Assembly (NCBI GenBank): GCA_937922795.1
Contig: CALAJK010000027.1
Coordinates: forward strand, 1-64,000
Reading direction: 5' to 3'
DNA: 64,000 nt
From: an uncultured Anaerolineae bacterium
GTDB taxonomy: Bacteria > Chloroflexota > Anaerolineae > Aggregatilineales > Phototrophicaceae
The notes under the pieces are model-generated. The model made no database searches. It was given only the letters and a program-made list of their open reading frames with translations, and was not told the origin of the DNA. A program made the translations under genes and the position numbers. Of the stretch, positions 1 through 64,000 are shown piece after piece; position 1 is the stretch's first letter, and the number at the start of each line of letters is the position of its first letter.

Positions 1-119
1 TGAAAAGCAGCCTGCGAGACTGATTCCCCCTTCTCTCCCCAAGGAGAGGGGCCTGAAAAGCAGCCTGCGAAACTGATTCCCCCTTCTCCCTGGGGAGAAG
101 GGGGCTAGGGGGATGAGGG
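1..119. repeat. Two imperfect tandem copies of a hairpin-forming repeat
   Basis: A 30-bp unit beginning TGAAAAGCAGCCTGCGA occurs at 1-30 and again at 54-83 with one mismatch. Each copy runs into a C-run/G-run inverted repeat: CCCCTTCTCTCCCC with GGAGAGGGG in the first, and CCCCTTCTCC with GGAGAAGGGG in the second. Long stem-loops of this CCCCTCTCC type are common dispersed intergenic repeats in Chloroflexota and cyanobacteria, from general knowledge. The left end is cut by the window, so more copies may lie outside. No gene is visible here. Confidence 0.7.
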
Positions 120-137
120 CTCTGCCGGCGCTAGATT

Positions 138-179
138 AAAAACGCAAGAGAGCCAACTGCACCCTCGGTTGGCCTCTCT
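138..179 (-). terminator. Rho-independent terminator of the tRNA-Asp transcript
   Basis: Read on the minus strand, an 11-bp stem with one bulged base (AGAGAGGCCAAC against GTTGGCTCTCT) closes a 10-nt loop. It is followed within a few bases by a run of five T (positions 142 to 138). It lies just downstream of the tRNA 3' end, as expected for a monocistronic tRNA. Confidence 0.75.
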
Positions 180-190
180 GTGCACATCTG

Positions 191-264
191 CGGGGACGAC
201 GGGATTTGAACCCGCGATCTCTGCCTTGACAGGGCAGTATGTTAGGCCGCTACACCACGCCCCC
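191..264 (-). tRNA. tRNA-Asp (anticodon GUC)
   Basis: The reverse complement folds as a complete tRNA of 74 nt without CCA. The acceptor GGGGGCG pairs with CGUCCCC through one G-U pair. The D arm is GUGU/ACAU, the anticodon stem CUGCC/GGCAG encloses loop CUGUCAA, and the T arm holds UUCGAAU. The anticodon GUC reads Asp codons. The discriminator is G, as is normal for tRNA-Asp. It stands alone, with its own promoter and terminator. Confidence 0.95.
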
Positions 265-278
265 TGTTATGTTCTCGG

Positions 279-307
279 AGTATAGCCCCTCAGCCAAACG
301 CTGTCAA
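279..307 (-). promoter_or_regulatory. Sigma-70 type promoter of tRNA-Asp
   Basis: On the minus strand a perfect -35 TTGACA (302-307) is separated by 17 bp from a -10 TATACT (279-284). The predicted start, about 7 bp downstream, falls just before the mature tRNA 5' end at 264. This is the closest match to consensus in the window and serves as a reference for what the housekeeping sigma factor here recognises. Confidence 0.85.
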
Positions 308-336
308 TGGCCAATCCGCAGCTCATATGCAAGGGC

Positions 337-1377
337 TTAGCGCGTGACGGTGACCTTGCTCAACCCACGCGGTTGATCAACCGTATGGCCTTTGGCCAGC
401 GCTAGCTGCATCGCCATGACCTGGCCGGGGATGACGGCCGTCACCGGCGTCAGCCACTCCGGCGTCGTCGCCGGGATGGGCATCGCGAGATAGCTCGCTG
501 CCCGCGCTGCCTCATCGTCCGAGATCACCAAGATCTCGGCTTGACGCTCGCGGACCTTGCCCAGGAAACGCCGCATACTGTCCAACGTTCGCCCCGATGG
601 CGCGACGACGATCACCGGGAAGCCCGGCTGCACCAACGCGATCGGCCCGTGCAGAAAATCCGCCTCGCTGTAGCCATGACCGATGATGTAGCACAATTCT
701 TGCAGCTTGAGCGTGATCTCAAAAGCCGTGCAGTAGTTGTATCCCCGCCCGATTGTGACGAACTGTGTCATGTAGCGGTAGCGCTGCGCCCAGGTCTGGA
801 TCGGCTCGCACATCTGCAAGGTTTCGGCGGCCTGATCGGGCAGCGCCAGCAGCGCCCGGTACACGGCATCGTCTTGGGTCATGGCGGCGACCAGCATGGC
901 CACCGCCGTCAACTGGGCGGTATAGGTCTTGGTGGCCGCTACGCTGACTTCCTGGCCCGCCCGCAGCCACAGGTGATGCTCGCCGGTCTGCGCCAGCAGC
1001 GAGTCCGGCGCATTGGTGATCGTCAGCGTCAGCGCCCCCTGCTCACGCGCATCGCGCACCACCTGGGCGACGTCCTCAGCCTGGCCGGACTGCGAAATGC
1101 CGATGACCAGCGCCCGCGACAGATCGGGCGGCGACTGGTAGAGCGTATGGATGGACGGCGTCGCCAGCGCCACCGGCAAACGCGTCTGGACGCCGATCAG
1201 ATATTGGGCGTAGCGCGCGGCGTTGTCCGACGTGCCCCGCGCCGCAATGTACACCAGCGCCGGTTGAAAGCGCCTGATCGCCGAGGCGACGGTTTGCGCG
1301 GTCGTCCACTCTTCGGCTATGAGTCGGCGCAGCACCTCCGGCTGCTCAGCGATCTCGCGTTCGAGAAATGTGGTCAT
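337..1377 (-). CDS. SIS-domain sugar isomerase / GlmS-like aminotransferase-isomerase domain protein
   Basis: A 346-residue protein with two SIS (sugar isomerase) domains, about residues 30-165 and 195-330. Visible signatures are ARGTSDNAARYAQYL near residue 46, the phosphosugar-binding SQSG near 95, and LKLQELCYIIGHGYSEADFLHGP near 225, which matches the isomerase half of glucosamine-6-phosphate synthase. The N-terminal glutaminase domain of GlmS is absent, so it cannot use glutamine by itself. Family relatives act as amino-sugar-phosphate deaminases or isomerases (AgaS/NagB-II type); the substrate cannot be told from sequence. The ATG at 1377 has a GGAAG ribosome site 7 bp upstream. It follows rlmI closely (15 bp) on the same strand. 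Confidence 0.85.
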   Translation of the reverse strand: MTTFLEREIAEQPEVLRRLIAEEWTTAQTVASAIRRFQPALVYIAARGTSDNAARYAQYLIGVQTRLPVALATPSIHTLYQSPPDLSRALVIGISQSGQAEDVAQVVRDAREQGALTLTITNAPDSLLAQTGEHHLWLRAGQEVSVAATKTYTAQLTAVAMLVAAMTQDDAVYRALLALPDQAAETLQMCEPIQTWAQRYRYMTQFVTIGRGYNYCTAFEITLKLQELCYIIGHGYSEADFLHGPIALVQPGFPVIVVAPSGRTLDSMRRFLGKVRERQAEILVISDDEAARAASYLAMPIPATTPEWLTPVTAVIPGQVMAMQLALAKGHTVDQPRGLSKVTVTR

Positions 1378-1392
1378 CGCAGTTCTTCCGTT

Positions 1393-2607
1393 TCAGAGCA
1401 CCCGCAGCAGCAGCCCTTTCAGATACGCGCCCTCCGGGAAAGTCAGCGCAACCGGATGATCATCCCCTGGCCCCAGATGGCGCACGACCTGCGCCTGGCG
1501 TCCGCTGTCCGCCAGGGCGCCAAACACGACCTTCTGAAACAAGTCGGGCGATACCGCACCCGAACAGGAAAAAGTCAGCAGCCAACCTCCCGGCTTGACC
1601 AATCTGAACGCATTCCAGTTGATGTCCTTGTAACCGGACAGCGCTTTCTCTACCTGGTTAGCGCTCTGGGCAAACTTGGGCGGATCGAGCACGACCATAT
1701 CGTACTGCTGACCTTCAGACACCTGATCCCGTAGATAACGAAAGACATTCCCCTGGATGAACTTGCACCGATCAGCGCGTTCCGGGTAATTCAGCAGCAC
1801 ATTCTGCTCGGCCAGCTCCAGCGCCTCGCGCGAGCTGTCGACGTTGATCACGCGCGCCGCGCCCGCCGCCAGGGCGTGCAGGCCGAAGCTGCCGGTGTAG
1901 CTGAACAGATTGAGCAAGCTTAGATCATCGCTTTGCGTCGTCTGATGTCGGGCAACCAGTTCTTGCACCAGCCTCCGGTTTTCGCGCTGATCAAGGTAGA
2001 AGCCAGTTTTATGACCGCGCCGAATATCAACCTGAAATCGCAGTCCATCTTCAATCATGACAATCCGTTCGGGCGGGGGCTGTCCCCACAGCACGCCTGT
2101 CTCCAGCTTCAACCCCTCTTTCGACCGGATATCCACATCGCTGCGCTCATAGATGCCGTCAGGCTGCAAGAGACCGGCCAGAATGTCGGCAAGCTGGTTT
2201 TTGCGTCGGTCAATGCCCAATGTCAGCGCTTGCATCACCAGAAAGTCGCCGTAGCGATCTACAACCAGGCCGGGCAGAAAATCGTTCTCGGCGTTCACAA
2301 CCCGAAAGCCGCCCGTCCGGCCTTGCGACAGGTGAGCGCGAGCAGCAGCAGCCTGCGCCAACATCCGCTGCCACCAGCTTTCATCAACCGGCTCATCCTG
2401 CCACGTGAGCAGCCGAACGCGAATCTGAGAATGGGGGTTCCAATATCCCCGCGCCAAAAAAGCGCCATCCTGCGTCGTCACCGTGACCAGATCGCCCGGT
2501 TCTGGACTGCCATATACCGCGGCGACTGCGCGTGAAAACACCCAGGGATGCCGGTGCAAAATCGGTTTTTCGCGGCCTGGCTGAATGACAAGGACAGCTT
2601 CAGCCAT
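1393..2607 (-). CDS. rlmI: 23S rRNA m5C methyltransferase RlmI family (class I SAM-dependent)
   Basis: A 404-residue protein. An N-terminal PUA-like domain (about 1-75, with HPWVFSRAV) is followed by an EEHEE-like region and a Rossmann methyltransferase fold. Motifs include KTGFYLDQRENR near 200, the SAM-binding FSYTGSFGLHALAAGA near 240, the acceptor motif VVLDPPKF near 315 and the catalytic-cysteine region TFSCSG near 350. This is the RlmI/RlmK-type architecture that methylates cytosine 1962 of 23S rRNA in E. coli; the exact target here is inferred. Length is normal (about 395). The ATG has no clear Shine-Dalgarno sequence. It lies between ligA and the SIS gene, all on the minus strand. Confidence 0.88.
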   Translation of the reverse strand: MAEAVLVIQPGREKPILHRHPWVFSRAVAAVYGSPEPGDLVTVTTQDGAFLARGYWNPHSQIRVRLLTWQDEPVDESWWQRMLAQAAAARAHLSQGRTGGFRVVNAENDFLPGLVVDRYGDFLVMQALTLGIDRRKNQLADILAGLLQPDGIYERSDVDIRSKEGLKLETGVLWGQPPPERIVMIEDGLRFQVDIRRGHKTGFYLDQRENRRLVQELVARHQTTQSDDLSLLNLFSYTGSFGLHALAAGAARVINVDSSREALELAEQNVLLNYPERADRCKFIQGNVFRYLRDQVSEGQQYDMVVLDPPKFAQSANQVEKALSGYKDINWNAFRLVKPGGWLLTFSCSGAVSPDLFQKVVFGALADSGRQAQVVRHLGPGDDHPVALTFPEGAYLKGLLLRVL

Positions 2608-2660
2608 TACGAGTTTGCTCTCAAACTGTCAGCGAACTCCGCTCGGTCTCTCATTTTCAT

Positions 2661-4733
<2,073 letters not shown>

Positions 4734-4762
4734 TCAGCCGCGCACTGAGTCTGACGCGCCGC

Positions 4763-5866
4763 TCAGATCACGAACTCACCATTCTGGTAGAACAATTCGC
4801 CGTCTACATAGATGGCGCTGTCCCGGCGCATATCGCAGATCATATCCCAATGGACGGCGCTGTCGTTGCGGCTGCCCGTCTCAGGATACCCCTTGCCGAT
4901 CGCCATGTGAATGGTGCCGCCGATTTTCTCGTCGAACAAAATATTGCCGGTGAAACGGTTGATGCCGAAGTTGGTGCCGATGGCGAACTCGCCCAGATAG
5001 CGCGCGCCAGCATCGGTGTTCAACTGCGCATGCAGCAGATCCTCGTTGCTCTCTGCCCGCGCTGAAACGACTTGTCCTCTCTCAAACTTCAGTTCGATGC
5101 CCGAAACAGCCCGCCCGCTGACGATGCTGGGGTAGTCAAACCGCACCCAACCGTTGACCGAATCCTCAACCGGGCCGGTGAAGATCTCACCGCTGGGCAT
5201 GTTCTTATGCCCATCACTGTTCACAAACGTGCGCCCAGCAATAGACAGCTCCAGATCGATATGCGGCCCCTGCAGGCGCACCTGCCGCTTGCCCTTCAGC
5301 CAGTCAACCTTTTTCTGCTGCATGGCCGACAGCTTGCGCCACTCGCCGGCTGGATCGTCACGATCACAGAACATAGCGCTGTAGACGAAATCTTCGTACT
5401 CCTCCAGGCTCATGTTCGCCTCTTGGGCGCTGGCTTCCGTAGGATACCAGGTCGCCACCCACTCGAAGCTGCCCTCGGCGGCCCGGCGCAGCCGCGTATC
5501 CAACCATGGGCGACGCGCCGCCCGCACCTTCTGGGTGCGCTCCGCCGAGATGTTGGTCATAGCGCGGGTATTGCTGGTGGCTCCGACGCGAATGTAGATA
5601 TCTGCCTGCTCATAATACAGCGTCTGGCTGGGGTCAAGCCAGGCGATCTGTTCGTCTGTGGCTTCTCGGATGAACGTTCGCTCCATCCATTCATCGCTGA
5701 TGAACAGCGTGGGGTTGCCGCCGTAGCACAGCACTTCTCGATACACAGCGCGCAGCGCAGGCAGCGCGATAACATCCCCCAGGATGCCCACCCACATACC
5801 GGGCTTCACCGCGCAGCAGTAATCCACCAGCACGTTGGCCAGCCGGTCGAGACGCTGATCCGTCAT
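4763..5866 (-). CDS. Aminopeptidase of family M29 (thermophilic metalloprotease type)
   Basis: A 367-residue protein from the chosen ATG at 5866, which has GGAGGAAG 7 bp upstream. A longer reading from 5905 adds 13 residues with no family match. Family M29 hallmarks are MPSGEIFTGPVEDSVNG near residue 225 (metal-binding Glu), the HMAIGKGYPETG block near 330 and HWDMICDMR near 345. These enzymes are dinuclear-metal aminopeptidases, first described from thermophiles (aminopeptidase T, PepS), that release N-terminal residues from peptides in the cytoplasm. There is no signal peptide. Length is slightly below the usual 400-410, with the N-terminal domain intact. Confidence 0.88.
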   Translation of the reverse strand: MTDQRLDRLANVLVDYCCAVKPGMWVGILGDVIALPALRAVYREVLCYGGNPTLFISDEWMERTFIREATDEQIAWLDPSQTLYYEQADIYIRVGATSNTRAMTNISAERTQKVRAARRPWLDTRLRRAAEGSFEWVATWYPTEASAQEANMSLEEYEDFVYSAMFCDRDDPAGEWRKLSAMQQKKVDWLKGKRQVRLQGPHIDLELSIAGRTFVNSDGHKNMPSGEIFTGPVEDSVNGWVRFDYPSIVSGRAVSGIELKFERGQVVSARAESNEDLLHAQLNTDAGARYLGEFAIGTNFGINRFTGNILFDEKIGGTIHMAIGKGYPETGSRNDSAVHWDMICDMRRDSAIYVDGELFYQNGEFVI

Positions 5867-5927
5867 TGTGTTCTTCCTCCAGTCAGAAAGCGCCGGGCAC
5901 GGCATGACTGCCTGCGCCCGGCAGACT

Positions 5928-6443
5928 TTACGCAGTCAGTTCGCGCACTTTTTGCAGCGCGGCATCGAAGTTGATCTCATCCCCGATGATCGGCACGTAC
6001 TCCGCGTATTGCACGACATTACTACGGTCAACGACGAAACAGGCTCGCTGGCAGATGCGCATATCGGTCACGTGCACACCGTAGGCATCAGAGAAATTCA
6101 TATCTTTGTGGTCAGACAATGTGATGACGCGGTCAACGCCTTCGGCTCCACACCAGCGCCGCTGAGCATATGGTAAATCGGCGCTCACGGTCAAGATGAC
6201 CACATCTGCGCTTAAATCGGCAGCCTCGCGGTTGAAACGATGAGTCTGGGCTGAACACACGCGCGTATCTAGCGACGGCACAACGCTGATAATCTTGACC
6301 TTGCCCGCATAATCGGCCAATGACTTGCGCGACCAGTCAGTGGCCGTTAGCAAGAAATCGGGGGCAGCATCCCCTACTTTCAGCATTGGCCCCTGTACAG
6401 GATGCTCAACTTCGCCAATTTTCATACCAGGACGATGATTCAT
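5928..6443 (-). CDS. tpx: Thiol peroxidase Tpx (atypical 2-Cys peroxiredoxin)
   Basis: A 171-residue protein from the ATG at 6443, preceded by AGGAG at 5-bp spacing; the upstream ATG at 6473 lacks a site. The peroxidatic cysteine is Cys63 in PSLDTRVCS and the resolving cysteine is Cys98 in RRWCGAEG. They form the Tpx-type intramolecular pair (E. coli Cys61/Cys95). It reduces hydrogen peroxide and alkyl hydroperoxides using thioredoxin. It is likely expressed alone: the next gene upstream is divergent and the next one downstream begins a separate reading frame 61 bp away. Confidence 0.95.
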   Translation of the reverse strand: MNHRPGMKIGEVEHPVQGPMLKVGDAAPDFLLTATDWSRKSLADYAGKVKIISVVPSLDTRVCSAQTHRFNREAADLSADVVILTVSADLPYAQRRWCGAEGVDRVITLSDHKDMNFSDAYGVHVTDMRICQRACFVVDRSNVVQYAEYVPIIGDEINFDAALQKVRELTA

Positions 6444-6500
6444 TGCTGCTCCTATCAGGTAGTGTATTATCATCTATGGGTTCTGGCTCGGATCACACAC

Positions 6501-6525
6501 TCTAGAATTCCGCTAGATGCTCGAG
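6501..6525. promoter_or_regulatory. Inverted repeat and clustered palindromes between tpx and the DM13 gene
   Basis: In the 177-bp divergent gap, TCTAG and CTAGA form an inverted repeat with a 7-bp spacer (6501-6517). Three six-base palindromes, TCTAGA, GAATTC and CTCGAG, fall within 25 bp. It could be an operator for the divergent tpx/DM13 pair. No clear -35/-10 pair was found on either strand, so function is uncertain. Confidence 0.25.
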
Positions 6526-6620
6526 TATGCTGATCCGCGCGCAGCTAATTATAGCAGCAGCTCAGTCGCACACCTTAACACAGGCCAGCAGGCACATTAG
6601 GACTTCAAGAGAGAAACCAC

Positions 6621-7256
6621 ATGGGCTCATCGCCTCGTCTGCTGCTGATTCTCGCCGGCGCCCTTCTGGTCATCGCTGTCTGGACATTTCCCTTGTGGAG
6701 TCCGATATTTGAAAATAATCAAACTGAAGATGTGTTTCCCGGTTTAGCGGCGTCGCTTCAGCCCGCGTTTGAACTGCTGCCACCACAGCGGCAGGCAGCT
6801 TACCGCGCCCTCGCCGAACAAAATCCAGATACAGCGCTGGCGCTGGTGCAAGCGGCGCTCAGCCCCGACAATCCTGTACCAGAAGCGTTACAGGCGCTGC
6901 CAGAGATGACCAGCAGCCGGGTGATCGCTGACGGGGCTTTCGTGGCGCCCGATGTCCTGAGCGACAGCGAAGGCACAGCCGTCATCTACCAGTTCGCCGA
7001 TAACCGTCGCACCCTCCGCCTGGAAAACTTCCGCGTGACAAATGGTCCAGAACTGCGCGTCATCTTGGCGCGCAGCCCTAACCCCAAGACGGCTGAGGAA
7101 GTAGGGACAGATTACATTGATCTCGGCGCTTTGATCGGCAACGTTGGCAGCCAGAACTACGAAATTCCAGCGCAGGCCGACCTAAGCATCTATCAGAGCG
7201 TAGTCATCTATTCAGCCCGGTTCGGCGTGGTGTTCAGCGTCGCCAGCCTGGTGTGA
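6621..7256 (+). CDS. Membrane-anchored DM13-domain protein
   Basis: A 211-residue protein. One N-terminal hydrophobic segment (residues 5-24) anchors or exports it. A predicted helical, Ala/Leu/Pro-rich stretch covers about 30-95, followed by a DM13 domain at about 100-210. That domain shows the typical order: GAF near 110, a polar FADNRRTLRLENFRVTNGP block near 140, VILARSP, then IDLGALIGNVGSQNYEIP and FGVVFSVA. DM13 domains occur in extracytoplasmic proteins and have been proposed to take part in electron transfer; that role is inference. The ATG follows an AAGAGAG site. It is divergent from tpx and convergent with the amidohydrolase. Confidence 0.8.
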   Translation: MGSSPRLLLILAGALLVIAVWTFPLWSPIFENNQTEDVFPGLAASLQPAFELLPPQRQAAYRALAEQNPDTALALVQAALSPDNPVPEALQALPEMTSSRVIADGAFVAPDVLSDSEGTAVIYQFADNRRTLRLENFRVTNGPELRVILARSPNPKTAEEVGTDYIDLGALIGNVGSQNYEIPAQADLSIYQSVVIYSARFGVVFSVASLV

Positions 7257-7268
7257 GCCGCTCACCAG
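7248..7268. terminator. Shared 3' stem-loop between convergent genes
   Basis: CTGGTG..AG and CTCACCAG form an 8-bp stem with a 2-nt bulge around CCG. It covers the stop codons of both the DM13 gene and the amidohydrolase gene, whose ends are only 5 bp apart. There is no T-run on either side, so it may protect 3' ends rather than end transcription. Confidence 0.3.
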
Positions 7269-8869
7269 CCGCCCCAGCGCCAGATGCCGCCGACCATCGT
7301 CGCCACGACTTGAACTTCCAGCAGCGCCGCCGCCGACATCTGAGCGAGATCATGATCAAGCACTACCAGATCCGCCAGATAACCCGGTGACAGACGCCCC
7401 AACTGATGCTCCTGCCCAGCAGCATAAGCCGGCCCGATCGTATATCCACGCAGCGCTTCCTGCAGCGTCAGGCGGTGATCGGGATACCAACCATCCGGCC
7501 CCGGAGCGCCATCCGCGCGGCGCTGCGTCACGGCCGCATACAAGCCAAGCCAGGGATCAAAACTTTCGATCGGCGAGTCCGAGCCGAACGCCACCACCGC
7601 TCCTTGATCGAGCTGGAGGCGGGCGTTGTAAGCCCACTGGCAGCGCTCCCCCCAGTACCGGTCAGCCATCAGATAATCTGAAGTGGCGTGGATCGGCTGC
7701 ATCGAGGCGATGATGTTGAGGGCCGCCAGCCGCCCGGCATCACTCGGGTGAATGAGCTGCACATGCTCCATGCGATGCCGCCGCGACTCACGCGGCAGGC
7801 CGTGCGCTGCCTCCGTGCGCCGTACTGCCTCGTAGACATCCAGGACATCATGTACCGCCCGGTCGCCAATCGCATGGATAGCCGCCGGCAGACCCGCAAG
7901 GCTGGCGCGGGTAACGAGTTCCACCATTTCTTCTTTATCGGTGGTCATGATACCCCGGTTGTGCGGCTCGCCCTCATACGGCTCGATCATAGCCGCCGTG
8001 CGCGGACCCAGCGCGCCATCCGCAAAAATCTTTAGCCCGCCGAGGCGTATCCAATCATCGCCAAATCCCCAGCGCAGCCCCGAATCCAGCGCCGCCGCCA
8101 ACCAGGCCTTGTTGATGTTCTTGACGACGCGCAGCCCCAATTCGCCTCGCTCACGCAGCACCTGAAGCGCGGCCAGGCAGGACGGATCATCAAAGTCATG
8201 CAAGCCGGTGAGGCCGCGCGCTAACGCCAGACGCTGAGCGTACAGCATCTCATCCGCAATTTGCTCCACACTGGGCGGCGGGATGTGCTGGGCCGCCAGT
8301 TGCATCGCGTTCTCAAGCAGCAGCCCGGTGGGATTCCCGCCCGCATCGCGCACGATCTGCCCGCCATCTGGGTCGGGCGTGCTGGCGGTGATCCCACACA
8401 AACGCAGCGCGCAGGTGTTGACCCAGGCCGCATGGCCGCTTTTTGCCCGTAGGAAAACCGGGTGGTCGGCCACGTAAGGATCAAGATCGGCTGCTTGAGG
8501 AAAAGCGCAGTCCGGCCAATTCTCCTGAAACCAACCGTTCCCCAAAACCCACGTCCCGGCTGGCGTGAGCGCCGCCCGTTCGGCCACTCGCTGGGCCGCG
8601 GCGACCTTATCAGGCGCATCCAACAAGCTGACGATCTGGAGCGATCGCGCCGTGCCCTCCCAGTGAATATGGGCATCGGTCAGCCCCGGTATCACCGTGC
8701 GTCCGTCCAGGTTTTCGCGCAGCGTGCCGCGCCCAGCTAGCGAGAGCACTGCGTCATCGGTTCCGATCGCCGCGATACGATCCCGGATGATCGCCAGCGC
8801 CGAAGCGTAAGGCTGTTGGTCATCCTGGGTCAGGATTGTCCCATTGAACAGGATCCGATCAATCATCAT
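7262..8869 (-). CDS. Amidohydrolase of the YtcJ / amidohydrolase-3 family
   Basis: A 535-residue metal-dependent hydrolase of the TIM-barrel amidohydrolase superfamily, YtcJ-like. The N-terminal metal motif HxH is in TDAHIHWEG near residue 65, the typical KIFADGALGPRTAAM block is near 275, AAIHAIGDRAVHDVL is near 325 and HRMEHVQLI is near 365. Members of this family cleave exocyclic amides or carbamates on varied substrates, and the natural substrate is seldom known. The start codon overlaps the end of the PfkB gene by 11 bp, so it is the last gene of the rpmH-yidC-jag operon. It is probably cytoplasmic, as no signal peptide is seen. Confidence 0.85.
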   Translation of the reverse strand: MMIDRILFNGTILTQDDQQPYASALAIIRDRIAAIGTDDAVLSLAGRGTLRENLDGRTVIPGLTDAHIHWEGTARSLQIVSLLDAPDKVAAAQRVAERAALTPAGTWVLGNGWFQENWPDCAFPQAADLDPYVADHPVFLRAKSGHAAWVNTCALRLCGITASTPDPDGGQIVRDAGGNPTGLLLENAMQLAAQHIPPPSVEQIADEMLYAQRLALARGLTGLHDFDDPSCLAALQVLRERGELGLRVVKNINKAWLAAALDSGLRWGFGDDWIRLGGLKIFADGALGPRTAAMIEPYEGEPHNRGIMTTDKEEMVELVTRASLAGLPAAIHAIGDRAVHDVLDVYEAVRRTEAAHGLPRESRRHRMEHVQLIHPSDAGRLAALNIIASMQPIHATSDYLMADRYWGERCQWAYNARLQLDQGAVVAFGSDSPIESFDPWLGLYAAVTQRRADGAPGPDGWYPDHRLTLQEALRGYTIGPAYAAGQEHQLGRLSPGYLADLVVLDHDLAQMSAAALLEVQVVATMVGGIWRWGGW

Positions 8870-9719
8870 AGCCTGTAGCTTGAGCTTGACTCAGCGCTTG
8901 CTGCACTTCTTCTTGAGTCGGCGCGCCGTCCAGACCGATGCGTGTCACCGAAGTAGCTGCCAGCCGCGCAGCAACCTGTGTCGCCGCCCAGAAATCGTGT
9001 TTTAACCGCGGCAAACTGGCCAGCAGCGAGGCGGCGAAAATATCCCCGGCGCCAGTTGGGTGAACCTGCGTCACCTGAGGCGTCGGGTAGATGTGCGGCT
9101 CGCCGTGACGGTAGTACGTGCCGCCGCGTTCCGCGCGCGTTACGAACAGGTGTGGCACAGCCTGAGCGAATTCTGACTCAAGCTCTGGCGCTTCCAGAAT
9201 GTCTTCTTCGCTGAACACAACGATATCGACTGAACGCAGGACATCGGCATCGAACCATCGTTTAAACCGTACCCGCCCATCGTCATCCCAACGGCGCAGC
9301 CATCCCTGCAACGTGAGCATCACCATCGACTGGGGGAACAAATGGGCGATCTGAGGGTCAACCTCGTCGGTCAGCGGCGCCAGATGAACCAGCGGCGATC
9401 TCAGCCAGTGTGAGGGCACATCTGCAGCTTTGATGGGCGCAGCCACGCCGCGAATATATTGAATTCGACCGTTAGGGCCATAGATGTTCTCAAAAGTGCT
9501 AGTTTGAGACGCTGGCAGCACGATCAGATCATCGATATACGGCTGCAGAATGTTCAACAGGGGATCATCCGGAACCGCGCTGGTCAGCGCGCCTACCCGC
9601 GCGCCGAAGGCTGCCAGCGTCCGCGCCGCATACGACACCGTTCCGCCGATCTGTCGGCCATCCGGCGTCAGGTCGGCCGTGATATGGCCAATCAACAGGA
9701 TTTCAGGCGCAGAGGTCAT
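8859..9719 (-). CDS. PfkB-family carbohydrate/nucleoside kinase
   Basis: A 286-residue kinase of the PfkB (ribokinase) family. It begins with EILLIGHITADLTPDG, has GGTVSYAARTLAAFGA near residue 27 (the usual sugar-contact GG region) and carries the catalytic anion-hole motif HPTGAGDIFAASLLA near 230 with the base Asp. Compared with ribokinase (about 305 residues) it is short and has a reduced lid. The phosphorylated substrate cannot be assigned. Its start ATG overlaps the stop of jag (ATGA), so translation is coupled to the membrane-insertion operon, an unusual place for a sugar kinase. Confidence 0.8.
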   Translation of the reverse strand: MTSAPEILLIGHITADLTPDGRQIGGTVSYAARTLAAFGARVGALTSAVPDDPLLNILQPYIDDLIVLPASQTSTFENIYGPNGRIQYIRGVAAPIKAADVPSHWLRSPLVHLAPLTDEVDPQIAHLFPQSMVMLTLQGWLRRWDDDGRVRFKRWFDADVLRSVDIVVFSEEDILEAPELESEFAQAVPHLFVTRAERGGTYYRHGEPHIYPTPQVTQVHPTGAGDIFAASLLASLPRLKHDFWAATQVAARLAATSVTRIGLDGAPTQEEVQQALSQAQATGYDD

Positions 9720-10537
9720 GTTAATTTGGGGATGATCGTCACCTTGCGCCCCTCGCCCTCCCCTACGCTTTTAGTTTGCACGTCGGTACGATGGCGCAGG
9801 GTGAGATGGATGATCCGTCGTTCGTAAGGCGACATCGGCTCCAGCGCAACCACGCGTTTGCTTTGCACCGCCTGTTCAGCCATACGCAGCGCTAGATCGC
9901 GCAGCATCCGCGCCCGCCGCGATTTGTAGCCGCCAACATCCACCACGATATTGGCGCGGTGTTGAAGTTCGCGGCTGGCGATCAGACGGGTGATGTATTG
10001 CAAGGCGGTCAGAGTCTCACCGCGGCGTCCGATCAACACGTTCAGGTTCGGGCCGGTGATATCCAGCAGCCAGGGAGGGTTTTCGCCAGCTTTGGACGGC
10101 TCAGACCGCCGGACGATGATCTCGGTATGATTGATGTCCATCTTTTCCAACAAGATGGAGAGCACCACCCGCGCCACTCGGACATCTTCATCCATCAGGC
10201 GCTCATCGGTGACTTCCGCCATTTCTTCCAACAATGGAATGGCATCCGTTTCATCATCATGCTCAACCGGGATATCGCGGCGGGCTTCCATCATTCGTTC
10301 AGACGCAGCCGGGGCAGCCGATGATGATACAGGAGGCGGCGCGGCAGGCGCCGGCAGCCGAAACAACTTCAACCGTACTTTGGCTGGCCGTGCGCCCAGA
10401 CCAAACATGCCGCGGCTGGGCTCCTCGAGAACCTCAACAATGACATCACTGGCCGACGCTCCCAGCTCCGCTAATCCTTTTGCGATCGCCTCTTCAACGT
10501 TCTCGCCAGTGACTTCTATTGTGCGTTCTGAACTCAT
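9716..10537 (-). CDS. jag: Jag/KhpB-type RNA-binding protein (KH and R3H domains)
   Basis: A 273-residue protein. It has an N-terminal Jag-N domain (residues 4-55, with EVTGENVEEAIAKGLAELG), a variable Ala/Pro and acidic linker (about 65-125), a KH domain (about 130-205, with NVLIGRRGETLTALQYI) and a C-terminal R3H domain (about 210-270, with MSPYERRIIHLTLR). Jag/KhpB binds RNA, and in Firmicutes it is tied to cell elongation and membrane protein insertion. It follows yidC by 166 bp on the same strand, the standard bacterial arrangement, and overlaps the next gene by 4 bp. Confidence 0.93.
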   Translation of the reverse strand: MSSERTIEVTGENVEEAIAKGLAELGASASDVIVEVLEEPSRGMFGLGARPAKVRLKLFRLPAPAAPPPVSSSAAPAASERMMEARRDIPVEHDDETDAIPLLEEMAEVTDERLMDEDVRVARVVLSILLEKMDINHTEIIVRRSEPSKAGENPPWLLDITGPNLNVLIGRRGETLTALQYITRLIASRELQHRANIVVDVGGYKSRRARMLRDLALRMAEQAVQSKRVVALEPMSPYERRIIHLTLRHRTDVQTKSVGEGEGRKVTIIPKLT

Positions 10538-10655
10538 CGCGAACGTCCTTAAACAAGGTGGCGCGTGAACGGAAAGGCTGTCCTACGGGACATAGTCCGA
10601 TCGCGCGCTCTTGAATGCGCTCTTCTGTACGGCCGGGCTGCCGTCACAACCGGCC

Positions 10656-11489
10656 TCAGGCCTTCTTCTTGGCGCTGGGGCGGGCCGGTTTAGATGCCGG
10701 GGGCGGGCTGGCCGCCGCTGCTGCCGGCGCTGCCGGCCGTCCCAGAGGGATCAATTGGCGCCAGCTCACCTTGCTCTGGCGGCCGTACTGCACAATGCTG
10801 ATGATATTTGAGACGATAAAGTAGACCGACAGTCCAACGGAGAAGGATAGGGCGAAGAACCCCATCATGAGCGGCAGCACAGTCGTCATGGACTGAGTCA
10901 TAGCCTGTGCCTGGTCAACCTGGCCATCTTTGGCGCTTGGCTGGCTGGGGGTCATCATCTTGGATTGCAGCCAGGTCGTCACCAGCACCAGCAGGGGCAG
11001 CGCCAACGCGAACACCGGGTTGACGGGCGGGACCGGGGGCTGAGTGAGATCCATACCCAAGAACACATTGTTCAGCGGCACGACCCGATCCAGACCAGGA
11101 ATTAAGAACCGCCCGGACAAATCAATGAGCTGGAGCGGCGTGGCCGCCAAAGCATGATTGATGGCCTGATACAGGCCGATCCAGATCGGGAATTGGATCA
11201 GCAGCGGCAGACAGCCTCCTAACGGATTGATGCCCTTTTCGCGGTACAGCCGCATCTGCTCCTGCGACAGTTTTTCGCGATCGTTCTTGTACTTCTCCTG
11301 GAGTTTCTTCAACTCTGGTTGGAGCTCCTGAATGGCCTTCGACGACCGCATCTGCTGAGCATTCAACGGGTACATCAGCAGGCGTACCAGAATGGTGAAG
11401 ACCACAATCGCCAGCACGGCATTGTTGCCGAAGATAGTGTACAGAAGCGTCAGGACGGTGACGAATGGATTGAGGATGATATCCCACAT
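10656..11489 (-). CDS. yidC: Membrane protein insertase YidC/Oxa1
   Basis: A 277-residue protein of the short Oxa1/Gram-positive form, without the large periplasmic domain of proteobacterial YidC. Hydrophobic segments lie at about 8-40, 92-115, 145-165, 195-215 and 215-235. The conserved charged groove residue falls in LVRLLMYPLNAQQMRSSKA. The tail (about 250-277) is rich in Ala, Pro and Lys and probably contacts the ribosome. There is no lipobox, unlike SpoIIIJ. It inserts membrane proteins alone or with SecYEG. The ATG is preceded by GGGAG. It is in the rpmH operon, 32 bp downstream of the beta-propeller lipoprotein gene. Confidence 0.93.
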   Translation of the reverse strand: MWDIILNPFVTVLTLLYTIFGNNAVLAIVVFTILVRLLMYPLNAQQMRSSKAIQELQPELKKLQEKYKNDREKLSQEQMRLYREKGINPLGGCLPLLIQFPIWIGLYQAINHALAATPLQLIDLSGRFLIPGLDRVVPLNNVFLGMDLTQPPVPPVNPVFALALPLLVLVTTWLQSKMMTPSQPSAKDGQVDQAQAMTQSMTTVLPLMMGFFALSFSVGLSVYFIVSNIISIVQYGRQSKVSWRQLIPLGRPAAPAAAAASPPPASKPARPSAKKKA

Positions 11490-11521
11490 ACTAGACCGTT
11501 ACTCCCTAACAACCCGGCAGT

Positions 11522-12724
11522 TTATTGCAGTGCATAGGCCCACAGGAAACGCGCTTCGCTCAAGGTGTAGGCCACCAGCAGTTGGCCGGGCGAGAGCGTG
11601 CTGACGACCAGCATCGGCTCCGATACCTTCACTGTCTCGCTCGGTTCGATCACGAGCATATCGGAAAAAATCGGCGCCTGCATTTCGCGCACCAGCGGTC
11701 GCCCCTCAACATCCATGATAGGCGAACCGTCAGAGCGCTTCAGCCAGTAGACTTTTTGATCGCGCGATGCCACCACCACCGCGTCGCCATACACGACCGG
11801 AGACGGCCGAATGGCGCTGGCAGCTACCTGCTGCTTCCAGACTTCAGCCAGATTGCGCGTGGTGTCAAGCGCATACACGTTGCCGACCAGATCGCCAACA
11901 TACAAAATATCATCGGCGATGGTCGGCGCGCCCCACACCCAATCCAGGGTGTTGTAGGTGTTGAGGATTTCCCCGCTGGTAGAAACCTCGAACACCTTAC
12001 GCCCAAAACTGCCGATGAACAGGCGGCCGGCATAGTAAGTCGGCGCTGAAGGCGCAGCTCCCTCCAAATCCAGCTTCCACAATAGATCACCCGTCTGCGC
12101 CGAGACCGCGTACAGATAATGATCGAGCGAGGCGAAATACAGCACGCCGTCCTGCAGCAGCGGCTTCGACCACACGCCGTGTCCGGTCGGAGATGTCCAC
12201 TGAATGCGGAAATTGTCGCGATCCAATGCGACTACGTTCTTGGTGCTCAATCCCACGAAAATGAACTGGTCATCGCCGACCAGATCGGCCACCAGGTGAC
12301 CAGTCGTGCCTGAGACCGGTGTGCCCTCCGGATTTTCAATCCGCGCGGTGGGCACATCAACCGTATGCAGCACCTGGTTATAAGTGGCCACAAGCAGGGT
12401 GTCATCATCCAGGGGAATGGGAGAAGCGAAGAACTGATTGGGGCCGTTCTGGGCGCGCACTTCCCACAACCGCGGTTTACCTTCATTATCTAACCGCACT
12501 TCACCACTGGGGTTCAGCAGCTTAACCGGTTTGCCATCTACAGGGTCTATCATCACCAGTCGATCGTTGAAGGCGACCAGAATATTCTGGGCGTCTCCAA
12601 ACGTGCTGAGACCCGCCCAACTGATCCCCAGCGGCGCAGGGCCGCATCCTGCTGCAGCCAACACTAGCAGCAGCCCCATCATAACCAGCCAACGTGGCCG
12701 GCTCCATCGCTTGGCTGTAGTCAA
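11522..12724 (-). CDS. Beta-propeller (PQQ-like repeat) lipoprotein
   Basis: A 400-residue protein with a lipoprotein signal: a basic start, a hydrophobic stretch, then LAAAGC, giving Cys27 as the lipidated residue. The mature part is built of PQQ-like blades (ALDRDNFRIQW, YAVSAQTGDLLWKLDLEGA, GNVYALDTTRNLAEVWKQ), like BamB. BamB helps assemble outer-membrane proteins, but most Chloroflexota lack a typical outer membrane, so a role as a surface or periplasm-like scaffold beside YidC is inference. The start is TTG at 12724 with GAGGAG 8 bp upstream, lying inside the end of yidD. Its position between yidD and yidC is unusual. Confidence 0.8.
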   Translation of the reverse strand: MTTAKRWSRPRWLVMMGLLLVLAAAGCGPAPLGISWAGLSTFGDAQNILVAFNDRLVMIDPVDGKPVKLLNPSGEVRLDNEGKPRLWEVRAQNGPNQFFASPIPLDDDTLLVATYNQVLHTVDVPTARIENPEGTPVSGTTGHLVADLVGDDQFIFVGLSTKNVVALDRDNFRIQWTSPTGHGVWSKPLLQDGVLYFASLDHYLYAVSAQTGDLLWKLDLEGAAPSAPTYYAGRLFIGSFGRKVFEVSTSGEILNTYNTLDWVWGAPTIADDILYVGDLVGNVYALDTTRNLAEVWKQQVAASAIRPSPVVYGDAVVVASRDQKVYWLKRSDGSPIMDVEGRPLVREMQAPIFSDMLVIEPSETVKVSEPMLVVSTLSPGQLLVAYTLSEARFLWAYALQ

Positions 12725-12726
12725 AT

Positions 12727-12951
12727 CTATCGCTCCTCAAGATCAGGCACTGGGTCATAGCCTCCCTGATGGAAGGGATGACAGCGTGAAATGCGTTTGA
12801 TGCCTAACCACGCACCCCGGATGAAACCGTAGCGCTCGATGGCTTCATACGTGTAGCGGGAACAAGTCGGCTCATAGATGCAGGCTGATGGCAACGCTGG
12901 CGAGATATAACGCTGATATAGACGGATCAGGCGCAAAGCCAGCCACTTCAT
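12727..12951 (-). CDS. yidD: Membrane protein insertion efficiency factor YidD
   Basis: A 74-residue protein matching the whole YidD family: [31 protein letters not shown] with the conserved cysteines, and [17 protein letters not shown] at the end. It is a small amphipathic, membrane-associated protein that supports YidC-dependent insertion. The ATG overlaps the rnpA stop codon (ATGA). Length is normal. Confidence 0.95.
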
Positions 12952-13307
12952 TCTTCAGCACCTCTCTCCTGTGAATCTTTCAGCTTCGCCTGGCACAGCA
13001 CATCCTTCAGCACGTCCAGGATAGATGAAAAGACAGCACCGCCCACAGGCGGGCGGGCGATGATCACAACATCATACCCAGGATGTAACTGCGGGTGGAG
13101 GCGACGCATGGCCTCGCGCAGCCGACGGCGAATCCGGTTGCGAGTCACTGCTGTGCCCAACCGTTTGCCCACCACAAATCCATAGCGATTATAGTCCAAG
13201 CCGTTGGCACGCACGTTGAGGAGCAGTGAGGGCCGGGAGAATGTGCGGCCCTGCTGCCGCATCTGCTCAAAATCACGGCTATTACGCAACCGATAGCGCG
13301 ATTCCAT
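12948..13307 (-). CDS. rnpA: Ribonuclease P protein component RnpA
   Basis: A 119-residue protein with the RnpA signature [14 protein letters not shown] near residue 57 and the N-terminal [17 protein letters not shown] block. It binds the RNase P RNA and assists 5' maturation of tRNAs. It starts 10 bp after the rpmH stop and has no strong Shine-Dalgarno site of its own, so it is probably translated by coupling. It overlaps yidD by 4 bp. The RNase P RNA gene is not in the window. Confidence 0.95.
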
Positions 13308-13317
13308 CCGTGAAGTT

Positions 13318-13494
13318 TTACGCTTTCCAATTCACCTTTTTGACGTGGTTCGGCGTCACGGTGAGGACGTGCCGACCGCGCGCGCGCCGCGCCTTCAACA
13401 CCTTGCGCCCGCCCCGCGTCTGCATCCGCTGGCGAAATCCGTGAACCCGCTTGCGACGCCGGATTTTAGGTTGCCATGTTCGTTTGGTTGCCAT
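13318..13494 (-). CDS. rpmH: 50S ribosomal protein bL34 with C-terminal extension
   Basis: Reading the minus strand from the ATG at 13494 gives 58 residues: [20 protein letters not shown], then [21 protein letters not shown], then a tail [17 protein letters not shown]. The first 41 residues are standard bL34, a very basic protein of the large subunit. The usual protein ends soon after RARGR at 44-47 residues, so about 15 residues form an extra C-terminal tail. It is the first gene of the rpmH-rnpA-yidD-yidC-jag operon and is preceded by a good promoter. Confidence 0.93.
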
Positions 13495-13598
13495 AACGAC
13501 TGGCGGCGCAGTCTGACGCCATCAGCGCCGCCCTTCCTCCCTTCATCAAATGAATCAAGCAAGCTACGCTTGCATTTCTGTATCTAAAATGGAGCGTT

Positions 13599-13628
13599 AG
13601 TATAGCGGATGCTCCCCTCCATGGTCAA
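13599..13628 (-). promoter_or_regulatory. Promoter of the rpmH operon
   Basis: On the minus strand, TTGACC (13623-13628) and TATACT (13599-13604) are separated by 18 bp. The transcript would start near 13592, giving a leader of about 100 nt before rpmH. It stands back to back with the plus-strand promoter at 13637-13666; the two -35 boxes are only 8 bp apart, so polymerases may compete. Confidence 0.7.
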
Positions 13629-13636
13629 CCCAGCGC

Positions 13637-13666
13637 TTGCGTTGGCTTTGTATGCTTCGGTATAAT
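13637..13666 (+). promoter_or_regulatory. Promoter of the three-gene unknown module
   Basis: On the plus strand, TTGCGT (13637-13642), an 18-bp spacer and a perfect TATAAT (13661-13666) precede the gene starting near 13747. It is divergent from the rpmH promoter. The rest of the 13495-13746 gap shows no DnaA-box cluster and no other gene. Confidence 0.65.
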
Positions 13667-13746
13667 TTGCGTTAGAGTTTAAACTTCATCCTGTTTCGAT
13701 TAACAAGCAATCCCCCTCACTTCCATTGGAGGCCGAGTCGAGCGTG

Positions 13747-15330
13747 ATGATCCCAAGCCATCACTGGGCGCGCAACTTGACCATCAGCAAAGCAGACATA
13801 GAATTCCTGACTGGGCTGCTGATGGAAAGAGAAACACCACTGACCACCGAAGAGTTGGCGCGCATCCTGATTGAAGAGCGGCTGCAGCAAGAAGCGGCTC
13901 GCCTGCAAGAACGTTTCCGCGACATACAGATCTACAACCCATCCCATACTTATACCGTCGGCCAGCGTTTGGCCTTCTCCGCTTTTGATTACGAGACAGC
14001 GCAAGTCGTTCACGTTCGACCAGGGGATAATCCGGAGTATGGCGATTTCAGCGTAATCGGCGTGCGTTTCGATAATCCGCTGCTCAACCCCCCCGATCAC
14101 CCGCGCGAATTTGCGGCGGGTTTGACTACACCTCACGTCCTCAGTCAAGTCGAGACCAACGGCGCTGGTAGTCTGTTCGACAGCAGCGAATTGAGCGCTG
14201 ACTCTATTTTCGCCGCGGTAGGCCCAGATCTCGTCAAACGGCTTGGCGAAACTCTCAGCAAGTCGCCCGATCTCATCATGATGGCGCAGCGCTGGTTCCC
14301 CCGCGATCTGCTGCTCGAAGCCAACATCGGTCATCTCAACCTGGCGGAAGCGGTGCTCGATATGCACGGTGGTGGCCCGCTGACTACCGAGGCCATCCTC
14401 AATGAAATCGGCGGTCTGGGCAATGCGCCGCTCGCGCTGCAGGTTTTCTCGCTGAACTACGCGCTTCGCGACGACCCGCGTTTTGACGAGGTCGGCCCAA
14501 CCGGCGAGGTGCTGTGGTTTCTCACCCGTTTGGAACCCGCCGAAGTCCAGCGCGTCCCTGCGCTCCTACAATACACGCCGATAGACTGCGACACCAGTTT
14601 GCTGACGCCGGAGATGCTGGCGCTGGAGGCCGAGATCGGCGACGAACTGTCACCGCTGCCGCCCCAAACCGGCATCGATCAGGGGCAGGTCACATTAATC
14701 TATCCCCATCGTCGGGTCGGTACACTGCCTTTGAACGCCTCAACCAGCCCCTTGTTTCCCACCGCCCGTCAAACGCCCCGCATTTGGGTGACTCTGATCG
14801 ATGGGCAAGACGGCGAGGAGTACCAGGGCTGGGTCGTGCGCAAAGAACGCTACGTTTACGGACTGGCCAAATTCTACCGCAAGCACAAGCTCCCCATCGG
14901 CGCGCAGATCACGGTGCGGCGCAGCGAGGATGAGGGCAAAGTCATCATTGACTTCAACGCGCATCGGCCACGCACAGAATATGTGCGCCTGATCGTCATC
15001 AAGGGCGATCAGATCCTTTTTGAGAATCATAAACGCGCCATCGGCGCCGAATATGATGAGCTGATGATCCTTGGGGCGGACGATCTGGCCGCGGTTGACG
15101 CTCTGGCTCAGTCCGCGCAGCAGCAGCGCCGCAGCCTGTTTTCAATCCTGCGCCAGCTCATCTCGTCGCTAGCAGTGCTCACCCCCCAGGGAACCGTCCA
15201 CGCCAAAACCCTGTACAGCGCTGTCAATGTGCTGCGGCGCTGCCCACCCGCGCCGATCCTGGCCACGCTGGCGGCCCATGTGGAATTTGAGAACGTCGGT
15301 GGACATTACTGGAAACTGCGAACGGATTAG
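13747..15330 (+). CDS. Unrecognised multidomain protein with winged-helix-like and beta-rich segments
   Basis: A 527-residue protein from the ATG at 13747; a GTG at 13744 fits equally, and GGAGG lies at 13728-13732. I do not recognise a named family. A helical start (LTTEELARILIEERL, about 30-50) leads into a small beta unit with YTVGQRLAFSAFDYETAQVV and VRPGDNPEYGDFSVIGVRF. A HARE/winged-helix-like segment follows near 225-270 (LTTEAILNEIGGLGN, then FDEVGPTGEVLWFL). Next come a beta-rich domain near 305-430 (FYRKHKLPIGAQITVRR, VIIDFNAHRPRTEYVRL) and a last winged-helix-like tail. It has no membrane segment, so it is a soluble, probably nucleic-acid-binding protein. It is first of three closely spaced genes with their own promoter. 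Confidence 0.75.
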   Translation: MIPSHHWARNLTISKADIEFLTGLLMERETPLTTEELARILIEERLQQEAARLQERFRDIQIYNPSHTYTVGQRLAFSAFDYETAQVVHVRPGDNPEYGDFSVIGVRFDNPLLNPPDHPREFAAGLTTPHVLSQVETNGAGSLFDSSELSADSIFAAVGPDLVKRLGETLSKSPDLIMMAQRWFPRDLLLEANIGHLNLAEAVLDMHGGGPLTTEAILNEIGGLGNAPLALQVFSLNYALRDDPRFDEVGPTGEVLWFLTRLEPAEVQRVPALLQYTPIDCDTSLLTPEMLALEAEIGDELSPLPPQTGIDQGQVTLIYPHRRVGTLPLNASTSPLFPTARQTPRIWVTLIDGQDGEEYQGWVVRKERYVYGLAKFYRKHKLPIGAQITVRRSEDEGKVIIDFNAHRPRTEYVRLIVIKGDQILFENHKRAIGAEYDELMILGADDLAAVDALAQSAQQQRRSLFSILRQLISSLAVLTPQGTVHAKTLYSAVNVLRRCPPAPILATLAAHVEFENVGGHYWKLRTD

Positions 15331-15343
15331 GCGAGGCCTGAGT

Positions 15344-15781
15344 ATGTCAACCCCCTCCGCGAAACCCAGCACACTGATCAAACCAACGCTTGAGACGAAA
15401 TTCCACATCGATCCGAGCTGGTGGAGCCGTCGCCCTAAGGAAGACTGGCGGATTGAGCTGCTCAGTCACCTGCTGCCCGAACAGCGCGAGCGATTGAGCC
15501 AGAGCGAAGAGGGTCACAAAGTCGACTACATCGATCCGGAGACAGGCGAGGTCAAGCAGCTCGACGAACTCGGTCTGGCCATCCAGTCCGCCGCCAAAGA
15601 CCCGAATTTCATCAACCCGCATACCTCTTTGGTGGACTGCATCTTTCGCGTTTTTTTAGCGAACGGGAATATCCCGCTGTCGCCCATCGAATTGGCCGAG
15701 AAAACAGGCCGCCCGGCAGCGACGATCTTGAAAACCCTCAGCGGCAGCACCATTTATAAGGGAATCCGCCCCACTCAATAG
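15344..15781 (+). CDS. Unrecognised 145-residue protein with C-terminal helix-turn-helix-like segment
   Basis: A soluble protein of 145 residues starting at the ATG 13 bp after the preceding stop. The middle has the compact, conserved-looking block KVDYIDPETGEVKQLDELG. The end, PLSPIELAEKTGRPAATILK followed by TLSGSTIYKGIRP, looks like a winged helix in which the second helix could contact DNA or RNA. The N-terminal part has WWSRRPKEDWRIELLSHLLP. No enzyme motif, membrane segment or cysteine pair is visible. Its tight position between two other unknown genes suggests a shared complex or pathway. Function is unknown. Confidence 0.75.
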   Translation: MSTPSAKPSTLIKPTLETKFHIDPSWWSRRPKEDWRIELLSHLLPEQRERLSQSEEGHKVDYIDPETGEVKQLDELGLAIQSAAKDPNFINPHTSLVDCIFRVFLANGNIPLSPIELAEKTGRPAATILKTLSGSTIYKGIRPTQ

Positions 15782-15815
15782 GCGTGCGATCTGCCACACG
15801 GCGAGGATTAACCAT

Positions 15816-16244
15816 ATGAGCCGCGTCATCAACCCGGACAGCACAGGCAAGCAGCGCAACCAACTCATGCGCACGGCGGCTGAGCTGCTGCGCCGGCTAA
15901 GCCAGAAGACCGATCTTGACGATGAAACCCGCGACATGGTCGCCATGCTGGTCTTCTGCCTACGCGGCATCGACGAAGGGATTGAGCAATCGGCCGCCGC
16001 TTGGGAAAAGCGCGACTATTGGGTGAAGGCCGAAGAACTACGCCAGCGCTGGCGCTGGGCCGGCCAGATGGCGGATGCGCTGCAGGCCATGGTCTTCCAG
16101 GATGACTGGCAAGCGCTGCCGCAGATGATCGTGCGGCTGCTGCCCCACTTTTCGGAGATCAAGATCACCAAACTGACCCGATCCGAAGCCCTGTGGCACG
16201 GGGCTTATGCGCGGCTCATGCAGGAAAAATCCCCGTTGAGCTGA
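15816..16244 (+). CDS. Unrecognised 142-residue all-helical protein
   Basis: The third gene of the module, 34 bp after the second. Its 142 residues look almost wholly helical and are rich in Arg, Glu, Leu and Trp (AAAWEKRDYWVKAEELRQRW, RWAGQMADALQAMVF). No known motif is recognised. The start ATG has only a weak AGGA-like site 9 bp upstream. It ends 9 bp before the convergent LCP gene. A partner or adaptor for the two larger proteins is a reasonable guess, nothing more. Confidence 0.72.
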   Translation: MSRVINPDSTGKQRNQLMRTAAELLRRLSQKTDLDDETRDMVAMLVFCLRGIDEGIEQSAAAWEKRDYWVKAEELRQRWRWAGQMADALQAMVFQDDWQALPQMIVRLLPHFSEIKITKLTRSEALWHGAYARLMQEKSPLS

Positions 16245-16253
16245 CGTCTACCG

Positions 16254-17180
16254 TCAATCAAAACGTCCGGCCAGCCACGGCAAAATGCGCTCGTAGTTGG
16301 GCACAGCATGACCGGCGGCGGTGCCCAGAATGTACTCGCGGTCGATCACGAGCTGGTCAAATCGCCCTATATTCAATACCAGCGGCGGCAGCAGCCGCGC
16401 CGCATCCCAAAGCGTGAGATCAGTATCCAGGCTGCGGGATAGGATTTGCAGCACGCCAGGCCAGTGGACAGGATTGACCATCCGCGCGAGCGCGGCGCTG
16501 ACCACCTGCTGCTGACGTCCGGCGCGGCGATAATCATCATCAGGATTGCGGATACGTGCATAGATCAGCGCACGTTCGCCATCCATGTACTGCCGCCCCG
16601 CCTCAAACTGGACTGTCATGACGCCGCCATCATCCGTGGGATAGGCAGTATCGGTGATCGCGCGTTCCACATCAATCGTGACGCCGCCCAGGGCGTCAAT
16701 GATCTCGACAAAGGTCTGAAAGTTCAGCCGCACATAGCGCTCAGGCCGCACGCCGAAATTGCGCTCCAGCGTATCCGCCATCAGGCGCGGGCCGCCGCCC
16801 GGCGCGAGCTGCTCGCCCAGGAAATTCACGGTATTGATGCGCTGGCTGCCATAGCCTGGCACTTCCATGAACAGATCGCGCGGGATCGAAAGCAAACTGA
16901 CTTTCAAACGCGCTGGGCTCACCCCCAACAGCAGAATGCTGTCCGCGCGCGACATGTATCCCTCTGCGCCGCGGCCATCCACCCCCAACACCAACACATT
17001 GATCTGAGGCGGCGGGAACAAGAGATAGATCACCAGCGTCAAACCGCACAAAAAAATGGGGGCAAGCGCCGCCAGGGCGATCACAATCGGCCAGTTACGG
17101 CGACATCCTGACGGCCCCAAAAGCCGAGGCTTAGGCGCGGTTTGAGCAGTTTGAACCGTTTGAGTTGCCTGGTCGCTCAT
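16254..17180 (-). CDS. LytR-CpsA-Psr (LCP) family cell-wall glycopolymer ligase
   Basis: A 308-residue protein. A cytoplasmic tail of about 30 residues precedes one membrane segment (IVIALAALAPIFLCGLTLVIYLLF) and an extracellular LCP domain. Signatures are VDGRGAEGYMSRADSILLLG, SIPRDLFMEVPGYGSQRINTV with the catalytic Arg, and a late ALIYARIRNPDDDYRRAGRQ. LCP enzymes move lipid-linked glycopolymers onto peptidoglycan or other surface acceptors. The start overlaps the stop of the upstream lipoprotein gene by 4 bp, so both are translated together and probably act on the same envelope material. Confidence 0.9.
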   Translation of the reverse strand: MSDQATQTVQTAQTAPKPRLLGPSGCRRNWPIVIALAALAPIFLCGLTLVIYLLFPPPQINVLVLGVDGRGAEGYMSRADSILLLGVSPARLKVSLLSIPRDLFMEVPGYGSQRINTVNFLGEQLAPGGGPRLMADTLERNFGVRPERYVRLNFQTFVEIIDALGGVTIDVERAITDTAYPTDDGGVMTVQFEAGRQYMDGERALIYARIRNPDDDYRRAGRQQQVVSAALARMVNPVHWPGVLQILSRSLDTDLTLWDAARLLPPLVLNIGRFDQLVIDREYILGTAAGHAVPNYERILPWLAGRFD

Positions 17181-18079
17181 GGGATGTAACGCTTCCAGTC
17201 GACGCCGCCTGGCAGCAAGCTGAAAATGCCGCCGCGCGGTTCACTGAGGTACACCGTGCCATCGGCCCCGATCTGTATCTGTGCGGTATACACGGTCTCC
17301 CACTCAATCACCGCCCAGCCGAGCCGCGACTGTACCTCTGGTCGTGTGCGCCACACCAGACCGAAACCCCGGCGAGGCTGCCACGTATAAGGCGGGGAGT
17401 TGTCATAAGCTGGATCGGACTCGGGCATTCCCGCCTCAAACTGGTCAGGAAAAACCTGCCAGCGCGGCGGATTAGCGCTGTCGTACAGGACATAAATCGC
17501 GTCTTGCTGCTGCACCCACAGCATAAAACCGTTCTGAAACTGCTGAAAAGACGCCTCGCTCACCGCAGGCGGGTTCAGCGGACAGCTTGCCACCACCGGC
17601 TGCACGAAAAACCACGCCACCGCGCACGGCTGGGGCGCAACCGGTATACTGACTGCCGGAGAAGGCGGCAGCGGCAGCAGCGGCGCCACAATCATGTTAG
17701 GGGGAGGCGGCGCCAGCGGCGGGATCGTCGGCGGCAGCGTGGCGGTCGGCGGGACGAACGTCGGCGTTAGCGTGGGCGTCGCGGTTTGGGTAGGCGTTTT
17801 ACTGGGCGGCAGCGTCGGCGTCACTAGGACGAAACTGGCTTCCAATGTGATCACTTCCAGCGGGGAGACCAGCTCAGAGGTTGATATCGGAATCACCACC
17901 GGCGATGGCGTCGCGCTCAGCACGCGCGTTGGCAGCGGCGTGACAGGAGTCAAAGTCACATCTTGTAAGAGCTGCGCGCCGCCGCGCGGCGCACCTCCGC
18001 CGCTGCAGGCAGTTGTCAACCACAAGAGCCCTGCCGCCAGCAGCCAGACACATATCCTTGAGACCGATCGCATCGCCAT
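17177..18079 (-). CDS. Surface lipoprotein with Pro/Thr-rich stalk
   Basis: About 300 residues from the ATG at 18079 (a second ATG lies at 18073; a longer frame from 18136 has no site). The signal peptide ends in a lipobox TTAC. A proline/threonine stalk of about 100 residues follows (repeats such as TPTQTATPTLTPTF). The C-terminal domain of about 150 residues has paired cysteines (QPCAVAWFF, ASCPLNPP) and aromatic-rich beta-like segments (FMLWVQQQDAIYVLY, PPRWQVFPDQFEAG, FGLVWR). That globular domain is common beside Pro/Thr stalks in Chloroflexota surface proteins, as far as I recall, but its function is unknown. It is co-translated with the LCP ligase. Confidence 0.75.
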   Translation of the reverse strand: MAMRSVSRICVWLLAAGLLWLTTACSGGGAPRGGAQLLQDVTLTPVTPLPTRVLSATPSPVVIPISTSELVSPLEVITLEASFVLVTPTLPPSKTPTQTATPTLTPTFVPPTATLPPTIPPLAPPPPNMIVAPLLPLPPSPAVSIPVAPQPCAVAWFFVQPVVASCPLNPPAVSEASFQQFQNGFMLWVQQQDAIYVLYDSANPPRWQVFPDQFEAGMPESDPAYDNSPPYTWQPRRGFGLVWRTRPEVQSRLGWAVIEWETVYTAQIQIGADGTVYLSEPRGGIFSLLPGGVDWKRYIP

Positions 18080-18197
18080 GGCCGTCAATTGTAACGTCGC
18101 CCCCCCATTCCGCAATTGGTAGAATTGTCCTGACAACGTTATGCTTGAGTCGATGGGTTAGATTGTCGCCTCTGGTAAAATCGAACAGGAATACACA

Positions 18198-18575
18198 ATG
18201 GCACGACGACGCGCCCCCAAAGCTCGATCTGCGACCAACCCGCGGGGAAAAAGTGAGGCTGAAGCGCGCGCTGAGCGCTTGACCTGGTTTTTCCTCGTCC
18301 TGATCTTCGCTGCGCTGCAACTGCTCAACCAGAACAACATCAACATTCAGAACTGGTTGATCCCGTTGTCTGGAGCGATAGTGCTGTTAGGTTCAGGACT
18401 GTATCAATACGCCAATCGGTGGCGTGTCAGCCCGACGACCTGGCTAGCAGGCGCGCTTCTACTCTTCCTGGCAGTGCTTAACCTATATTTCAACCCGGAT
18501 CGCAGTTTCCTCGGTGAATCGCTGGTGATCTTCGCCGCTGTCATTTTAATTGGCCTTTTGACCGGCGAGACATAG
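18198..18575 (+). CDS. Small membrane protein with four predicted transmembrane segments
   Basis: A 125-residue protein. The N-terminal 27 residues are strongly basic (RRRAPKARS, KSEAEARAERL). Hydrophobic segments follow at about 29-43, 51-66, 80-96 and 107-121. No family is recognised. The ATG has AGGA 8 bp upstream. It lies 40 bp before the first PucR regulator on the same strand, but that regulator has its own promoter. It is divergent from the lipoprotein/LCP pair. Confidence 0.65.
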   Translation: MARRRAPKARSATNPRGKSEAEARAERLTWFFLVLIFAALQLLNQNNINIQNWLIPLSGAIVLLGSGLYQYANRWRVSPTTWLAGALLLFLAVLNLYFNPDRSFLGESLVIFAAVILIGLLTGET

Positions 18576-18616
18576 TGGTACAATGTACACAAATTAATGT
18601 CTGTAATTTATACAGA
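18558..18616 (+). promoter_or_regulatory. Promoter and operator-like palindrome of the first PucR gene
   Basis: TTGACC (18558-18563) and TACAAT (18579-18584) form a promoter with a short 15-bp spacer. Just downstream, TCTGTA and TACAGA form a perfect 6-bp inverted repeat around ATTTA (18600-18616). Its last base is the first base of the start codon. No Shine-Dalgarno site precedes either possible ATG. A palindrome at the start of a regulator gene fits autoregulation. Confidence 0.5.
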
Positions 18617-20307
18617 TGACAGAAATGACTGCACCAGGGCTGAATAAGCACGACGCCGAGCTGCCCATGCCAGAAGCGACCACGATCACTGTAGAAGATG
18701 TTCGCAAACTGGCTCTGCCGCTGGGAACGCGTGTGGTCGCCGGAGATGGCCACCTGAACCACCCTGTCACCTGGACGACCGTCATCTATCTGGAAAACAA
18801 GACCCCTTCCAAACCTTTTCAGCGCGGCGAACTGGTGCTGGCCACCAATGAAGGCAGTGGCCCGCGACAGACAACTGACGTTGATGTAATTCGCTTGGCA
18901 TATGACACCCAAGCCTCAGCAGTGGTGCTGACCGAGCCCGCCTCGCCTGCAGCGATCGCCGAGGCCAACGCTTTTGGCATTCCGGTGCTCGTCCTTCCGA
19001 GCGGCAGCCGCGTGCGGTTGGTGGAGAGGACGATCGTCAGCCTGTTGGTCGATCGCAAAGGCCAGCTTGAACGCCGCGCCACCCAGATTTACCGCCAGCT
19101 CACCCAGATTTCGACCCGGAATGAGGGCATGACCGAGCTGGTCAACGCGATGGCACGGCTGACTAATAAATCAATTGTTGTGCAAGATAAACGCCTGCGC
19201 GTGCTGGACAGCGCCGTTCAACCGCAGTTCATCGGCAGTTGGGATGAAGTCGAAACGTTCCTGCGCAACGTCTACAATCTCCCAGTCGAGTTTCAGGATC
19301 GTTTGCGGGTGGGCGAAGTCGAGAACCCGGTGCTGCTCCAGAGCCTGCCTACTCCTGGCCTGGCGCGGCTGGTTGCCCCGATCATTACCAAGGGCATTGG
19401 CCGCGGCTACGTCTCCATCATTGGCCGCGACACCGAACTGGATGATATTGATCTGCTGGTCGCCGAACATGGCGCTGCTGCTTGCGCCCTAGAAATGGCC
19501 AAAGCGAAAGCCATCAGCGATACCGAGAAGCGGCTGCGCGGCACTTTTTTGGATCGAGTGCTGCTGGGCGATGTGAGCCAACAAGAGGCGATCCGGCAGG
19601 GTGAACGCTTCGAACACGACATGACCCAGGTACATGTGGCCATCGTCCTAGCCTGGCAGGGCGACAAGACGCCGTCGAACCGCCGCTTAGAAACCCTGGT
19701 GAACACCGTTGTCGCCGCGCAGCGGGCCAGCGCGTTGGTGTGGCAGCGCGAACGAGAGAACGAAGTGCTGGTGTTCCATGCGACCGACTCGCGCGACCCA
19801 ATCGATACCAGCATGAAACTGGCGAAAGCTTTCAGTCAGGAAATTCAGCGGCAGTATCCGGGACAGCGCGTCGCCCTGGGTGTAGGCCAGCCCGCGCGTG
19901 ATGTGGCCGCCTGGCGCAGCAGCTACCGCGATGCTGTACAGGCGCTAGAGCTGGCCGCGCGTTTGCAGACCGACACGCCGCTCTACATCGGCGACCTGGG
20001 CGTATATCAGCTCATCCTCAGCCTGGCTGACCGCGAGAAACTGCTGAACTTCTGCGAGCGCACGCTGGGACCGCTGATTGACTATGACCAGCGGCAGCGC
20101 GCTGACTTGATCAAAACCCTGGAGGCTTTTTTTGCCTGCCACGGCAATCTCAGCCAGACGGCCGAGATGCTCATCGTCCATCGCAATACCCTGCTCTACC
20201 GCATGAACCGCATCAACGAAATCGCCCAGATTGATCTCAACCGGCCAGAAACTCGTCTGGCGCTGCATCTGGCGCTGACTATCCGGCGCCTGATTGCGAT
20301 GAACTAA
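18616..20307 (+). CDS. PucR/CdaR-family transcriptional regulator (first copy)
   Basis: A 563-residue protein with PucR architecture. The N-terminal PucR sensor domain (about 25-145) contains LALPLGTRVVAGDGHLNHPV and RGELVLAT. A GAF-like middle (about 170-300) and a GGDEF-like CdaR domain (about 310-430) follow. The C-terminal helix-turn-helix (about 500-555) has NLSQTAEMLIVHRNTLLYRM. Relatives control purine, amino-acid and other nitrogen pathways. The start is ATG 18616 or 18625, neither with a ribosome site. It is immediately upstream of gltB (356-bp gap), and a homologue lies on the other side of gltB. A regulatory link to glutamate synthase is inference. Confidence 0.88.
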   Translation: MTEMTAPGLNKHDAELPMPEATTITVEDVRKLALPLGTRVVAGDGHLNHPVTWTTVIYLENKTPSKPFQRGELVLATNEGSGPRQTTDVDVIRLAYDTQASAVVLTEPASPAAIAEANAFGIPVLVLPSGSRVRLVERTIVSLLVDRKGQLERRATQIYRQLTQISTRNEGMTELVNAMARLTNKSIVVQDKRLRVLDSAVQPQFIGSWDEVETFLRNVYNLPVEFQDRLRVGEVENPVLLQSLPTPGLARLVAPIITKGIGRGYVSIIGRDTELDDIDLLVAEHGAAACALEMAKAKAISDTEKRLRGTFLDRVLLGDVSQQEAIRQGERFEHDMTQVHVAIVLAWQGDKTPSNRRLETLVNTVVAAQRASALVWQRERENEVLVFHATDSRDPIDTSMKLAKAFSQEIQRQYPGQRVALGVGQPARDVAAWRSSYRDAVQALELAARLQTDTPLYIGDLGVYQLILSLADREKLLNFCERTLGPLIDYDQRQRADLIKTLEAFFACHGNLSQTAEMLIVHRNTLLYRMNRINEIAQIDLNRPETRLALHLALTIRRLIAMN

Positions 20308-20663
20308 CCCCTCCTTACCCCTCTGTTTTAGGACTCTGTGCAGTCTCAACAAAATTGAAGCGGAAGCGCCGCCCGATTTTGTGCGCGCGCGAAGCCGTCT
20401 GGCTGGTAGGACACCTTTGTGCACTCCGCCGAATATAACGAATAATTTCCTCTGGCAATTCGCCCATACGCCGCTGATTTAAAGGGGACTTAATGGTTTT
20501 CACCCCGACCCTCATAGGGTATATGTGCATTTTATACAAAATAATTTTTGGTAGTTTTCCTGACTCGGAACTGATACAGTCGTAAAGTGGGGCGCGTTGC
20601 CATTTTAGAAAGTTTGACCAAAAGGCCAGCCGCCTGCCGATCAGTAAATGGAGGACCGGAGCG
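20308..20663. other. 356-bp intergenic region upstream of gltB
   Basis: This gap is AT-richer than its surroundings. It holds an inverted repeat ACCCT-CAT-AGGGT (20508-20520), followed by an AT-rich segment with a TATACA -10-like box (20533-20538) and TTTATACAAAATAATTTTTG. The site GGAGG (20650-20654) serves gltB. A 74-codon minus-strand frame (20315-20539) is open but has no ribosome site and unlike codon use. The region probably carries the gltB promoter and a regulator site; no -35/-10 pair is convincing. Confidence 0.45.
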
Positions 20664-23600
20664 ATGCAGTCTGATCAACCGTACCAGCTACACCGCGAAG
20701 ACACCCAGGAACGCGACGCCTGCGCCTTGATTTGCGCTGTTCGCAAAGGCGGCCAACCTACCCACGGAAATGTCAAACGGACCATTGAAGCCCTCACGCG
20801 CATGGGCCATCGCACCGGTTTCATCGACGGTGAAGGCGATGGCGTGGGCATTTTGACCGACATTCCTCGCCAGTTATGGATGAAAAAGTTAGCGCGGTCG
20901 GGTCTGCGATCATCCATCGCCAGCAGCCGCAACTTCTGGGTTGGACATGTCATGATCCCGGCGACCGAACGCGCCCACGCCTATACCATCGTTGAACAGA
21001 TCAGCAGTCGGCTGTCACAGGCTGGTTTGGATGTGTTAATCGAAGAGACTGATTTGGTCGAGCGCCACGTGTTGGGGCCTAATGCTCAAAAGAACGAGCC
21101 CATCTTCTGGCAGATCGCTGGCACTAATGGAAATGTCCCAGTCAAGCAGCTTGATAAGACGCTGTTCAACCTTCAGTGGCGATTGGAACACGAACTGGGT
21201 GTGCACTTCCCATCGCTGTCGTCGCACAGCGTAGTCTACAAAGTACAAGGCACGGTCGAAATTCTGCGGCGCTACTATCCCGAACTGCGCGACCCGGACT
21301 ACGCTTCCAGCGTGACCCTCGGCCACGCCCGTTACAGCACCAATACCAATCCAGTCTTCGAGCGCGTCCAACCTTTCAATCTCATCGGCCACAACGGAGA
21401 ATTCAACACCATCTCCCGAATGCGGCTGGAAGCCGCCATGTTGGGCATTCACCTGGCGCCGACCAATTCCGATTCGCAGGACATTGATCGGGTTCTGCAC
21501 GCGCTGTGTATGGACTTCGGCCTGGATTTGATCGAGGCGATGGAGTTTATCTTCCCTCCCTTCCAGCACGACCTGCTGCAAAACGCCCCTGAGATCCATG
21601 CGCTCTACGAATACATCCGCCGCAGCTTCGGCCCGTTTGCCCAGGGGCCGGCAGCGGTGGTCGCCCGCCTGGGCGAGTTGTGCGTGTTCAGCGTGGATGC
21701 GATGGGGCTGCGCCCGCTCTGGTTCGGCGAAACCGAGAAAGAATATTTCGCTACTTCTGAGCGCGGCGTCTACACGCTGGACTCGATGTCCAGCGACCCC
21801 AAACCGCTGTCGCCAGGCGAGAAAATCGCCCTGAAGATCGAACCCGGGCAAACTATCCAAGTAATGGATTACCCAGCTATCCAGCGCCATGTGCTTAATC
21901 GCTTCCGTGAGCGCGGCATCGCTTTCAGCGCAGCCAGTTCCGACGGCATTTGGTCGTTCGGCGATCTACCTGTGGCCAAACGGCCAAGCCCACTATCCGG
22001 CCCTCGCGCCGCTGGCCAGCAGACAGCGCTGTCGCCTACGCTGGTTGCCGAAGCCGAAATGCGCCCCACTTGGCAGCGGCAGCCCCAGCGCTATCCCTGG
22101 ATGGTTCAGACCACGCCGGTCAATACCAGCACTATGGCCGCACTCGGCTGGGAACGCTATCACGTCAGCTATGTCGAAGCCATGGCTGAGACGTTCAAAG
22201 AACAGGTGGGATCGCTCGGTTGGGATGGCGCGCTGGCAGCCATCAGCCAGACGCGCGTCAACCTAGCTGACTTTTTCAAAGAGACAGTGGCGGTCGTCAC
22301 CAATCCCTCGATTGATCGCGAACGCGAAAGAGCCCAATTTTCAACGCGCACCCTGGTGGGCGTGCGCCCACACCTGAATGACTCGCCTTCCGAACATAAC
22401 ACGCTGGTGCAGCTTGAAACGCCGCTGCTGCTGGGCGGCTACAGCGAACTCGGCGCGCCGGATGATCTGCGCGCAGCGGCTGACCAGTTAGGCACGCTGA
22501 CGTTGGAGGATCTGCTGGAAGTATTTGGCGATCGCCTGGTCATCTTCTCGATGAGCGCCGCCCTCGACGAGAGTCTGGAATCAGCCGTGAATCGTCTGCA
22601 GCAAGCGGCAGTCGAAGCGGTGTCGAACGGCGTTCAATGTATCCTGCTCGATGACACCGAGGTTTACGCTGGCCAGTCCTTGTGGCTTGACCCCCTCCTC
22701 GTCACTTCGGCCGTTGATCAGGCGCTGCGCCGCGCCGACTACACCCCCAACCTGCGCCGGCAGGTCGGCATTGTGGTGCGCTCCGGCGCGCTGCGCGATC
22801 TACACGATCTCGCGCTGTGCTACGCGCTGGGCGCTAATGCCCTGGTTCCCTACGCCTTGTACGCGGTGGCGTTGGGGATCGCGCCGCGCCCAGCCAAACA
22901 GCCGCCGACCTCTGAGCAAATCGTCAAGCAGCTCATCGGCACGGTCAAGGTGCTCACTGGCGGTCTAGAAAAGGTGATCTCGACCATTGGCTGTCACGAA
23001 CTGCGGGGCTACGGTCACTCATTTAGCTCCATTGGCCTGTCAACCGGCGTCGCAGCCTACTTCGGCACTCCCAATTACTTCGGGTCGGAAAACCGCGGCC
23101 TGACATGGGACGCCCTAAAAACGGACGCCGAAGCGCGCGCCAGCGAGTTTCGCGGCGAGACCGCCGCCAAACTGGCCACGGCTGACCGCTTCTACCCCAA
23201 GATGTGGAAGAAGGTCGAGGACGTCGCCCACGGCGAAATGTCTTTGGAGGAATACACGCGCGAACTGTTGGAACTCGAAGACACAATGCCTGTAGCCATC
23301 CGGCATATCTTGCGCCTCAAGACGGTTGATACACCGCTAAACCCCGATACCGTCGACATCAGCATTAAGGATCACGCGATGCCTGTGCTGATCGGCGCGA
23401 TGTCTTTCGGTTCCCAGGGCGAGCTGGCCTATAAGGCTTACGGCGAAGCCGCCTATCATCTCAACATTTTGTGCGTCAATGGCGAGGGCGGTGAACTGCC
23501 TGAAGTGATGGGACGCTATCCGCGCAACCGCGGCAATCAGATTGCCTCAGCGCGTTTCGGCGTCAACATCGCCTTCCTCAATTCGTGCCAGTATCTCGAA

Positions 23601-25331
23601 ATCAAGATCGGCCAGGGCGCCAAGCCTGGCGAGGGCGGACAGCTCCCCGGCTACAAGGTGACGGAACAGGTGGCGACGGCGCGCCACACCCGGCCAGGCA
23701 TCGATTTGATCTCGCCGAGCAACAATCACGATCTGTACTCGATCGAAGACCTGGCACAGTTGATCGAGGAACTCAAAACGGCTAATCCTCACGCCAAAGT
23801 CTCGGTCAAGATCCCTGTAGTGCCGGGCGTGGGCGTTATCGCTGTGGGCATCGCCAAGGCCGGCGCGGACATCATCAATATCACCGGCTTTGAAGGCGGA
23901 ACCGGCGCGGCGCGTATGCACTCACTGCGCCATGTCGGCCTGCCGGCGGAAATCGGCGTGTGGATGGCGCACCGGGCGCTGTCCGAAAGCGGCCTGCGCG
24001 ATAACGTCGAGCTGTGGTGTGACGGGGGCATGAAGAGTGGCCGCGACGTGCTGAAGATGATGTGTCTGGGCGCGAACCGCGTCGGTTTCGGCACGCTGGC
24101 GATGGTGGCAGTCGGCTGCACCATCTGCCGCAAATGTCACGAGGGAACCTGTCACGTCGGCATCACCACCCACATTCGGACTAAAGAAGAGGCGCTCGCC
24201 AAAGGCGTCAAGCACTTTGAGCCGCGCAATTACGAGGCGGCGGTGGAGGGCATTTGCAACGTCTTCCACATGCTGGCTGATGACATCCGCCTGTGGACGG
24301 CGCGTATGGGGTTCAAACGAACGCAGGATCTGGTTGGGCGCGCCGACTTGATCGAACAGGCCGCTTTACACGACCGCATTGACCTCACCCCTCTAACACA
24401 GTGCGCGCCCCCCAATCAGAAATCGCGTCTCATGCCCGGCGTGGGGCGGCGGCTGACGCGCCCGCGCAACACGCTCAGCAAACAGATCACCAACACCATC
24501 AGCGACCACGCCGCTCGCGGCGACACTGAACTGACCTACGACGATGAGCAGGTGATGGCGATGGATCGGGCTCTGGGCACACATTTGTGCGGCGCGCTCA
24601 AACGCGGCGAATTTCCCAACGCTGACTTAGTGGACGCTGTGCATCTGAGCTTCGGCAACTCAGCCATCCCTGGCAACGGCCTGGCGGCTTTTCTGGATGC
24701 GCCGGTAGATGTGCTGGTTGAGGGCGGCGCACAGGACGGCGTGGCCAAATGCGCCCGCGGCGGCACTGTGACGATCCTCAAAGGCTTGAACCACAATGGC
24801 CAACGCCTTGACGGCTCAGTCGGCAAAAGCTTCGCCTACGGCGCTCAAGGCGGTCTTTTCATCGTTCAGGGCAACGCTGATACTCGCGCCTGCATCCGCC
24901 TCAGCGGAGCCGATGTGATCTTCGGCGGCGAGGTCACCACGCCGCTGCACGACGAGCTAGGCGGCATCGGGGCGCGGGCGAACCTCAAGGGCTATGCCTG
25001 CGAATACATGACCTCCGGTCGCGTGCTGATCCTGGGCGACCCCGGCCCCTGGATCTGCGCTGGCATGTCGGGCGGCGTGCTCTACCAGCGCGTGCAGCCG
25101 GAGATGAACCTGACAGTGGACGCTATCCGCCGCCGCATTGCCGCCGGCGCTACCGTCGACATCTTCCCGCTGGATGAACAGGGAGCGGCAGATGTGCGCG
25201 AGCTGTTAACGGCCTACATCCGCGCCCTGGAAAACAACAACCAGGCCGAGACCGCTCAGCATTTGTACGGCATGCTGCTGCACCCTGACGCGCATTTCGT
25301 CAAGATCGCCCCACCCACGCGCCAGAACTGA
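20664..25331 (+). CDS. gltB: Glutamate synthase, large subunit type (GltB / ferredoxin-GOGAT-like)
   Basis: A 1555-residue protein with the full GOGAT order: class II glutaminase domain (about 20-420), central domain, FMN-binding synthase domain (about 870-1240) and GXGXG beta-helix (about 1300-1540). The nucleophile is probably Cys20 in RDACALI, exposed after removal of 19 residues. The Fe-S cysteines are in CTICRKCHEGTC near 1152, where the usual C-x5-C-x4-C spacing is kept and one extra Cys sits at the fourth position. It makes two glutamates from glutamine and 2-oxoglutarate. No small subunit (gltD) is nearby, so the electron donor may be ferredoxin or an unlinked GltD. It has GGAGG 9 bp before ATG and a terminator after its stop. 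Confidence 0.95.
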   Translation: MQSDQPYQLHREDTQERDACALICAVRKGGQPTHGNVKRTIEALTRMGHRTGFIDGEGDGVGILTDIPRQLWMKKLARSGLRSSIASSRNFWVGHVMIPATERAHAYTIVEQISSRLSQAGLDVLIEETDLVERHVLGPNAQKNEPIFWQIAGTNGNVPVKQLDKTLFNLQWRLEHELGVHFPSLSSHSVVYKVQGTVEILRRYYPELRDPDYASSVTLGHARYSTNTNPVFERVQPFNLIGHNGEFNTISRMRLEAAMLGIHLAPTNSDSQDIDRVLHALCMDFGLDLIEAMEFIFPPFQHDLLQNAPEIHALYEYIRRSFGPFAQGPAAVVARLGELCVFSVDAMGLRPLWFGETEKEYFATSERGVYTLDSMSSDPKPLSPGEKIALKIEPGQTIQVMDYPAIQRHVLNRFRERGIAFSAASSDGIWSFGDLPVAKRPSPLSGPRAAGQQTALSPTLVAEAEMRPTWQRQPQRYPWMVQTTPVNTSTMAALGWERYHVSYVEAMAETFKEQVGSLGWDGALAAISQTRVNLADFFKETVAVVTNPSIDRERERAQFSTRTLVGVRPHLNDSPSEHNTLVQLETPLLLGGYSELGAPDDLRAAADQLGTLTLEDLLEVFGDRLVIFSMSAALDESLESAVNRLQQAAVEAVSNGVQCILLDDTEVYAGQSLWLDPLLVTSAVDQALRRADYTPNLRRQVGIVVRSGALRDLHDLALCYALGANALVPYALYAVALGIAPRPAKQPPTSEQIVKQLIGTVKVLTGGLEKVISTIGCHELRGYGHSFSSIGLSTGVAAYFGTPNYFGSENRGLTWDALKTDAEARASEFRGETAAKLATADRFYPKMWKKVEDVAHGEMSLEEYTRELLELEDTMPVAIRHILRLKTVDTPLNPDTVDISIKDHAMPVLIGAMSFGSQGELAYKAYGEAAYHLNILCVNGEGGELPEVMGRYPRNRGNQIASARFGVNIAFLNSCQYLEIKIGQGAKPGEGGQLPGYKVTEQVATARHTRPGIDLISPSNNHDLYSIEDLAQLIEELKTANPHAKVSVKIPVVPGVGVIAVGIAKAGADIINITGFEGGTGAARMHSLRHVGLPAEIGVWMAHRALSESGLRDNVELWCDGGMKSGRDVLKMMCLGANRVGFGTLAMVAVGCTICRKCHEGTCHVGITTHIRTKEEALAKGVKHFEPRNYEAAVEGICNVFHMLADDIRLWTARMGFKRTQDLVGRADLIEQAALHDRIDLTPLTQCAPPNQKSRLMPGVGRRLTRPRNTLSKQITNTISDHAARGDTELTYDDEQVMAMDRALGTHLCGALKRGEFPNADLVDAVHLSFGNSAIPGNGLAAFLDAPVDVLVEGGAQDGVAKCARGGTVTILKGLNHNGQRLDGSVGKSFAYGAQGGLFIVQGNADTRACIRLSGADVIFGGEVTTPLHDELGGIGARANLKGYACEYMTSGRVLILGDPGPWICAGMSGGVLYQRVQPEMNLTVDAIRRRIAAGATVDIFPLDEQGAADVRELLTAYIRALENNNQAETAQHLYGMLLHPDAHFVKIAPPTRQN

Positions 25332-25356
25332 ACCTTTCTGGCTTGAGATGATCTAG

Positions 25357-25388
25357 AAAGCCGCCCGCTCGGATCAGGGCGGCTTTTC
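25357..25388 (+). terminator. Rho-independent terminator of gltB
   Basis: A 10-bp perfect stem (AAAGCCGCCC with GGGCGGCTTT) encloses a 10-nt loop and ends in four T. It begins 26 bp after the gltB stop codon and cleanly separates gltB from the small gene downstream. Confidence 0.88.
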
Positions 25389-25417
25389 GTTTCTCAATGC
25401 CCAAACCGGCTATAGGC

Positions 25418-25423
25418 TATAAT
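25418..25423 (+). promoter_or_regulatory. -10 box of the small gene after gltB
   Basis: A perfect TATAAT lies 56 bp before the start at 25479 and 30 bp after the gltB terminator. No good -35 is present at the usual distance. It is the only promoter candidate for the 71-residue gene. Confidence 0.4.
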
Positions 25424-25478
25424 GGAGAAGACTCTACCTTAACAGGACAACATATAGTATAGAGGGAGATCGCCCGTT

Positions 25479-25694
25479 ATGAGCAAAGAAGTCAAGATCG
25501 TGGTCTTCATTCTGGAGCGCGGCCCAGGATACGAAAGCGAAAACATCCTCAGCCGGTCAGAAGCAGAGTGGGAAATCGCCAAACTGTTGAGCGAAGGTTG
25601 GAACTTCCTGGGCGCTGGCGGCGGCAAAGGGGCTCAAGACCTGGCCGAGGTCGGCATGGGCTTCGTCGTCCTCTCACGCGACGTAACGTCTTAG
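25479..25694 (+). CDS. Unrecognised 71-residue protein
   Basis: A small soluble protein, MSKEVKIVVFILERG at the start, then an acidic amphipathic helix (SRSEAEWEIAKLLSEGW) and a glycine-rich loop (FLGAGGGKGAQDL) before a closing strand (GFVVLSR). The strand-helix-loop-strand pattern resembles small DUF4177/DUF1737-like folds, but I cannot assign it. AGGGAG lies 10 bp before the ATG. It has its own terminator-isolated unit between gltB and a convergent gene. Confidence 0.65.
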   Translation: MSKEVKIVVFILERGPGYESENILSRSEAEWEIAKLLSEGWNFLGAGGGKGAQDLAEVGMGFVVLSRDVTS

Positions 25695-25731
25695 CGCATT
25701 AAACCACCTAATTCTCATCACACAGATGCAT

Positions 25732-25753
25732 CCGCCAGCTGCCGCGCTGGCGG
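25732..25753. terminator. Stem-loop between convergent small genes
   Basis: CCGCCAGC and GCTGGCGG form a perfect 8-bp stem with a 6-nt loop, 38 bp after the 71-residue gene and 71 bp before the end of the convergent zinc-motif gene. The T-run is poor on both strands, so efficiency is doubtful. Confidence 0.4.
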
Positions 25754-25823
25754 CATTCGTTCCAACAATTGTAATGACGGAGACTTTTGCCGCCTGCGCT
25801 CGCGAGCGCAAGTGACCGCGGTC

Positions 25824-26162
25824 TCAACCGGTCAGCGGCTCTGGGTCTTCAAAATGCGCATGCACATCGACGAGCGGCATCGCTTCATGCGCAGTCCGAA
25901 CCTGGGCGCGCTCTGCGCACGGTCCGACGTGCTCGCACCACCAATCGCGCTCATCCCACGCCGGCCCCCATGGCCCGTCCGCCGGGAACTGCGCCTGCCA
26001 CCACGCTTCGCAGGCTTCGCTGCAAAAATGGCGCTCGACCGAACGGGCCTTGCTTTTCTGAATGACCTTCTGCCCCGATGGCAATAGCTTACGGTAAGCA
26101 TTGCTGTCCAGAACAGTGCCACAGCCATCACAAATCAACATTGGAACGTAGCGAATGCTCAT
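25824..26162 (-). CDS. Unrecognised 112-residue protein with a four-cysteine zinc motif
   Basis: Start at the ATG at 26162, which has GGAGG 6 bp upstream; the longer frame from 26177 lacks a site. Cys11-x2-Cys14 (ICDGCG) and Cys47-x3-Cys51 (FCSEACEAWW) form a likely zinc-ribbon or treble-clef-like site. The C-terminal half is Trp- and Pro-rich (FPADGPWGPAWDERDWW) and ends without known motifs. There is no membrane segment. It is transcribed toward gltB and stands 109 bp downstream of the second PucR regulator on the same strand, so it may be co-transcribed with it. Confidence 0.65.
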   Translation of the reverse strand: MSIRYVPMLICDGCGTVLDSNAYRKLLPSGQKVIQKSKARSVERHFCSEACEAWWQAQFPADGPWGPAWDERDWWCEHVGPCAERAQVRTAHEAMPLVDVHAHFEDPEPLTG

Positions 26163-26270
26163 CGAATACCTCCTCAACGCATCCCTTTAAACTCAGTAAA
26201 GAGGCCTCGACGAGCGGTAACCAGTGTCAAATGTCAGCTTCGGCGCAGCGAGGTGTAAGCAAGTTACCGG

Positions 26271-27920
26271 CTAACTGCCGGACAGCGTCGCCAGCACCCG
26301 CTGCACTTTCAGCGCCAGATGCAGGATCAGGCGGTTGTCGGCGTCGTCCAGATTCATGCCGGTCAGCTCGCTGATCCGCTCCAGTCGGTAGACCAGCGTG
26401 TTGCGATGCACATCCAAGTCAGCGGCCGCCTTGGCCAAGTTGCCGTTGGCTTCAAAGAAACCGTTCAGCGTGCGAATGAGATCACCTTGCTTGCGCTCAT
26501 CATGCTCGACCAGCGGCCCCAGCGTATCCTGGTAGAAACGCCTGAGGTGATCGAGATTGCGCTCTTTGAGCGACAGCAGCAGTTGAAACAGTTTGAGGTC
26601 GCCATAGTAAGTCGTCTGTTCCCGATCGCCGAGCTGGTTGGCGATGCTTACTGCGTCTTTGGCTTCTCGATAGGCCTCTCGCAGGGCGGTTAGACCGTCG
26701 GCTGGCCGGCTGATGCCCGCCCCCACCAGACCACTGGGCGTGCGGCTGGCGAGCTGGTCACGGACTTCATCGACAATCCGCCGCACTCTCCCGATCTGCT
26801 GCTGGCCGTCCAGCGGATACAACGCGACGATCACATCTACATACTGCCCGACGGCGCCGTTGATCTGCCGCCGGAGCATGTCATCACGCACCAGCGAAAT
26901 GAGCGACTCTAGAGGCAGCGCAGCGCCGGTGCGCGTCACAGCCCGGAACACGACCACCATAAAGCTGCAACCCACGTCGAAACCAGACTGCTGCGCCCGC
27001 ACCGTCAGCAAATCATCATCGGCCGGCGTACCGCTCAGCCACATCTGTATCCAATCGCCGCGCGCCTGTTCAACTGCGATGGCGATCGCCCGGCTTTTGG
27101 CCAGTTCCATAGCACATACATCGGCGCCATAAGACAGAACGAGCCGATCGAAATCGTCCAGTGGCTCCTGCTTAGCGACCAGCGATAGATAACCGGCGAC
27201 GCGCTTCTCGACTTTCAGCACGGTGGTATACCCTAGCGGGCTGGCGAGGATTATCCCTTCGACATCCGGCGCTTCACGTTCCAGCCAGTTCTGAAAAGCG
27301 CCGTAAGGTAAACTTTGCAGCAGCGTTCGACCTGTCATTCCCCCACGCCGCGACACGTTGGGGTAAACCTGCGCCATCAAGACGCCCGCATCGTCATGCA
27401 CGACGACCGGCCGGGCTGTGGCGCGCGCCACAATTTGCAGCAAGCTGTTCAGATCGCGGTTCTCGGCGGCCAGGCGCGTGAGCTGGCGCTGAATTTCAAT
27501 GGCGCGCTGAGTGAGCTGCGCGGTCTGATTGACGATCAGCGTATTGACCGCGCGCTCGACGCGCGTCAGATTGCTGTCCTCCGGCATAGCCAGCAAACAC
27601 ACCCGAGTTTCATTGGCTACCGCCGCGGCCGCATCGGATACTGCGCTGTTCACCGCCACCGCGTGAACGCCAACCTGAGCCAGGTTTTGAACCACGTCCG
27701 CCAGCGTGATCCGGCTGTCATAGCTCTTCAGCACATCCATAGATACCAACGCCAGTTCGCCGCCGTAGATGTCCGGAAAAGCCGGCGGTTGGGCGCGTAC
27801 CGTCACGGCCCAGATGATAGTGACATCTGGCGAACCGGCCACCAGCGTCGTCCCTAACGGCAGAGCAAATTGAAGCAGGGCTTGCAGCGTGGTAGTTTGG
27901 TTTTCAGTCATATGAACCAT
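26271..27920 (-). CDS. PucR/CdaR-family transcriptional regulator (second copy)
   Basis: A 549-residue paralogue of the regulator at 18616. The N-terminal PucR domain (about 15-130) has FALPLGTTLVAGSPD and GGELALVS. GAF-like (about 150-280) and GGDEF-like (about 290-410) regions follow. The C-terminal HTH (about 485-540) has NLAKAAADLDVHRNTLVYRL. The ATG at 27920 or 27911 may start it; neither has a strong ribosome site. Two PucR proteins of the same architecture flank gltB and two small genes. They may regulate it together or may answer different signals; the ligands are unknown. Confidence 0.87.
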   Translation of the reverse strand: MVHMTENQTTTLQALLQFALPLGTTLVAGSPDVTIIWAVTVRAQPPAFPDIYGGELALVSMDVLKSYDSRITLADVVQNLAQVGVHAVAVNSAVSDAAAAVANETRVCLLAMPEDSNLTRVERAVNTLIVNQTAQLTQRAIEIQRQLTRLAAENRDLNSLLQIVARATARPVVVHDDAGVLMAQVYPNVSRRGGMTGRTLLQSLPYGAFQNWLEREAPDVEGIILASPLGYTTVLKVEKRVAGYLSLVAKQEPLDDFDRLVLSYGADVCAMELAKSRAIAIAVEQARGDWIQMWLSGTPADDDLLTVRAQQSGFDVGCSFMVVVFRAVTRTGAALPLESLISLVRDDMLRRQINGAVGQYVDVIVALYPLDGQQQIGRVRRIVDEVRDQLASRTPSGLVGAGISRPADGLTALREAYREAKDAVSIANQLGDREQTTYYGDLKLFQLLLSLKERNLDHLRRFYQDTLGPLVEHDERKQGDLIRTLNGFFEANGNLAKAAADLDVHRNTLVYRLERISELTGMNLDDADNRLILHLALKVQRVLATLSGS

Positions 27921-28033
27921 TGTGAATCTCGCCGCAGTTTAATCAGCCAGCGGGAACAGCAGCATGAGCAATTTGGCCAATCAAACCAGAAAGGATTTGT
28001 GGAATAGCGATAAAATATAGAGCGATCCAGCTC

Positions 28034-28074
28034 AAAAAACAAGCGAGACAGGCATCTATCACACCCTGTCTCGC
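28034..28074 (-). terminator. Rho-independent terminator of ileS
   Basis: On the minus strand, a 10-bp perfect stem GCGAGACAGG/CCTGTCTCGC with a 12-nt loop is followed by TTGTTTTTT. It begins 27 bp after the ileS stop codon and ends 114 bp before the next gene, the second PucR regulator. Confidence 0.92.
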
Positions 28075-28100
28075 TCGTAAGTACTAGGACAATTAGACAA

Positions 28101-31100
28101 TCAGCGGCTGTTGCGCTTGATCCCAACTGACAGCGTCTCGCCATCGAACGCGAAGTCTTGGCAGAAAAAGCCGTCATTTGGTTCTGCCGCTTCCAGCGAC
28201 TCCGACAGAGTTTCAGCGCGGATATAATCAGCGTACTGGGCAATGGCTGCCGCCAGCCGCTCACTGGCCCGGTAGCGCACCACAATCTTATCCGCGATAT
28301 TGAAATCGGCATCCTTGCGCAGCGTCTGCACGCGGCGCACAACTTCTCGCGCCAGACCTTCTTTGACGAGATCATCGGTCAGCGTAGTTTCCAGGGCCGC
28401 TACATAGCCGGCCTCTTGCGCGATGGCGAAACCTTCAGCCGACTGCTGTCGAACTTCGACCTCGTCCGGCAGCACCTCAAACACGACGCCGGCGACCTCG
28501 CCGCTCACCGCCTCCCCTCGCTGAAGCGCCTGCGCCCAACGGCGCACATCCTCTGGAGCGCCTTCCCGCAGCGCCTTCTGCACCAACGGGAAGTCTTTGC
28601 CGAACTTCTTGCCCAGTTTACTGGGCAGCGGGTTCAGAGCATAGCTCACAACCTGATCAGCATTGTCCAACACGTCAACCTGTTTGACGTTCAACTCAGA
28701 GGCGATTAACGAAGCGAACCGGCGAACTGCTTCCTGTTCATCCTGGCTGCGAACAACAAACTGCGCCCGCGCCAGCGGCTGCCGCACGCGCAAATTGGCG
28801 CTTTCACGGGCTGCCCGCCCCAGGCTGACCAGCTTTTCGACCATATCCATCTCGCGCAGCAGCGTTTCGTCAATCAGTTCGGCGTTGAACGTCGGCCAGT
28901 AGACCAAATGGACGCTTTCAGGCTGGCTCGCGTCAACTTCTGCCACTAGACCGCGATAGAGCGCTTCGCTCAGGAACGGCATCGCCGGGGCGATCAGTTT
29001 GCTCACCGTCACCAGGCACTCATACAGGGTGGAATAAGCCCCCAGCTTGTCTGAGTCGTTCTCCGTCTTCCAGAAGCGGCGCCGGCTTAGCCGGACGTAC
29101 CAGTTGCTCAGACGCTCCACGAAAGCCTGCACCGGACGGGTGGCATTGGTCACATCGTAGGTCTCATAGGCCTCGGTGACATCGCGCACCAGCCGATGCA
29201 GTTCCGCCAACACCCATCGGTCAAGCCGATCTCGTTCGCTCACTGGCGGCTGTGGGCTGGCCGGAGTCCAACCATCCAGGTTAGCGTAGGTGACGAAGAA
29301 GCTGTAGGTGTTCCACAGCGTCAGCCAGAACTTGTTGATGACTTCGCCGACCAGATCTTTCGAGAAACGGCGCGGCTCGCCGGGCGGCCCTGACGTATAC
29401 AGATACCAACGGAAGGCGTCAGCGCCGTGCGCGTTCAAGACCTCCCACGGGTCAACGATATTGCCCTTGCTCTTGGACATCTTCTGCCCTTCACCATCCA
29501 GAATATGGCCCAGGCAGATGACGTTCTTGAAACAGATCTTCTCGAACAGCATGGTGCTGATGGCGTGCAGGCTGTAGAACCAGCCGCGAGTCTGGTCGAC
29601 CGCCTCGCAGATGTAGTCTGCCGGGAACTGCTGTGCGAACAGCTCCTGGTTCTTATAGGGGTAGCCCCACTGCGCAACCGGCATCGAGCCGCTGTCGAAC
29701 CACACATCAATGACTTCCGGCACGCGGCGCATGATGCCGCCCTTGCCAGAAGGATTGGGGAACGTGATCTCATCCACATACGGTCGGTGCAGATCTAAAT
29801 CGGACAGATCGCGCCCGGCGAGCTGACTCAATTCCTGCACGCCGCCAACGCACAGCATCTCACCCGTCTGGTCGTCCACCCAGATCGGCAGCGGCGTGCC
29901 CCAGAAGCGTTCGCGCCCCAGCGCCCAATCTTTTAATTCCTCTAACCAGTTGCCGAAGCGCCCATCGCGGATATGCTGCGGCACCCAGTTGATCGTTTGG
30001 TTCAGCGCCACCATCTTATCGCGGTAGGCCGTTGAACGGATGAACCAGGTCTCACGGGCGAAGTACATCAACGGCGTGCTGCAGCGCCAGCAGAACGGAT
30101 AACTGTGCTGATACCGCCCGGCTTTATAGAGCAGACCGCGCTCACGCAGATCGCGCGTCACATCTGGGTCGGCGTCCTTGAACCACATCCCCCGGAATTT
30201 GGTCACGGCATCCACAAAGTGACCATCAGCGTGAATGGTGCGGAGCACTGGCAGGCCAAACTTTTCGCTCACCGCCAGGTCGTCGGCGCCAAAAGCCGGG
30301 GCGATGTGGACGATGCCGGTGCCGTCCTCGGTGCTGACGAAATCGCCAGACACCACATAGGCGTAATCCTGCTGCACCGGCAGAAACGTGTACAGCGGGT
30401 TATAGTGGAGTCCCAGCAGATCTTTGCCCTTGTAGCGTGTGACAATCCGATACTGTCCCGGCTGATTTAGCACCCGCTCAAGCAGATCGGCGGCCAGGAT
30501 CAGGCGCTCAGTGCCTTCGCCATCAGTCAGCGGCCCCTCTACTTCAACGTAGTCGACGTGCTCGCCCACCGCTAACGCCACATTGCCCGGCAGCGTCCAG
30601 GGGGTGGTCGTCCACACCAGGAAATACACGCCTGGCCGATCCCGCAGCGGAAACCGGACGTAGACGCTGGGGTCTTCCACCGTCTCATAACCCTGGGCCA
30701 CCTCGTGACTGCTCAACGGCGTGCCGCAGCGGGTGCAGTACGGGACGACCTTATAGCCCTTGTACAGCAGTTTCTTCTCCCAAAACTGCTTCAGGATCCA
30801 CCATACGCTCTGGATGTAATCGTTCGTGAAGGTGATGTAGGCGTTGTCCAGATCAACCCAGAACGCGATGCGCTCTGTCAGCTTTTCCCAGTCGGTCAGG
30901 TAGCGCAGCACGCTGGAACGACACTTCTCATTGAAGGCCGCAATCCCATATTCTTCGACCTGGCGCTTATTCTGGATGCCCAGTTCGCGCTCAACTTCAA
31001 TTTCGACCGGCAGACCATGTGTGTCCCAGCCGCCAGGGCGCAGACAGTAAAACCCGCGCATTACCTTATAACGCGGGAACATATCCTTGAACGCCCGCGC

Positions 31101-31280
31101 CAATACATGATGACTGCCCGGTTTACCATTGGCGGTCGGCGGACCTTCGTAGAAGATGTAAGCTGGGGCACCCTGGCGCTCTTCCAGGGTGCGGGCAAAA
31201 ATACGCTTTTCACGCCAGAAGTTCAACTGGTCGCGTTCCAACTTCTGGATATCGGCTTTGGCGCTAACGGGTTTAAACAT
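28101..31280 (-). CDS. ileS: Isoleucyl-tRNA synthetase, IleS2-like
   Basis: A 1059-residue class I synthetase. The N-terminal Rossmann core carries GPPTANGKPGSHHVL (the HIGH-motif variant) near residue 47. The CP1 editing domain is near 185-390, and the KMSKS loop is GQKMSKSKGNIVDP near 600. A helical anticodon-binding region follows, then a C-terminal domain (about 900-1059). The HIGH variant with HH and the long C-terminus match the eukaryote-like IleS2 class, known for mupirocin tolerance; that property is inference. It charges tRNA-Ile and edits Val. GGAGAG lies 5 bp before the ATG but is occluded by a leader hairpin. Confidence 0.96.
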   Translation of the reverse strand: MFKPVSAKADIQKLERDQLNFWREKRIFARTLEERQGAPAYIFYEGPPTANGKPGSHHVLARAFKDMFPRYKVMRGFYCLRPGGWDTHGLPVEIEVERELGIQNKRQVEEYGIAAFNEKCRSSVLRYLTDWEKLTERIAFWVDLDNAYITFTNDYIQSVWWILKQFWEKKLLYKGYKVVPYCTRCGTPLSSHEVAQGYETVEDPSVYVRFPLRDRPGVYFLVWTTTPWTLPGNVALAVGEHVDYVEVEGPLTDGEGTERLILAADLLERVLNQPGQYRIVTRYKGKDLLGLHYNPLYTFLPVQQDYAYVVSGDFVSTEDGTGIVHIAPAFGADDLAVSEKFGLPVLRTIHADGHFVDAVTKFRGMWFKDADPDVTRDLRERGLLYKAGRYQHSYPFCWRCSTPLMYFARETWFIRSTAYRDKMVALNQTINWVPQHIRDGRFGNWLEELKDWALGRERFWGTPLPIWVDDQTGEMLCVGGVQELSQLAGRDLSDLDLHRPYVDEITFPNPSGKGGIMRRVPEVIDVWFDSGSMPVAQWGYPYKNQELFAQQFPADYICEAVDQTRGWFYSLHAISTMLFEKICFKNVICLGHILDGEGQKMSKSKGNIVDPWEVLNAHGADAFRWYLYTSGPPGEPRRFSKDLVGEVINKFWLTLWNTYSFFVTYANLDGWTPASPQPPVSERDRLDRWVLAELHRLVRDVTEAYETYDVTNATRPVQAFVERLSNWYVRLSRRRFWKTENDSDKLGAYSTLYECLVTVSKLIAPAMPFLSEALYRGLVAEVDASQPESVHLVYWPTFNAELIDETLLREMDMVEKLVSLGRAARESANLRVRQPLARAQFVVRSQDEQEAVRRFASLIASELNVKQVDVLDNADQVVSYALNPLPSKLGKKFGKDFPLVQKALREGAPEDVRRWAQALQRGEAVSGEVAGVVFEVLPDEVEVRQQSAEGFAIAQEAGYVAALETTLTDDLVKEGLAREVVRRVQTLRKDADFNIADKIVVRYRASERLAAAIAQYADYIRAETLSESLEAAEPNDGFFCQDFAFDGETLSVGIKRNSR

Positions 31281-31284
31281 TGTG

Positions 31285-31320
31285 GCTCTCCATGGCTTGT
31301 TTCGCAGATGCGATCAGAGC
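31285..31320 (-). promoter_or_regulatory. Leader hairpin covering the ileS ribosome-binding site
   Basis: On the minus strand, GCTCT (31320-31316) pairs with AGAGC (31289-31285), which overlaps the Shine-Dalgarno GGAGAG. An inner stem TCGC/GCGA with a 4-nt loop lies between them. Folding this way would hide the ribosome site of ileS, as in translationally controlled synthetase leaders. No biochemical claim is made. Confidence 0.4.
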
Positions 31321-31392
31321 GTGTAAAACTGAATCAACTGACCTCGTCCTGCGAACACACAATCAGCCGTGGGGCGACCACATCCTGTGCCG

Positions 31393-31413
31393 CCGTCACG
31401 GTTCCACCTCCTC
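31393..31413 (-). promoter_or_regulatory. T-box-like motif in the ileS leader
   Basis: The minus strand reads GAGGAGGTGGAACCGTGAC about 115 nt before the ileS start, close to the T-box core GGUGGNACCGCG with one mismatch. Against a true T-box: the downstream complement that should close the antiterminator is missing, and the variable base (A) would pair with a U73 discriminator, whereas tRNA-Ile normally has A73. I could not place a specifier loop. Confidence 0.25.
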
Positions 31414-31522
31414 ACGCTGACTTGACCGTTGCCCAACTGACCGGAAAACGCGGTAATTATGGCTTAAAATATGGCTTTGGGGTAGGGTTCAGATCGAATA
31501 CAGACGCCGCATCCAGCCCAAT

Positions 31523-32014
31523 TTAACGCCCGGCCCACAGCACTTCGCGCTGCAGCCTGAAGCGGGTGCTGGCCCCTTCGGCGTAGCCCGCGCCGATGAA
31601 GGCGCGCCACCGCTGCGCAAAAATTGAAAAGGAAGTCACGCCGGAACACGTCGTCACATACTGAGGGCTGCCGCGCCGCGCCGAATTGAAACGATCCTCG
31701 CACGCGGCAGTGATGCCCTCGCAGTCGCCGCCCTGCGCCAGGAAAAAGCGCACAACATCGCAGGCGCTGGTATCAGTGCCATACAACCATTCGTCCACGC
31801 CATAGTCCTGGCGCTCATAGCGGATGACCTGCGCATCGGCAGGCGCTGGCGGCAGCGGCGGAAAAGCGATGGCATACAACACGCCCACAACTTCCGAGCC
31901 GACAAAAGACGCCAGCGCCAGCCCCGCCATTCCCAGCAGGATGAGCTGCCACGGCAAACGGCGCGGCTGACGCTCTAGAAGCGCGTCATGACTGCCAGAA
32001 CTGTTGGTACTCAA
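31523..32014 (-). CDS. Unrecognised single-pass membrane protein (163 residues)
   Basis: A short cytoplasmic tail precedes one membrane segment (about 22-50, LILLGMAGLALASFVGSEVV). An outside-facing domain of about 110 residues has four cysteines (SACDVV, GDCEG, TAACEDRF, TTCSGV). The start is TTG at 32014, inside the end of the preceding gene (29-bp overlap). The layout (proline-rich junction, strands, an amphipathic segment with VVRFFLAQ, then cysteines) echoes the upstream 167-residue protein, so the pair may be distant paralogues. Last gene of the TPR operon, before ileS. Function unknown. Confidence 0.6.
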   Translation of the reverse strand: MSTNSSGSHDALLERQPRRLPWQLILLGMAGLALASFVGSEVVGVLYAIAFPPLPPAPADAQVIRYERQDYGVDEWLYGTDTSACDVVRFFLAQGGDCEGITAACEDRFNSARRGSPQYVTTCSGVTSFSIFAQRWRAFIGAGYAEGASTRFRLQREVLWAGR

Positions 32015-32489
32015 TGATCGTCATTCCCGCCGTGCCATTGGCCTCAATGCCCGGCTGAATGTTGACGCGGGTGAACTGCGAGGATTGGAAACCAGAACGA
32101 TCAAACATACAGCTATACTGATAGGGGGGCACACCCTTCACACCAGCGTCATACTCCGGAAAATTGCCGACCTGTGGCGCGCGCTTGCACTCGCGCAGTT
32201 CGCGCTCGACATCGGCTGGATAGAATGCATCCATCTTGCGCTGGTAAAAGGCGGCGATCTCCTCTGGCGACACGCCCGGCACCTGGTAAAAGATGGTGCG
32301 CGACGTACTCGAATGCGTACGCTGGCCCCAAGTCACAGCGCCCGGAAAGACCTCGATTTCGAGCGGCACTTGATGTGATGCCCGATCGATGAAGAACGAA
32401 ACGACAGCGGCCGCGATCAACACCGCGCCAATGATGGCGGCGATCACACCGACACGAATGATCGAGATGTTCCCGTCACGACCTAACAT
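31986..32489 (-). CDS. Unrecognised single-pass membrane protein (167 residues)
   Basis: One membrane segment near the N-terminus (about 9-34, IIRVGVIAAIIGAVLIAAAV) anchors a soluble domain of about 130 residues with VSPEEIAAFYQRKMDAFYP, ELRECKR and YQYSCMFD. The segment after the membrane, FPGAVTWGQ, and the helix before the cysteines resemble the neighbouring 163-residue protein. ATG with GGAGG 8 bp upstream, read out of the end of the preceding TPR gene. Function unknown; its place suggests it works with the membrane TPR proteins. Confidence 0.68.
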   Translation of the reverse strand: MLGRDGNISIIRVGVIAAIIGAVLIAAAVVSFFIDRASHQVPLEIEVFPGAVTWGQRTHSSTSRTIFYQVPGVSPEEIAAFYQRKMDAFYPADVERELRECKRAPQVGNFPEYDAGVKGVPPYQYSCMFDRSGFQSSQFTRVNIQPGIEANGTAGMTIIEYQQFWQS

Positions 32490-32492
32490 CCT

Positions 32493-33293
32493 TTATGCCT
32501 CCTCGACAAGGGACTGCATCTGGCGAACATCGTCCGCCAGCGCCTGGCCATACGGCGTCTGCGCAAATCGAATCGCGCTTTCTTTCCAGAATGGCAACCC
32601 ATTTTCAATGCTGTCTCGCTTTGGAACAGCGCCAGACCCCAAGCGATAGAGCAGATATTCAACCATCAACCGCCGATACGGCTCGTATACGGCATCACGA
32701 TTTGACTTCAGCAGCGCAGCAGCCTCGTCGACCAACCCGTGACGGTACAGCGCTTCCGCCAGGTCAACTTGAACAGCCGGCGCTGCGCCCATTTCCACAG
32801 CCTGGCGCAGAAACCGAACTGACTCCGCATACTGACCGCTTACTAGCAGTGTACGGCCAAAACCGTATAGAGGAAAGGGGTCAAAAGGTCTTAATTCTAC
32901 AGCTTTTGTTAAGATTCGCAGGCTCTCATCCAGGCGTCCAACCTGGCGGTAGGTGTTGCCCAACAGCGTCAGCGTCCGCACATTGGCTCGCCCAGCGGCT
33001 GCCGTTGGCTCCAATATCGCCAAAGCACCCTCTAGATCCCCCGCCAGATACAGCCGCTGCGCTTTGGTGAAAGGCGTCACCATAGTGCGGTTCGCCCACA
33101 TGAAGATCGCCTGAATGACGAAAATGAGGCCGACGAATCCGATCAGAATCGGCTGCCGCTGGTCAGGAGGAGCCAGGATTCCCGCCAGCAGCGTCAGCGC
33201 TAGCAGCGCGAACGCCAGCCCTAGCGCGATCTGCGCCGAGCGTTCCCAGGTTTGAAATGGACGCAAGAGCAGCGCGGTGAACCGCCCCATCAC
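32493..33293 (-). CDS. Membrane-anchored TPR protein (266 residues)
   Basis: Two hydrophobic segments near 18-40 and 47-67 are followed by a soluble region with tetratricopeptide repeats at about 75-215 (LYLAGDLEGALAILEP, LTLLGNTYRQVGRLDESLRI, FPLYGFGRTLLVSGQYAESV, EALYRHGLVDEAAALL). TPR domains bind partner proteins. It is third in a tightly packed five-gene minus-strand operon, separated by 3 bp from both neighbours. The partner is unknown. Confidence 0.78.
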   Translation of the reverse strand: MMGRFTALLLRPFQTWERSAQIALGLAFALLALTLLAGILAPPDQRQPILIGFVGLIFVIQAIFMWANRTMVTPFTKAQRLYLAGDLEGALAILEPTAAAGRANVRTLTLLGNTYRQVGRLDESLRILTKAVELRPFDPFPLYGFGRTLLVSGQYAESVRFLRQAVEMGAAPAVQVDLAEALYRHGLVDEAAALLKSNRDAVYEPYRRLMVEYLLYRLGSGAVPKRDSIENGLPFWKESAIRFAQTPYGQALADDVRQMQSLVEEA

Positions 33294-33296
33294 CCT

Positions 33297-34169
33297 TCAC
33301 CCTAGGTTAGCAGCGTCAGCCTGCGTCAAAGCCTGCTCAATCGCTTGGATTTCGTAGCGCAGCGCCTGGCCATAAGCCGTGCCTTCCAGCGCCGCCAGGC
33401 TGGAGCGCCAGGGGATCAACCCTTCGCGAGCGCTCATCATCCGAGCAGCCGCCTGAGCTGCTTCGGCGGCGTCACCAGCCTGCTGGTAAGCCTGAGCCAG
33501 ATGATAGTAGACGCGGACGGCATGCATGGCCGGCATCGGATGCTGGGCTGCTCGTTTGAAAGACTCCAGCGCCCCGCGCGTGTCGCCCGCAAATCGCTGC
33601 ACGAAGCCCAGCTCCGCCCAGATCACAGGCTGGTCAGGCTCCAGAGCCGCCGCCTGGGTCAGCGCGCGCGCCGCTTCGTCATACATCGCCTGCAGCCGGT
33701 AACCGTTCGCCAACGTGATGTACGAACCGGGATCCTGGGGAAAAAGCTGTACCGCGCGGTCAGCCGTCGCCTGCGCTTTGCCTAGTTGGCCGGTATAGGC
33801 GTAAGCGCTGGTGAGCAGCATCAGCACTTCAGCCGTTTCTTTGCCTTCTTTAATGGATCGCTCCAGCAGCGGAATAGCTTCGCGAAAGCGGAAGGATTCG
33901 ATCAGGCGATAGGCATCGCCGTATCCTGAACCCTGTTCACGCGACTGCCGCGCTAGCAGCCAACCCACAGACGTAAACCAGATGGCGAACATCAAGGCGG
34001 CTAGACACAGACCGGCCAGGGCGGCCAGGGCGCCTGGCGACGCTGGACGCTCCGGCGCGCTCCACCCGGCGAACAGCTCAACCGCCAACCCGCTGGCGAA
34101 CAGCGCCAGCCCGACAAAAGCCAACGCCAGCGTGCCAAACAAGATGAATGAACGGCCGCGCACGCTCAT
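33297..34169 (-). CDS. Membrane-anchored TPR protein (290 residues)
   Basis: Two membrane segments (about 8-32 and 48-70) precede TPR repeats at about 85-260. These include the lines FREAIPLLERSIKEGKET, LTSAYAYTGQLGKAQATADR, ITLANGYRLQAMYDEAARAL, LGFVQRFAGDTRGALESF and YHLAQAYQQAGDAAEAAQAA. The start overlaps the end of the preceding gene by 4 bp. It is similar in plan to the genes on each side, as if the set arose by duplication. Function unknown. Confidence 0.8.
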   Translation of the reverse strand: MSVRGRSFILFGTLALAFVGLALFASGLAVELFAGWSAPERPASPGALAALAGLCLAALMFAIWFTSVGWLLARQSREQGSGYGDAYRLIESFRFREAIPLLERSIKEGKETAEVLMLLTSAYAYTGQLGKAQATADRAVQLFPQDPGSYITLANGYRLQAMYDEAARALTQAAALEPDQPVIWAELGFVQRFAGDTRGALESFKRAAQHPMPAMHAVRVYYHLAQAYQQAGDAAEAAQAAARMMSAREGLIPWRSSLAALEGTAYGQALRYEIQAIEQALTQADAANLG

Positions 34170-35191
34170 GATGGCTGTCGTTCGACCAAAGTCTGCGGCG
34201 TCAGCGCTCCGGACGCTAATGCCTGCGCCACCTGCACATCTTCCCCCAGCACCGCGCGCAGCGTTTCAGACTGGCTGCTGCCCAGAATCGTCTGCCATTC
34301 TTCTAATCCAGATGGCAGACGCTTCAGAAGCCCAATCTGCGTCTCCGCAGCGCCCCACTCGCCCAACCGAGCATATGCTCGCGCCAGGTAGAGATGAATC
34401 AGCACGCGGTGGCGCTTTTCTTTCACCTTCAATTCAAGCGCACGCTGCAGATGCTCGACGACCGCCTGCGACTGGCCCAAACGATCCTCAATCATTCCTA
34501 GGTTGTAATACGTCACCCAGTCATCAGACGTCAGTTGGTTAGCGCGCTGCGCCGCCTCTAACGCCTGGGCATATTTGCCGGCTTGCAGCAAGACTTCCGC
34601 CAGGCCGTTGAATGCCAGCGCCGAATCGGGTGCTAATTGGGTCATCTTCTGGTAGTCGCGCACAGCGCGATCGAGTTTGCCCCATACGCGCAGCACCTCA
34701 GCGCGAAAGCGGTAATGGTCAGGATTGCGCGGCTCCTCTTTGATGATCTGATCCATCACCTTCACCGCCTCAGCGTACTGGTTCTTGCGCAGATGGCGCA
34801 CCGCTTCACGATAGGCCATCGGCATACGACTGCGTCCCAGCAGCAGCGCCGCGACGATCCAGCCGATCGCGCCGCCGATCAGCACAGCGCTGAGCTGTGG
34901 GGCGATCACCAGCGCGATGAAAACGGCGATCACCGCCGGCAGCAGAATGGCCGCCCACCGACCGCGCTCACCAGGCGTCATCCGGCTCCCGACGATCACC
35001 GCTGCCCCGACCACGAACACCAGCACCAGCGCCGTCTGCGCCGGGCGCACCCAGTCATAGTCATTGACGATCGCGTTCAGCATCAGGCTGAGCAGCCCGG
35101 TGATACCCAACAAAAGCACCAGCCCGCGCGCGCGCTCCGGGCCGAGGAAAATCTGAAACTCGTGAATGGCCTTGCTCACCTTACGGATCAT
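34166..35191 (-). CDS. Membrane-anchored TPR protein (341 residues), first gene of the operon
   Basis: About four hydrophobic segments (roughly 22-42, 50-66, 80-95 and 98-118) are followed by TPR repeats at about 130-300 (HLRKNQYAEAVKVMDQII, FRAEVLRVWGKLDRAVRDY, AFNGLAEVLLQAGKYAQALE, YYNLGMIEDRLGQSQAVVEH, LYLARAYARLGEWGAAETQI). It is the promoter-proximal member of a five-gene operon of membrane proteins that ends before ileS. Repeat-rich cytoplasmic faces suggest a scaffold for a membrane complex; this is inference. Confidence 0.8.
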   Translation of the reverse strand: MIRKVSKAIHEFQIFLGPERARGLVLLLGITGLLSLMLNAIVNDYDWVRPAQTALVLVFVVGAAVIVGSRMTPGERGRWAAILLPAVIAVFIALVIAPQLSAVLIGGAIGWIVAALLLGRSRMPMAYREAVRHLRKNQYAEAVKVMDQIIKEEPRNPDHYRFRAEVLRVWGKLDRAVRDYQKMTQLAPDSALAFNGLAEVLLQAGKYAQALEAAQRANQLTSDDWVTYYNLGMIEDRLGQSQAVVEHLQRALELKVKEKRHRVLIHLYLARAYARLGEWGAAETQIGLLKRLPSGLEEWQTILGSSQSETLRAVLGEDVQVAQALASGALTPQTLVERQPS

Positions 35192-35217
35192 ACTTGCCTT
35201 CGCGCATACTGCACCAG

Positions 35218-35257
35218 ACGCGCAGATCGCCTGCGCGTGACATCTAACAGCATTATA
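35218..35257 (-). promoter_or_regulatory. -10 box and leader hairpin of the membrane TPR operon
   Basis: On the minus strand a perfect TATAAT (35252-35257) lies about 60 bp before the first TPR gene; no good -35 is at the standard distance. Just downstream of the expected start, ACGCGCAG and CTGCGCGT (35218-35238) form a perfect 8-bp stem with a 5-nt loop in the leader. It may stabilise the transcript or control its translation. Confidence 0.5.
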
Positions 35258-35258
35258 C

Positions 35259-35602
35259 CGTTTTCATCCACCAGCGCCTGACCCTCACAATGATCAGATG
35301 CAGCACCATCCGTTGGCTTGGATCAGATCGAGCCGTCTATCCACAGATGTTGAGCCAGTTTGTCCACATGCTGGATTGGATGGGCATATCACGCCTTGCG
35401 CCAGAGCGATAAGTTGACAACAGCTCTTCAGCCGCTGCTGATCGGCGCGCAGCACCTGCGAACGATTTGGCAGACCATGCAGTGACTAAACTCCCGCCGC
35501 TTCGTCTCAGTCGCTGATCGCTGAACTCAGGTTGAAGATGGAGTACTTGCCGCCGACCATGAACTTTTCATGTAGCCCAACGACATGCAGACGGCGCATA
35601 GC
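35259..35602. other. 344-bp gap without a convincing gene
   Basis: Between the TPR operon and the AlaX gene. Two DnaA-box-like 9-mers, CTATCCACA (35337-35345) and TTGTCCACA (35360-35368), each one mismatch from TTATCCACA, lie in the same direction. A 30-codon minus-strand frame (35507-35599) is listed separately. Nothing else was recognised; it may be a decayed gene region. Confidence 0.4.
35507..35599 (-). CDS. Possible 30-residue micro-ORF after the AlaX gene
   Basis: Starting 3 bp beyond the AlaX stop codon, the minus strand reads MRRLHVVGLHEKFMVGGK then YSIFNLSSAISD before a stop. The composition looks protein-like, with alternating hydrophobic residues, but there is no ribosome site other than possible coupling to AlaX. 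It might be a real small gene or the remnant of an older C-terminal extension of AlaX. Confidence 0.2.
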   Translation of the reverse strand: MRRLHVVGLHEKFMVGGKYSIFNLSSAISD

Positions 35603-36310
35603 CTACCCGGTCAGCTCGATATAGATCCGCTTGTTGATGCCGCCTTTGCTCTTGTAGTCGGCGATCCGAATGTGCCCGACCTCGCGCGTATTGGCGACAT
35701 GCGTGCCGCCGTCAGCTTGCAAATCCAGCCCGACGATTTCGACCGTTCGCACCTCTTGAATGCCTTCCGGCAGCAAGTTGATCTTGGTGCGGATCAGGTC
35801 AGGGATCTGGAAAGCTTCGTCACGAGGCAGGATCTTCACCCGCACCTCACGAGCCGCATCCACCTCAGCATTGATGCGCGCTTCGATTTCGCTCACCAGT
35901 TCCTTCTGCAGCCGCTCGAATTCGAAATCCATCCGCCCTTGGAGCGGCTCCATGTTCCCGCCGGTGACGCTGGCCCCGTAATCGCGCCAAACGACGCCGC
36001 ACAGAATATGCATGGCGGTATGCGTGCGCATGAGCTGGTAGCGCCGCTCCCAATCCAGCACGCCTGTCACCACTGCGCCGACCGGCGGCAGATCTCCCTC
36101 GATGCCGTGGACGCCGCCGCGCCCCATCTTGACGACCGGATACGCGCGCTCCCCCAGCAGCAGTTTGCCAACATCGCCGGGCTGACCGCCGCCGCCTGGA
36201 TAGAACGCGGTGCGGTCGAGCAGCACACCGTGCTGTTCATCATCAATGCCGACCACGGTTGCCGTGAACTCGCGCAGATAGCTGTCGGTCTGGTACAGCA
36301 GTTGGGTCAT
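35603..36310 (-). CDS. AlaX-like alanyl-tRNA editing protein
   Basis: A 235-residue free-standing relative of the AlaRS editing domain. It has the N-terminal strand region RTAFYPGGGGQPGDVG, the first zinc/active-site motif HTAMH near residue 96 and, near 197, DGGTHVANTREVG. AlaX proteins hydrolyse mischarged Ser- or Gly-tRNA-Ala. In AlaRS the second metal motif is Cys-x3-His; here Asp replaces the Cys. Length fits the medium AlaXM type. Start at the ATG at 36310, which overlaps the end of the GNAT gene by 4 bp. The three genes from 37256 to 35603 form one minus-strand unit. Confidence 0.85.
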   Translation of the reverse strand: MTQLLYQTDSYLREFTATVVGIDDEQHGVLLDRTAFYPGGGGQPGDVGKLLLGERAYPVVKMGRGGVHGIEGDLPPVGAVVTGVLDWERRYQLMRTHTAMHILCGVVWRDYGASVTGGNMEPLQGRMDFEFERLQKELVSEIEARINAEVDAAREVRVKILPRDEAFQIPDLIRTKINLLPEGIQEVRTVEIVGLDLQADGGTHVANTREVGHIRIADYKSKGGINKRIYIELTG

Positions 36311-36816
36311 CGTTCCTCATCCTCAATGCTGGCCCGCATGCGCAGCATCACTTCTCGCCCACCCATCGCTCGCCAGAAGGCCAACCCATCCGGGTTGCAG
36401 GCGGCTACTTGCCACTCATAGGCGCGGAGCCCGTGTTCACGAAACCAGGCGACCAACGCGGTGACTAATGCCCGGCCAATACCCCGGTGACGACAGGTCT
36501 CATCCACATAAATATCGGCGAGGAAGCCGGTAGGCTGCTGGTCGAAAATATCGGCCATCAGATCTACGACCATCCCCAGAACAAACCCCACCACCTGCCC
36601 ATCCAGTTCGGCCACCAAAGCGCGAGTGTAAGGATCATCCAGGCGCTGAATCACCCGCCTGGCATAACGCTCTGCACCGTGGTACGCCGCCGCCGGCAGC
36701 GCCGCGTCGCGCTGATGATGGTAGGCAACCAACTCGCCCCACAAGCGGGCGATAGCTTCCTGATCTTCCACAACCGCGGGACGGATCGTCACTTCAGACA
36801 CATCTCGTCTATCCAT
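36307..36816 (-). CDS. GNAT-family N-acetyltransferase
   Basis: A 169-residue GNAT protein. The fold starts at VTIRPAVVEDQEAIARLW. The acetyl-CoA loop is CRHRGIGRALVTALVAWFRE near residue 108 (R-x-x-G-x-G/A), followed by YEWQVAACNPDGLAFWRAMG. The acceptor is unknown. The ATG at 36816 lies 28 bp inside the preceding gene; a GTG at 36792 (GTGA overlap with that stop) would give MTIRPA and is an equally good start. It sits between another GNAT gene and AlaX. Confidence 0.82.
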   Translation of the reverse strand: MDRRDVSEVTIRPAVVEDQEAIARLWGELVAYHHQRDAALPAAAYHGAERYARRVIQRLDDPYTRALVAELDGQVVGFVLGMVVDLMADIFDQQPTGFLADIYVDETCRHRGIGRALVTALVAWFREHGLRAYEWQVAACNPDGLAFWRAMGGREVMLRMRASIEDEER

Positions 36817-37256
36817 TCGGTCGCCCCTAGCGAGCGCCAGAAAGCCTGCTCAACGGCGCTGCGATGCAGCGACCGAACAACTAACAATCCCGCGCCCCGC
36901 GCCAAGCCCCACGCTCGCACTGCTTCAACTAGCGCCCGCCCTGCCCCACCTTGATAGCGGTGCAAGTCAAGCGCCATATCAGTGATCACACACAGTTTCT
37001 CCGGCGAAAAACCCGGCGGGCCGTCCTGACAAACGCCGATGATATATCCATAAATTAACCCATCCCGTTCAGCCACCAGCATCGCAGCTTCTAGGTCATG
37101 CAGGCGACGACGAACGGCCGCTGTCCACTGCGCGCGTCCATCTGGCAGCAGTTTGAAACGCTGGTCAGCTCCCTGCAGCACAGCTTTTTCATACCACAGG
37201 CGGCCAAGCTCAAGCAGATCAATTTCAGCGGCAGGTCGAATGATCAGATCAGACAT
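36789..37256 (-). CDS. GNAT-family N-acetyltransferase
   Basis: A 155-residue GNAT protein beginning DLIIRPAAEIDLLELGRLWY, with the CoA-binding RYQGGAGRALVEAVRAWGLA near residue 107 and a late RSAVEQAFWRSLGA. It shares layout with the next gene and may be its paralogue; both have the IRPA start and the FWR end. The acceptor is unknown. First gene of the GNAT-GNAT-AlaX unit. Confidence 0.8.
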   Translation of the reverse strand: MSDLIIRPAAEIDLLELGRLWYEKAVLQGADQRFKLLPDGRAQWTAAVRRRLHDLEAAMLVAERDGLIYGYIIGVCQDGPPGFSPEKLCVITDMALDLHRYQGGAGRALVEAVRAWGLARGAGLLVVRSLHRSAVEQAFWRSLGATEWIDEMCLK

Positions 37257-37301
37257 AGGGTTTCGCTGTTCCGCGCAAGCATACCACGGGCACAGCGCCG
37301 C

Positions 37302-37327
37302 CGCTACACATCTTCGCTACACATCTT
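37302..37327 (+). repeat. 13-bp tandem direct repeat before the large membrane protein gene
   Basis: CGCTACACATCTT occurs twice without a gap (37302-37314 and 37315-37327), followed at once by TGTAGAAT, which contains a -10-like TAGAAT, and the start codon at 37341. It could be a binding site for a repressor or activator, or slippage of a short unit. The -10 is only about 7 bp before the start, so the mRNA may be nearly leaderless. Confidence 0.5.
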
Positions 37328-37340
37328 GTAGAATGAAATT

Positions 37341-39629
37341 ATGGTTGATACGACGGATGTCTCAACTATCGGATGGCCGGACTGGATGCGCCAAGCTCAC
37401 CAAAAGCCCGACTGGGGTCTGCTGCTGGCGCTGGCCTTCAGCCTGATTACAGCCTTCCCCTTTCTCGCCTATCCCACGCTGCCGCATACCAACGCCAGCG
37501 AGAACTACGTCTACCGCGCTGCCGACACAGCGGCGGCGCTGATCGAAGGTCGGCTGTACCCGCGTTGGTCGCCCCATGCCCTCAATGGCTATGGCGCGCC
37601 CATACCGCACTATTACGCGCCTGGAGCCCCCTATCTGGCCGCGCTCATCCAGGTGTTGTTCACCGACGATGCTGTAAGCGCCGTCAGGCTGGTGTTCGTG
37701 ATCAGCCTGGCGCTTGCCAGCGTCGCCACCTATCGGCTGGTGGCGCGTCGTATCCATGAGGCCGCTGGCCTATTGGCCGCGTTTCTGTACTTGGGCATCC
37801 CCTATGTGGGCTTAACCATCCCACATGCCCTGGGCGACCCAGCCCAAGCGCTGGCGCTGGGTTTGCTGCCGCTGCTGCTGTGGTCAGCAGACCGGCTGTT
37901 CAGAGCCAACTGTCCTCTGGATCTGGGGCTGAACGCGCTAGCGATCACGGCGCTCATGCTGACACAGCCCGATATGCTCATCACTGGCCTGGCGCTGGCA
38001 TTGACATTCAGCCTCGGCGCGCACGAGCCGGGTTGGCAAACCCGGCTGCGCCGCCTGACAGTCAGCGCTGGGCTCGGCATAGGCATGGCCAGCTTTTACT
38101 GGCTGCCCGCGCTGTTGGAAGTTGACGCTGTGCACTGGCTGCCTCCCGCCATTCCCGTCGACTATCGTTTGACGCTTGCCGAGTTATTTCAGGCGGCAGA
38201 ACCCATAGATCCAGCGCGGCTGAAACTCGTTCCTCAGTTCACCGTCGGGCCATTAGTGCTGGTGTTCGTGCTGGGCAGCGCGGCTTTGAGCATCACCAAC
38301 CGCCGCGCCAAACTGCCCTTTCTGGCGCTGGCGGCGGGCACTGCGCTCATCGCCGTCGGGCTGCTGGCGATGCCGCGCCGAACCGATTTGGTCGGGCCCA
38401 TCAGTTTGTGCCTGGCAGTCGCCGGAAGCAGTGCCATCGACTGGCGCGAATGTCTCCCACTTCGCTGGCGGCGGCTCGCGCTGCCGGCGCTCCTGATCGT
38501 CGTCTGGATCAGTTCAAGGCCGGTGTGGATCGTGCCGTTTAACGACCAGGGCTTCGGCGGCGTCAGCCCGGCAGATCAAATCCAATATCAGCAGTTAGGG
38601 TACAGCGCAGCCGTGCTGCCGCCTCATCTGCCGACCCCGTCCTCGCTGATAGCGGGAGTGGCCGCCAACCGCCAGTTGGTCGAAGGTTATCTGTCGGGTT
38701 CGATCAACCGCGTCGCCCTCGACCGCCCTGAGATCGGCGTACAAATCGGCATCTTGGAGTCACAAAGCCACAGCGCGCTTTTTCAGGTGCGCGCCGATTC
38801 GCCAGTGGCCTTCACCCTGCTGACGGCGTATTTCCCCGGCTGGCGCGCAGCCCTGGGCGGCCGGGATGTCCCTCTGTTCGCGGATCCTCAGACCGGATTG
38901 ATCCGCATCGAACTGCCGATCATTCGGGGCGGCGAGCTGCGTATCGTTTTGGACGCCACACCCGTCCGCACCGGCGCCTGGATCATCTCGGCGGCGGCGC
39001 TGGCCGGGGCGCTCGTGTTGACCTGGGGAAGGCTGCGACAGCGCTCGCCGCAGTTTGAAGACAGCGACCGGCTGACGCTTCCCGAACGCCGGCTGCTGGC
39101 AGCGCTGTGCATCTGTATGGCGGGCGCAACGTGGGCCGTCAACATGGCGGGGGAAGCGGCGCTGCTGCGCCCCCGACCCGGATTCGGGTTGGAACAGACG
39201 CGCCTCCTGCAAACCCGTACTGACGCCGGCTTAGGCGTTCTGGCATACCGCCTGAACGCAGACACGCTGCATCCAGGCGATCATCTGGAGCTGAGTCTGC
39301 TCTGGCAGGCGCAGCGCGCCATTTCCCAAAACTATCAGGCGCTGGTCTATCTGCTCAACACCAGCGACGGCACGCGCTGGGCTGAAGTCAACTATCACCA
39401 TCCAGGCGGCTATCCAACTCGCCGCTGGCTCCCTTACCGGTATATCCAGCAAGACTACGACCTAGCGCTGCCTGCTGACATGCCCCCCGGAAATTATCAG
39501 GTGACAATTGAGGTCGCGGGTTGTACGCCAGTATGCTCACCGCGCAACCGGTTGACTTTCTTCGACGCCAGCGGCCAAATGCTAGGGCCGGTGCTTTATC
39601 TACCCACGATCCTCGCCGTCCAGCGTTGA
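37341..39629 (+). CDS. Large polytopic membrane protein (GT-C glycosyltransferase-like)
   Basis: A 762-residue protein. About ten hydrophobic segments fill residues 28-400, beginning LLLALAFSLITAFPFLAY, with an early outside loop containing HTNASENYVYRAADTAAA and YPRWSPHALNGYGAPIPHYY. Such Asp/Arg-bearing first loops are seen in GT-C enzymes and YfhO-like proteins that use lipid-linked sugars. Another membrane segment lies near 550 (AWIISAAALAGALVL) and one near 590. The C-terminal domain of about 150 residues is predicted beta-sandwich (LHPGDHLELSLLWQAQ, LPADMPPGNYQVTIEVAG). Glycosyl transfer is inference; no catalytic residue is proven. Confidence 0.7.
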   Translation: MVDTTDVSTIGWPDWMRQAHQKPDWGLLLALAFSLITAFPFLAYPTLPHTNASENYVYRAADTAAALIEGRLYPRWSPHALNGYGAPIPHYYAPGAPYLAALIQVLFTDDAVSAVRLVFVISLALASVATYRLVARRIHEAAGLLAAFLYLGIPYVGLTIPHALGDPAQALALGLLPLLLWSADRLFRANCPLDLGLNALAITALMLTQPDMLITGLALALTFSLGAHEPGWQTRLRRLTVSAGLGIGMASFYWLPALLEVDAVHWLPPAIPVDYRLTLAELFQAAEPIDPARLKLVPQFTVGPLVLVFVLGSAALSITNRRAKLPFLALAAGTALIAVGLLAMPRRTDLVGPISLCLAVAGSSAIDWRECLPLRWRRLALPALLIVVWISSRPVWIVPFNDQGFGGVSPADQIQYQQLGYSAAVLPPHLPTPSSLIAGVAANRQLVEGYLSGSINRVALDRPEIGVQIGILESQSHSALFQVRADSPVAFTLLTAYFPGWRAALGGRDVPLFADPQTGLIRIELPIIRGGELRIVLDATPVRTGAWIISAAALAGALVLTWGRLRQRSPQFEDSDRLTLPERRLLAALCICMAGATWAVNMAGEAALLRPRPGFGLEQTRLLQTRTDAGLGVLAYRLNADTLHPGDHLELSLLWQAQRAISQNYQALVYLLNTSDGTRWAEVNYHHPGGYPTRRWLPYRYIQQDYDLALPADMPPGNYQVTIEVAGCTPVCSPRNRLTFFDASGQMLGPVLYLPTILAVQR

Positions 39630-39635
39630 AATTTC

Positions 39636-39664
39636 TTGTCATACCTGATACAGGTCAGTACAAT
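39636..39664 (+). promoter_or_regulatory. Strong promoter with palindrome in the spacer
   Basis: TTGTCA (39636-39641), exactly 17 bp, and TACAAT (39659-39664) form a near-consensus promoter for the small TPR gene. The spacer contains a perfect inverted repeat ACCTG-ATA-CAGGT (39643-39655), placed where a bound protein would touch the polymerase. It may be an operator. Confidence 0.6.
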
Positions 39665-39699
39665 TGCAGGCACTCGCTATGTTCTGAGAGGAAAACCGT

Positions 39700-40032
39700 A
39701 TGTCTACGCCGACTCTTGCCGCCCGCATCGGGCAAGCCTGGCGTTTCGAGCGCGAAGGCAAAACCCAAGCCGCCATTGCGGAGTTTGAGCGCATCCTGGA
39801 AGAAGCGCCCGACGACACCGACGCCCTGTATGGCATGGCGCTGGCGCAGCGCGCCGCCGGCCATCGCGATGCAGCTATAGAGCACTTTCAAAAAGCCTTG
39901 CAGCACATCGAAGCGGCCATGGCAGCCCGTCCTCGCGGCGATGGCCACCATGAGCGCAACACGCCCGAAGATGACCGCCGTATGATGCTGGCGCGCATGA
40001 TCCGGCAGCGTCTGGCCGAGCTGAAAGCCTAA
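39700..40032 (+). CDS. Small soluble TPR protein
   Basis: A 110-residue protein with two tetratricopeptide repeats (FEREGKTQAAIAEFERIL and ALAQRAAGHRDAAIEHFQKA) and a charged helical tail (RGDGHHERNTPEDDRR, MLARMIRQRLAELKA). There is no membrane segment. AGAGG lies 9 bp before the ATG. It begins 36 bp after its promoter and is followed by the URO-D gene 13 bp later, so the two are probably one transcript. It likely binds a partner; which one is unknown. Confidence 0.75.
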   Translation: MSTPTLAARIGQAWRFEREGKTQAAIAEFERILEEAPDDTDALYGMALAQRAAGHRDAAIEHFQKALQHIEAAMAARPRGDGHHERNTPEDDRRMMLARMIRQRLAELKA

Positions 40033-40045
40033 CCCGTTCCCGATT

Positions 40046-41035
40046 ATGAACAAGCGTGAACGCCTGACCAAAACCCTGGCCGGCGAGGTCACCGACCGCG
40101 TGCCCGTCGCCCTGTGGCGACACTGGCCAGGCGATGACCAGCGCGCCGCCGATCTGGCCCGCTCTACCGTAGATTTTCAGCGAGCTTATGACTGGGATCT
40201 GGTCAAGGTGACGCCAGCCAGCAGCTACTGCGTCGCCGACTACGGTGTTCAGGACCAATGGGAGGGCAATCTCGAAGGCACGCGCACTTATATCAAGCGC
40301 GTCGTCTACCGCTCGTTAGACTGGACGGAGCTGCGGCCGCTCGACCCGCTGCGCGGCAGTTTAGGGCGGCAGATCGAATGTCTCAATCTGGTATGCGCGG
40401 CGCTCAAAGATGACGATGTCCCGATCATCCAGACGATCTTCAGCCCGCTGGCGCAGGCCAAGAACCTATCAGGTAAAGAGCTGCTCATCCGCCACCTGCG
40501 CACCACCCCTGACCGGGTGCATACAGCGCTGAACACGCTGACCGAAAGCACGCTGCGTTTCATTGACGCGCTGAAGCGGCTGCCTATCGCCGGCATCTTC
40601 TACGCCATCCAGCACGCCAGCTACGACATCCTGTCTGAAGAAGAATACAAGGTATTCGGGCTGCCTTATGATCGAAAGATTTTGGAGGCGCTGCCTGAAA
40701 AGTGGTGGCTGAACATGCTGCATCTGCACGGCGACAGCCCGATGTTCAAGCTGTGCAGCAGCCTGCCCATCCAGGCGATCAACTGGCATGACCAGGAAAC
40801 CGAGCCCGATCTGGTCCAGGGCAAGACGTGGTTTGACGGGATGGTCTGCGGCGGACTCTCGCGCTGGCAGCATGTTCATCATGGCACGCCCGCTTCGATT
40901 CGTGAACAGGTGCGCACCGCCATCCAGCAGACGAACGGACGCCGGTTCATCCTCTCAACAGGCTGCGTCACCATGATCACTTCTCCCCTATCGAACATTC
41001 GGGCTGTGCGGGAAGCAGTCGAGCCGAGCGGATAG
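40046..41035 (+). CDS. Uroporphyrinogen decarboxylase (URO-D) family protein
   Basis: A 329-residue protein of the URO-D/MtaA/CmuA fold. It starts NKRERLTKTLAGEVTDRVPV, the family N-terminus that in HemE binds the substrate, and later has IFSPLAQAKNLSG, YAIQHASYDILSEEEY, LHLHGDSPMF and FILSTGCVT. The last matches the closing motif of the family. True HemE carries the invariant Arg-rich LMRQAGR motif, which is missing here, so corrinoid/cobalamin-related or methyl-transfer chemistry, or an unknown reaction, is more likely than haem synthesis. It lies between the small TPR gene and rsmD (2-bp gap). Confidence 0.8.
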   Translation: MNKRERLTKTLAGEVTDRVPVALWRHWPGDDQRAADLARSTVDFQRAYDWDLVKVTPASSYCVADYGVQDQWEGNLEGTRTYIKRVVYRSLDWTELRPLDPLRGSLGRQIECLNLVCAALKDDDVPIIQTIFSPLAQAKNLSGKELLIRHLRTTPDRVHTALNTLTESTLRFIDALKRLPIAGIFYAIQHASYDILSEEEYKVFGLPYDRKILEALPEKWWLNMLHLHGDSPMFKLCSSLPIQAINWHDQETEPDLVQGKTWFDGMVCGGLSRWQHVHHGTPASIREQVRTAIQQTNGRRFILSTGCVTMITSPLSNIRAVREAVEPSG

Positions 41036-41037
41036 CT

Positions 41038-41637
41038 ATGCCGATACGAGTGATTGCAGGCAGCGCCAAAGGACGCCGGTTGAAGCTCGTGCCGGGCGAT
41101 ACCACCCGACCTGTGATGGACCGGGTGAAAGAGGCGCTGTTCAGCATCCTCGGACGCGGGATCGTCGGCAGCCGCTTTCTCGATCTATTCGCCGGGACGG
41201 GCAGCGTCGGCATCGAGGCGCTCAGCCGCGGCGCCAGCCAAGCCGTCTTCATCGAGCTCGATCGCCGCGCCGTCCAGACCATTCATGAAAACCTGGCGCT
41301 TGCTGGCCTGGCCGACCGCGCCATTGTCCGGCGGACGGATGTGTTCCAGTTCCTCAAACATCCACCTGTCCAGCCTTTCGACTATATCTATGTGGCGCCC
41401 CCTCAATACAAGGGGTTATGGCTGGAAACGCTGCGCCTGCTGGACGCCGATCCTGGCTGGACACCGCCCGGAGTCACCATTATCGTCCAGATTGATCCGG
41501 ATGAAGCGCAGTCGGTGCAGTTGGCACGATTGGAAAGCTACGATCAGCGCCGTTATGGAAATACTTTGTTATGGTTCTTCGCCCCGCGCGCCGGTTCATC
41601 TGAGGGGAGCGAAGCGCCGCAGGAGCCGAGCTTGTGA
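41038..41637 (+). CDS. rsmD: 16S rRNA (guanine966-N2)-methyltransferase RsmD
   Basis: A 199-residue RsmD-type methyltransferase. The N-terminal MPIRVIAGSAKGRRLKLVPG and RPVMDRVKEALFSILG match the family, and FLDLFAGTGSVGIEALSRGA is the SAM-binding motif I. The acceptor motif, usually (D/N)PP(Y/F), reads VAPPQYKG near residue 120, so the usual acidic or amide residue is Ala. It should methylate G966 of 16S rRNA in the small subunit, but the altered motif raises a small doubt about activity. Length is normal. It overlaps the next gene by 4 bp. Confidence 0.88.
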   Translation: MPIRVIAGSAKGRRLKLVPGDTTRPVMDRVKEALFSILGRGIVGSRFLDLFAGTGSVGIEALSRGASQAVFIELDRRAVQTIHENLALAGLADRAIVRRTDVFQFLKHPPVQPFDYIYVAPPQYKGLWLETLRLLDADPGWTPPGVTIIVQIDPDEAQSVQLARLESYDQRRYGNTLLWFFAPRAGSSEGSEAPQEPSL

Positions 41638-42068
41638 ACAATTATTCTCGTCTCGAAGCCGTCGCCAGCGAACTCATCCAGATCTTTGACATCGCCGGCC
41701 CGCCGATTCCCATTGAGATCATACTGCAGCGCCCAAAAGATGATATGTGGCGCGAAGTAGACATCACCGAATTATCGATCGGTTTCTTGAAGGGAGGCGG
41801 CCATTTCTCGCCGCGTATGTCGCTTGCGCGGCTGCTGGCGCGCCACGTCATTCAAAGCGAGTGGGGCCGCCAGCGCGGGCTTCAAGAATTGTTCAAAGAG
41901 GATCGCGACGAGTCGCTGCTGCGCGCTTTCGCCCGCATGCTGATCATGCCGGAGGCCATGGTGCGCGCGCTCGCTCCAGAGGCGCGCACGCCCGCGACGA
42001 TGAGCGCTCACTTTGAAGTGCCTGAAGACGACGCGCGTCAGCGCCTTCAAGAACTCGGCGGTTCGTGA
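41634..42068 (+). CDS. Degenerate ImmA/IrrE-like protein without the HExxH motif
   Basis: A 144-residue protein starting at GTG 41634 (GTGA overlap with rsmD). The plan follows ImmA/IrrE: an N-terminal helix with PPIPIEIILQRP, a central helix, then LLRAFARMLIMPEAMVRAL, which matches the E..AN.FA..LLMP helix, and a closing AHFEVPEDDARQRLQELG like the F.VS....RL..LG end. Where the zinc site HExxH should stand, the sequence is RLLARHVIQSEWGR, with no HExxH. It therefore cannot be a normal zinc protease and may be a regulatory or binding relative. Its 3' end overlaps the convergent CCA gene by 22 bp. Confidence 0.6.
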   Translation: MNNYSRLEAVASELIQIFDIAGPPIPIEIILQRPKDDMWREVDITELSIGFLKGGGHFSPRMSLARLLARHVIQSEWGRQRGLQELFKEDRDESLLRAFARMLIMPEAMVRALAPEARTPATMSAHFEVPEDDARQRLQELGGS

Positions 42069-43573
42069 GCGCCGTTTTGCCCCAAGTGGCGCCGCGCGAA
42101 CGCCAGCGCGTCCTCTAATGACAGCACCTCGCCCGCCGCTTGAGCTTCGCGGATGGCATCCAGAAGCTGGCCGATGGTGGGGCCGGGCGAGAGCCCCAGC
42201 GCCTGGATCAGGTCGCTGCCGCTGATGACGGGAGGCGGCGCAACGATCCGGTCGCGCTGATCGAAGTAGGCCTCGAACAGCGCCCGCACCCGGTCAACCA
42301 GATCTAGCCACGCATCCTGCGGCAGCTCGGCGCCGTAAGTCCCTAAAAAATCGGCCAGGGTCAGCAAACACACATCCACCCCAACCGCCCCTAACCTCCA
42401 GAAACGGTGCAGCGCCCGCGGCGTTAATTCGCGCAGGAGCAGCACCCGCATGTGATTCTGAATGATAGCGCGCAGCCGGTCGCTCTCAGCAGCACTCAAG
42501 CGCAGCGCGCGCGCCCTGGCGTCCGCCAATGCAGCGCCAACCGACTCGTGCCCAACGAAACGCCGGCGCCCGGCTTCGTCTACTTGCAGTGTGGACGGTT
42601 TGCCTGCATCATGCAGCAGCGCCGCCAGGATCAACAACGCCCGGTGCGAACGCTCATTCGGCCAGCCCGTCTCCATGTGCTCCAGCAGCGGCGCCCGATA
42701 ACGGTCGAGCTGCATGGCCATCATGCCCGTGCTGAATGCGCCCACAGCCTGATCAGGGCGGTTAAATCGCAGCGTGCCCAACACGACCGATACGTTTTCA
42801 ACCACGGCCAGCGTGTGCGTCCAGGCGTCATACACGTGCGGCGCGTCCTGTTCCAACCCGTGCAGCGGCGTCGCCTCCGGCAGCACATAGGTCAGCAGCC
42901 CCAAAGCGTCGGCCACTCGCAGCGCCGCCGCCGGCCGCGGCAGCGACAGCAGTTTGAACAGCTCATCGCGCACCCGTTCCGGAGAAGCATCCACCAGCCG
43001 CGGCGCAGCCATCCGAACATCCTGCTGCGTCTCGCTTTCCATGCGAAAACCGAACTGGATGCTCTGCCGAACTGCGCGCAGCGTGCGAATGGGGTCGCTG
43101 GCCATCGCCTGGGGACTGCAGCGGCGCAGGCGCTTCGCGTCCAGATCGGCCTCGCCCGCCAGAGGATCGATGATTTGTTCCAGATCCCCCTGAATGTCCG
43201 CCGCCAGCGCATTGAGCGTGAAATCGCGGTCAGCCAAGTCATCATACAGCGACTCGCCCCGCAGGCGGGCAGCATCAACCACCACCCGCCCCGCAGGCGT
43301 CGTCACCAGCGCCCGCCCCACGCCGCGCTCCGCATCCAGCACATAGAAATCGCCGCCGAACCGGTTAGCGATGAGCCGGGCCACACGCACGGCGTCGCCG
43401 GCGACGGTCAGATCAAGATCATGGATCGGGCGGTGCAGCCAGGCGTCTCGCACCGCTCCGCCGACGATGTAGATTTTCGGATGAGAACCCTGCGCCAGGA
43501 AGTCGCGCAGATCGTAGACCCAATCCGGCCACAGCAACGGACGTTTGGGGGAGCGCGGCGTGAGCGCGTTCAC
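42047..43573 (-). CDS. CCA tRNA nucleotidyltransferase / poly(A)-polymerase family with HD domain
   Basis: A 508-residue class II nucleotidyltransferase. The head domain has IVGGAVRDAWL near residue 37, the metal-binding DLDLTVAG near 53 and RRCSPQAMASDPIRTLRAVR near 160. A neck/body region leads to a C-terminal HD phosphohydrolase domain (ALLHDAGKPSTL near 310). It may add CCA to tRNA 3' ends or act as a partial CCA or poly(A) enzyme; sequence alone cannot decide. The start is GTG at 43573, overlapping the hpt stop (GTGA). It is convergent with, and overlaps, the ImmA-like gene. Confidence 0.88.
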   Translation of the reverse strand: MNALTPRSPKRPLLWPDWVYDLRDFLAQGSHPKIYIVGGAVRDAWLHRPIHDLDLTVAGDAVRVARLIANRFGGDFYVLDAERGVGRALVTTPAGRVVVDAARLRGESLYDDLADRDFTLNALAADIQGDLEQIIDPLAGEADLDAKRLRRCSPQAMASDPIRTLRAVRQSIQFGFRMESETQQDVRMAAPRLVDASPERVRDELFKLLSLPRPAAALRVADALGLLTYVLPEATPLHGLEQDAPHVYDAWTHTLAVVENVSVVLGTLRFNRPDQAVGAFSTGMMAMQLDRYRAPLLEHMETGWPNERSHRALLILAALLHDAGKPSTLQVDEAGRRRFVGHESVGAALADARARALRLSAAESDRLRAIIQNHMRVLLLRELTPRALHRFWRLGAVGVDVCLLTLADFLGTYGAELPQDAWLDLVDRVRALFEAYFDQRDRIVAPPPVISGSDLIQALGLSPGPTIGQLLDAIREAQAAGEVLSLEDALAFARRHLGQNGAHEPPSS

Positions 43574-44133
43574 AGGCTGCTGTCCAGTTTGGCCACGCCG
43601 ATGAACGGCAGATTACGGAACTTTTCGTCCAGATCGAGACCGTAGCCGAACACAAATTTATCATCGATCTCGAACCCGACGTAATCAATGGGGATATACA
43701 CCTCACGGCGGCGGGGTTTATTGAGCAGCGTGACCAGCTTCAAACTGGCGGGGCGGCGCGCCTCCAGCACATCCAGCACGAAACGCAGCGTGTGGCCGCT
43801 GTCAATGATATCCTCGACCAGCAGCACATGGCGGTCTTGAACTTCGGAGGTCAAGTCCATGTCAATTCGAACGTGTCCGCTTGAGCTCCTGGCGCCGCGG
43901 CCATAGCTGGATACCGCCAGGAAATCAATCTCGTGGGGCACGGTGATGTGACGAGTCAGATCAACCAGAAACATGATGCCGCCCTTGAGGATGCAGATGA
44001 GCAGCAGATCGTCACAGTCGGCATAATCCGTTGAGATCTGCCGCCCTAGTTCAGCAATTCGCTTCTGAAGCGTGGCTTCGTCAATCAAGACTTCGCCCAG
44101 ATATTTTTCGTATGGCAGCATGAGAAACTTCAT
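43570..44133 (-). CDS. hpt: Hypoxanthine phosphoribosyltransferase
   Basis: A 187-residue type I phosphoribosyltransferase. The PRPP-binding motif VLLVEDIIDSGHTL lies near residue 108, an N-terminal ICILKGGIMFLVDLTRHI near 47, and the purine-recognition end YVGFEIDDKFVFGYGLD near 150. It converts hypoxanthine or guanine and PRPP to IMP or GMP in purine salvage. It is first of a two-gene unit with the CCA enzyme and has AAGG before the ATG. Confidence 0.94.
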   Translation of the reverse strand: MKFLMLPYEKYLGEVLIDEATLQKRIAELGRQISTDYADCDDLLLICILKGGIMFLVDLTRHITVPHEIDFLAVSSYGRGARSSSGHVRIDMDLTSEVQDRHVLLVEDIIDSGHTLRFVLDVLEARRPASLKLVTLLNKPRRREVYIPIDYVGFEIDDKFVFGYGLDLDEKFRNLPFIGVAKLDSSL

Positions 44134-44157
44134 CCTTGCCTTGCGCCGTTTCGCGCG

Positions 44158-44166
44158 ATTATAACA
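44158..44166 (-). promoter_or_regulatory. Extended -10 promoter of hpt
   Basis: The minus strand reads TGTTATAAT, a TGn-extended -10 with perfect TATAAT, about 25 bp before the hpt start. The -35 region (GCTGTG at 17 bp) is poor, which the extended -10 can offset. Confidence 0.6.
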
Positions 44167-44241
44167 TCACCGTCCGGCGGCACAGCGGGCATGGTGGGCA
44201 TTTTAGCCGGAACTTCAGCTTTCTTTCGTCACAAATTGCTT

Positions 44242-44280
44242 TATAATGCGAACAGATTGGGGCAGCGATCGATCGCTGCC
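44242..44280 (+). promoter_or_regulatory. -10 box and 20-bp perfect palindrome before the TGS-uridine kinase gene
   Basis: TATAAT at 44242-44247 is followed 13 bp later by GGCAGCGATCGATCGCTGCC (44261-44280), a perfect 20-bp palindrome that would lie at about +7 of the transcript. As DNA it is an ideal dimer-binding operator; as RNA it folds to an 8-bp GC-rich stem with loop TCGA. The -35 is weak. Confidence 0.6.
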
Positions 44281-44362
44281 ATCTTAATTCTTGAGAATCC
44301 CTGGCCGGTTTAGACTGTGATCAACGCCCAATATTCCACCCATTAGAACGCCCGAACCGCCT

Positions 44363-46153
44363 ATGATCGCCCTTGAGCCCCGTATCCGATTGTCGAAACC
44401 GCGCGACGCCGTCCGCGTCACACTGCCCGATGGCCGCGTCTATGAAGGGCCGCTGGGCACAACGATCGAACAGTTTCTGCTGGCGGCGCATGGCGGAGCG
44501 CCCGGCGAAGGCGAAGACATGATCACCGGCGGCATCCTGGATGGCAGCCTGCGTGAGCTAGCCTACCCGGTTCAGCGCGACGCCACGCTAGCGCCGGTCA
44601 CGCTGGCCTCCAGCGATGGCGGTCGCATCTACCGGCGTTCGCTGGTGATGTTGATGGCGACGGCAGCCGACGAACTCTGGCCAGGCGTCAAAGTCAGTGT
44701 GCGCTATTCGATCCCTGAAGGCGGTTTTTACTGCCGGCTGCTCAACCGTCCACCGTTTGACCTGGACGAACTCGAACGCCTAGAAGCGCACATGCGGCTG
44801 ATCGTGGCCGAGAACAACCCGATCACCAAGCGCGTTGTGCCGCTGGACGAAGCTGCAGCGCTCTTTGCCGCCCGCGACGACGACGACAAAGTACGGCTGC
44901 TCGAACAGCGCACCCGCAATCACCTGGTGCTGTATGAGCTGCGCGGCCGAGAAGATTACTACTACGGTTACATGCTGCCGTCCACCGGCTATATGCGCTA
45001 CTTTCGGTTGGTGGCGGTGGATGGCGGGTTCATCCTGCAATATCCCCGCCGCGAGCACCCGACCGAGCTCAAACCGATCCGCGCCTACACCAAGCTGGGC
45101 GCTGTGTTCCAGCAGGCTGATGCCTGGCTGGAGCGTATGGGCGTGGAAGACATCGGGCGGCTCAATCGGATTGTGCGCGATAACCGCGTCCATGAGCTGA
45201 TCCTGGTGGCCGAGGCGCTGCACGAGCAGCATATCGCCGTCATCGCCGGTGAAATCTGCACGCGCTACGAGCAGCAGGGGGTGCGACTGGTGCTCATCGC
45301 AGGCCCATCATCGTCTGGCAAGACGACTTTCTCCAAGCGGCTCGCCATCCAACTGCTGGCGCACGGCCTGCGCCCGTTCACGCTGGAGATGGACAATTAC
45401 TTCGTGAACCGCGAGCAGACGCCGCGCGACGCCAACGGCGACTACGATTTCGAGTCGCTGGGTGCGCTCAACCTGGCGCTCTTCAACGAGCAGCTTCTGG
45501 CTTTGATGCAGGGCGAGTTCGTCCAACTCCCGCGTTTCGACTTCATCTCTGGCAAGAGCCTGCCTGGACGGCAGGCGCAGCTCAGCGCTAACCAGATCAT
45601 CATCATCGAAGGTATTCACGGCCTTAACCCAGAGCTGGTGCCGGCTATCCCGCCCGACCGGATTTTCCGGGTGTACGTCTCGGCGCTGACCGCGCTGAAC
45701 ACGGACACCCATAACCGCGTGCCCACCACTGATCTGCGCCTGCTGCGGCGTATCGTCCGCGACGCCCGTCATCGTGGCTACACGGCCACTGATACGCTTA
45801 AACGCTGGGCGAGCGTGCGCGAAGGCGAAAAGCGCAACATCTTCGCCTACCAGGAAAACGCCGACGTGATGTTCAATTCCGCCCTGGTCTACGAACTGGC
45901 CGCGCTTCGGTCGTTGGCCGAACCGCTGCTGCTCCAGGTCGAGCCGGGGACGCCGCCGCATATCGAAGCCAAACGGCTGCTGTCATTTTTGCGCTGGGTG
46001 CATCCCCTGTCGCCGCAGCAGCAGGCGATGATCCCGGACACCTCGCTGCTGCGCGAGTTCATCGGCGGCTCCAGCTTGCACGACTACCATCCCGGCGAGA
46101 TGAACGGTCAGGGCGAGGAAACGAGCGCCACGCCGGCTCCCCACCCCGCCTGA
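44363..46153 (+). CDS. TGS-domain uridine kinase-like nucleoside kinase
   Basis: A 596-residue fusion. The N-terminal TGS domain (about 14-85, with VTLPDGRVYEG) and a ThrRS-like second additional domain (about 90-250, with YSIPEGGFYCRLLNRPPF) precede a uridine kinase/phosphoribulokinase P-loop domain (about 300-500). That domain has Walker A AGPSSSGKTTFSKRL near residue 313 and LEMDNYFVNREQTPRD near 340. It probably phosphorylates uridine/cytidine or a related nucleoside. The TGS/editing-like front suggests binding of nucleic acid or nucleotide and is a known but poorly understood arrangement. Regulated by the promoter palindrome upstream, if that is an operator. Confidence 0.85.
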   Translation: MIALEPRIRLSKPRDAVRVTLPDGRVYEGPLGTTIEQFLLAAHGGAPGEGEDMITGGILDGSLRELAYPVQRDATLAPVTLASSDGGRIYRRSLVMLMATAADELWPGVKVSVRYSIPEGGFYCRLLNRPPFDLDELERLEAHMRLIVAENNPITKRVVPLDEAAALFAARDDDDKVRLLEQRTRNHLVLYELRGREDYYYGYMLPSTGYMRYFRLVAVDGGFILQYPRREHPTELKPIRAYTKLGAVFQQADAWLERMGVEDIGRLNRIVRDNRVHELILVAEALHEQHIAVIAGEICTRYEQQGVRLVLIAGPSSSGKTTFSKRLAIQLLAHGLRPFTLEMDNYFVNREQTPRDANGDYDFESLGALNLALFNEQLLALMQGEFVQLPRFDFISGKSLPGRQAQLSANQIIIIEGIHGLNPELVPAIPPDRIFRVYVSALTALNTDTHNRVPTTDLRLLRRIVRDARHRGYTATDTLKRWASVREGEKRNIFAYQENADVMFNSALVYELAALRSLAEPLLLQVEPGTPPHIEAKRLLSFLRWVHPLSPQQQAMIPDTSLLREFIGGSSLHDYHPGEMNGQGEETSATPAPHPA

Positions 46154-46226
46154 CGCCGGACGCGGCTTGTGCAAAACCCTTGACAACTTCGTTCAGCGTC
46201 TGAGGCCCTGCGCTACAATAAAGTCT

Positions 46227-47144
46227 ATGATTGAAGTTCACAACCTCACCAAACGTTATGGTGCGCACACGGCTGTAGACGACATCTCATTTGAGGCGCA
46301 CCCCGGCGAGATCGTCGGCCTGCTCGGCCCAAATGGAGCCGGCAAGACGACCACCATGCGTATGTTGACTGGCTTCATGCCCCCGACCAGCGGCACTGCC
46401 CGCATCGCCGGCTTCGATGTGCTGACCGACTCGCTGGCAGCGCGCCGCCAGGTCGGCTATCTGCCCGAACGGGTGCCCGTCTATCCTGATATGACCGTGG
46501 CCGGTTACGTCAGTTTTTGGGCGAAACTGCGCGGCGTCCGCAACCCCCGCGCCCGCGTAGACGCTGTGCTGGAACAAGTTCAATTGACCGACCGGCGGCA
46601 CACGCTGGTGCGTAATCTGTCGAAAGGGCTGCGCCAGCGTCTAGGGCTGGCGCAGGCGCTCGTGCATGATCCACCTGTGATCATTCTAGATGAACCGACT
46701 ATCGGCATCGATCCACAACAGGTGATCGAGGTGCGCGACAGCGTGCGCGCGCTCGGCCAGCAGCACACGGTGCTGTTCAGCACCCACATCTTGTCGGAGG
46801 CTGAACAGATTTGCGACCGAGTGCTCATCATCAACCGGGGGCGCATCATCGCCCAGGGCGAGCCGGCGGCGCTGCGCCATCAGCTCCAGCCCGGTCAGCA
46901 CCTGTATATCCAGATCGCCGGCGCATCGCGAGGCGAAGCGCTGCGCCTGCTAGAACGTATCCCAGGAGTTGACTCGGTGCGCGCCGATGACGACGGCTAC
47001 CGGCTGCGGGCTCGGCCAGATGTGGACGTGCGCGGCGAGATCGCCGAGCGGGTGGTCAAAGCCGGCTTTCGCCTGCTCGAACTGCGCCCGGTGGCCATGA
47101 CCCTGGAAGACATCTTCCTAGATATCGTGGGAAGGGGAAGCTAG
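46227..47144 (+). CDS. ABC transporter ATP-binding protein (ABC-2 / Gld type)
   Basis: A 305-residue ATPase from the ATG at 46227; a longer frame from 46167 has no family match. Walker A is GPNGAGKTTTMRML, the signature is LSKGLRQRLGLAQAL, Walker B is IILDEPTIGID and the H-loop is FSTHILSEAEQ. It resembles the CcmA/GldA class that drives ABC-2 permeases. A C-terminal domain of about 90 residues follows (GASRGEALRLLERIPGVDSV). It is first of a four-gene set with an ABC-2 permease, a GldG-like protein and a DUF4340 protein. Substrate unknown. Confidence 0.9.
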   Translation: MIEVHNLTKRYGAHTAVDDISFEAHPGEIVGLLGPNGAGKTTTMRMLTGFMPPTSGTARIAGFDVLTDSLAARRQVGYLPERVPVYPDMTVAGYVSFWAKLRGVRNPRARVDAVLEQVQLTDRRHTLVRNLSKGLRQRLGLAQALVHDPPVIILDEPTIGIDPQQVIEVRDSVRALGQQHTVLFSTHILSEAEQICDRVLIINRGRIIAQGEPAALRHQLQPGQHLYIQIAGASRGEALRLLERIPGVDSVRADDDGYRLRARPDVDVRGEIAERVVKAGFRLLELRPVAMTLEDIFLDIVGRGS

Positions 47145-47148
47145 TCTC

Positions 47149-47877
47149 ATGTTGCGCGCGACCTGGCTGGTGTTCCAGCGCGAGATCGGGCAGTACTTCG
47201 CCTCGCCCACCGCCTACCTGATCGCGGCGGCGCTGCTGCTGCTGACCGGGCTGATGTTCAACAGCGACTTGACTTTCAGCCTGACCGTCAAGCCGGCCGA
47301 TCCCTCCCTGGTTCCCACGTTCCTGTCGTTTGCGATGGTCTTCTTCGCCCCGCTGCTGACCATGCGCCTGCTGGCCGAAGAAACCCGCGAAGGCACGATG
47401 GAACTGCTGCTGACCGCCCCGGTCGCCGATGTGGCGATCGTGCTCGGCAAATTCCTGGGGGCTTGGTTTTACTTCTCGCTGCTGCTGGCGGCTACCTTCG
47501 TGTACCAGATCATCTTGGTCGTGATCACGCAGCCCGATCTAGGACATGCGCTCAGCGCTTACATCGGCGCCTGGTTATACGGCGGCGCGACGCTGGCCGT
47601 GGGACTGCTGTTCTCGTCGCTGACCGAGAACCAGATCGTATCCGCTTTTCTGGCGATGAGCGTCCTGCTCTTCCTCTGGCTGGGCGACCTGGCGGGCGAG
47701 ATCGTGGCCAGCGTAGACCTGGCGCGCGTCATCCGCGAGATCTCGCTGCAAGGACACTACACAACTTCCTTCGCGGTCGGTTTGGTGCGCATCGAAGACG
47801 TTGCGTACTACGCCGGCATCATCGTGGTCATGCTGTTCATTACCGTCCGCATCGTTGAGTCTCACAGGTGGCGTTGA
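47149..47877 (+). CDS. ABC-2 type permease (GldF-like)
   Basis: A 242-residue membrane protein with six hydrophobic segments (about 17-35, 55-75, 97-118, 128-150, 160-180 and 212-235) and the typical first-loop FASPTAYLIAAALLLLTGLM and RLLAEETREGTMELLLTAPV. It is the membrane part of an ABC exporter-type system, 4 bp downstream of the ATPase and overlapping the next gene by one base. The Gld name is by resemblance of the set to gliding-motility proteins; motility itself is not implied. Confidence 0.88.
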   Translation: MLRATWLVFQREIGQYFASPTAYLIAAALLLLTGLMFNSDLTFSLTVKPADPSLVPTFLSFAMVFFAPLLTMRLLAEETREGTMELLLTAPVADVAIVLGKFLGAWFYFSLLLAATFVYQIILVVITQPDLGHALSAYIGAWLYGGATLAVGLLFSSLTENQIVSAFLAMSVLLFLWLGDLAGEIVASVDLARVIREISLQGHYTTSFAVGLVRIEDVAYYAGIIVVMLFITVRIVESHRWR

Positions 47878-49517
47878 TGCAGCGCGACACGATCACCTTA
47901 ACGCGACAGACATTAGGCCAGTGGAGCAGCTTCATCGGCGCGGCTGGGCTTCTCCTCGGCATCCTGGGGTTGATCTGGCAGGGTGGCTTAACGCCGGTGA
48001 TCGGAGCGGCGTTGCTCATCGGAGCCGGCGGGATGGCGCTGTGGGCGCTGTTGGCGCCGCAGGATTTCGCCGGGTTCTTCAGCGGCCGGCAGGCGCGCTA
48101 CAGCACCACCGCTGTCTTGGCGAGCCTGCTGATGATCGGAATCGTCGGGCTGGCCTACATCATCCTTCAACGGGCGGTGCTCACCCTAGATATGACGGCC
48201 GGCCAGCGTTTCACGCTCAGCGCCGAGACCGAAGCCATACTGGCGCGAGTCACCCGTCCCATCCGCATCACCGGTTTCTACACGCCGTCGGCGCTGCGCC
48301 TGCGCCAGGTAGACGATGCTTTCTTCCGGCTGTACGAGGTAGCAACGAACGGATTGATCACGCGGGAATACATCGACCCGGACGAGAACCCGGCGCTGCG
48401 CGACGCCTTCGGTGTCACCGAAGATGGCGCTGTCTATGTCTCCTACCTGAATCCTGACGGCACTGCTGCCCTGAACACGATCGCCCGCGTGCCCCGCGGC
48501 ACGAGCCAGGAGCGCGACATGACCGGGGCGATCGCCCGCCTGCTGTTCGCTGGTACGCTAACCGTCTACTTTGAGACCAGCCACAGCGCCCTAGCCTGGG
48601 ATGATGTCGGCCAGCAAGGGTTATCGGGCATCAACAACGGCATGCGTGAGAACGGGTTGATTACGGCCACACTTCGCCTGGCAGATTTAGCTCAGAGCGG
48701 CGGATCTATCCCCCGCGACGCCGCAGCGGTGATCCTGGCGCGCCCCACCACCGATCTATCAGACGCCGAGATCAACGTGCTGGACGAGTATCTGAAGCGC
48801 GGCGGCGGGCTGTTGATCCTGGCTGACGCGATCTTCAACCCCAACGCCTTTCTGCGGCGAGATGGCGCTTTCAGCCGCTACCTCTGGGATCATTATGGCC
48901 TGAGGGCGCTGGACGCAGTGGTAGTGGAACCGAATCCAGCTTACAGCGTCCGCACTTCGCTCGATATCCTCAGCGCGGCGGTATTCACCGATACCGACCT
49001 GGGAGCGCGACTGGGCGCTGAAGATGCCCGCACCCTGTTCAGCCTGGCGCGCGGGCTGGAGGTCAACGAGTCGCCGCCGGCGGGCGCGATCAACGGGCGG
49101 GTGATCATGTCGTCGCCGGAAAGCTACGGCGAGATCGACCTGCAAACGCTGGCGCAAACGAACACCTACAGTTTTGACCCGAATACCGACCTGATCGGCC
49201 CGCTGACGACCGTCGCCTGGGCTGCCAATGAGTCGACCGGCGCGCGCATCGTGCTAGTCGGCGATGCGGATTTCGTCACCAACGGACAGATCACCACGGG
49301 CGGCAACGGTATCCTGTTCACCGACAGCATCTCCTGGCTGACGCGGTTTGGCGAGCGGATCAGTTTCGCGCCGCAGGCTTTCAGCAGTGGGCTGCCGCTG
49401 ATCTTCGTGGACGCTGCCACGCTGGATGTCATTGCTTTCGTCACTATCATCCTCATGCCCGGCCTGACGCTGACGGCCGGCCTGGTGGTGTGGACGCGCC
49501 GACGGAGGCGGGCATGA
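47877..49517 (+). CDS. GldG-like ABC-associated protein
   Basis: A 546-residue protein from the ATG at 47877. Two to three hydrophobic segments near the start (about 18-40, 45-62 and 83-105) precede a large outside domain with TAGQRFTLSAETEAILARV, TGFYTPSALRLRQVDDAFF and YIDPDENPALRDAFGV, the usual GldG/DUF7088 start. Later parts include VILARPTTDLSDAEINVLDE and GGGLLILADAIF, and a last membrane segment closes it (VIAFVTIILMPGLTLTAGLV). It probably couples to the ABC permease and interacts with extracytoplasmic partners. It ends in a 4-bp overlap with the next gene. Confidence 0.82.
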   Translation: MQRDTITLTRQTLGQWSSFIGAAGLLLGILGLIWQGGLTPVIGAALLIGAGGMALWALLAPQDFAGFFSGRQARYSTTAVLASLLMIGIVGLAYIILQRAVLTLDMTAGQRFTLSAETEAILARVTRPIRITGFYTPSALRLRQVDDAFFRLYEVATNGLITREYIDPDENPALRDAFGVTEDGAVYVSYLNPDGTAALNTIARVPRGTSQERDMTGAIARLLFAGTLTVYFETSHSALAWDDVGQQGLSGINNGMRENGLITATLRLADLAQSGGSIPRDAAAVILARPTTDLSDAEINVLDEYLKRGGGLLILADAIFNPNAFLRRDGAFSRYLWDHYGLRALDAVVVEPNPAYSVRTSLDILSAAVFTDTDLGARLGAEDARTLFSLARGLEVNESPPAGAINGRVIMSSPESYGEIDLQTLAQTNTYSFDPNTDLIGPLTTVAWAANESTGARIVLVGDADFVTNGQITTGGNGILFTDSISWLTRFGERISFAPQAFSSGLPLIFVDAATLDVIAFVTIILMPGLTLTAGLVVWTRRRRRA

Positions 49518-50050
49518 ACCGCCGCGGGTTGTTCATCCTGGCTGCCGTTTTCGCAGCTTTGGTCATCTTTGCGCTCATCCAGAATCCGACTGCGCCGATC
49601 CCCGAAACGCCAGCTCCCGTTCAGCGCGTATTCCCCAATATCGGCCTGGCTGATATTCAGGCGGTGCGGCTGCGCGCGCCCGACGGCAGCCGCACGCTCA
49701 CCATCAGCCGAGCCGACGATGGCTATTGGATAGCCCTCGACCAAGAGGGACAGATTGACCAGACCGCCGCCGACAATATCGCCAAAACGCTGGTGCTGCT
49801 GCCTTACCGCCGTACTCTGCCTTTGACAGCCAGCACCCGGCTGGTAGAGTTCGGCCTACAACCCGCCAAAAGTCTGGCGATCGAAGTTCTGCTGCATGAT
49901 GGCCAGGGTCACGCGGTGCTGGTCGGCGATCTGTCAGGCACGCTCACCACCTATTACGCCGTGGTAGATAACCGCGCCGAGATCATCCTGATCGAGCGCC
50001 CCGCTATTGACTTCCTGCTAACTCAGCTCAGGGCAGCGCCCTTGACTTGA
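49514..50050 (+). CDS. DUF4340-domain protein
   Basis: A 178-residue protein with an N-terminal membrane segment (LFILAAVFAALVIFALIQ) and an outside domain of the DUF4340 type (DIQAVRLRAPDGSRTLTISR, IDQTAADNIAKTLVLLPYRR, LVEFGLQPAKSLAIEVLL). Such proteins regularly follow GldG-like genes. The function is unknown. Start at 49514 overlaps the GldG-like stop by 4 bp. Its stop codon lies inside the -35 box of the next promoter. Confidence 0.85.
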   Translation: MNRRGLFILAAVFAALVIFALIQNPTAPIPETPAPVQRVFPNIGLADIQAVRLRAPDGSRTLTISRADDGYWIALDQEGQIDQTAADNIAKTLVLLPYRRTLPLTASTRLVEFGLQPAKSLAIEVLLHDGQGHAVLVGDLSGTLTTYYAVVDNRAEIILIERPAIDFLLTQLRAAPLT

Positions 50051-50075
50051 CAAGTTATTAACCCGGCGTTAATGT
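50047..50075 (+). promoter_or_regulatory. Sigma-factor gene promoter with spacer palindrome
   Basis: A perfect TTGACA (50047-50052), 17 bp and TAATGT (50070-50075). The spacer holds an inverted repeat ATTAAC-CCGGC-GTTAAT (50057-50073). A second -10-like TATACT lies at 50095-50100. The 5' leader of the sigma gene would be about 170 nt. Operator function is inference. Confidence 0.55.
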
Positions 50076-50247
50076 ATTAAATAAGTCGTTCGAGTATACT
50101 ATTGAGGCTGGTTAAACCTGCCCAGTCAGCGACGTTCGCCAACCGCGCGATTTTGCGTCATAATCGAGGCTCACTAGTTCAGTCAAGGGTATACGTTCAA
50201 TGCCTTGCTACGTGTGATAGCAGGGCTTTGTGTCTGTTATGTAGCGT

Positions 50248-51492
50248 ATGATGTTCATGGTGATGGACAAGAAAGAGCAAGTCCGCGCTCAACTGCTCCA
50301 TAAAGCCCAGGAACAGGGCGTAGTCACCTACGACGACATTCTGGCACTGCTGCCAGAAGCCGAGCGTGATATTGCTCTATTGGATGACCTCATGGATGCT
50401 TTGGCCGATGAGGGCATCGAAGTCGTAGCTGCTGCCCCGCTGGGCATCACATCGGATGATGATCTGTCAGCCGAAAGCGCCGAACCCGAACTTCCGGAAG
50501 AGGACGAAAACGACCTCACACTGTTTGAGTTAGATGACGACCTGATCCAGGATGCGGGTTATCAGCAGGCTTTGGACACAGATGATGTCGTCGGCCTGTA
50601 TCTGAAGGAGGCTGGTCGCGTCCCACTGCTGACCGCAGAGGAAGAGGTCAGCCTAGCCAAACGCATGGAAGCGGGGAATCTCGCCAAAGAGCAGCTTGAA
50701 ATGTACCGCGATTCGCTGGATGCGGAGCAGATCGAACAGCTCCAGGCCATCATCGCGGACGGCGAAGCTGCCCAGGAGCACCTAGTGCGCGCCAATGCTC
50801 GCCTAGTGATCAGCGTGGCCAAGAAGTACATCGGGCGCGGTGTACCGTTCCTCGATCTCATCCAGGAAGGCAACATCGGGTTGATCCGCGCCACCAACAA
50901 GTTCGAATATCAGCGCGGCCACAAATTCAGCACTTATGCCACCTGGTGGATTCGCCAGGCCGTCAGCCGCGCCGTCGCCGATCAAGGCCGCACGATCCGC
51001 GTCCCGGTGCATATGGGCGATCAACTCAATCGGATGCGGCGTATCCAGCTCATGCTCATCCAGGAGCTCGGCCGTGAGCCTTCCATGGAAGAGCTGGCCG
51101 AGCACATGGATACTACGCCCGACAAGATCGAGAACCTGCTGGAGATCGCACGCCACCCCGTCAGTCTGGAGACGCCCATTGACGACGAAGGCGACTCAAC
51201 CTTTGGCGATTTCGTCGAAGATGGCAACACGCCCGCGCCAGCTGAAGAAGTCGCCACCCACCTGCTGCACGAACAACTGGCGATGGCGCTCAAACGGCTG
51301 CCAGCGCGCGAGGCGCAAATTCTCAAGCTGCGTTATGGCTTAGAAGACGGACGGGTGTATACTCTGGAGGAAGTGGGCCAAACGATCGGCGTCACGCGCG
51401 AACGTGTACGCCAGCTCGAAGCTCAGGCGCTCAACCGGCTGCGCCAGTCGTCAGCCCACGTCATCCTGCGCGATTACCTGTACGAGGGATGA
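50248..51492 (+). CDS. rpoD: RNA polymerase principal sigma factor (RpoD/SigA)
   Basis: A 414-residue sigma-70 factor. An N-terminal region 1.1-like segment ([20 protein letters not shown]) and an acidic linker precede region 1.2 ([20 protein letters not shown]). Region 2 ([39 protein letters not shown]), region 3 and region 4.2 ([20 protein letters not shown]) are complete. The -10/-35 recognition helices match primary sigma factors. Several Met codons near the start (50248, 50251, 50257, 50263) are possible; none has a clear ribosome site. It may be preceded by its own palindrome-bearing promoter. Confidence 0.93.
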
Positions 51493-51496
51493 GCCT

Positions 51497-52282
51497 TTGG
51501 CCGATCGCACCGCACGCGGCCCCTGGATTTGGCCTCTGGCGCTGGCAGCCGCCGGCGTGGCGCTGCTGCTAGACAATTTTCTCCTGCTGGGGGATTTCAA
51601 TCTGGCCGCGTTATGGCCGCTGGTTCTGGTGGCAGCCGGGGCGCAAATTCTGCTGCGGGGCGATCTCCTAGCCAGCGACGACGCGCGCACCTTCGGCATC
51701 ACGCGCGGCAGCGTCCAATCCGCCACGCTTGAGATCTGCGCCGGCGACATTGACGTCCAGGTGCGCGCCCTGCAGCGGGAGGGACGGCTGATTGCCGGCC
51801 AGTTTGCGGCGGCTTCTCGCCCTCACATGCGCGTGAGCGACCTGGGCGCCCATCTCAAGCTGGATCGGGCGGCAACGCCCTGGTTCTCATTCGCCGACTG
51901 GGAAATGGCGCTGGCGCGTGATCTCCCCTGGCAGATCCTCATCAGCGCCCACCTCGGACAGGCCAAGCTGGATTTGTCCGGCTTGATCATCGGCGAAACT
52001 GTCGTCGGCACAGGCCTGGGCGACATTCGGGTTATCGCCCCGCGTGAGGCTTTCTCGCCGCTTCGGCTGCGATCAGCGTTAGGCAATATTCATCTCATCA
52101 CCCCGATTGGCTGCCGAACGCGCGTCACCGTCGCCACCAACTGGCTGTTTCGCGTTCACGCTGACCCCAACCGTTACGACCAGCCGGATACGAACGTCTA
52201 TTTGGCGCGAGATGCGGATGACAACGCGCCGCTGGTCGAAGTTTTCGTCAGCGGCACATTCGGGGACGCCTACCTCACCTGA
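51497..52282 (+). CDS. LiaF-like membrane protein
   Basis: A 261-residue protein from TTG at 51497, with GAGGG 8 bp upstream; upstream in-frame codons read through the end of the sigma gene. Two membrane segments (about 9-26 and 32-52: WPLALAAAGVALLLDNFLL, ALWPLVLVAAGAQILL) are of the LiaI/LiaF-TM type. The C-terminal domain of about 200 residues (LEICAGDIDVQVRALQREGR, LDLSGLIIGETVVGTGLGDI) is predicted beta-helix like LiaF/DUF2154. LiaF-type proteins sense or damp envelope-stress signalling. No two-component partner is adjacent. It is 5 bp after the sigma gene. Confidence 0.75.
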   Translation: MADRTARGPWIWPLALAAAGVALLLDNFLLLGDFNLAALWPLVLVAAGAQILLRGDLLASDDARTFGITRGSVQSATLEICAGDIDVQVRALQREGRLIAGQFAAASRPHMRVSDLGAHLKLDRAATPWFSFADWEMALARDLPWQILISAHLGQAKLDLSGLIIGETVVGTGLGDIRVIAPREAFSPLRLRSALGNIHLITPIGCRTRVTVATNWLFRVHADPNRYDQPDTNVYLARDADDNAPLVEVFVSGTFGDAYLT

Positions 52283-52296
52283 AAGCTGCACAACCT

Positions 52297-52854
52297 ATGA
52301 CGCCTTCTGCCATAGCTGTTCGGATCCGTGATGGGATAGAAAGCGATATTCCGGCCTGCTTGGCTCTCGACCATCGCTTCGAGACCGATTATGTCTGGCA
52401 AATGAGCTTGACGGGCGAGGGTGATAGCTGGCAGATCACCTTCAACCGCCAGCGGCTGCCGCGCACCCTGGAAACACTCTACCCGGCAGATGAACGCCGG
52501 CTGCGGCTGTCGCTGCCGCCCGAACAGTGCTTTCTGGTCATGGTTCGCCGGGATGAGCCAGAAATCCTGGGCTACCTGACGATGTCCAGCTTAGCGGCCT
52601 ATGATCTGGCGCGTATCCACGATTTGGTCATCTCCCACCCGTACCGGCGCCACGGGTTGGGCACGCGGCTGCTGAAGGTCGCCCGACAGTGGGCGCGCGA
52701 GCACAACTTAGGACGTCTAGTGATCGAAACGCGCACCCAAAACTATCCCTCTATCGTCTTTTGCCAGCAGGCCGGCTTTCAGTTTTCTGGCTATGACGAC
52801 CAGTACTTCCCGAACCAGGATATCGCCATATTCTTCAGTCAGTCACTGTCATAA
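52297..52854 (+). CDS. GNAT-family N-acetyltransferase
   Basis: A 185-residue GNAT protein beginning AIAVRIRDGIESDIPACL. The CoA loop is HPYRRHGLGTRLLKVARQWA near residue 118, followed by LGRLVIETRTQNYPSIVF and FCQQAGFQFSGYDDQYFPNQ. It resembles RimI-type acetyltransferases that modify protein N-termini. The acceptor is unknown. It lies between a LiaF-like gene and a membrane sensor gene, in the same direction, with gaps under 20 bp. Confidence 0.85.
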   Translation: MTPSAIAVRIRDGIESDIPACLALDHRFETDYVWQMSLTGEGDSWQITFNRQRLPRTLETLYPADERRLRLSLPPEQCFLVMVRRDEPEILGYLTMSSLAAYDLARIHDLVISHPYRRHGLGTRLLKVARQWAREHNLGRLVIETRTQNYPSIVFCQQAGFQFSGYDDQYFPNQDIAIFFSQSLS

Positions 52855-52873
52855 GGCTGGAGGCTGACTGAAC

Positions 52874-54796
52874 GTGGACGACCTGCTGATGCTCCTGCTG
52901 GCGTCGGTCAACGAGACGCTCACCGCCGCCATCGTCATCCTGACGGCCTCGCTGCTCCTCTACAATCTCACGCGCAACCTGACCAACCGGGTTGCCCGCG
53001 CCTCAGCGATCGTGCTGGCCTGCGTGACTGTCGTCTACATCTGTGATGTGTTCATCGCGCTAGAGCCGAGCCGTGGAACGCTGGAAGCAGCGCTGCGCCT
53101 TCAGTGGATCGGCATTGCGTTAGTGCCTGCGGCCATGTTCCATCTGTCTGATGCCCTGCTGGCTACAACCGGCCTGCCGTCGCGCGGGCGGCGGCGGCGC
53201 GTCGCCTGGCTGCTGTACCTGATCGGAACCTTGTTCATCCTGCTGGCCGCCTTCTCCGATCTGCTCACCCAACCGATCGTCACGCGGGTTGTCGCTCAAC
53301 GCGCCGGCCCAATCTTTCCCGTATATGTCGCTTACTTCTTGGTGGCCACTGGCGTTGCGTTCGTCAACGTCCAGCGCGCGCGCCAGCGCTGCCTAACGCG
53401 TGACACCCGCCGCCGCATGGGATACTTGCAGTTTGCGCTCCTCACGCCCGCTTTCGGTATCTTTCCATATTCGCTGCTGCTCGGCCTGAGTGAAACCGCC
53501 TCGGTGGGCATGCTGCTGCTGGTCAACTTAGCCAACATTGTCATCATCCTGCTGCTCCTGTTTCTGGCTTACCCGCTGTCATTTTTCGGCACACAGGTTC
53601 CCGACCGCGTCGTCAAAATCGAGCTGCTGCGTTTCATGCTGCGCGGCCCAGCCACCGGGCTGCTGGCGCTGGCCGTCATCATCTTCATGCGTCCGGCGAC
53701 GCGCGTGTTAGGACTGCCAGGCGAAAGCCTGGTCCCCTTTGCCGTGGTCGCCGTCGTGCTGCTCTGGCAGTGGATGATCGCGCTGACACTGCCCTGGTTG
53801 GAAAAACGCCTCATCTATTCGGGCGAGGACGCCGATCAGATCGCCAAGCTGCAAAACCTGAGCGATCGACTGCTGACGCGGACAGATTTGCTCCAGTTGC
53901 TGGACGCGATCTTAGCTGCCTGCTGCGACTACCTTCAGGTTAGCACTGCTTTCGTAGTCGCCCTGAGCGATTCCGTGCCGGAACTCGTGGCGTCGGTCGG
54001 CCCGACACGCCCAAACGCGCAGTGGCTTCAGGACGAATTTCCGGCCTTACTAGGTTTGCAAGCACAAACGAACGCCGGCGCAACCGAGATCTACCCCTGG
54101 CATGCGTACTGGCTTGTGTTTCTTCACAGCCGCCGCAGCCTGGATCCGGATGGAGAACCTCTGCTCATCGGCTTTCTAGGCATCCAGGCGCGTTCTGCGC
54201 AGCCCGACCTGACGCCCGATGAGCAGCGCACATTCCAGACGCTGGCGCGTCGCGCCGCTGAGACGCTCGATGATTTGCGGCTGCAGGCTGAAATCTACGC
54301 CGCCCTAGAGGGGCTGCTGCCTCAGATCAGCATCACGCGCACCCGCGCCGCCCAGGTCGAATACAAACAGGGGCGTGAACCCCTTCCCGCCGCCGATGAT
54401 GTGACCCTCGACCGCGAACTGTTTATCGAGCAAGTGCGCGCGGCGCTGCGCCACTATTGGGGCGGACCTGGCTTATCCAGCAGCCGGCTGTTGGAACTAG
54501 AAACGGTACAGCAAGCTTTACCTCAGCACGACAACAACCCGACGCGCGCGCTGCGCGCCGTGCTGCTGCAGGCCATTGAAAAACTGAAACCTCCCGGCGA
54601 ACGCAAAATGCTCAATCCGGAGTGGATGATCTACAACATCATTGAGCAGCGGTTCATTGAGCGCCACAAAGTGCGAGACGTGGCCATCCGGCTAGCCCTG
54701 AGCGAACCTGACTTATATCGCAAGCAGCGGGTCGCCATCGAGGCGGTGGCAGACGCCCTGCTGGAGCTGGAACAGCAGTATCACAGCGAAGCGTAA
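52874..54796 (+). CDS. Membrane sensor with GAF-like domain and HTH-like C-terminus, without kinase domain
   Basis: A 640-residue protein from GTG at 52874. About eight hydrophobic segments occupy residues 8-315 (LLASVNETLTAAIVILTASL and others), arranged like 7TM or MASE-type sensor heads. A GAF-like domain lies near 330-480 (LLTRTDLLQLLDAILAACCD, LIGFLGIQARSAQPDLTPDE). The last 150 residues are helical and end in KVRDVAIRLALSEPDLYRKQ then RVAIEAVADALLELE. That stretch resembles a sigma-region-4 or LuxR-like helix-turn-helix. No His-kinase, GGDEF or EAL motif is present. It may be a membrane-bound one-component regulator; this is inference. Confidence 0.72.
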   Translation: MDDLLMLLLASVNETLTAAIVILTASLLLYNLTRNLTNRVARASAIVLACVTVVYICDVFIALEPSRGTLEAALRLQWIGIALVPAAMFHLSDALLATTGLPSRGRRRRVAWLLYLIGTLFILLAAFSDLLTQPIVTRVVAQRAGPIFPVYVAYFLVATGVAFVNVQRARQRCLTRDTRRRMGYLQFALLTPAFGIFPYSLLLGLSETASVGMLLLVNLANIVIILLLLFLAYPLSFFGTQVPDRVVKIELLRFMLRGPATGLLALAVIIFMRPATRVLGLPGESLVPFAVVAVVLLWQWMIALTLPWLEKRLIYSGEDADQIAKLQNLSDRLLTRTDLLQLLDAILAACCDYLQVSTAFVVALSDSVPELVASVGPTRPNAQWLQDEFPALLGLQAQTNAGATEIYPWHAYWLVFLHSRRSLDPDGEPLLIGFLGIQARSAQPDLTPDEQRTFQTLARRAAETLDDLRLQAEIYAALEGLLPQISITRTRAAQVEYKQGREPLPAADDVTLDRELFIEQVRAALRHYWGGPGLSSSRLLELETVQQALPQHDNNPTRALRAVLLQAIEKLKPPGERKMLNPEWMIYNIIEQRFIERHKVRDVAIRLALSEPDLYRKQRVAIEAVADALLELEQQYHSEA

Positions 54797-54818
54797 TGGG
54801 ATAAACAGGTCAGAAATC

Positions 54819-54850
54819 ATACCATTCGCCCGGCGACTGCATGGTATAAT
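54819..54850 (+). promoter_or_regulatory. Extended -10 promoter with inverted repeat
   Basis: ATACCAT (54819-54825) and ATGGTAT (54841-54847) are perfect inverted repeats 15 bp apart. The second arm overlaps a TGGTATAAT extended -10 (TATAAT at 54845-54850), about 88 bp before the S1-domain gene. The -35 is weak. A repressor binding both arms would cover the -10. Confidence 0.6.
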
Positions 54851-54937
54851 TTGCCAGAGGGCATAAAACTTAATGCTTTCACCACATCAAACCGCAATTC
54901 GTGCTCAAGTTGTAAGGGTTTATCGAGGAACTCGCGG

Positions 54938-55936
54938 ATGTCTACCAACTTACACCGGCGGGATTATAATGCTCCGCCACCCCAACTGGACGAGGGATAT
55001 TGGTCTGCTTTGCTGCGCGAAGGGGAATTTGCCGAGCCGGCCCATCTGCATCATGACGCCGCTGCAGAACCCCCGGCCGGCTACTTGCCAACCCATGATG
55101 ACGATCACATCTCCCCAACCGACCACAGCTATCACGGTGATGAGGCTGACTGGCAGGAGCTTCAGCGCCTCATGGATGAGGATGAAGTGATTGAACTGCC
55201 CGTCATCGGTTACAACCGAGGCGGGTTACTGGTCGAGTGGCGTCATTTGCACGGCTTCGTGCCGGCCAGCCAGATTTCCGATTTCCCAGTCAACGCCAAC
55301 AGCATCACCCGTCGCAACGCGCTCATGGCCTGGGTCGGCCAGACGATCCGGCTGCGCGTGATCGAACTCAACGCCGAACATAACCGGCTGATTCTCTCAG
55401 AACGCGCCGCCCGCGTGGAACGGGGCGAACGCGCCGACATTCTGCGGCGTCTGCGCCCTGGCGATACGGTAGTCGGCACCGTCACCAATTTGTGCGACTT
55501 CGGCGCTTTTGTGGATCTGGGGGGACTAGAAGGGCTGATTCATATCAGCGAATTGAGTTGGGGGCGCGTCAACCATCCGTCGGATGTGCTGCAGCGCGGA
55601 CAGGAAGTGCGGGTGTACGTCCTAGACGTAGACCGCGAGGCAGCGCGCATCGCTCTCAGCTTGAAACGCCTACACCCCGACCCCTGGCAAACGGTGTCCG
55701 AGCGTTACCATGTGAATGAGCTGGTAGAGGGCGTCATCACCAATGTGGTGGACTTCGGTGCTTTCGCCTGCATCGAAGAAGGCTTGGAAGGTCTGATCCA
55801 CGTATCCGAGCTGGCAGAAGGCCACTTCCTTCACCCGCGTAACGTCGTCAGCGAAGGACAGCGCGTCGTTGCCCGCGTGTTGAGCATTGACAGCCAAGCG
55901 CGCCGGTTGGGCTTGAGTTTAAGACTCAAAGAATGA
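54938..55936 (+). CDS. S1 RNA-binding-domain protein with three S1 motifs
   Basis: A 332-residue protein from the ATG at 54938, which has GAGGA 8 bp upstream. An acidic, His- and Asp-rich N-terminal 80 residues (HDDDHISPTDHSYHGDEAD) is followed by three S1 domains: near 80-155 (VIGYNRGGLLVEWRHLHGFV), 170-240 (VVGTVTNLCDFGAFVDLGGL) and 255-330 (VEGVITNVVDFGAFACIEEG). The first is degenerate; the second and third keep the GFV/GLIHISE consensus. It is shorter than ribosomal protein S1 (four to six domains) and probably binds mRNA or assists translation. It is followed by a terminator. Confidence 0.87.
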   Translation: MSTNLHRRDYNAPPPQLDEGYWSALLREGEFAEPAHLHHDAAAEPPAGYLPTHDDDHISPTDHSYHGDEADWQELQRLMDEDEVIELPVIGYNRGGLLVEWRHLHGFVPASQISDFPVNANSITRRNALMAWVGQTIRLRVIELNAEHNRLILSERAARVERGERADILRRLRPGDTVVGTVTNLCDFGAFVDLGGLEGLIHISELSWGRVNHPSDVLQRGQEVRVYVLDVDREAARIALSLKRLHPDPWQTVSERYHVNELVEGVITNVVDFGAFACIEEGLEGLIHVSELAEGHFLHPRNVVSEGQRVVARVLSIDSQARRLGLSLRLKE

Positions 55937-55959
55937 GCCGCATCAACGCTAGCAGTCTG

Positions 55960-55981
55960 GGCCAGGGCGACCTGGCCTTTT
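55960..55981 (+). terminator. Rho-independent terminator after the S1 gene
   Basis: A perfect 7-bp stem (GGCCAGG/CCTGGCC) with loop GCGA (a GNRA tetraloop) is followed by TTTT. It lies 23 bp after the stop codon and ends before the ftsK promoter. Confidence 0.75.
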
Positions 55982-56008
55982 GATTCAAATCAGCCTGCGT
56001 CCTGCAAT

Positions 56009-56035
56009 CCTGTACCGTACCGTCTATAATACAGG
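56009..56035 (+). promoter_or_regulatory. ftsK promoter with inverted repeat over the -10
   Basis: TATAAT at 56025-56030 lies about 63 bp before ftsK. CCTGTA (56009-56014) and TACAGG (56030-56035) form a perfect inverted repeat with 15 bp between them, the same spacing as the repeat at 54819. The right arm touches the -10. The -35 is weak. Confidence 0.5.
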
Positions 56036-56092
56036 CGTGAGCGCCTGCGGCGCTCACCCAACGCACCCGCCGGACTCAATGTTTGGAGCAGT

Positions 56093-58615
<2,523 letters not shown>

Positions 58616-58618
58616 AGG

Positions 58619-59281
58619 TCAGGCGGGTTGGATCGCCTCAGGCATATCATTGCCGGGTCGGTTGACCAGCTTAGACACCGCGTAGGCCATCATCCCTGCC
58701 GGATCGCAGGGCCGCAGCAGCGGCTGCAGCGCCGACGGCGCTGCCTCGCCGGGGAACAGCCACTCGTTGTAATCCTCGCGCCGCAGGATGACTGGCATCC
58801 GGTCATGGATCGGGCGCATGAACGCATTCGCCTCAGTCGTCAAGATAGTGCAGGTGCGGATTTCATCACCCTCGGAACCGCGCCACACTTCCCACAACCC
58901 GGCGATGGCGAACACCGGCCGCCCCTGAAAATGAATGAACAGCGGCACGCGATCGCCGTCCCGCGTCTGCCACTCGAAAAAGCCGTCAGCTGGGATCAAG
59001 CACCGCCGCCGCCTCAGCGCTGTTCGGAACGACGGCTTATCAGCGGCCGTCTCTGACCGCGCGTTGATCATTCGGCTGGCCACCGACGGATCCTTCGACC
59101 AGGACGGGATCAAGCCCCATTTGTGAAAAGTGAGCTCATGAGGATTCTCATTGGTGATGACCGCCACCGGCTGTGTAGGCGCGATATTGTAACGCGGCGA
59201 TAGGCCGACCGGCGGGACTGCCAGATCAAAAGCCTGCTGTATGGCATCAGGAGTCGCGGTCAGCGCGAAACGCCCGCACAT
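58619..59281 (-). CDS. SOS response-associated peptidase family (YedK/HMCES)
   Basis: A 220-residue protein starting MCGRFALTATPDA, with Cys2 as the catalytic residue that becomes the new N-terminus and links to abasic DNA. Other hallmarks are AQ..P.V..YNIAPTQPV, MINARSETAADKPSFRTAL, CLIPADGFFEWQ and HDRMPVILRR. HMCES proteins cross-link abasic sites in single-stranded DNA and protect them. The ATG is in an otherwise ordinary context. Convergent with ftsK. Confidence 0.95.
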   Translation of the reverse strand: MCGRFALTATPDAIQQAFDLAVPPVGLSPRYNIAPTQPVAVITNENPHELTFHKWGLIPSWSKDPSVASRMINARSETAADKPSFRTALRRRRCLIPADGFFEWQTRDGDRVPLFIHFQGRPVFAIAGLWEVWRGSEGDEIRTCTILTTEANAFMRPIHDRMPVILRREDYNEWLFPGEAAPSALQPLLRPCDPAGMMAYAVSKLVNRPGNDMPEAIQPA

Positions 59282-59297
59282 ATAAACTCCCTGCCCT

Positions 59298-59561
59298 CTA
59301 CTTTTTCCGGGGCGACTTACCTAATTCGGTAATCTGACGGATCAATCCCAATGCTGTCAAAGTCAAACCGATCAGTTCGCCAGTCCCGATGGGACGCGGT
59401 TTGCCGCCCCGCCCCACCTCTTCTTCAGACGCGCGCACATACAGGTACGACGCTAGCAGGCCGACCAGCGCGCCGCTGACTGCGCCGATCGCATACATCT
59501 GCGATTTCCAGTTCGGTTTTGTATCGCTCGCGGGAGTTAGATTATTGGTCACAGATCGCAT
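59298..59561 (-). CDS. Small membrane protein, 87 residues
   Basis: Start at the ATG at 59561 (SD GAGAGGG directly adjacent) or, better spaced, the GTG at 59552 nine bases further. One to two membrane segments (SQMYAIGAVSGALVGLLASY and GTGELIGLTLTALGLIRQIT) surround a charged loop (VRASEEEVGRGGKPRP). The end is basic (GKSPRKK). It overlaps the end of the next gene upstream, so the two are one unit. No family is recognised. Confidence 0.65.
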   Translation of the reverse strand: MRSVTNNLTPASDTKPNWKSQMYAIGAVSGALVGLLASYLYVRASEEEVGRGGKPRPIGTGELIGLTLTALGLIRQITELGKSPRKK

Positions 59562-60012
59562 CCCTCTCAGGATCAGACGGTGGGCGGTCAAACACGCTGA
59601 GCAGCCGCTCACCATAGGCCAGGTGCGCGCTCAGCCCAATGGCCGCCCGGCTCACACGGTCAGCCGACTGCTGCGCCTGAACCGCCAGCGTCTCCGAGAA
59701 ACGAACGCCCCGGCGTAACGGTCGGGCAGCCGCGTCATGTGCGATGTTCATCCCGAAAGCCGCGATGAGCAGCCCCGCTGCGAGCGGGAACAGGCATAAG
59801 GCTGTCGGGCATAACACCAGCACCGACAGCGTCCAATCGGCCACCAGCGAAATGCCGGCGCGATTGGCAGGCGGGAATAACGGCGACATCATCACGCCAG
59901 CAGCCAATGCCAACACGCCCAAACCTATCCCTAACGGCAGCCAGATCTGCCGCCGGGTCTCGCGTCGGTGCTGATGTTCAGCTTGCGTCGTTTCAGCCGG
60001 GAACGTCTCCAT
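59542..60012 (-). CDS. Small membrane protein, 156 residues
   Basis: From the ATG at 60012 (GGAAGG 6 bp before it; a GTG at 60030 gives six extra residues). It has a polar N-terminal 25 residues, then three hydrophobic segments (about 26-46, 57-85 and 75-90) and a soluble C-terminal half (RPLRRGVRFSETLAVQAQQS, RAAIGLSAHLAYGERLLSVF). No family is recognised. Co-transcribed with the 87-residue membrane protein gene. Confidence 0.65.
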   Translation of the reverse strand: METFPAETTQAEHQHRRETRRQIWLPLGIGLGVLALAAGVMMSPLFPPANRAGISLVADWTLSVLVLCPTALCLFPLAAGLLIAAFGMNIAHDAAARPLRRGVRFSETLAVQAQQSADRVSRAAIGLSAHLAYGERLLSVFDRPPSDPERDAICDQ

Positions 60013-60132
60013 ACGCCGCCTTCCGTTCACTCAGGCTCTATCATTGTACCCTAACCGATCTCAACCGAAAATGCGCATAATCAGCAGGGTTTGCGTAGTG
60101 TTGGCCCGCATGCACAGAAATGCGCCCGAAGC

Positions 60133-60138
60133 TATACT
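60133..60138 (+). promoter_or_regulatory. -10 box before the YifB-type gene
   Basis: TATACT lies 40 bp before the start codon at 60178. The -35 at 17 bp is ATGCAC and poor. A short GGAG-AAG-CTCC hairpin follows in the leader. Promoter assignment is moderate. Confidence 0.4.
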
Positions 60139-60177
60139 CAACGAGGAGAAGCTCCAGTTATCCACCGGGGATATATC

Positions 60178-61716
60178 ATGCTAGCGATTGTGAAGGCCTG
60201 TGCGACGATCGGATTAGATGGCCACATCATCGAAGTCGAGACGGATTTCAACCCCCGCGCTGGCATCCCCAGTTTCACCATCGTTGGCCTGCCGGACAGC
60301 GCCATCAAAGAGAGCCGCGAGCGCGTGCGGGCTGCCATCAAGAACAGCGGTTTGCAGTTCCCGAACAAAGGCTATGTGATCAATCTGTCGCCGGCAGATC
60401 TGCCCAAACACGGCCCGGCTTATGATCTGGCCATCGCCGTTGGCGTCTTGGCAGCGACCGATCAAATCCCGCTTGAGTCCATTCAAAACACAGTCTTTCT
60501 GGGTGAACTCTCGCTGGACGGCAGCGTGCGGCATGTGAAGGGCATCATGCCGATGGTGCATACTGCCTCCCAAGCGGGCTATGCCAGCGTGTGTGTGCCC
60601 GCTGAAGACGCGGAAGAAGCCGCGCTGGTGCAGTGTATTCAGGTGATCCCAGTGCGGACGCTCGGCCAGTTGGTCGAACATCTATACAATCTCAATCCGA
60701 TTGCCCCGCAGCCGCCCACCGTGTCATTGGAAGACGAGACTGATACCCTACCGGATGGGATCGTGGACTTCGCCGACATCAAGGGGCAGCAGATGGCCAA
60801 GAGAGCGCTAGAGATCGCCGCTGGCGGCAACCACAATGTCCGGTTGGTAGGACCGCCGGGGACGGGCAAGACCCTGCTGGCGCGGGCTGTCCCCGGCATC
60901 CTGCCCCGCTTGAGCTACGAAGAAGCGCTGGAAGTGACGCGCGTGTATTCGGTCGCCGACATGCTGCCTCGCGACCATCCCCTAATCCGGTCGCGCCCTT
61001 TCCGCGCCCCACATCATACGATCAGCGAGGCCGGAATGATCGGCGGCGGCTCTATCCCACGCCCCGGCGAGACGACGCTAGCGCACCGCGGCGTCTTGTT
61101 CTTGGACGAGTGCGTGGAGATGCCCGTGCGGGTTCTCGAAGTTCTGCGCCAACCGATTGAAGACAAGATCGTCACCATCAGCCGCGCCAAAGGCAGTCTG
61201 ACCTTCCCGGCCAACTTCTTGCTGATTCTGGCCATGAATCCCTGCCCGTGCGGTCATTACGGTGATCCTGTCAAGGCCTGCACCTGCACGCCGACCATGA
61301 TCACCCGCTACCAGAGCAAACTCTCCGGCCCGCTGCTCGACCGCATTGACATTCATGTTGAAGTCCCGCGCGTCGAATACGACAAACTGATGAACACCGA
61401 ACGCGCTGAGCCGTCTGCCGCCATCCGCGAACGGGTGGAGCGCGCGCGTCAGCGCCAGCGCCAGCGTTTTGCCGGCGCTGCTGGCCTATTCGCCAACGCT
61501 GACATGGGCGTCAGCGATATTCAGCAGTTCTGTGTGCTCACCCCCGAAGCGCGCCAGCTCCTGGAACTGTCCGTGCGGCGCATGCAGCTCAGCGCGCGCG
61601 TGTACCATCGGGTGCTCAAGCTCAGCCGGACGATCGCCGACCTAGCCGACTCCGAATTGATCGAAGTGCCGCACGTCGCCGAAGCCATCCAGTACCGGCC
61701 GCGCGCAGCGCTTTGA
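60178..61716 (+). CDS. YifB/ComM-type magnesium chelatase-like AAA+ ATPase
   Basis: A 512-residue protein starting MLAIVKACATIGLDGHIIEV (GGGG 7 bp before the ATG; a longer frame from 60091 has no match). The N-terminal S5-like domain is followed by DIKGQQMAKRALEIAA, Walker A GPPGTGKTLLARAVPGI near residue 225, RSRPFRAPHHTISEAGMIGG and Walker B-like HRGVLFLDECVEM. A C-terminal Mg-chelatase region (CVLTPEARQLLELSVRRMQL) closes it. ComM is a hexameric helicase that promotes branch migration during natural transformation; whether this organism is competent is unknown. Confidence 0.93.
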   Translation: MLAIVKACATIGLDGHIIEVETDFNPRAGIPSFTIVGLPDSAIKESRERVRAAIKNSGLQFPNKGYVINLSPADLPKHGPAYDLAIAVGVLAATDQIPLESIQNTVFLGELSLDGSVRHVKGIMPMVHTASQAGYASVCVPAEDAEEAALVQCIQVIPVRTLGQLVEHLYNLNPIAPQPPTVSLEDETDTLPDGIVDFADIKGQQMAKRALEIAAGGNHNVRLVGPPGTGKTLLARAVPGILPRLSYEEALEVTRVYSVADMLPRDHPLIRSRPFRAPHHTISEAGMIGGGSIPRPGETTLAHRGVLFLDECVEMPVRVLEVLRQPIEDKIVTISRAKGSLTFPANFLLILAMNPCPCGHYGDPVKACTCTPTMITRYQSKLSGPLLDRIDIHVEVPRVEYDKLMNTERAEPSAAIRERVERARQRQRQRFAGAAGLFANADMGVSDIQQFCVLTPEARQLLELSVRRMQLSARVYHRVLKLSRTIADLADSELIEVPHVAEAIQYRPRAAL

Positions 61717-61856
61717 AGAATGTCTCGATACCTCGTTATCCTGTGCTGCCCATTTTCCCTCGCTCCTTGTTTCTCAGTCGAAACAGAACCAAGAGCGAAC
61801 CTGCTTTTTTCGCCAGCTCACTTTATTCTGTGGACTCTGTGGTGTTACCCTAGTTA

Positions 61857-62540
61857 TTAAAAGTCACTCCGCGCTAGTTCAGCGCGGGCTTTTTCTGGCC
61901 AATTGACTGTACCGCCATACACGCCCACCGCTGCTAGATCACGGACCTGCGCCGGGTCGGTTATCCACCACACACGCACCTGCAAACCGGCAGCGCGGGC
62001 GTTGGCCACCAGTCCAGGTTGACCCAAGACTGCCGCTGCCGGCGGACAGATTTGGTCTAGTCCGGCGGACCGCGCCTTCTCAATCGCACCTGCGTCCCAG
62101 TCGCGGGTCAGCCAACCAACGGTGATCCCCGGGGCCAGTTCGCGAAGCCGAACCGCCGTCCCGAAAAAGAATGAGGTGAAGTGTGTGCGTGACCACATCT
62201 CCGACGGCAGGATGTCGCGCACGAGATGGATTAATGCCGTCTCAGCACCTGGAGCTTTAACTTCCCAGCAGAAGGCGATACGACTGCCAAAGCGGCGCAA
62301 GGCCGCTGCAACGGTCAGCAGATCGGGCTTAAGTGTCCAGAGTTCACCTAAGCGGCTGGCAGCCACCGAGCGCCCTTCAATTTCAAAATCGTGCTCCAGG
62401 ACCAGCACTCCGTCCTGTGTGATCTGCACATCCGTCTCAATCATATCAGCCTGTTGGGTGATCGCCAGCTCAAAGGCGGCAGCGGTGTTATCCGGCGCGT
62501 CAGCCGACGCGCCGCGATGAGCGATGAACACGAAAGACAT
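61857..62540 (-). CDS. Glycerophosphodiester phosphodiesterase
   Basis: A 227-residue GDPD protein. It carries the HRGASADAPDNTAAAF start with the catalytic His, metal-binding MIETDVQITQDGVLVLEHD, CWEVKAPG and a late VWWITDPAQVRDLAAVGVYG. It splits glycerophosphodiesters into glycerol-3-phosphate and an alcohol. No signal peptide is visible, so it is probably cytoplasmic. Start at the ATG at 62540 with GAGG 11 bp before it. Its 3' end contains the terminator of the convergent yifB-type gene. Confidence 0.92.
   Translation of the reverse strand: MSFVFIAHRGASADAPDNTAAAFELAITQQADMIETDVQITQDGVLVLEHDFEIEGRSVAASRLGELWTLKPDLLTVAAALRRFGSRIAFCWEVKAPGAETALIHLVRDILPSEMWSRTHFTSFFFGTAVRLRELAPGITVGWLTRDWDAGAIEKARSAGLDQICPPAAAVLGQPGLVANARAAGLQVRVWWITDPAQVRDLAAVGVYGGTVNWPEKARAELARSDF
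61869..61894 (+). terminator. Rho-independent terminator for the YifB-type gene, inside the GDPD gene
   Basis: On the plus strand, CCGCGCT and AGCGCGG (7-bp perfect stem, 5-nt loop) are followed by GCTTTTT. It lies 153 bp after the YifB-type gene and within the coding 3' end of the opposite GDPD gene. It would stop transcripts running into GDPD antisense. Confidence 0.6.
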
Positions 62541-62708
62541 AAATTGTTTACCTCGACACAGCTAAGAACGCCTAATTACAATGCCACGTGTGTTTTATAA
62601 ACTGTTTACGAGATCATAAAAGTATCTAAAACATCTCAAAACAATTTGGTCTTAGATTGAAATCGCAAGTTACCCATTTCCATTTCAAGAAGCAAATGGA
62701 GGCAGATT

Positions 62709-64000
62709 ATGGTTTCTCGTTATCGCGCCGCCCTGCTGGCGCTGATAGCCTTGATGGCTTTTACAGCGCTCAGCAGCGCCCAGGATGTGCCTACGCTGCG
62801 CTACTTTACCTGGGAAGTGGCGCAGCGCGGCCCAGAAGGTGAAGCTGCCGAACGCGCTCTGCTCGACGAGTGCGCGGCTGAAATCGGTATCAATGTCGAA
62901 CTGGAATCGCTGGTCACGCCAGACTTCTTCCAACGCGTTTCGGCTCTTGCTGCCGCTGGCGATCTGCCGGATGTGTTCGGCGTCAGCTCCGGCACTATTG
63001 ACGAGTGGGCTGCTGATGGCCTGCTGCTGAATATCCAGAAATATGTCGACCGCGACATCAAGCCGATACAGGACAAATATTTCACCGGTCCATTCAGCAC
63101 CGCCCGCTACCCCAAGCCTGACGGCGATATGTTCGCCTTCCCTTATGCCATTATCCACACCGTGCTCTGGTACAATATGGACGCCTTTGATGCTGCTGGC
63201 GTGCCTTACCCCAGCGAAGATGGCTGGACCTGGGATGAATTCCTGGCTGCGGCGCAGGCGCTGACGGTAGATAAAGACGACGACGGCCGGATCGACCAAT
63301 ACGGCTTTTGGCTGTATCGTGGCCGCTACGCTCAGATCGAGCCCTGGGTATACCAGAACAACGGCGACCTCCTGAACGCAACGAAGACTCGCTTTGAACC
63401 GGATGACAATGCTATCGCCGCACTCAAATTCTTAACTTCTCTGGTGACTGAATACAAAGTTGCTCCGCCACCGTCGGAGTTCGCCGGCTTCCGTATGCAA
63501 GACGTGTTCCCGCTGGGCTACGCTGCTATGTGGGTCGATGGCAACTGGCAGATTGCCAATACCCGGTCGCAGCACGCTGACAACCCTGACATCAGCTTCC
63601 GCTTCGCCGCTGCGCCAATCCCGCGCGGAACCAACTGGGTCAAGGACGTAGCTTACGGCTGGGCCGATATGTTCGGTATCGCCGCCGACACCCCGTATCC
63701 GGACCAGGCCTGGGAACTCATTAAGTGCTTGACTGGCCCTCGGCGCACGGTGCAGCTGAGCTTCGCGGGTAAAATCCCGGTGTGGCGCGCCACCGCCGAG
63801 TCGGAAGAGTGGCTGGAACTGGACAAACTGCCGCCCAACAAATCCTTCCTGCTCGACTGGGCACAGTTCATTGGCCCGACCACCTACACGCCTGGCTGGA
63901 GTGAGTGGCGCGGCTATGCGGACGGTGCAGGTCTCGAAGGTCTGATCGACGCTGTGTTGGAAGGCGATCTTGAGTTTGCCGACATGCTGTCGCAGGCGAC
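62709..64000 (+). CDS. Sugar ABC transporter substrate-binding protein (C-terminus beyond window)
   Basis: A partial gene with 430 codons visible and no stop before the window end. The ATG at 62709 has GGAGG 6 bp upstream. A cleavable signal peptide (residues 1-25, basic start then ALLALIALMAFTALSSA) is followed by VPTLRYFTWEVAQR, LESLVTPDFFQRVSALAAAG, DLPDVFGVSSGTIDEW and GWTWDEFLAAAQALT. The later part includes FAAAPIPRGTNWV and PDQAWELIKCLTGP. This is the family 1 extracellular solute-binding fold (MalE/UgpB-like) for sugars or glycerol-phosphate esters. Permease genes, if present, lie downstream. It is divergent from the GDPD gene, which could suit a glycerophosphodiester uptake role, but a sugar substrate is equally possible. 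Confidence 0.9.
   Translation, partial: MVSRYRAALLALIALMAFTALSSAQDVPTLRYFTWEVAQRGPEGEAAERALLDECAAEIGINVELESLVTPDFFQRVSALAAAGDLPDVFGVSSGTIDEWAADGLLLNIQKYVDRDIKPIQDKYFTGPFSTARYPKPDGDMFAFPYAIIHTVLWYNMDAFDAAGVPYPSEDGWTWDEFLAAAQALTVDKDDDGRIDQYGFWLYRGRYAQIEPWVYQNNGDLLNATKTRFEPDDNAIAALKFLTSLVTEYKVAPPPSEFAGFRMQDVFPLGYAAMWVDGNWQIANTRSQHADNPDISFRFAAAPIPRGTNWVKDVAYGWADMFGIAADTPYPDQAWELIKCLTGPRRTVQLSFAGKIPVWRATAESEEWLELDKLPPNKSFLLDWAQFIGPTTYTPGWSEWRGYADGAGLEGLIDAVLEGDLEFADMLSQA

Follow-up and report, generated by a model that had tools for sequence, protein, structure and literature searches.

In the window (the whole stretch of 64,000 nucleotides analyzed, from a 3.6-Mb draft genome of an uncultured Anaerolineae bacterium in 127 contigs), two adjacent plus-strand genes, g1 and g2, form a conserved unit, whereas the neighborhood around them is not conserved. 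The pair was found in nearly all sampled genomes of the class. The g1 product is predicted to carry a B3-fold domain, a fold familiar chiefly from plant gene regulators, set between winged helices, and belongs to a family that is undescribed as far as the searched libraries show. The predicted folds point, with about an even chance of being right, to a chromosomal, trans-acting DNA-binding regulator (g1) acting with a small winged-helix partner (g2).

The g1 gene (13747-15330), recognized from its ORF, an AlphaFold2 model and the class-genome search, encodes a B3-fold/winged-helix protein of 527 residues. It is followed after 13 bases by g2 (15344-15781; 145 residues) and, after a further 34 bases, by g3 (15816-16244), which encodes a helical protein of 142 residues and is a neighbor outside the conserved unit. 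All three ORFs of the original prediction were present on the plus strand, and they are regarded as real genes since homologues of each keep the reading frame intact in many genomes at about 30-77% identity. The gene assigned from its sequence as rnpA (12948-13307, minus strand) is divergent from g1-g3, with an rpmH-like reading upstream of it recognized by eye only. Between yidC and rnpA, a position commonly taken by yidD, lies a minus-strand gene (11522-12724) for a PQQ/beta-propeller-like lipoprotein of 400 residues, which is kept in the relatives of the window. A dedicated promoter had also been proposed, and the promoter scan did not bear this out: there was no plus-strand consensus site upstream of g1, and the sole plus-strand site lay inside the gene (13777-13804; two sites in all vs. 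1.1 expected). By eye, a perfect TATAAT was seen upstream of g1 at 13661-13666, its -35 element being poor (TTGCGT at 13637-13642, 18-base spacer). A separate promoter for g1 is nevertheless likely because transcription runs divergently from rnpA.

The distribution of the pair was analyzed in 150 genomes of the class Anaerolineae, g1 being searched with a profile of 54 sequences. It was found in 138 genomes (the tally was 139 before G313 was dropped, its sole matches being a methylase fusion) and g2 in 139; both genes were present in 135 genomes and neither in eight. In all three genomes with g1 without g2 (G276, G314, G326), and in all four with g2 without g1 (G283, G302, G313, G331), the gene lay at a contig end, as exemplified by g2 of G313 at 16218-16628 of a 16670-base contig. 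The orthologous pair occurred in one copy per genome. Among the 135 genomes with both genes, g2 came next after g1, in the same orientation, in 131, the gap being 4-917 bases with a median of 49. Of the four pairs that were not adjacent, two were at contig ends (G267, G321), and the other two (G323, G346), both from the single genus g220, were truly apart.

A scan of GTDB found 397 relatives. Among the 80 loci listed, g2 followed g1 at 77, and at the remaining three the sequence stopped within 250 bases past g1. The titles of these 80 were Anaerolineae, Anaerolineaceae, Anaerolineales, Anaerolinea, Chloroflexi or Chloroflexota, with no others, so the lineage restriction that had been predicted was borne out within the searched data. 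Neighborhoods were compared at 70 loci, comprising the 43 named loci without rnpA and 27 others. With the pair itself counted apart, as well as a frame that runs antisense to g1, the commonest neighbor clusters occurred at no more than 29 of the 70 loci; hence, no conserved partner besides g2 was detected there, and no nuclease, methylase, helicase or polymerase gene was recognized as a conserved neighbor. In ten of the 138 genomes (G088, G128, G304, G307, G330, G333, G349, G352, G367 and G370, from the families f4, f6, f112 and f113; five of the ten were re-read) a short g1 of about residues 5-270 stood beside g2, the B3 domain and the C-terminal winged helix being gone. The B3 domain can therefore be lost, and the N-terminal half together with g2 makes up the most conserved core.

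The original prediction placed the proteins in no known family, and the searches agreed with it. Neither Pfam nor NCBIfam gave a match above the curated cut-off for g1, g2 or g3, and PADLOC gave no family for any of them at E 0.01. No nuclease domain was found in g1-g3 with these three libraries, and for g1 and g2 Pfam and NCBIfam showed no ATPase domain either. The alignments of 54 members for g1 (the window's own and 53 of 78 complete sequences) and 56 for g2 (the window's own and 55 of 73), together with those of 10 and 25 members, yielded no convincing family match. The Pfam B3 profile was absent at E 1 among the matches listed for the 54 g1 members (25 of 28 families), and it did not match any of 27 excised B3 domains, so g1 is not filed within the plant B3 sequence family. 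HARE-HTH was hinted in two of the 54 g1 members at a best E of 0.069, below curated strength; the g1 model gave structural Z scores of 6.8-7.2 against RNAP-delta entries. When the PDB was searched by sequence with a profile each for g1, for g2 and for three segments of g1, nothing was returned at E < 0.1 (best 0.12, for g2). A viral library returned nothing at E 0.001, and nothing in the plasmid or phage records matched g1. Weak Pfam hits of g2 and g3 (PUB10_N, DAO, Tenui_N, EAD8) were rejected as chance, being far below the cut-offs and scattered among members. As far as these libraries show, the results support the claim of an undescribed family.

The AlphaFold2 model of g1 (mean pLDDT 90.1, pTM 0.77) agreed with the winged-helix and beta-rich segments that had been expected. 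It begins with an N-terminal helical, HTH-like segment (residues 4-58, 13756-13920; helices 4-9, 15-28 and 34-56) and a small beta-rich segment (residues 63-127, 13933-14127). For the latter, the sequence profile found no solved relative at E < 0.1, and we suspect, by eye only, an SH3/Tudor-like barrel; the structural match list was taken up by B3 and winged-helix rows and so says little on residues 1-130. There follow an acidic winged helix (residues 191-264, 14317-14538), the B3-fold domain (residues 310-407, 14674-14967) and a C-terminal winged helix (residues 459-525, 15121-15321).

The assignment of the B3 fold is based on Foldseek (probability 1.00, E 3e-3 to 1e-2) and the Z scores of VIA-align, the model having a pLDDT of about 88-97 over this domain. 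VIA-align matched it to plant VAL1 (6j9a_A, Z 10.6, rmsd 2.8, 97 aligned residues), FUS3 (6j9b_A, Z 10.5) and ARF5 (4ldu, Z 10.4), and to the restriction-enzyme domains of LlaJI.R1 (6c5d_B, Z 8.5) and BfiI (3zi5_A, Z 7.7). B3 proteins filled 20 of the top 21 rows for g1 (Z 8.1-10.6), two of which, 4i1k and 1yel, we take to be B3 proteins. The match extended over the whole pseudobarrel, residues 310-407. Foldseek gave a probability of 1.00 and E 3.2e-3 against 5yzy_C; no PDB match reached E 0.001 for g1 or g2. As a best Z of 7-8 is typical of models without a clear match, according to the tool's own note, B3 is the only firm fold assignment in g1. In this range, the winged helix of residues 191-264 resembled 5fyw_X of a transcription initiation complex, presumably TFIIE (Z 8.2, rmsd 1.9, 59 aligned), 8x6g_E of an RNAP open complex, presumably RNAP delta (Z 7.2, rmsd 3.5, 75 aligned), another RNAP-delta entry (9a6y_A, Z 6.8) and TFIIE beta (1d8j, Z 7.2, but with an rmsd of 7.0), and forkhead domains scored about equally (Z 6.5-7.1). 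Residues 459-525 matched 3bz6 (Z 7.8, rmsd 3.5, 67 aligned).

The charge was unevenly distributed along the g1 family. The B3 domain had a mean net charge of +3.8 and residues 446-527 one of +1.2, whereas the means were negative for the N-terminal helices (−4.1), the winged helix 191-264 (−8.7) and the linker after it (−7.2). No segment was better conserved than this winged helix, with a mean column identity of 0.69. The pattern suggests that the C-terminal half of g1 contacts DNA and the N-terminal half contacts protein. Within the B3 domain, R323, R345, R365 and R368 were lysine or arginine in 70-96% of the 54 members and are putative DNA contacts. In AtABI3, the cited passages place the DNA-contacting arms at residues 576-591 (N-arm) and 622-639 (C-arm), about 46 residues apart (PMC8398556), a spacing that, on those passages, fits R322/R323 and R365/R368 of g1 as two basic arms. 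The predicted B3 fold and winged helices lend support to the nucleic-acid-binding look ascribed to the module.

The g2 model (mean pLDDT 83.0) and weak structural matches (Z 3-5) indicated a C-terminal winged helix at about residues 93-145 (15620-15778), in line with the HTH anticipated for this protein. KICSTOR/GATOR1 chains headed the structural rows (Z 5.7 and 5.5), level with winged helices from proteins unrelated to them, and assorted winged-helix families were hinted among the g2 members with a best E of 0.0015. A CxxC motif was present in 14 of the 16 g2 relatives examined outside the class, with a further [HC]C in 11, and in just one of the 56 members of the class alignment. The outside relatives are likely to keep a zinc site, as predicted from the motif. 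These g2 relatives often lie after yebC and a ruvA-like gene (L290, L292, L293, L294) or after yebC (L287, L297), hence beside Holliday-junction genes in the first group, by names read from sequence, and no g1 was there.

Relatives of both genes occur beyond the class. Ten diverged proteins encoded in other Chloroflexota genomes were combined into a profile, and this aligned to columns 167-545 of the g1 profile with an hhalign probability of 99.5, by which the g1 architecture is predicted to be common to relatives outside the class. The segment equivalent to B3 in these ten proteins was acidic (−2 to −6) and devoid of the N-arm basic residues. In a sample of 251 genomes of the phylum, the ten-protein profile matched 44 (12 in the window's class) and the g2 profile 64 (33 outside the class), and no genome outside the class had both. 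The two are thus not obligate partners everywhere; either both predate the pairing, or it has disappeared elsewhere. In the loci L111-L120, the g1-like gene stood mostly after a ROK-kinase-like gene and before HEAT-repeat-like, FemX-like and MurE-like genes (names from sequence), a context that is cell-wall-flavored.

Other g1-like proteins were joined to methylases. The first 540 residues of a 2054-residue protein (L231:5823-11987) matched g1 and the rest was Eco57I/TaqI_C-like methylase; an 873-residue g1-like protein (L234:12182-14803) ended in an N6 methylase. The g1 profile covered hmm columns 20-519 in the former and 58-246 and 304-522 in the latter, and no g2 match was found in either stretch. 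A third g1-like protein, of 1122 residues with a tail (L232:763-4131), was followed by a DnaQ/DinG/RecQ-like helicase gene; such genes, for about 1400-1900 residues, lay near the g1-like genes of both L232 and L234. The methylase fusions imply that restriction-modification contexts, too, make use of the g1 domain set as a module, and the three arrangements possibly represent an undescribed restriction or defense arrangement.

According to the reading that we favor, g1 and g2 would be transcribed as a two-gene operon. The g1 protein would bind duplex DNA through the positively charged B3 domain, with arms around R322/R323 and R365/R368, and also through its C-terminal winged helix. Its acidic N-terminal half, composed of the HTH, the small beta segment and the second winged helix, would contact proteins, most likely g2 as the small winged-helix partner and possibly RNA polymerase. 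The pair would work in trans on targets other than its neighboring genes, as a factor in transcription or in the nucleoid, and g3 would stand apart as a separate gene. A more far-reaching version, in which g1-g2 serves nearly all Anaerolineae as a global or general transcription factor, with g1 sitting on promoter or chromosome DNA by its plant-type B3 domain and a winged helix and docked to RNAP by its acidic, TFIIE/delta-like winged helix, and g2 as the small subunit, is put forward tentatively, with a small chance of being correct.

The original prediction had read g1-g2-g3 as one module beside the rpmH operon. Consistent with a three-gene system tied to this locus, the order g1-g2-g3 was kept in 5/5 sampled members of the window's family (in G321 g1 is on a separate contig owing to a contig break), and a complete g3 was present at 41 of the 80 close-relative loci. 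No such link was seen beyond this family. The g3 gene was found in just 54 of the 150 class genomes and adjoined g2 in five of the 54, all of the window's own family, and in none of the 49 others; no widely shared neighbor of g3 was seen in the 12 regions, of 20, in which it was called. It makes up a separate family of about 140 residues in which many R, K and W positions are invariant. Since g3 is an independent gene, the module reading fails and was rejected, and co-occurrence held for g1 and g2 (135/150) and not for g3. As to the location, rnpA is indeed adjacent here and the rpmH-like reading was seen by eye, but the placement is not conserved: rnpA was present at 37 of the 80 named loci, and outside the relatives of the window g1-g2 lies elsewhere, which leaves the functional argument from location unsupported. 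Signs of a replication origin were also missing at the locus, with no DnaA-box-like match nearby, no sign change of GC skew within 1-30000 and the best dnaA match on another contig, and a link to rpmH or to the origin was rejected. A three-gene system of this kind is very improbable.

The remaining alternatives retain the pair and differ in its function. The pair might have been domesticated from a restriction-modification or epigenetic system, so that its B3 and winged-helix unit would recognize either a site in DNA or a mark of methylation and serve defense or mark reading instead of general transcription. The fusions of distant g1 relatives to Eco57I/type IIG-like and N6 methylases in two class genomes agree with this, as do other relatives that have further methylases or a DinG/RecQ-like helicase next to them. 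In the cited passages, B3 domains are likewise carried by the restriction systems CglI/NgoAVII (PMC4267653) and LlaJI (PMC12707154, PMC7680126) and by the restriction enzyme BfiI (PMC4081073). We hold this reading to be unlikely, as the orthologous pair is near-universal and single-copy, no nuclease, methylase or helicase was recognized as a conserved neighbor, PADLOC did not match g1-g3 and plasmid and phage records contained no g1. Near-universality also speaks for a general factor bound to RNAP like RNAP delta or TFIIE, with the acidic winged helix docking and the B3 domain and C-terminal winged helix holding the promoter. The matches of residues 191-264 to TFIIE and RNAP-delta entries (Z 6.8-8.2), their strong acidity and their conservation point the same way. 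Such Z scores of 7-8 are, however, common among small winged helices, forkhead domains score about equally, the HARE-HTH hint was confined to 2/54 members, and no polymerase gene was recognized as a conserved neighbor, which makes this alternative quite doubtful. A role in DNA repair or recombination, for which the yebC context of g2 relatives outside the class (6 of the 16 loci examined, with or without the ruvA-like gene) could be invoked, has only a slim chance, since that context was absent for the class pair in the loci examined and Pfam and NCBIfam showed neither nuclease nor ATPase domains in g1 and g2.

The regulator that we favor resembles several described proteins in parts. With the plant B3 factors VAL1, FUS3, ARF and LEC2, g1 shares the predicted fold (Z 9.6-10.6 over 94-97 residues), and its putative arm residues are basic where the two DNA arms of those factors lie; it differs in being bacterial and devoid of a Pfam B3 sequence match, in having its B3 domain between winged helices and in being paired with g2. 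Like LlaJI.R1, BfiI and NgoAVII, it would represent the B3 fold in bacteria, but no nuclease or NTPase domain was found in g1, which is near-universal in the class, and no restriction partner was recognized nearby. It is the predicted acidic winged helix (Z 6.8-8.2) that resembles HARE-HTH/RNAP delta (RpoE) and TFIIE; the architecture of g1 differs from theirs and the sequence match is a hint. In the methylase fusions, most of the g1 profile is matched; they differ by the attached Eco57I or N6 methylase domains, with no g2 match nearby.

Because the bacterial B3 domains described in the cited passages belong to restriction systems, a near-universal B3 protein without a nuclease is unusual; in the literature listings and passages retrieved, no Chloroflexota B3 domain was described, nor any B3 protein of bacteria unconnected with restriction. 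If the more far-reaching version is true, g1 would give bacteria a B3 protein whose role is a core one and lies outside restriction. As a one-copy, near-universal, non-nuclease protein it would show a core cellular role of B3 in a large bacterial class, and it would bear on the origin of the plant B3 factors. Few regulators have been characterized in Chloroflexota, for which g1-g2 would be a concrete candidate global regulator.
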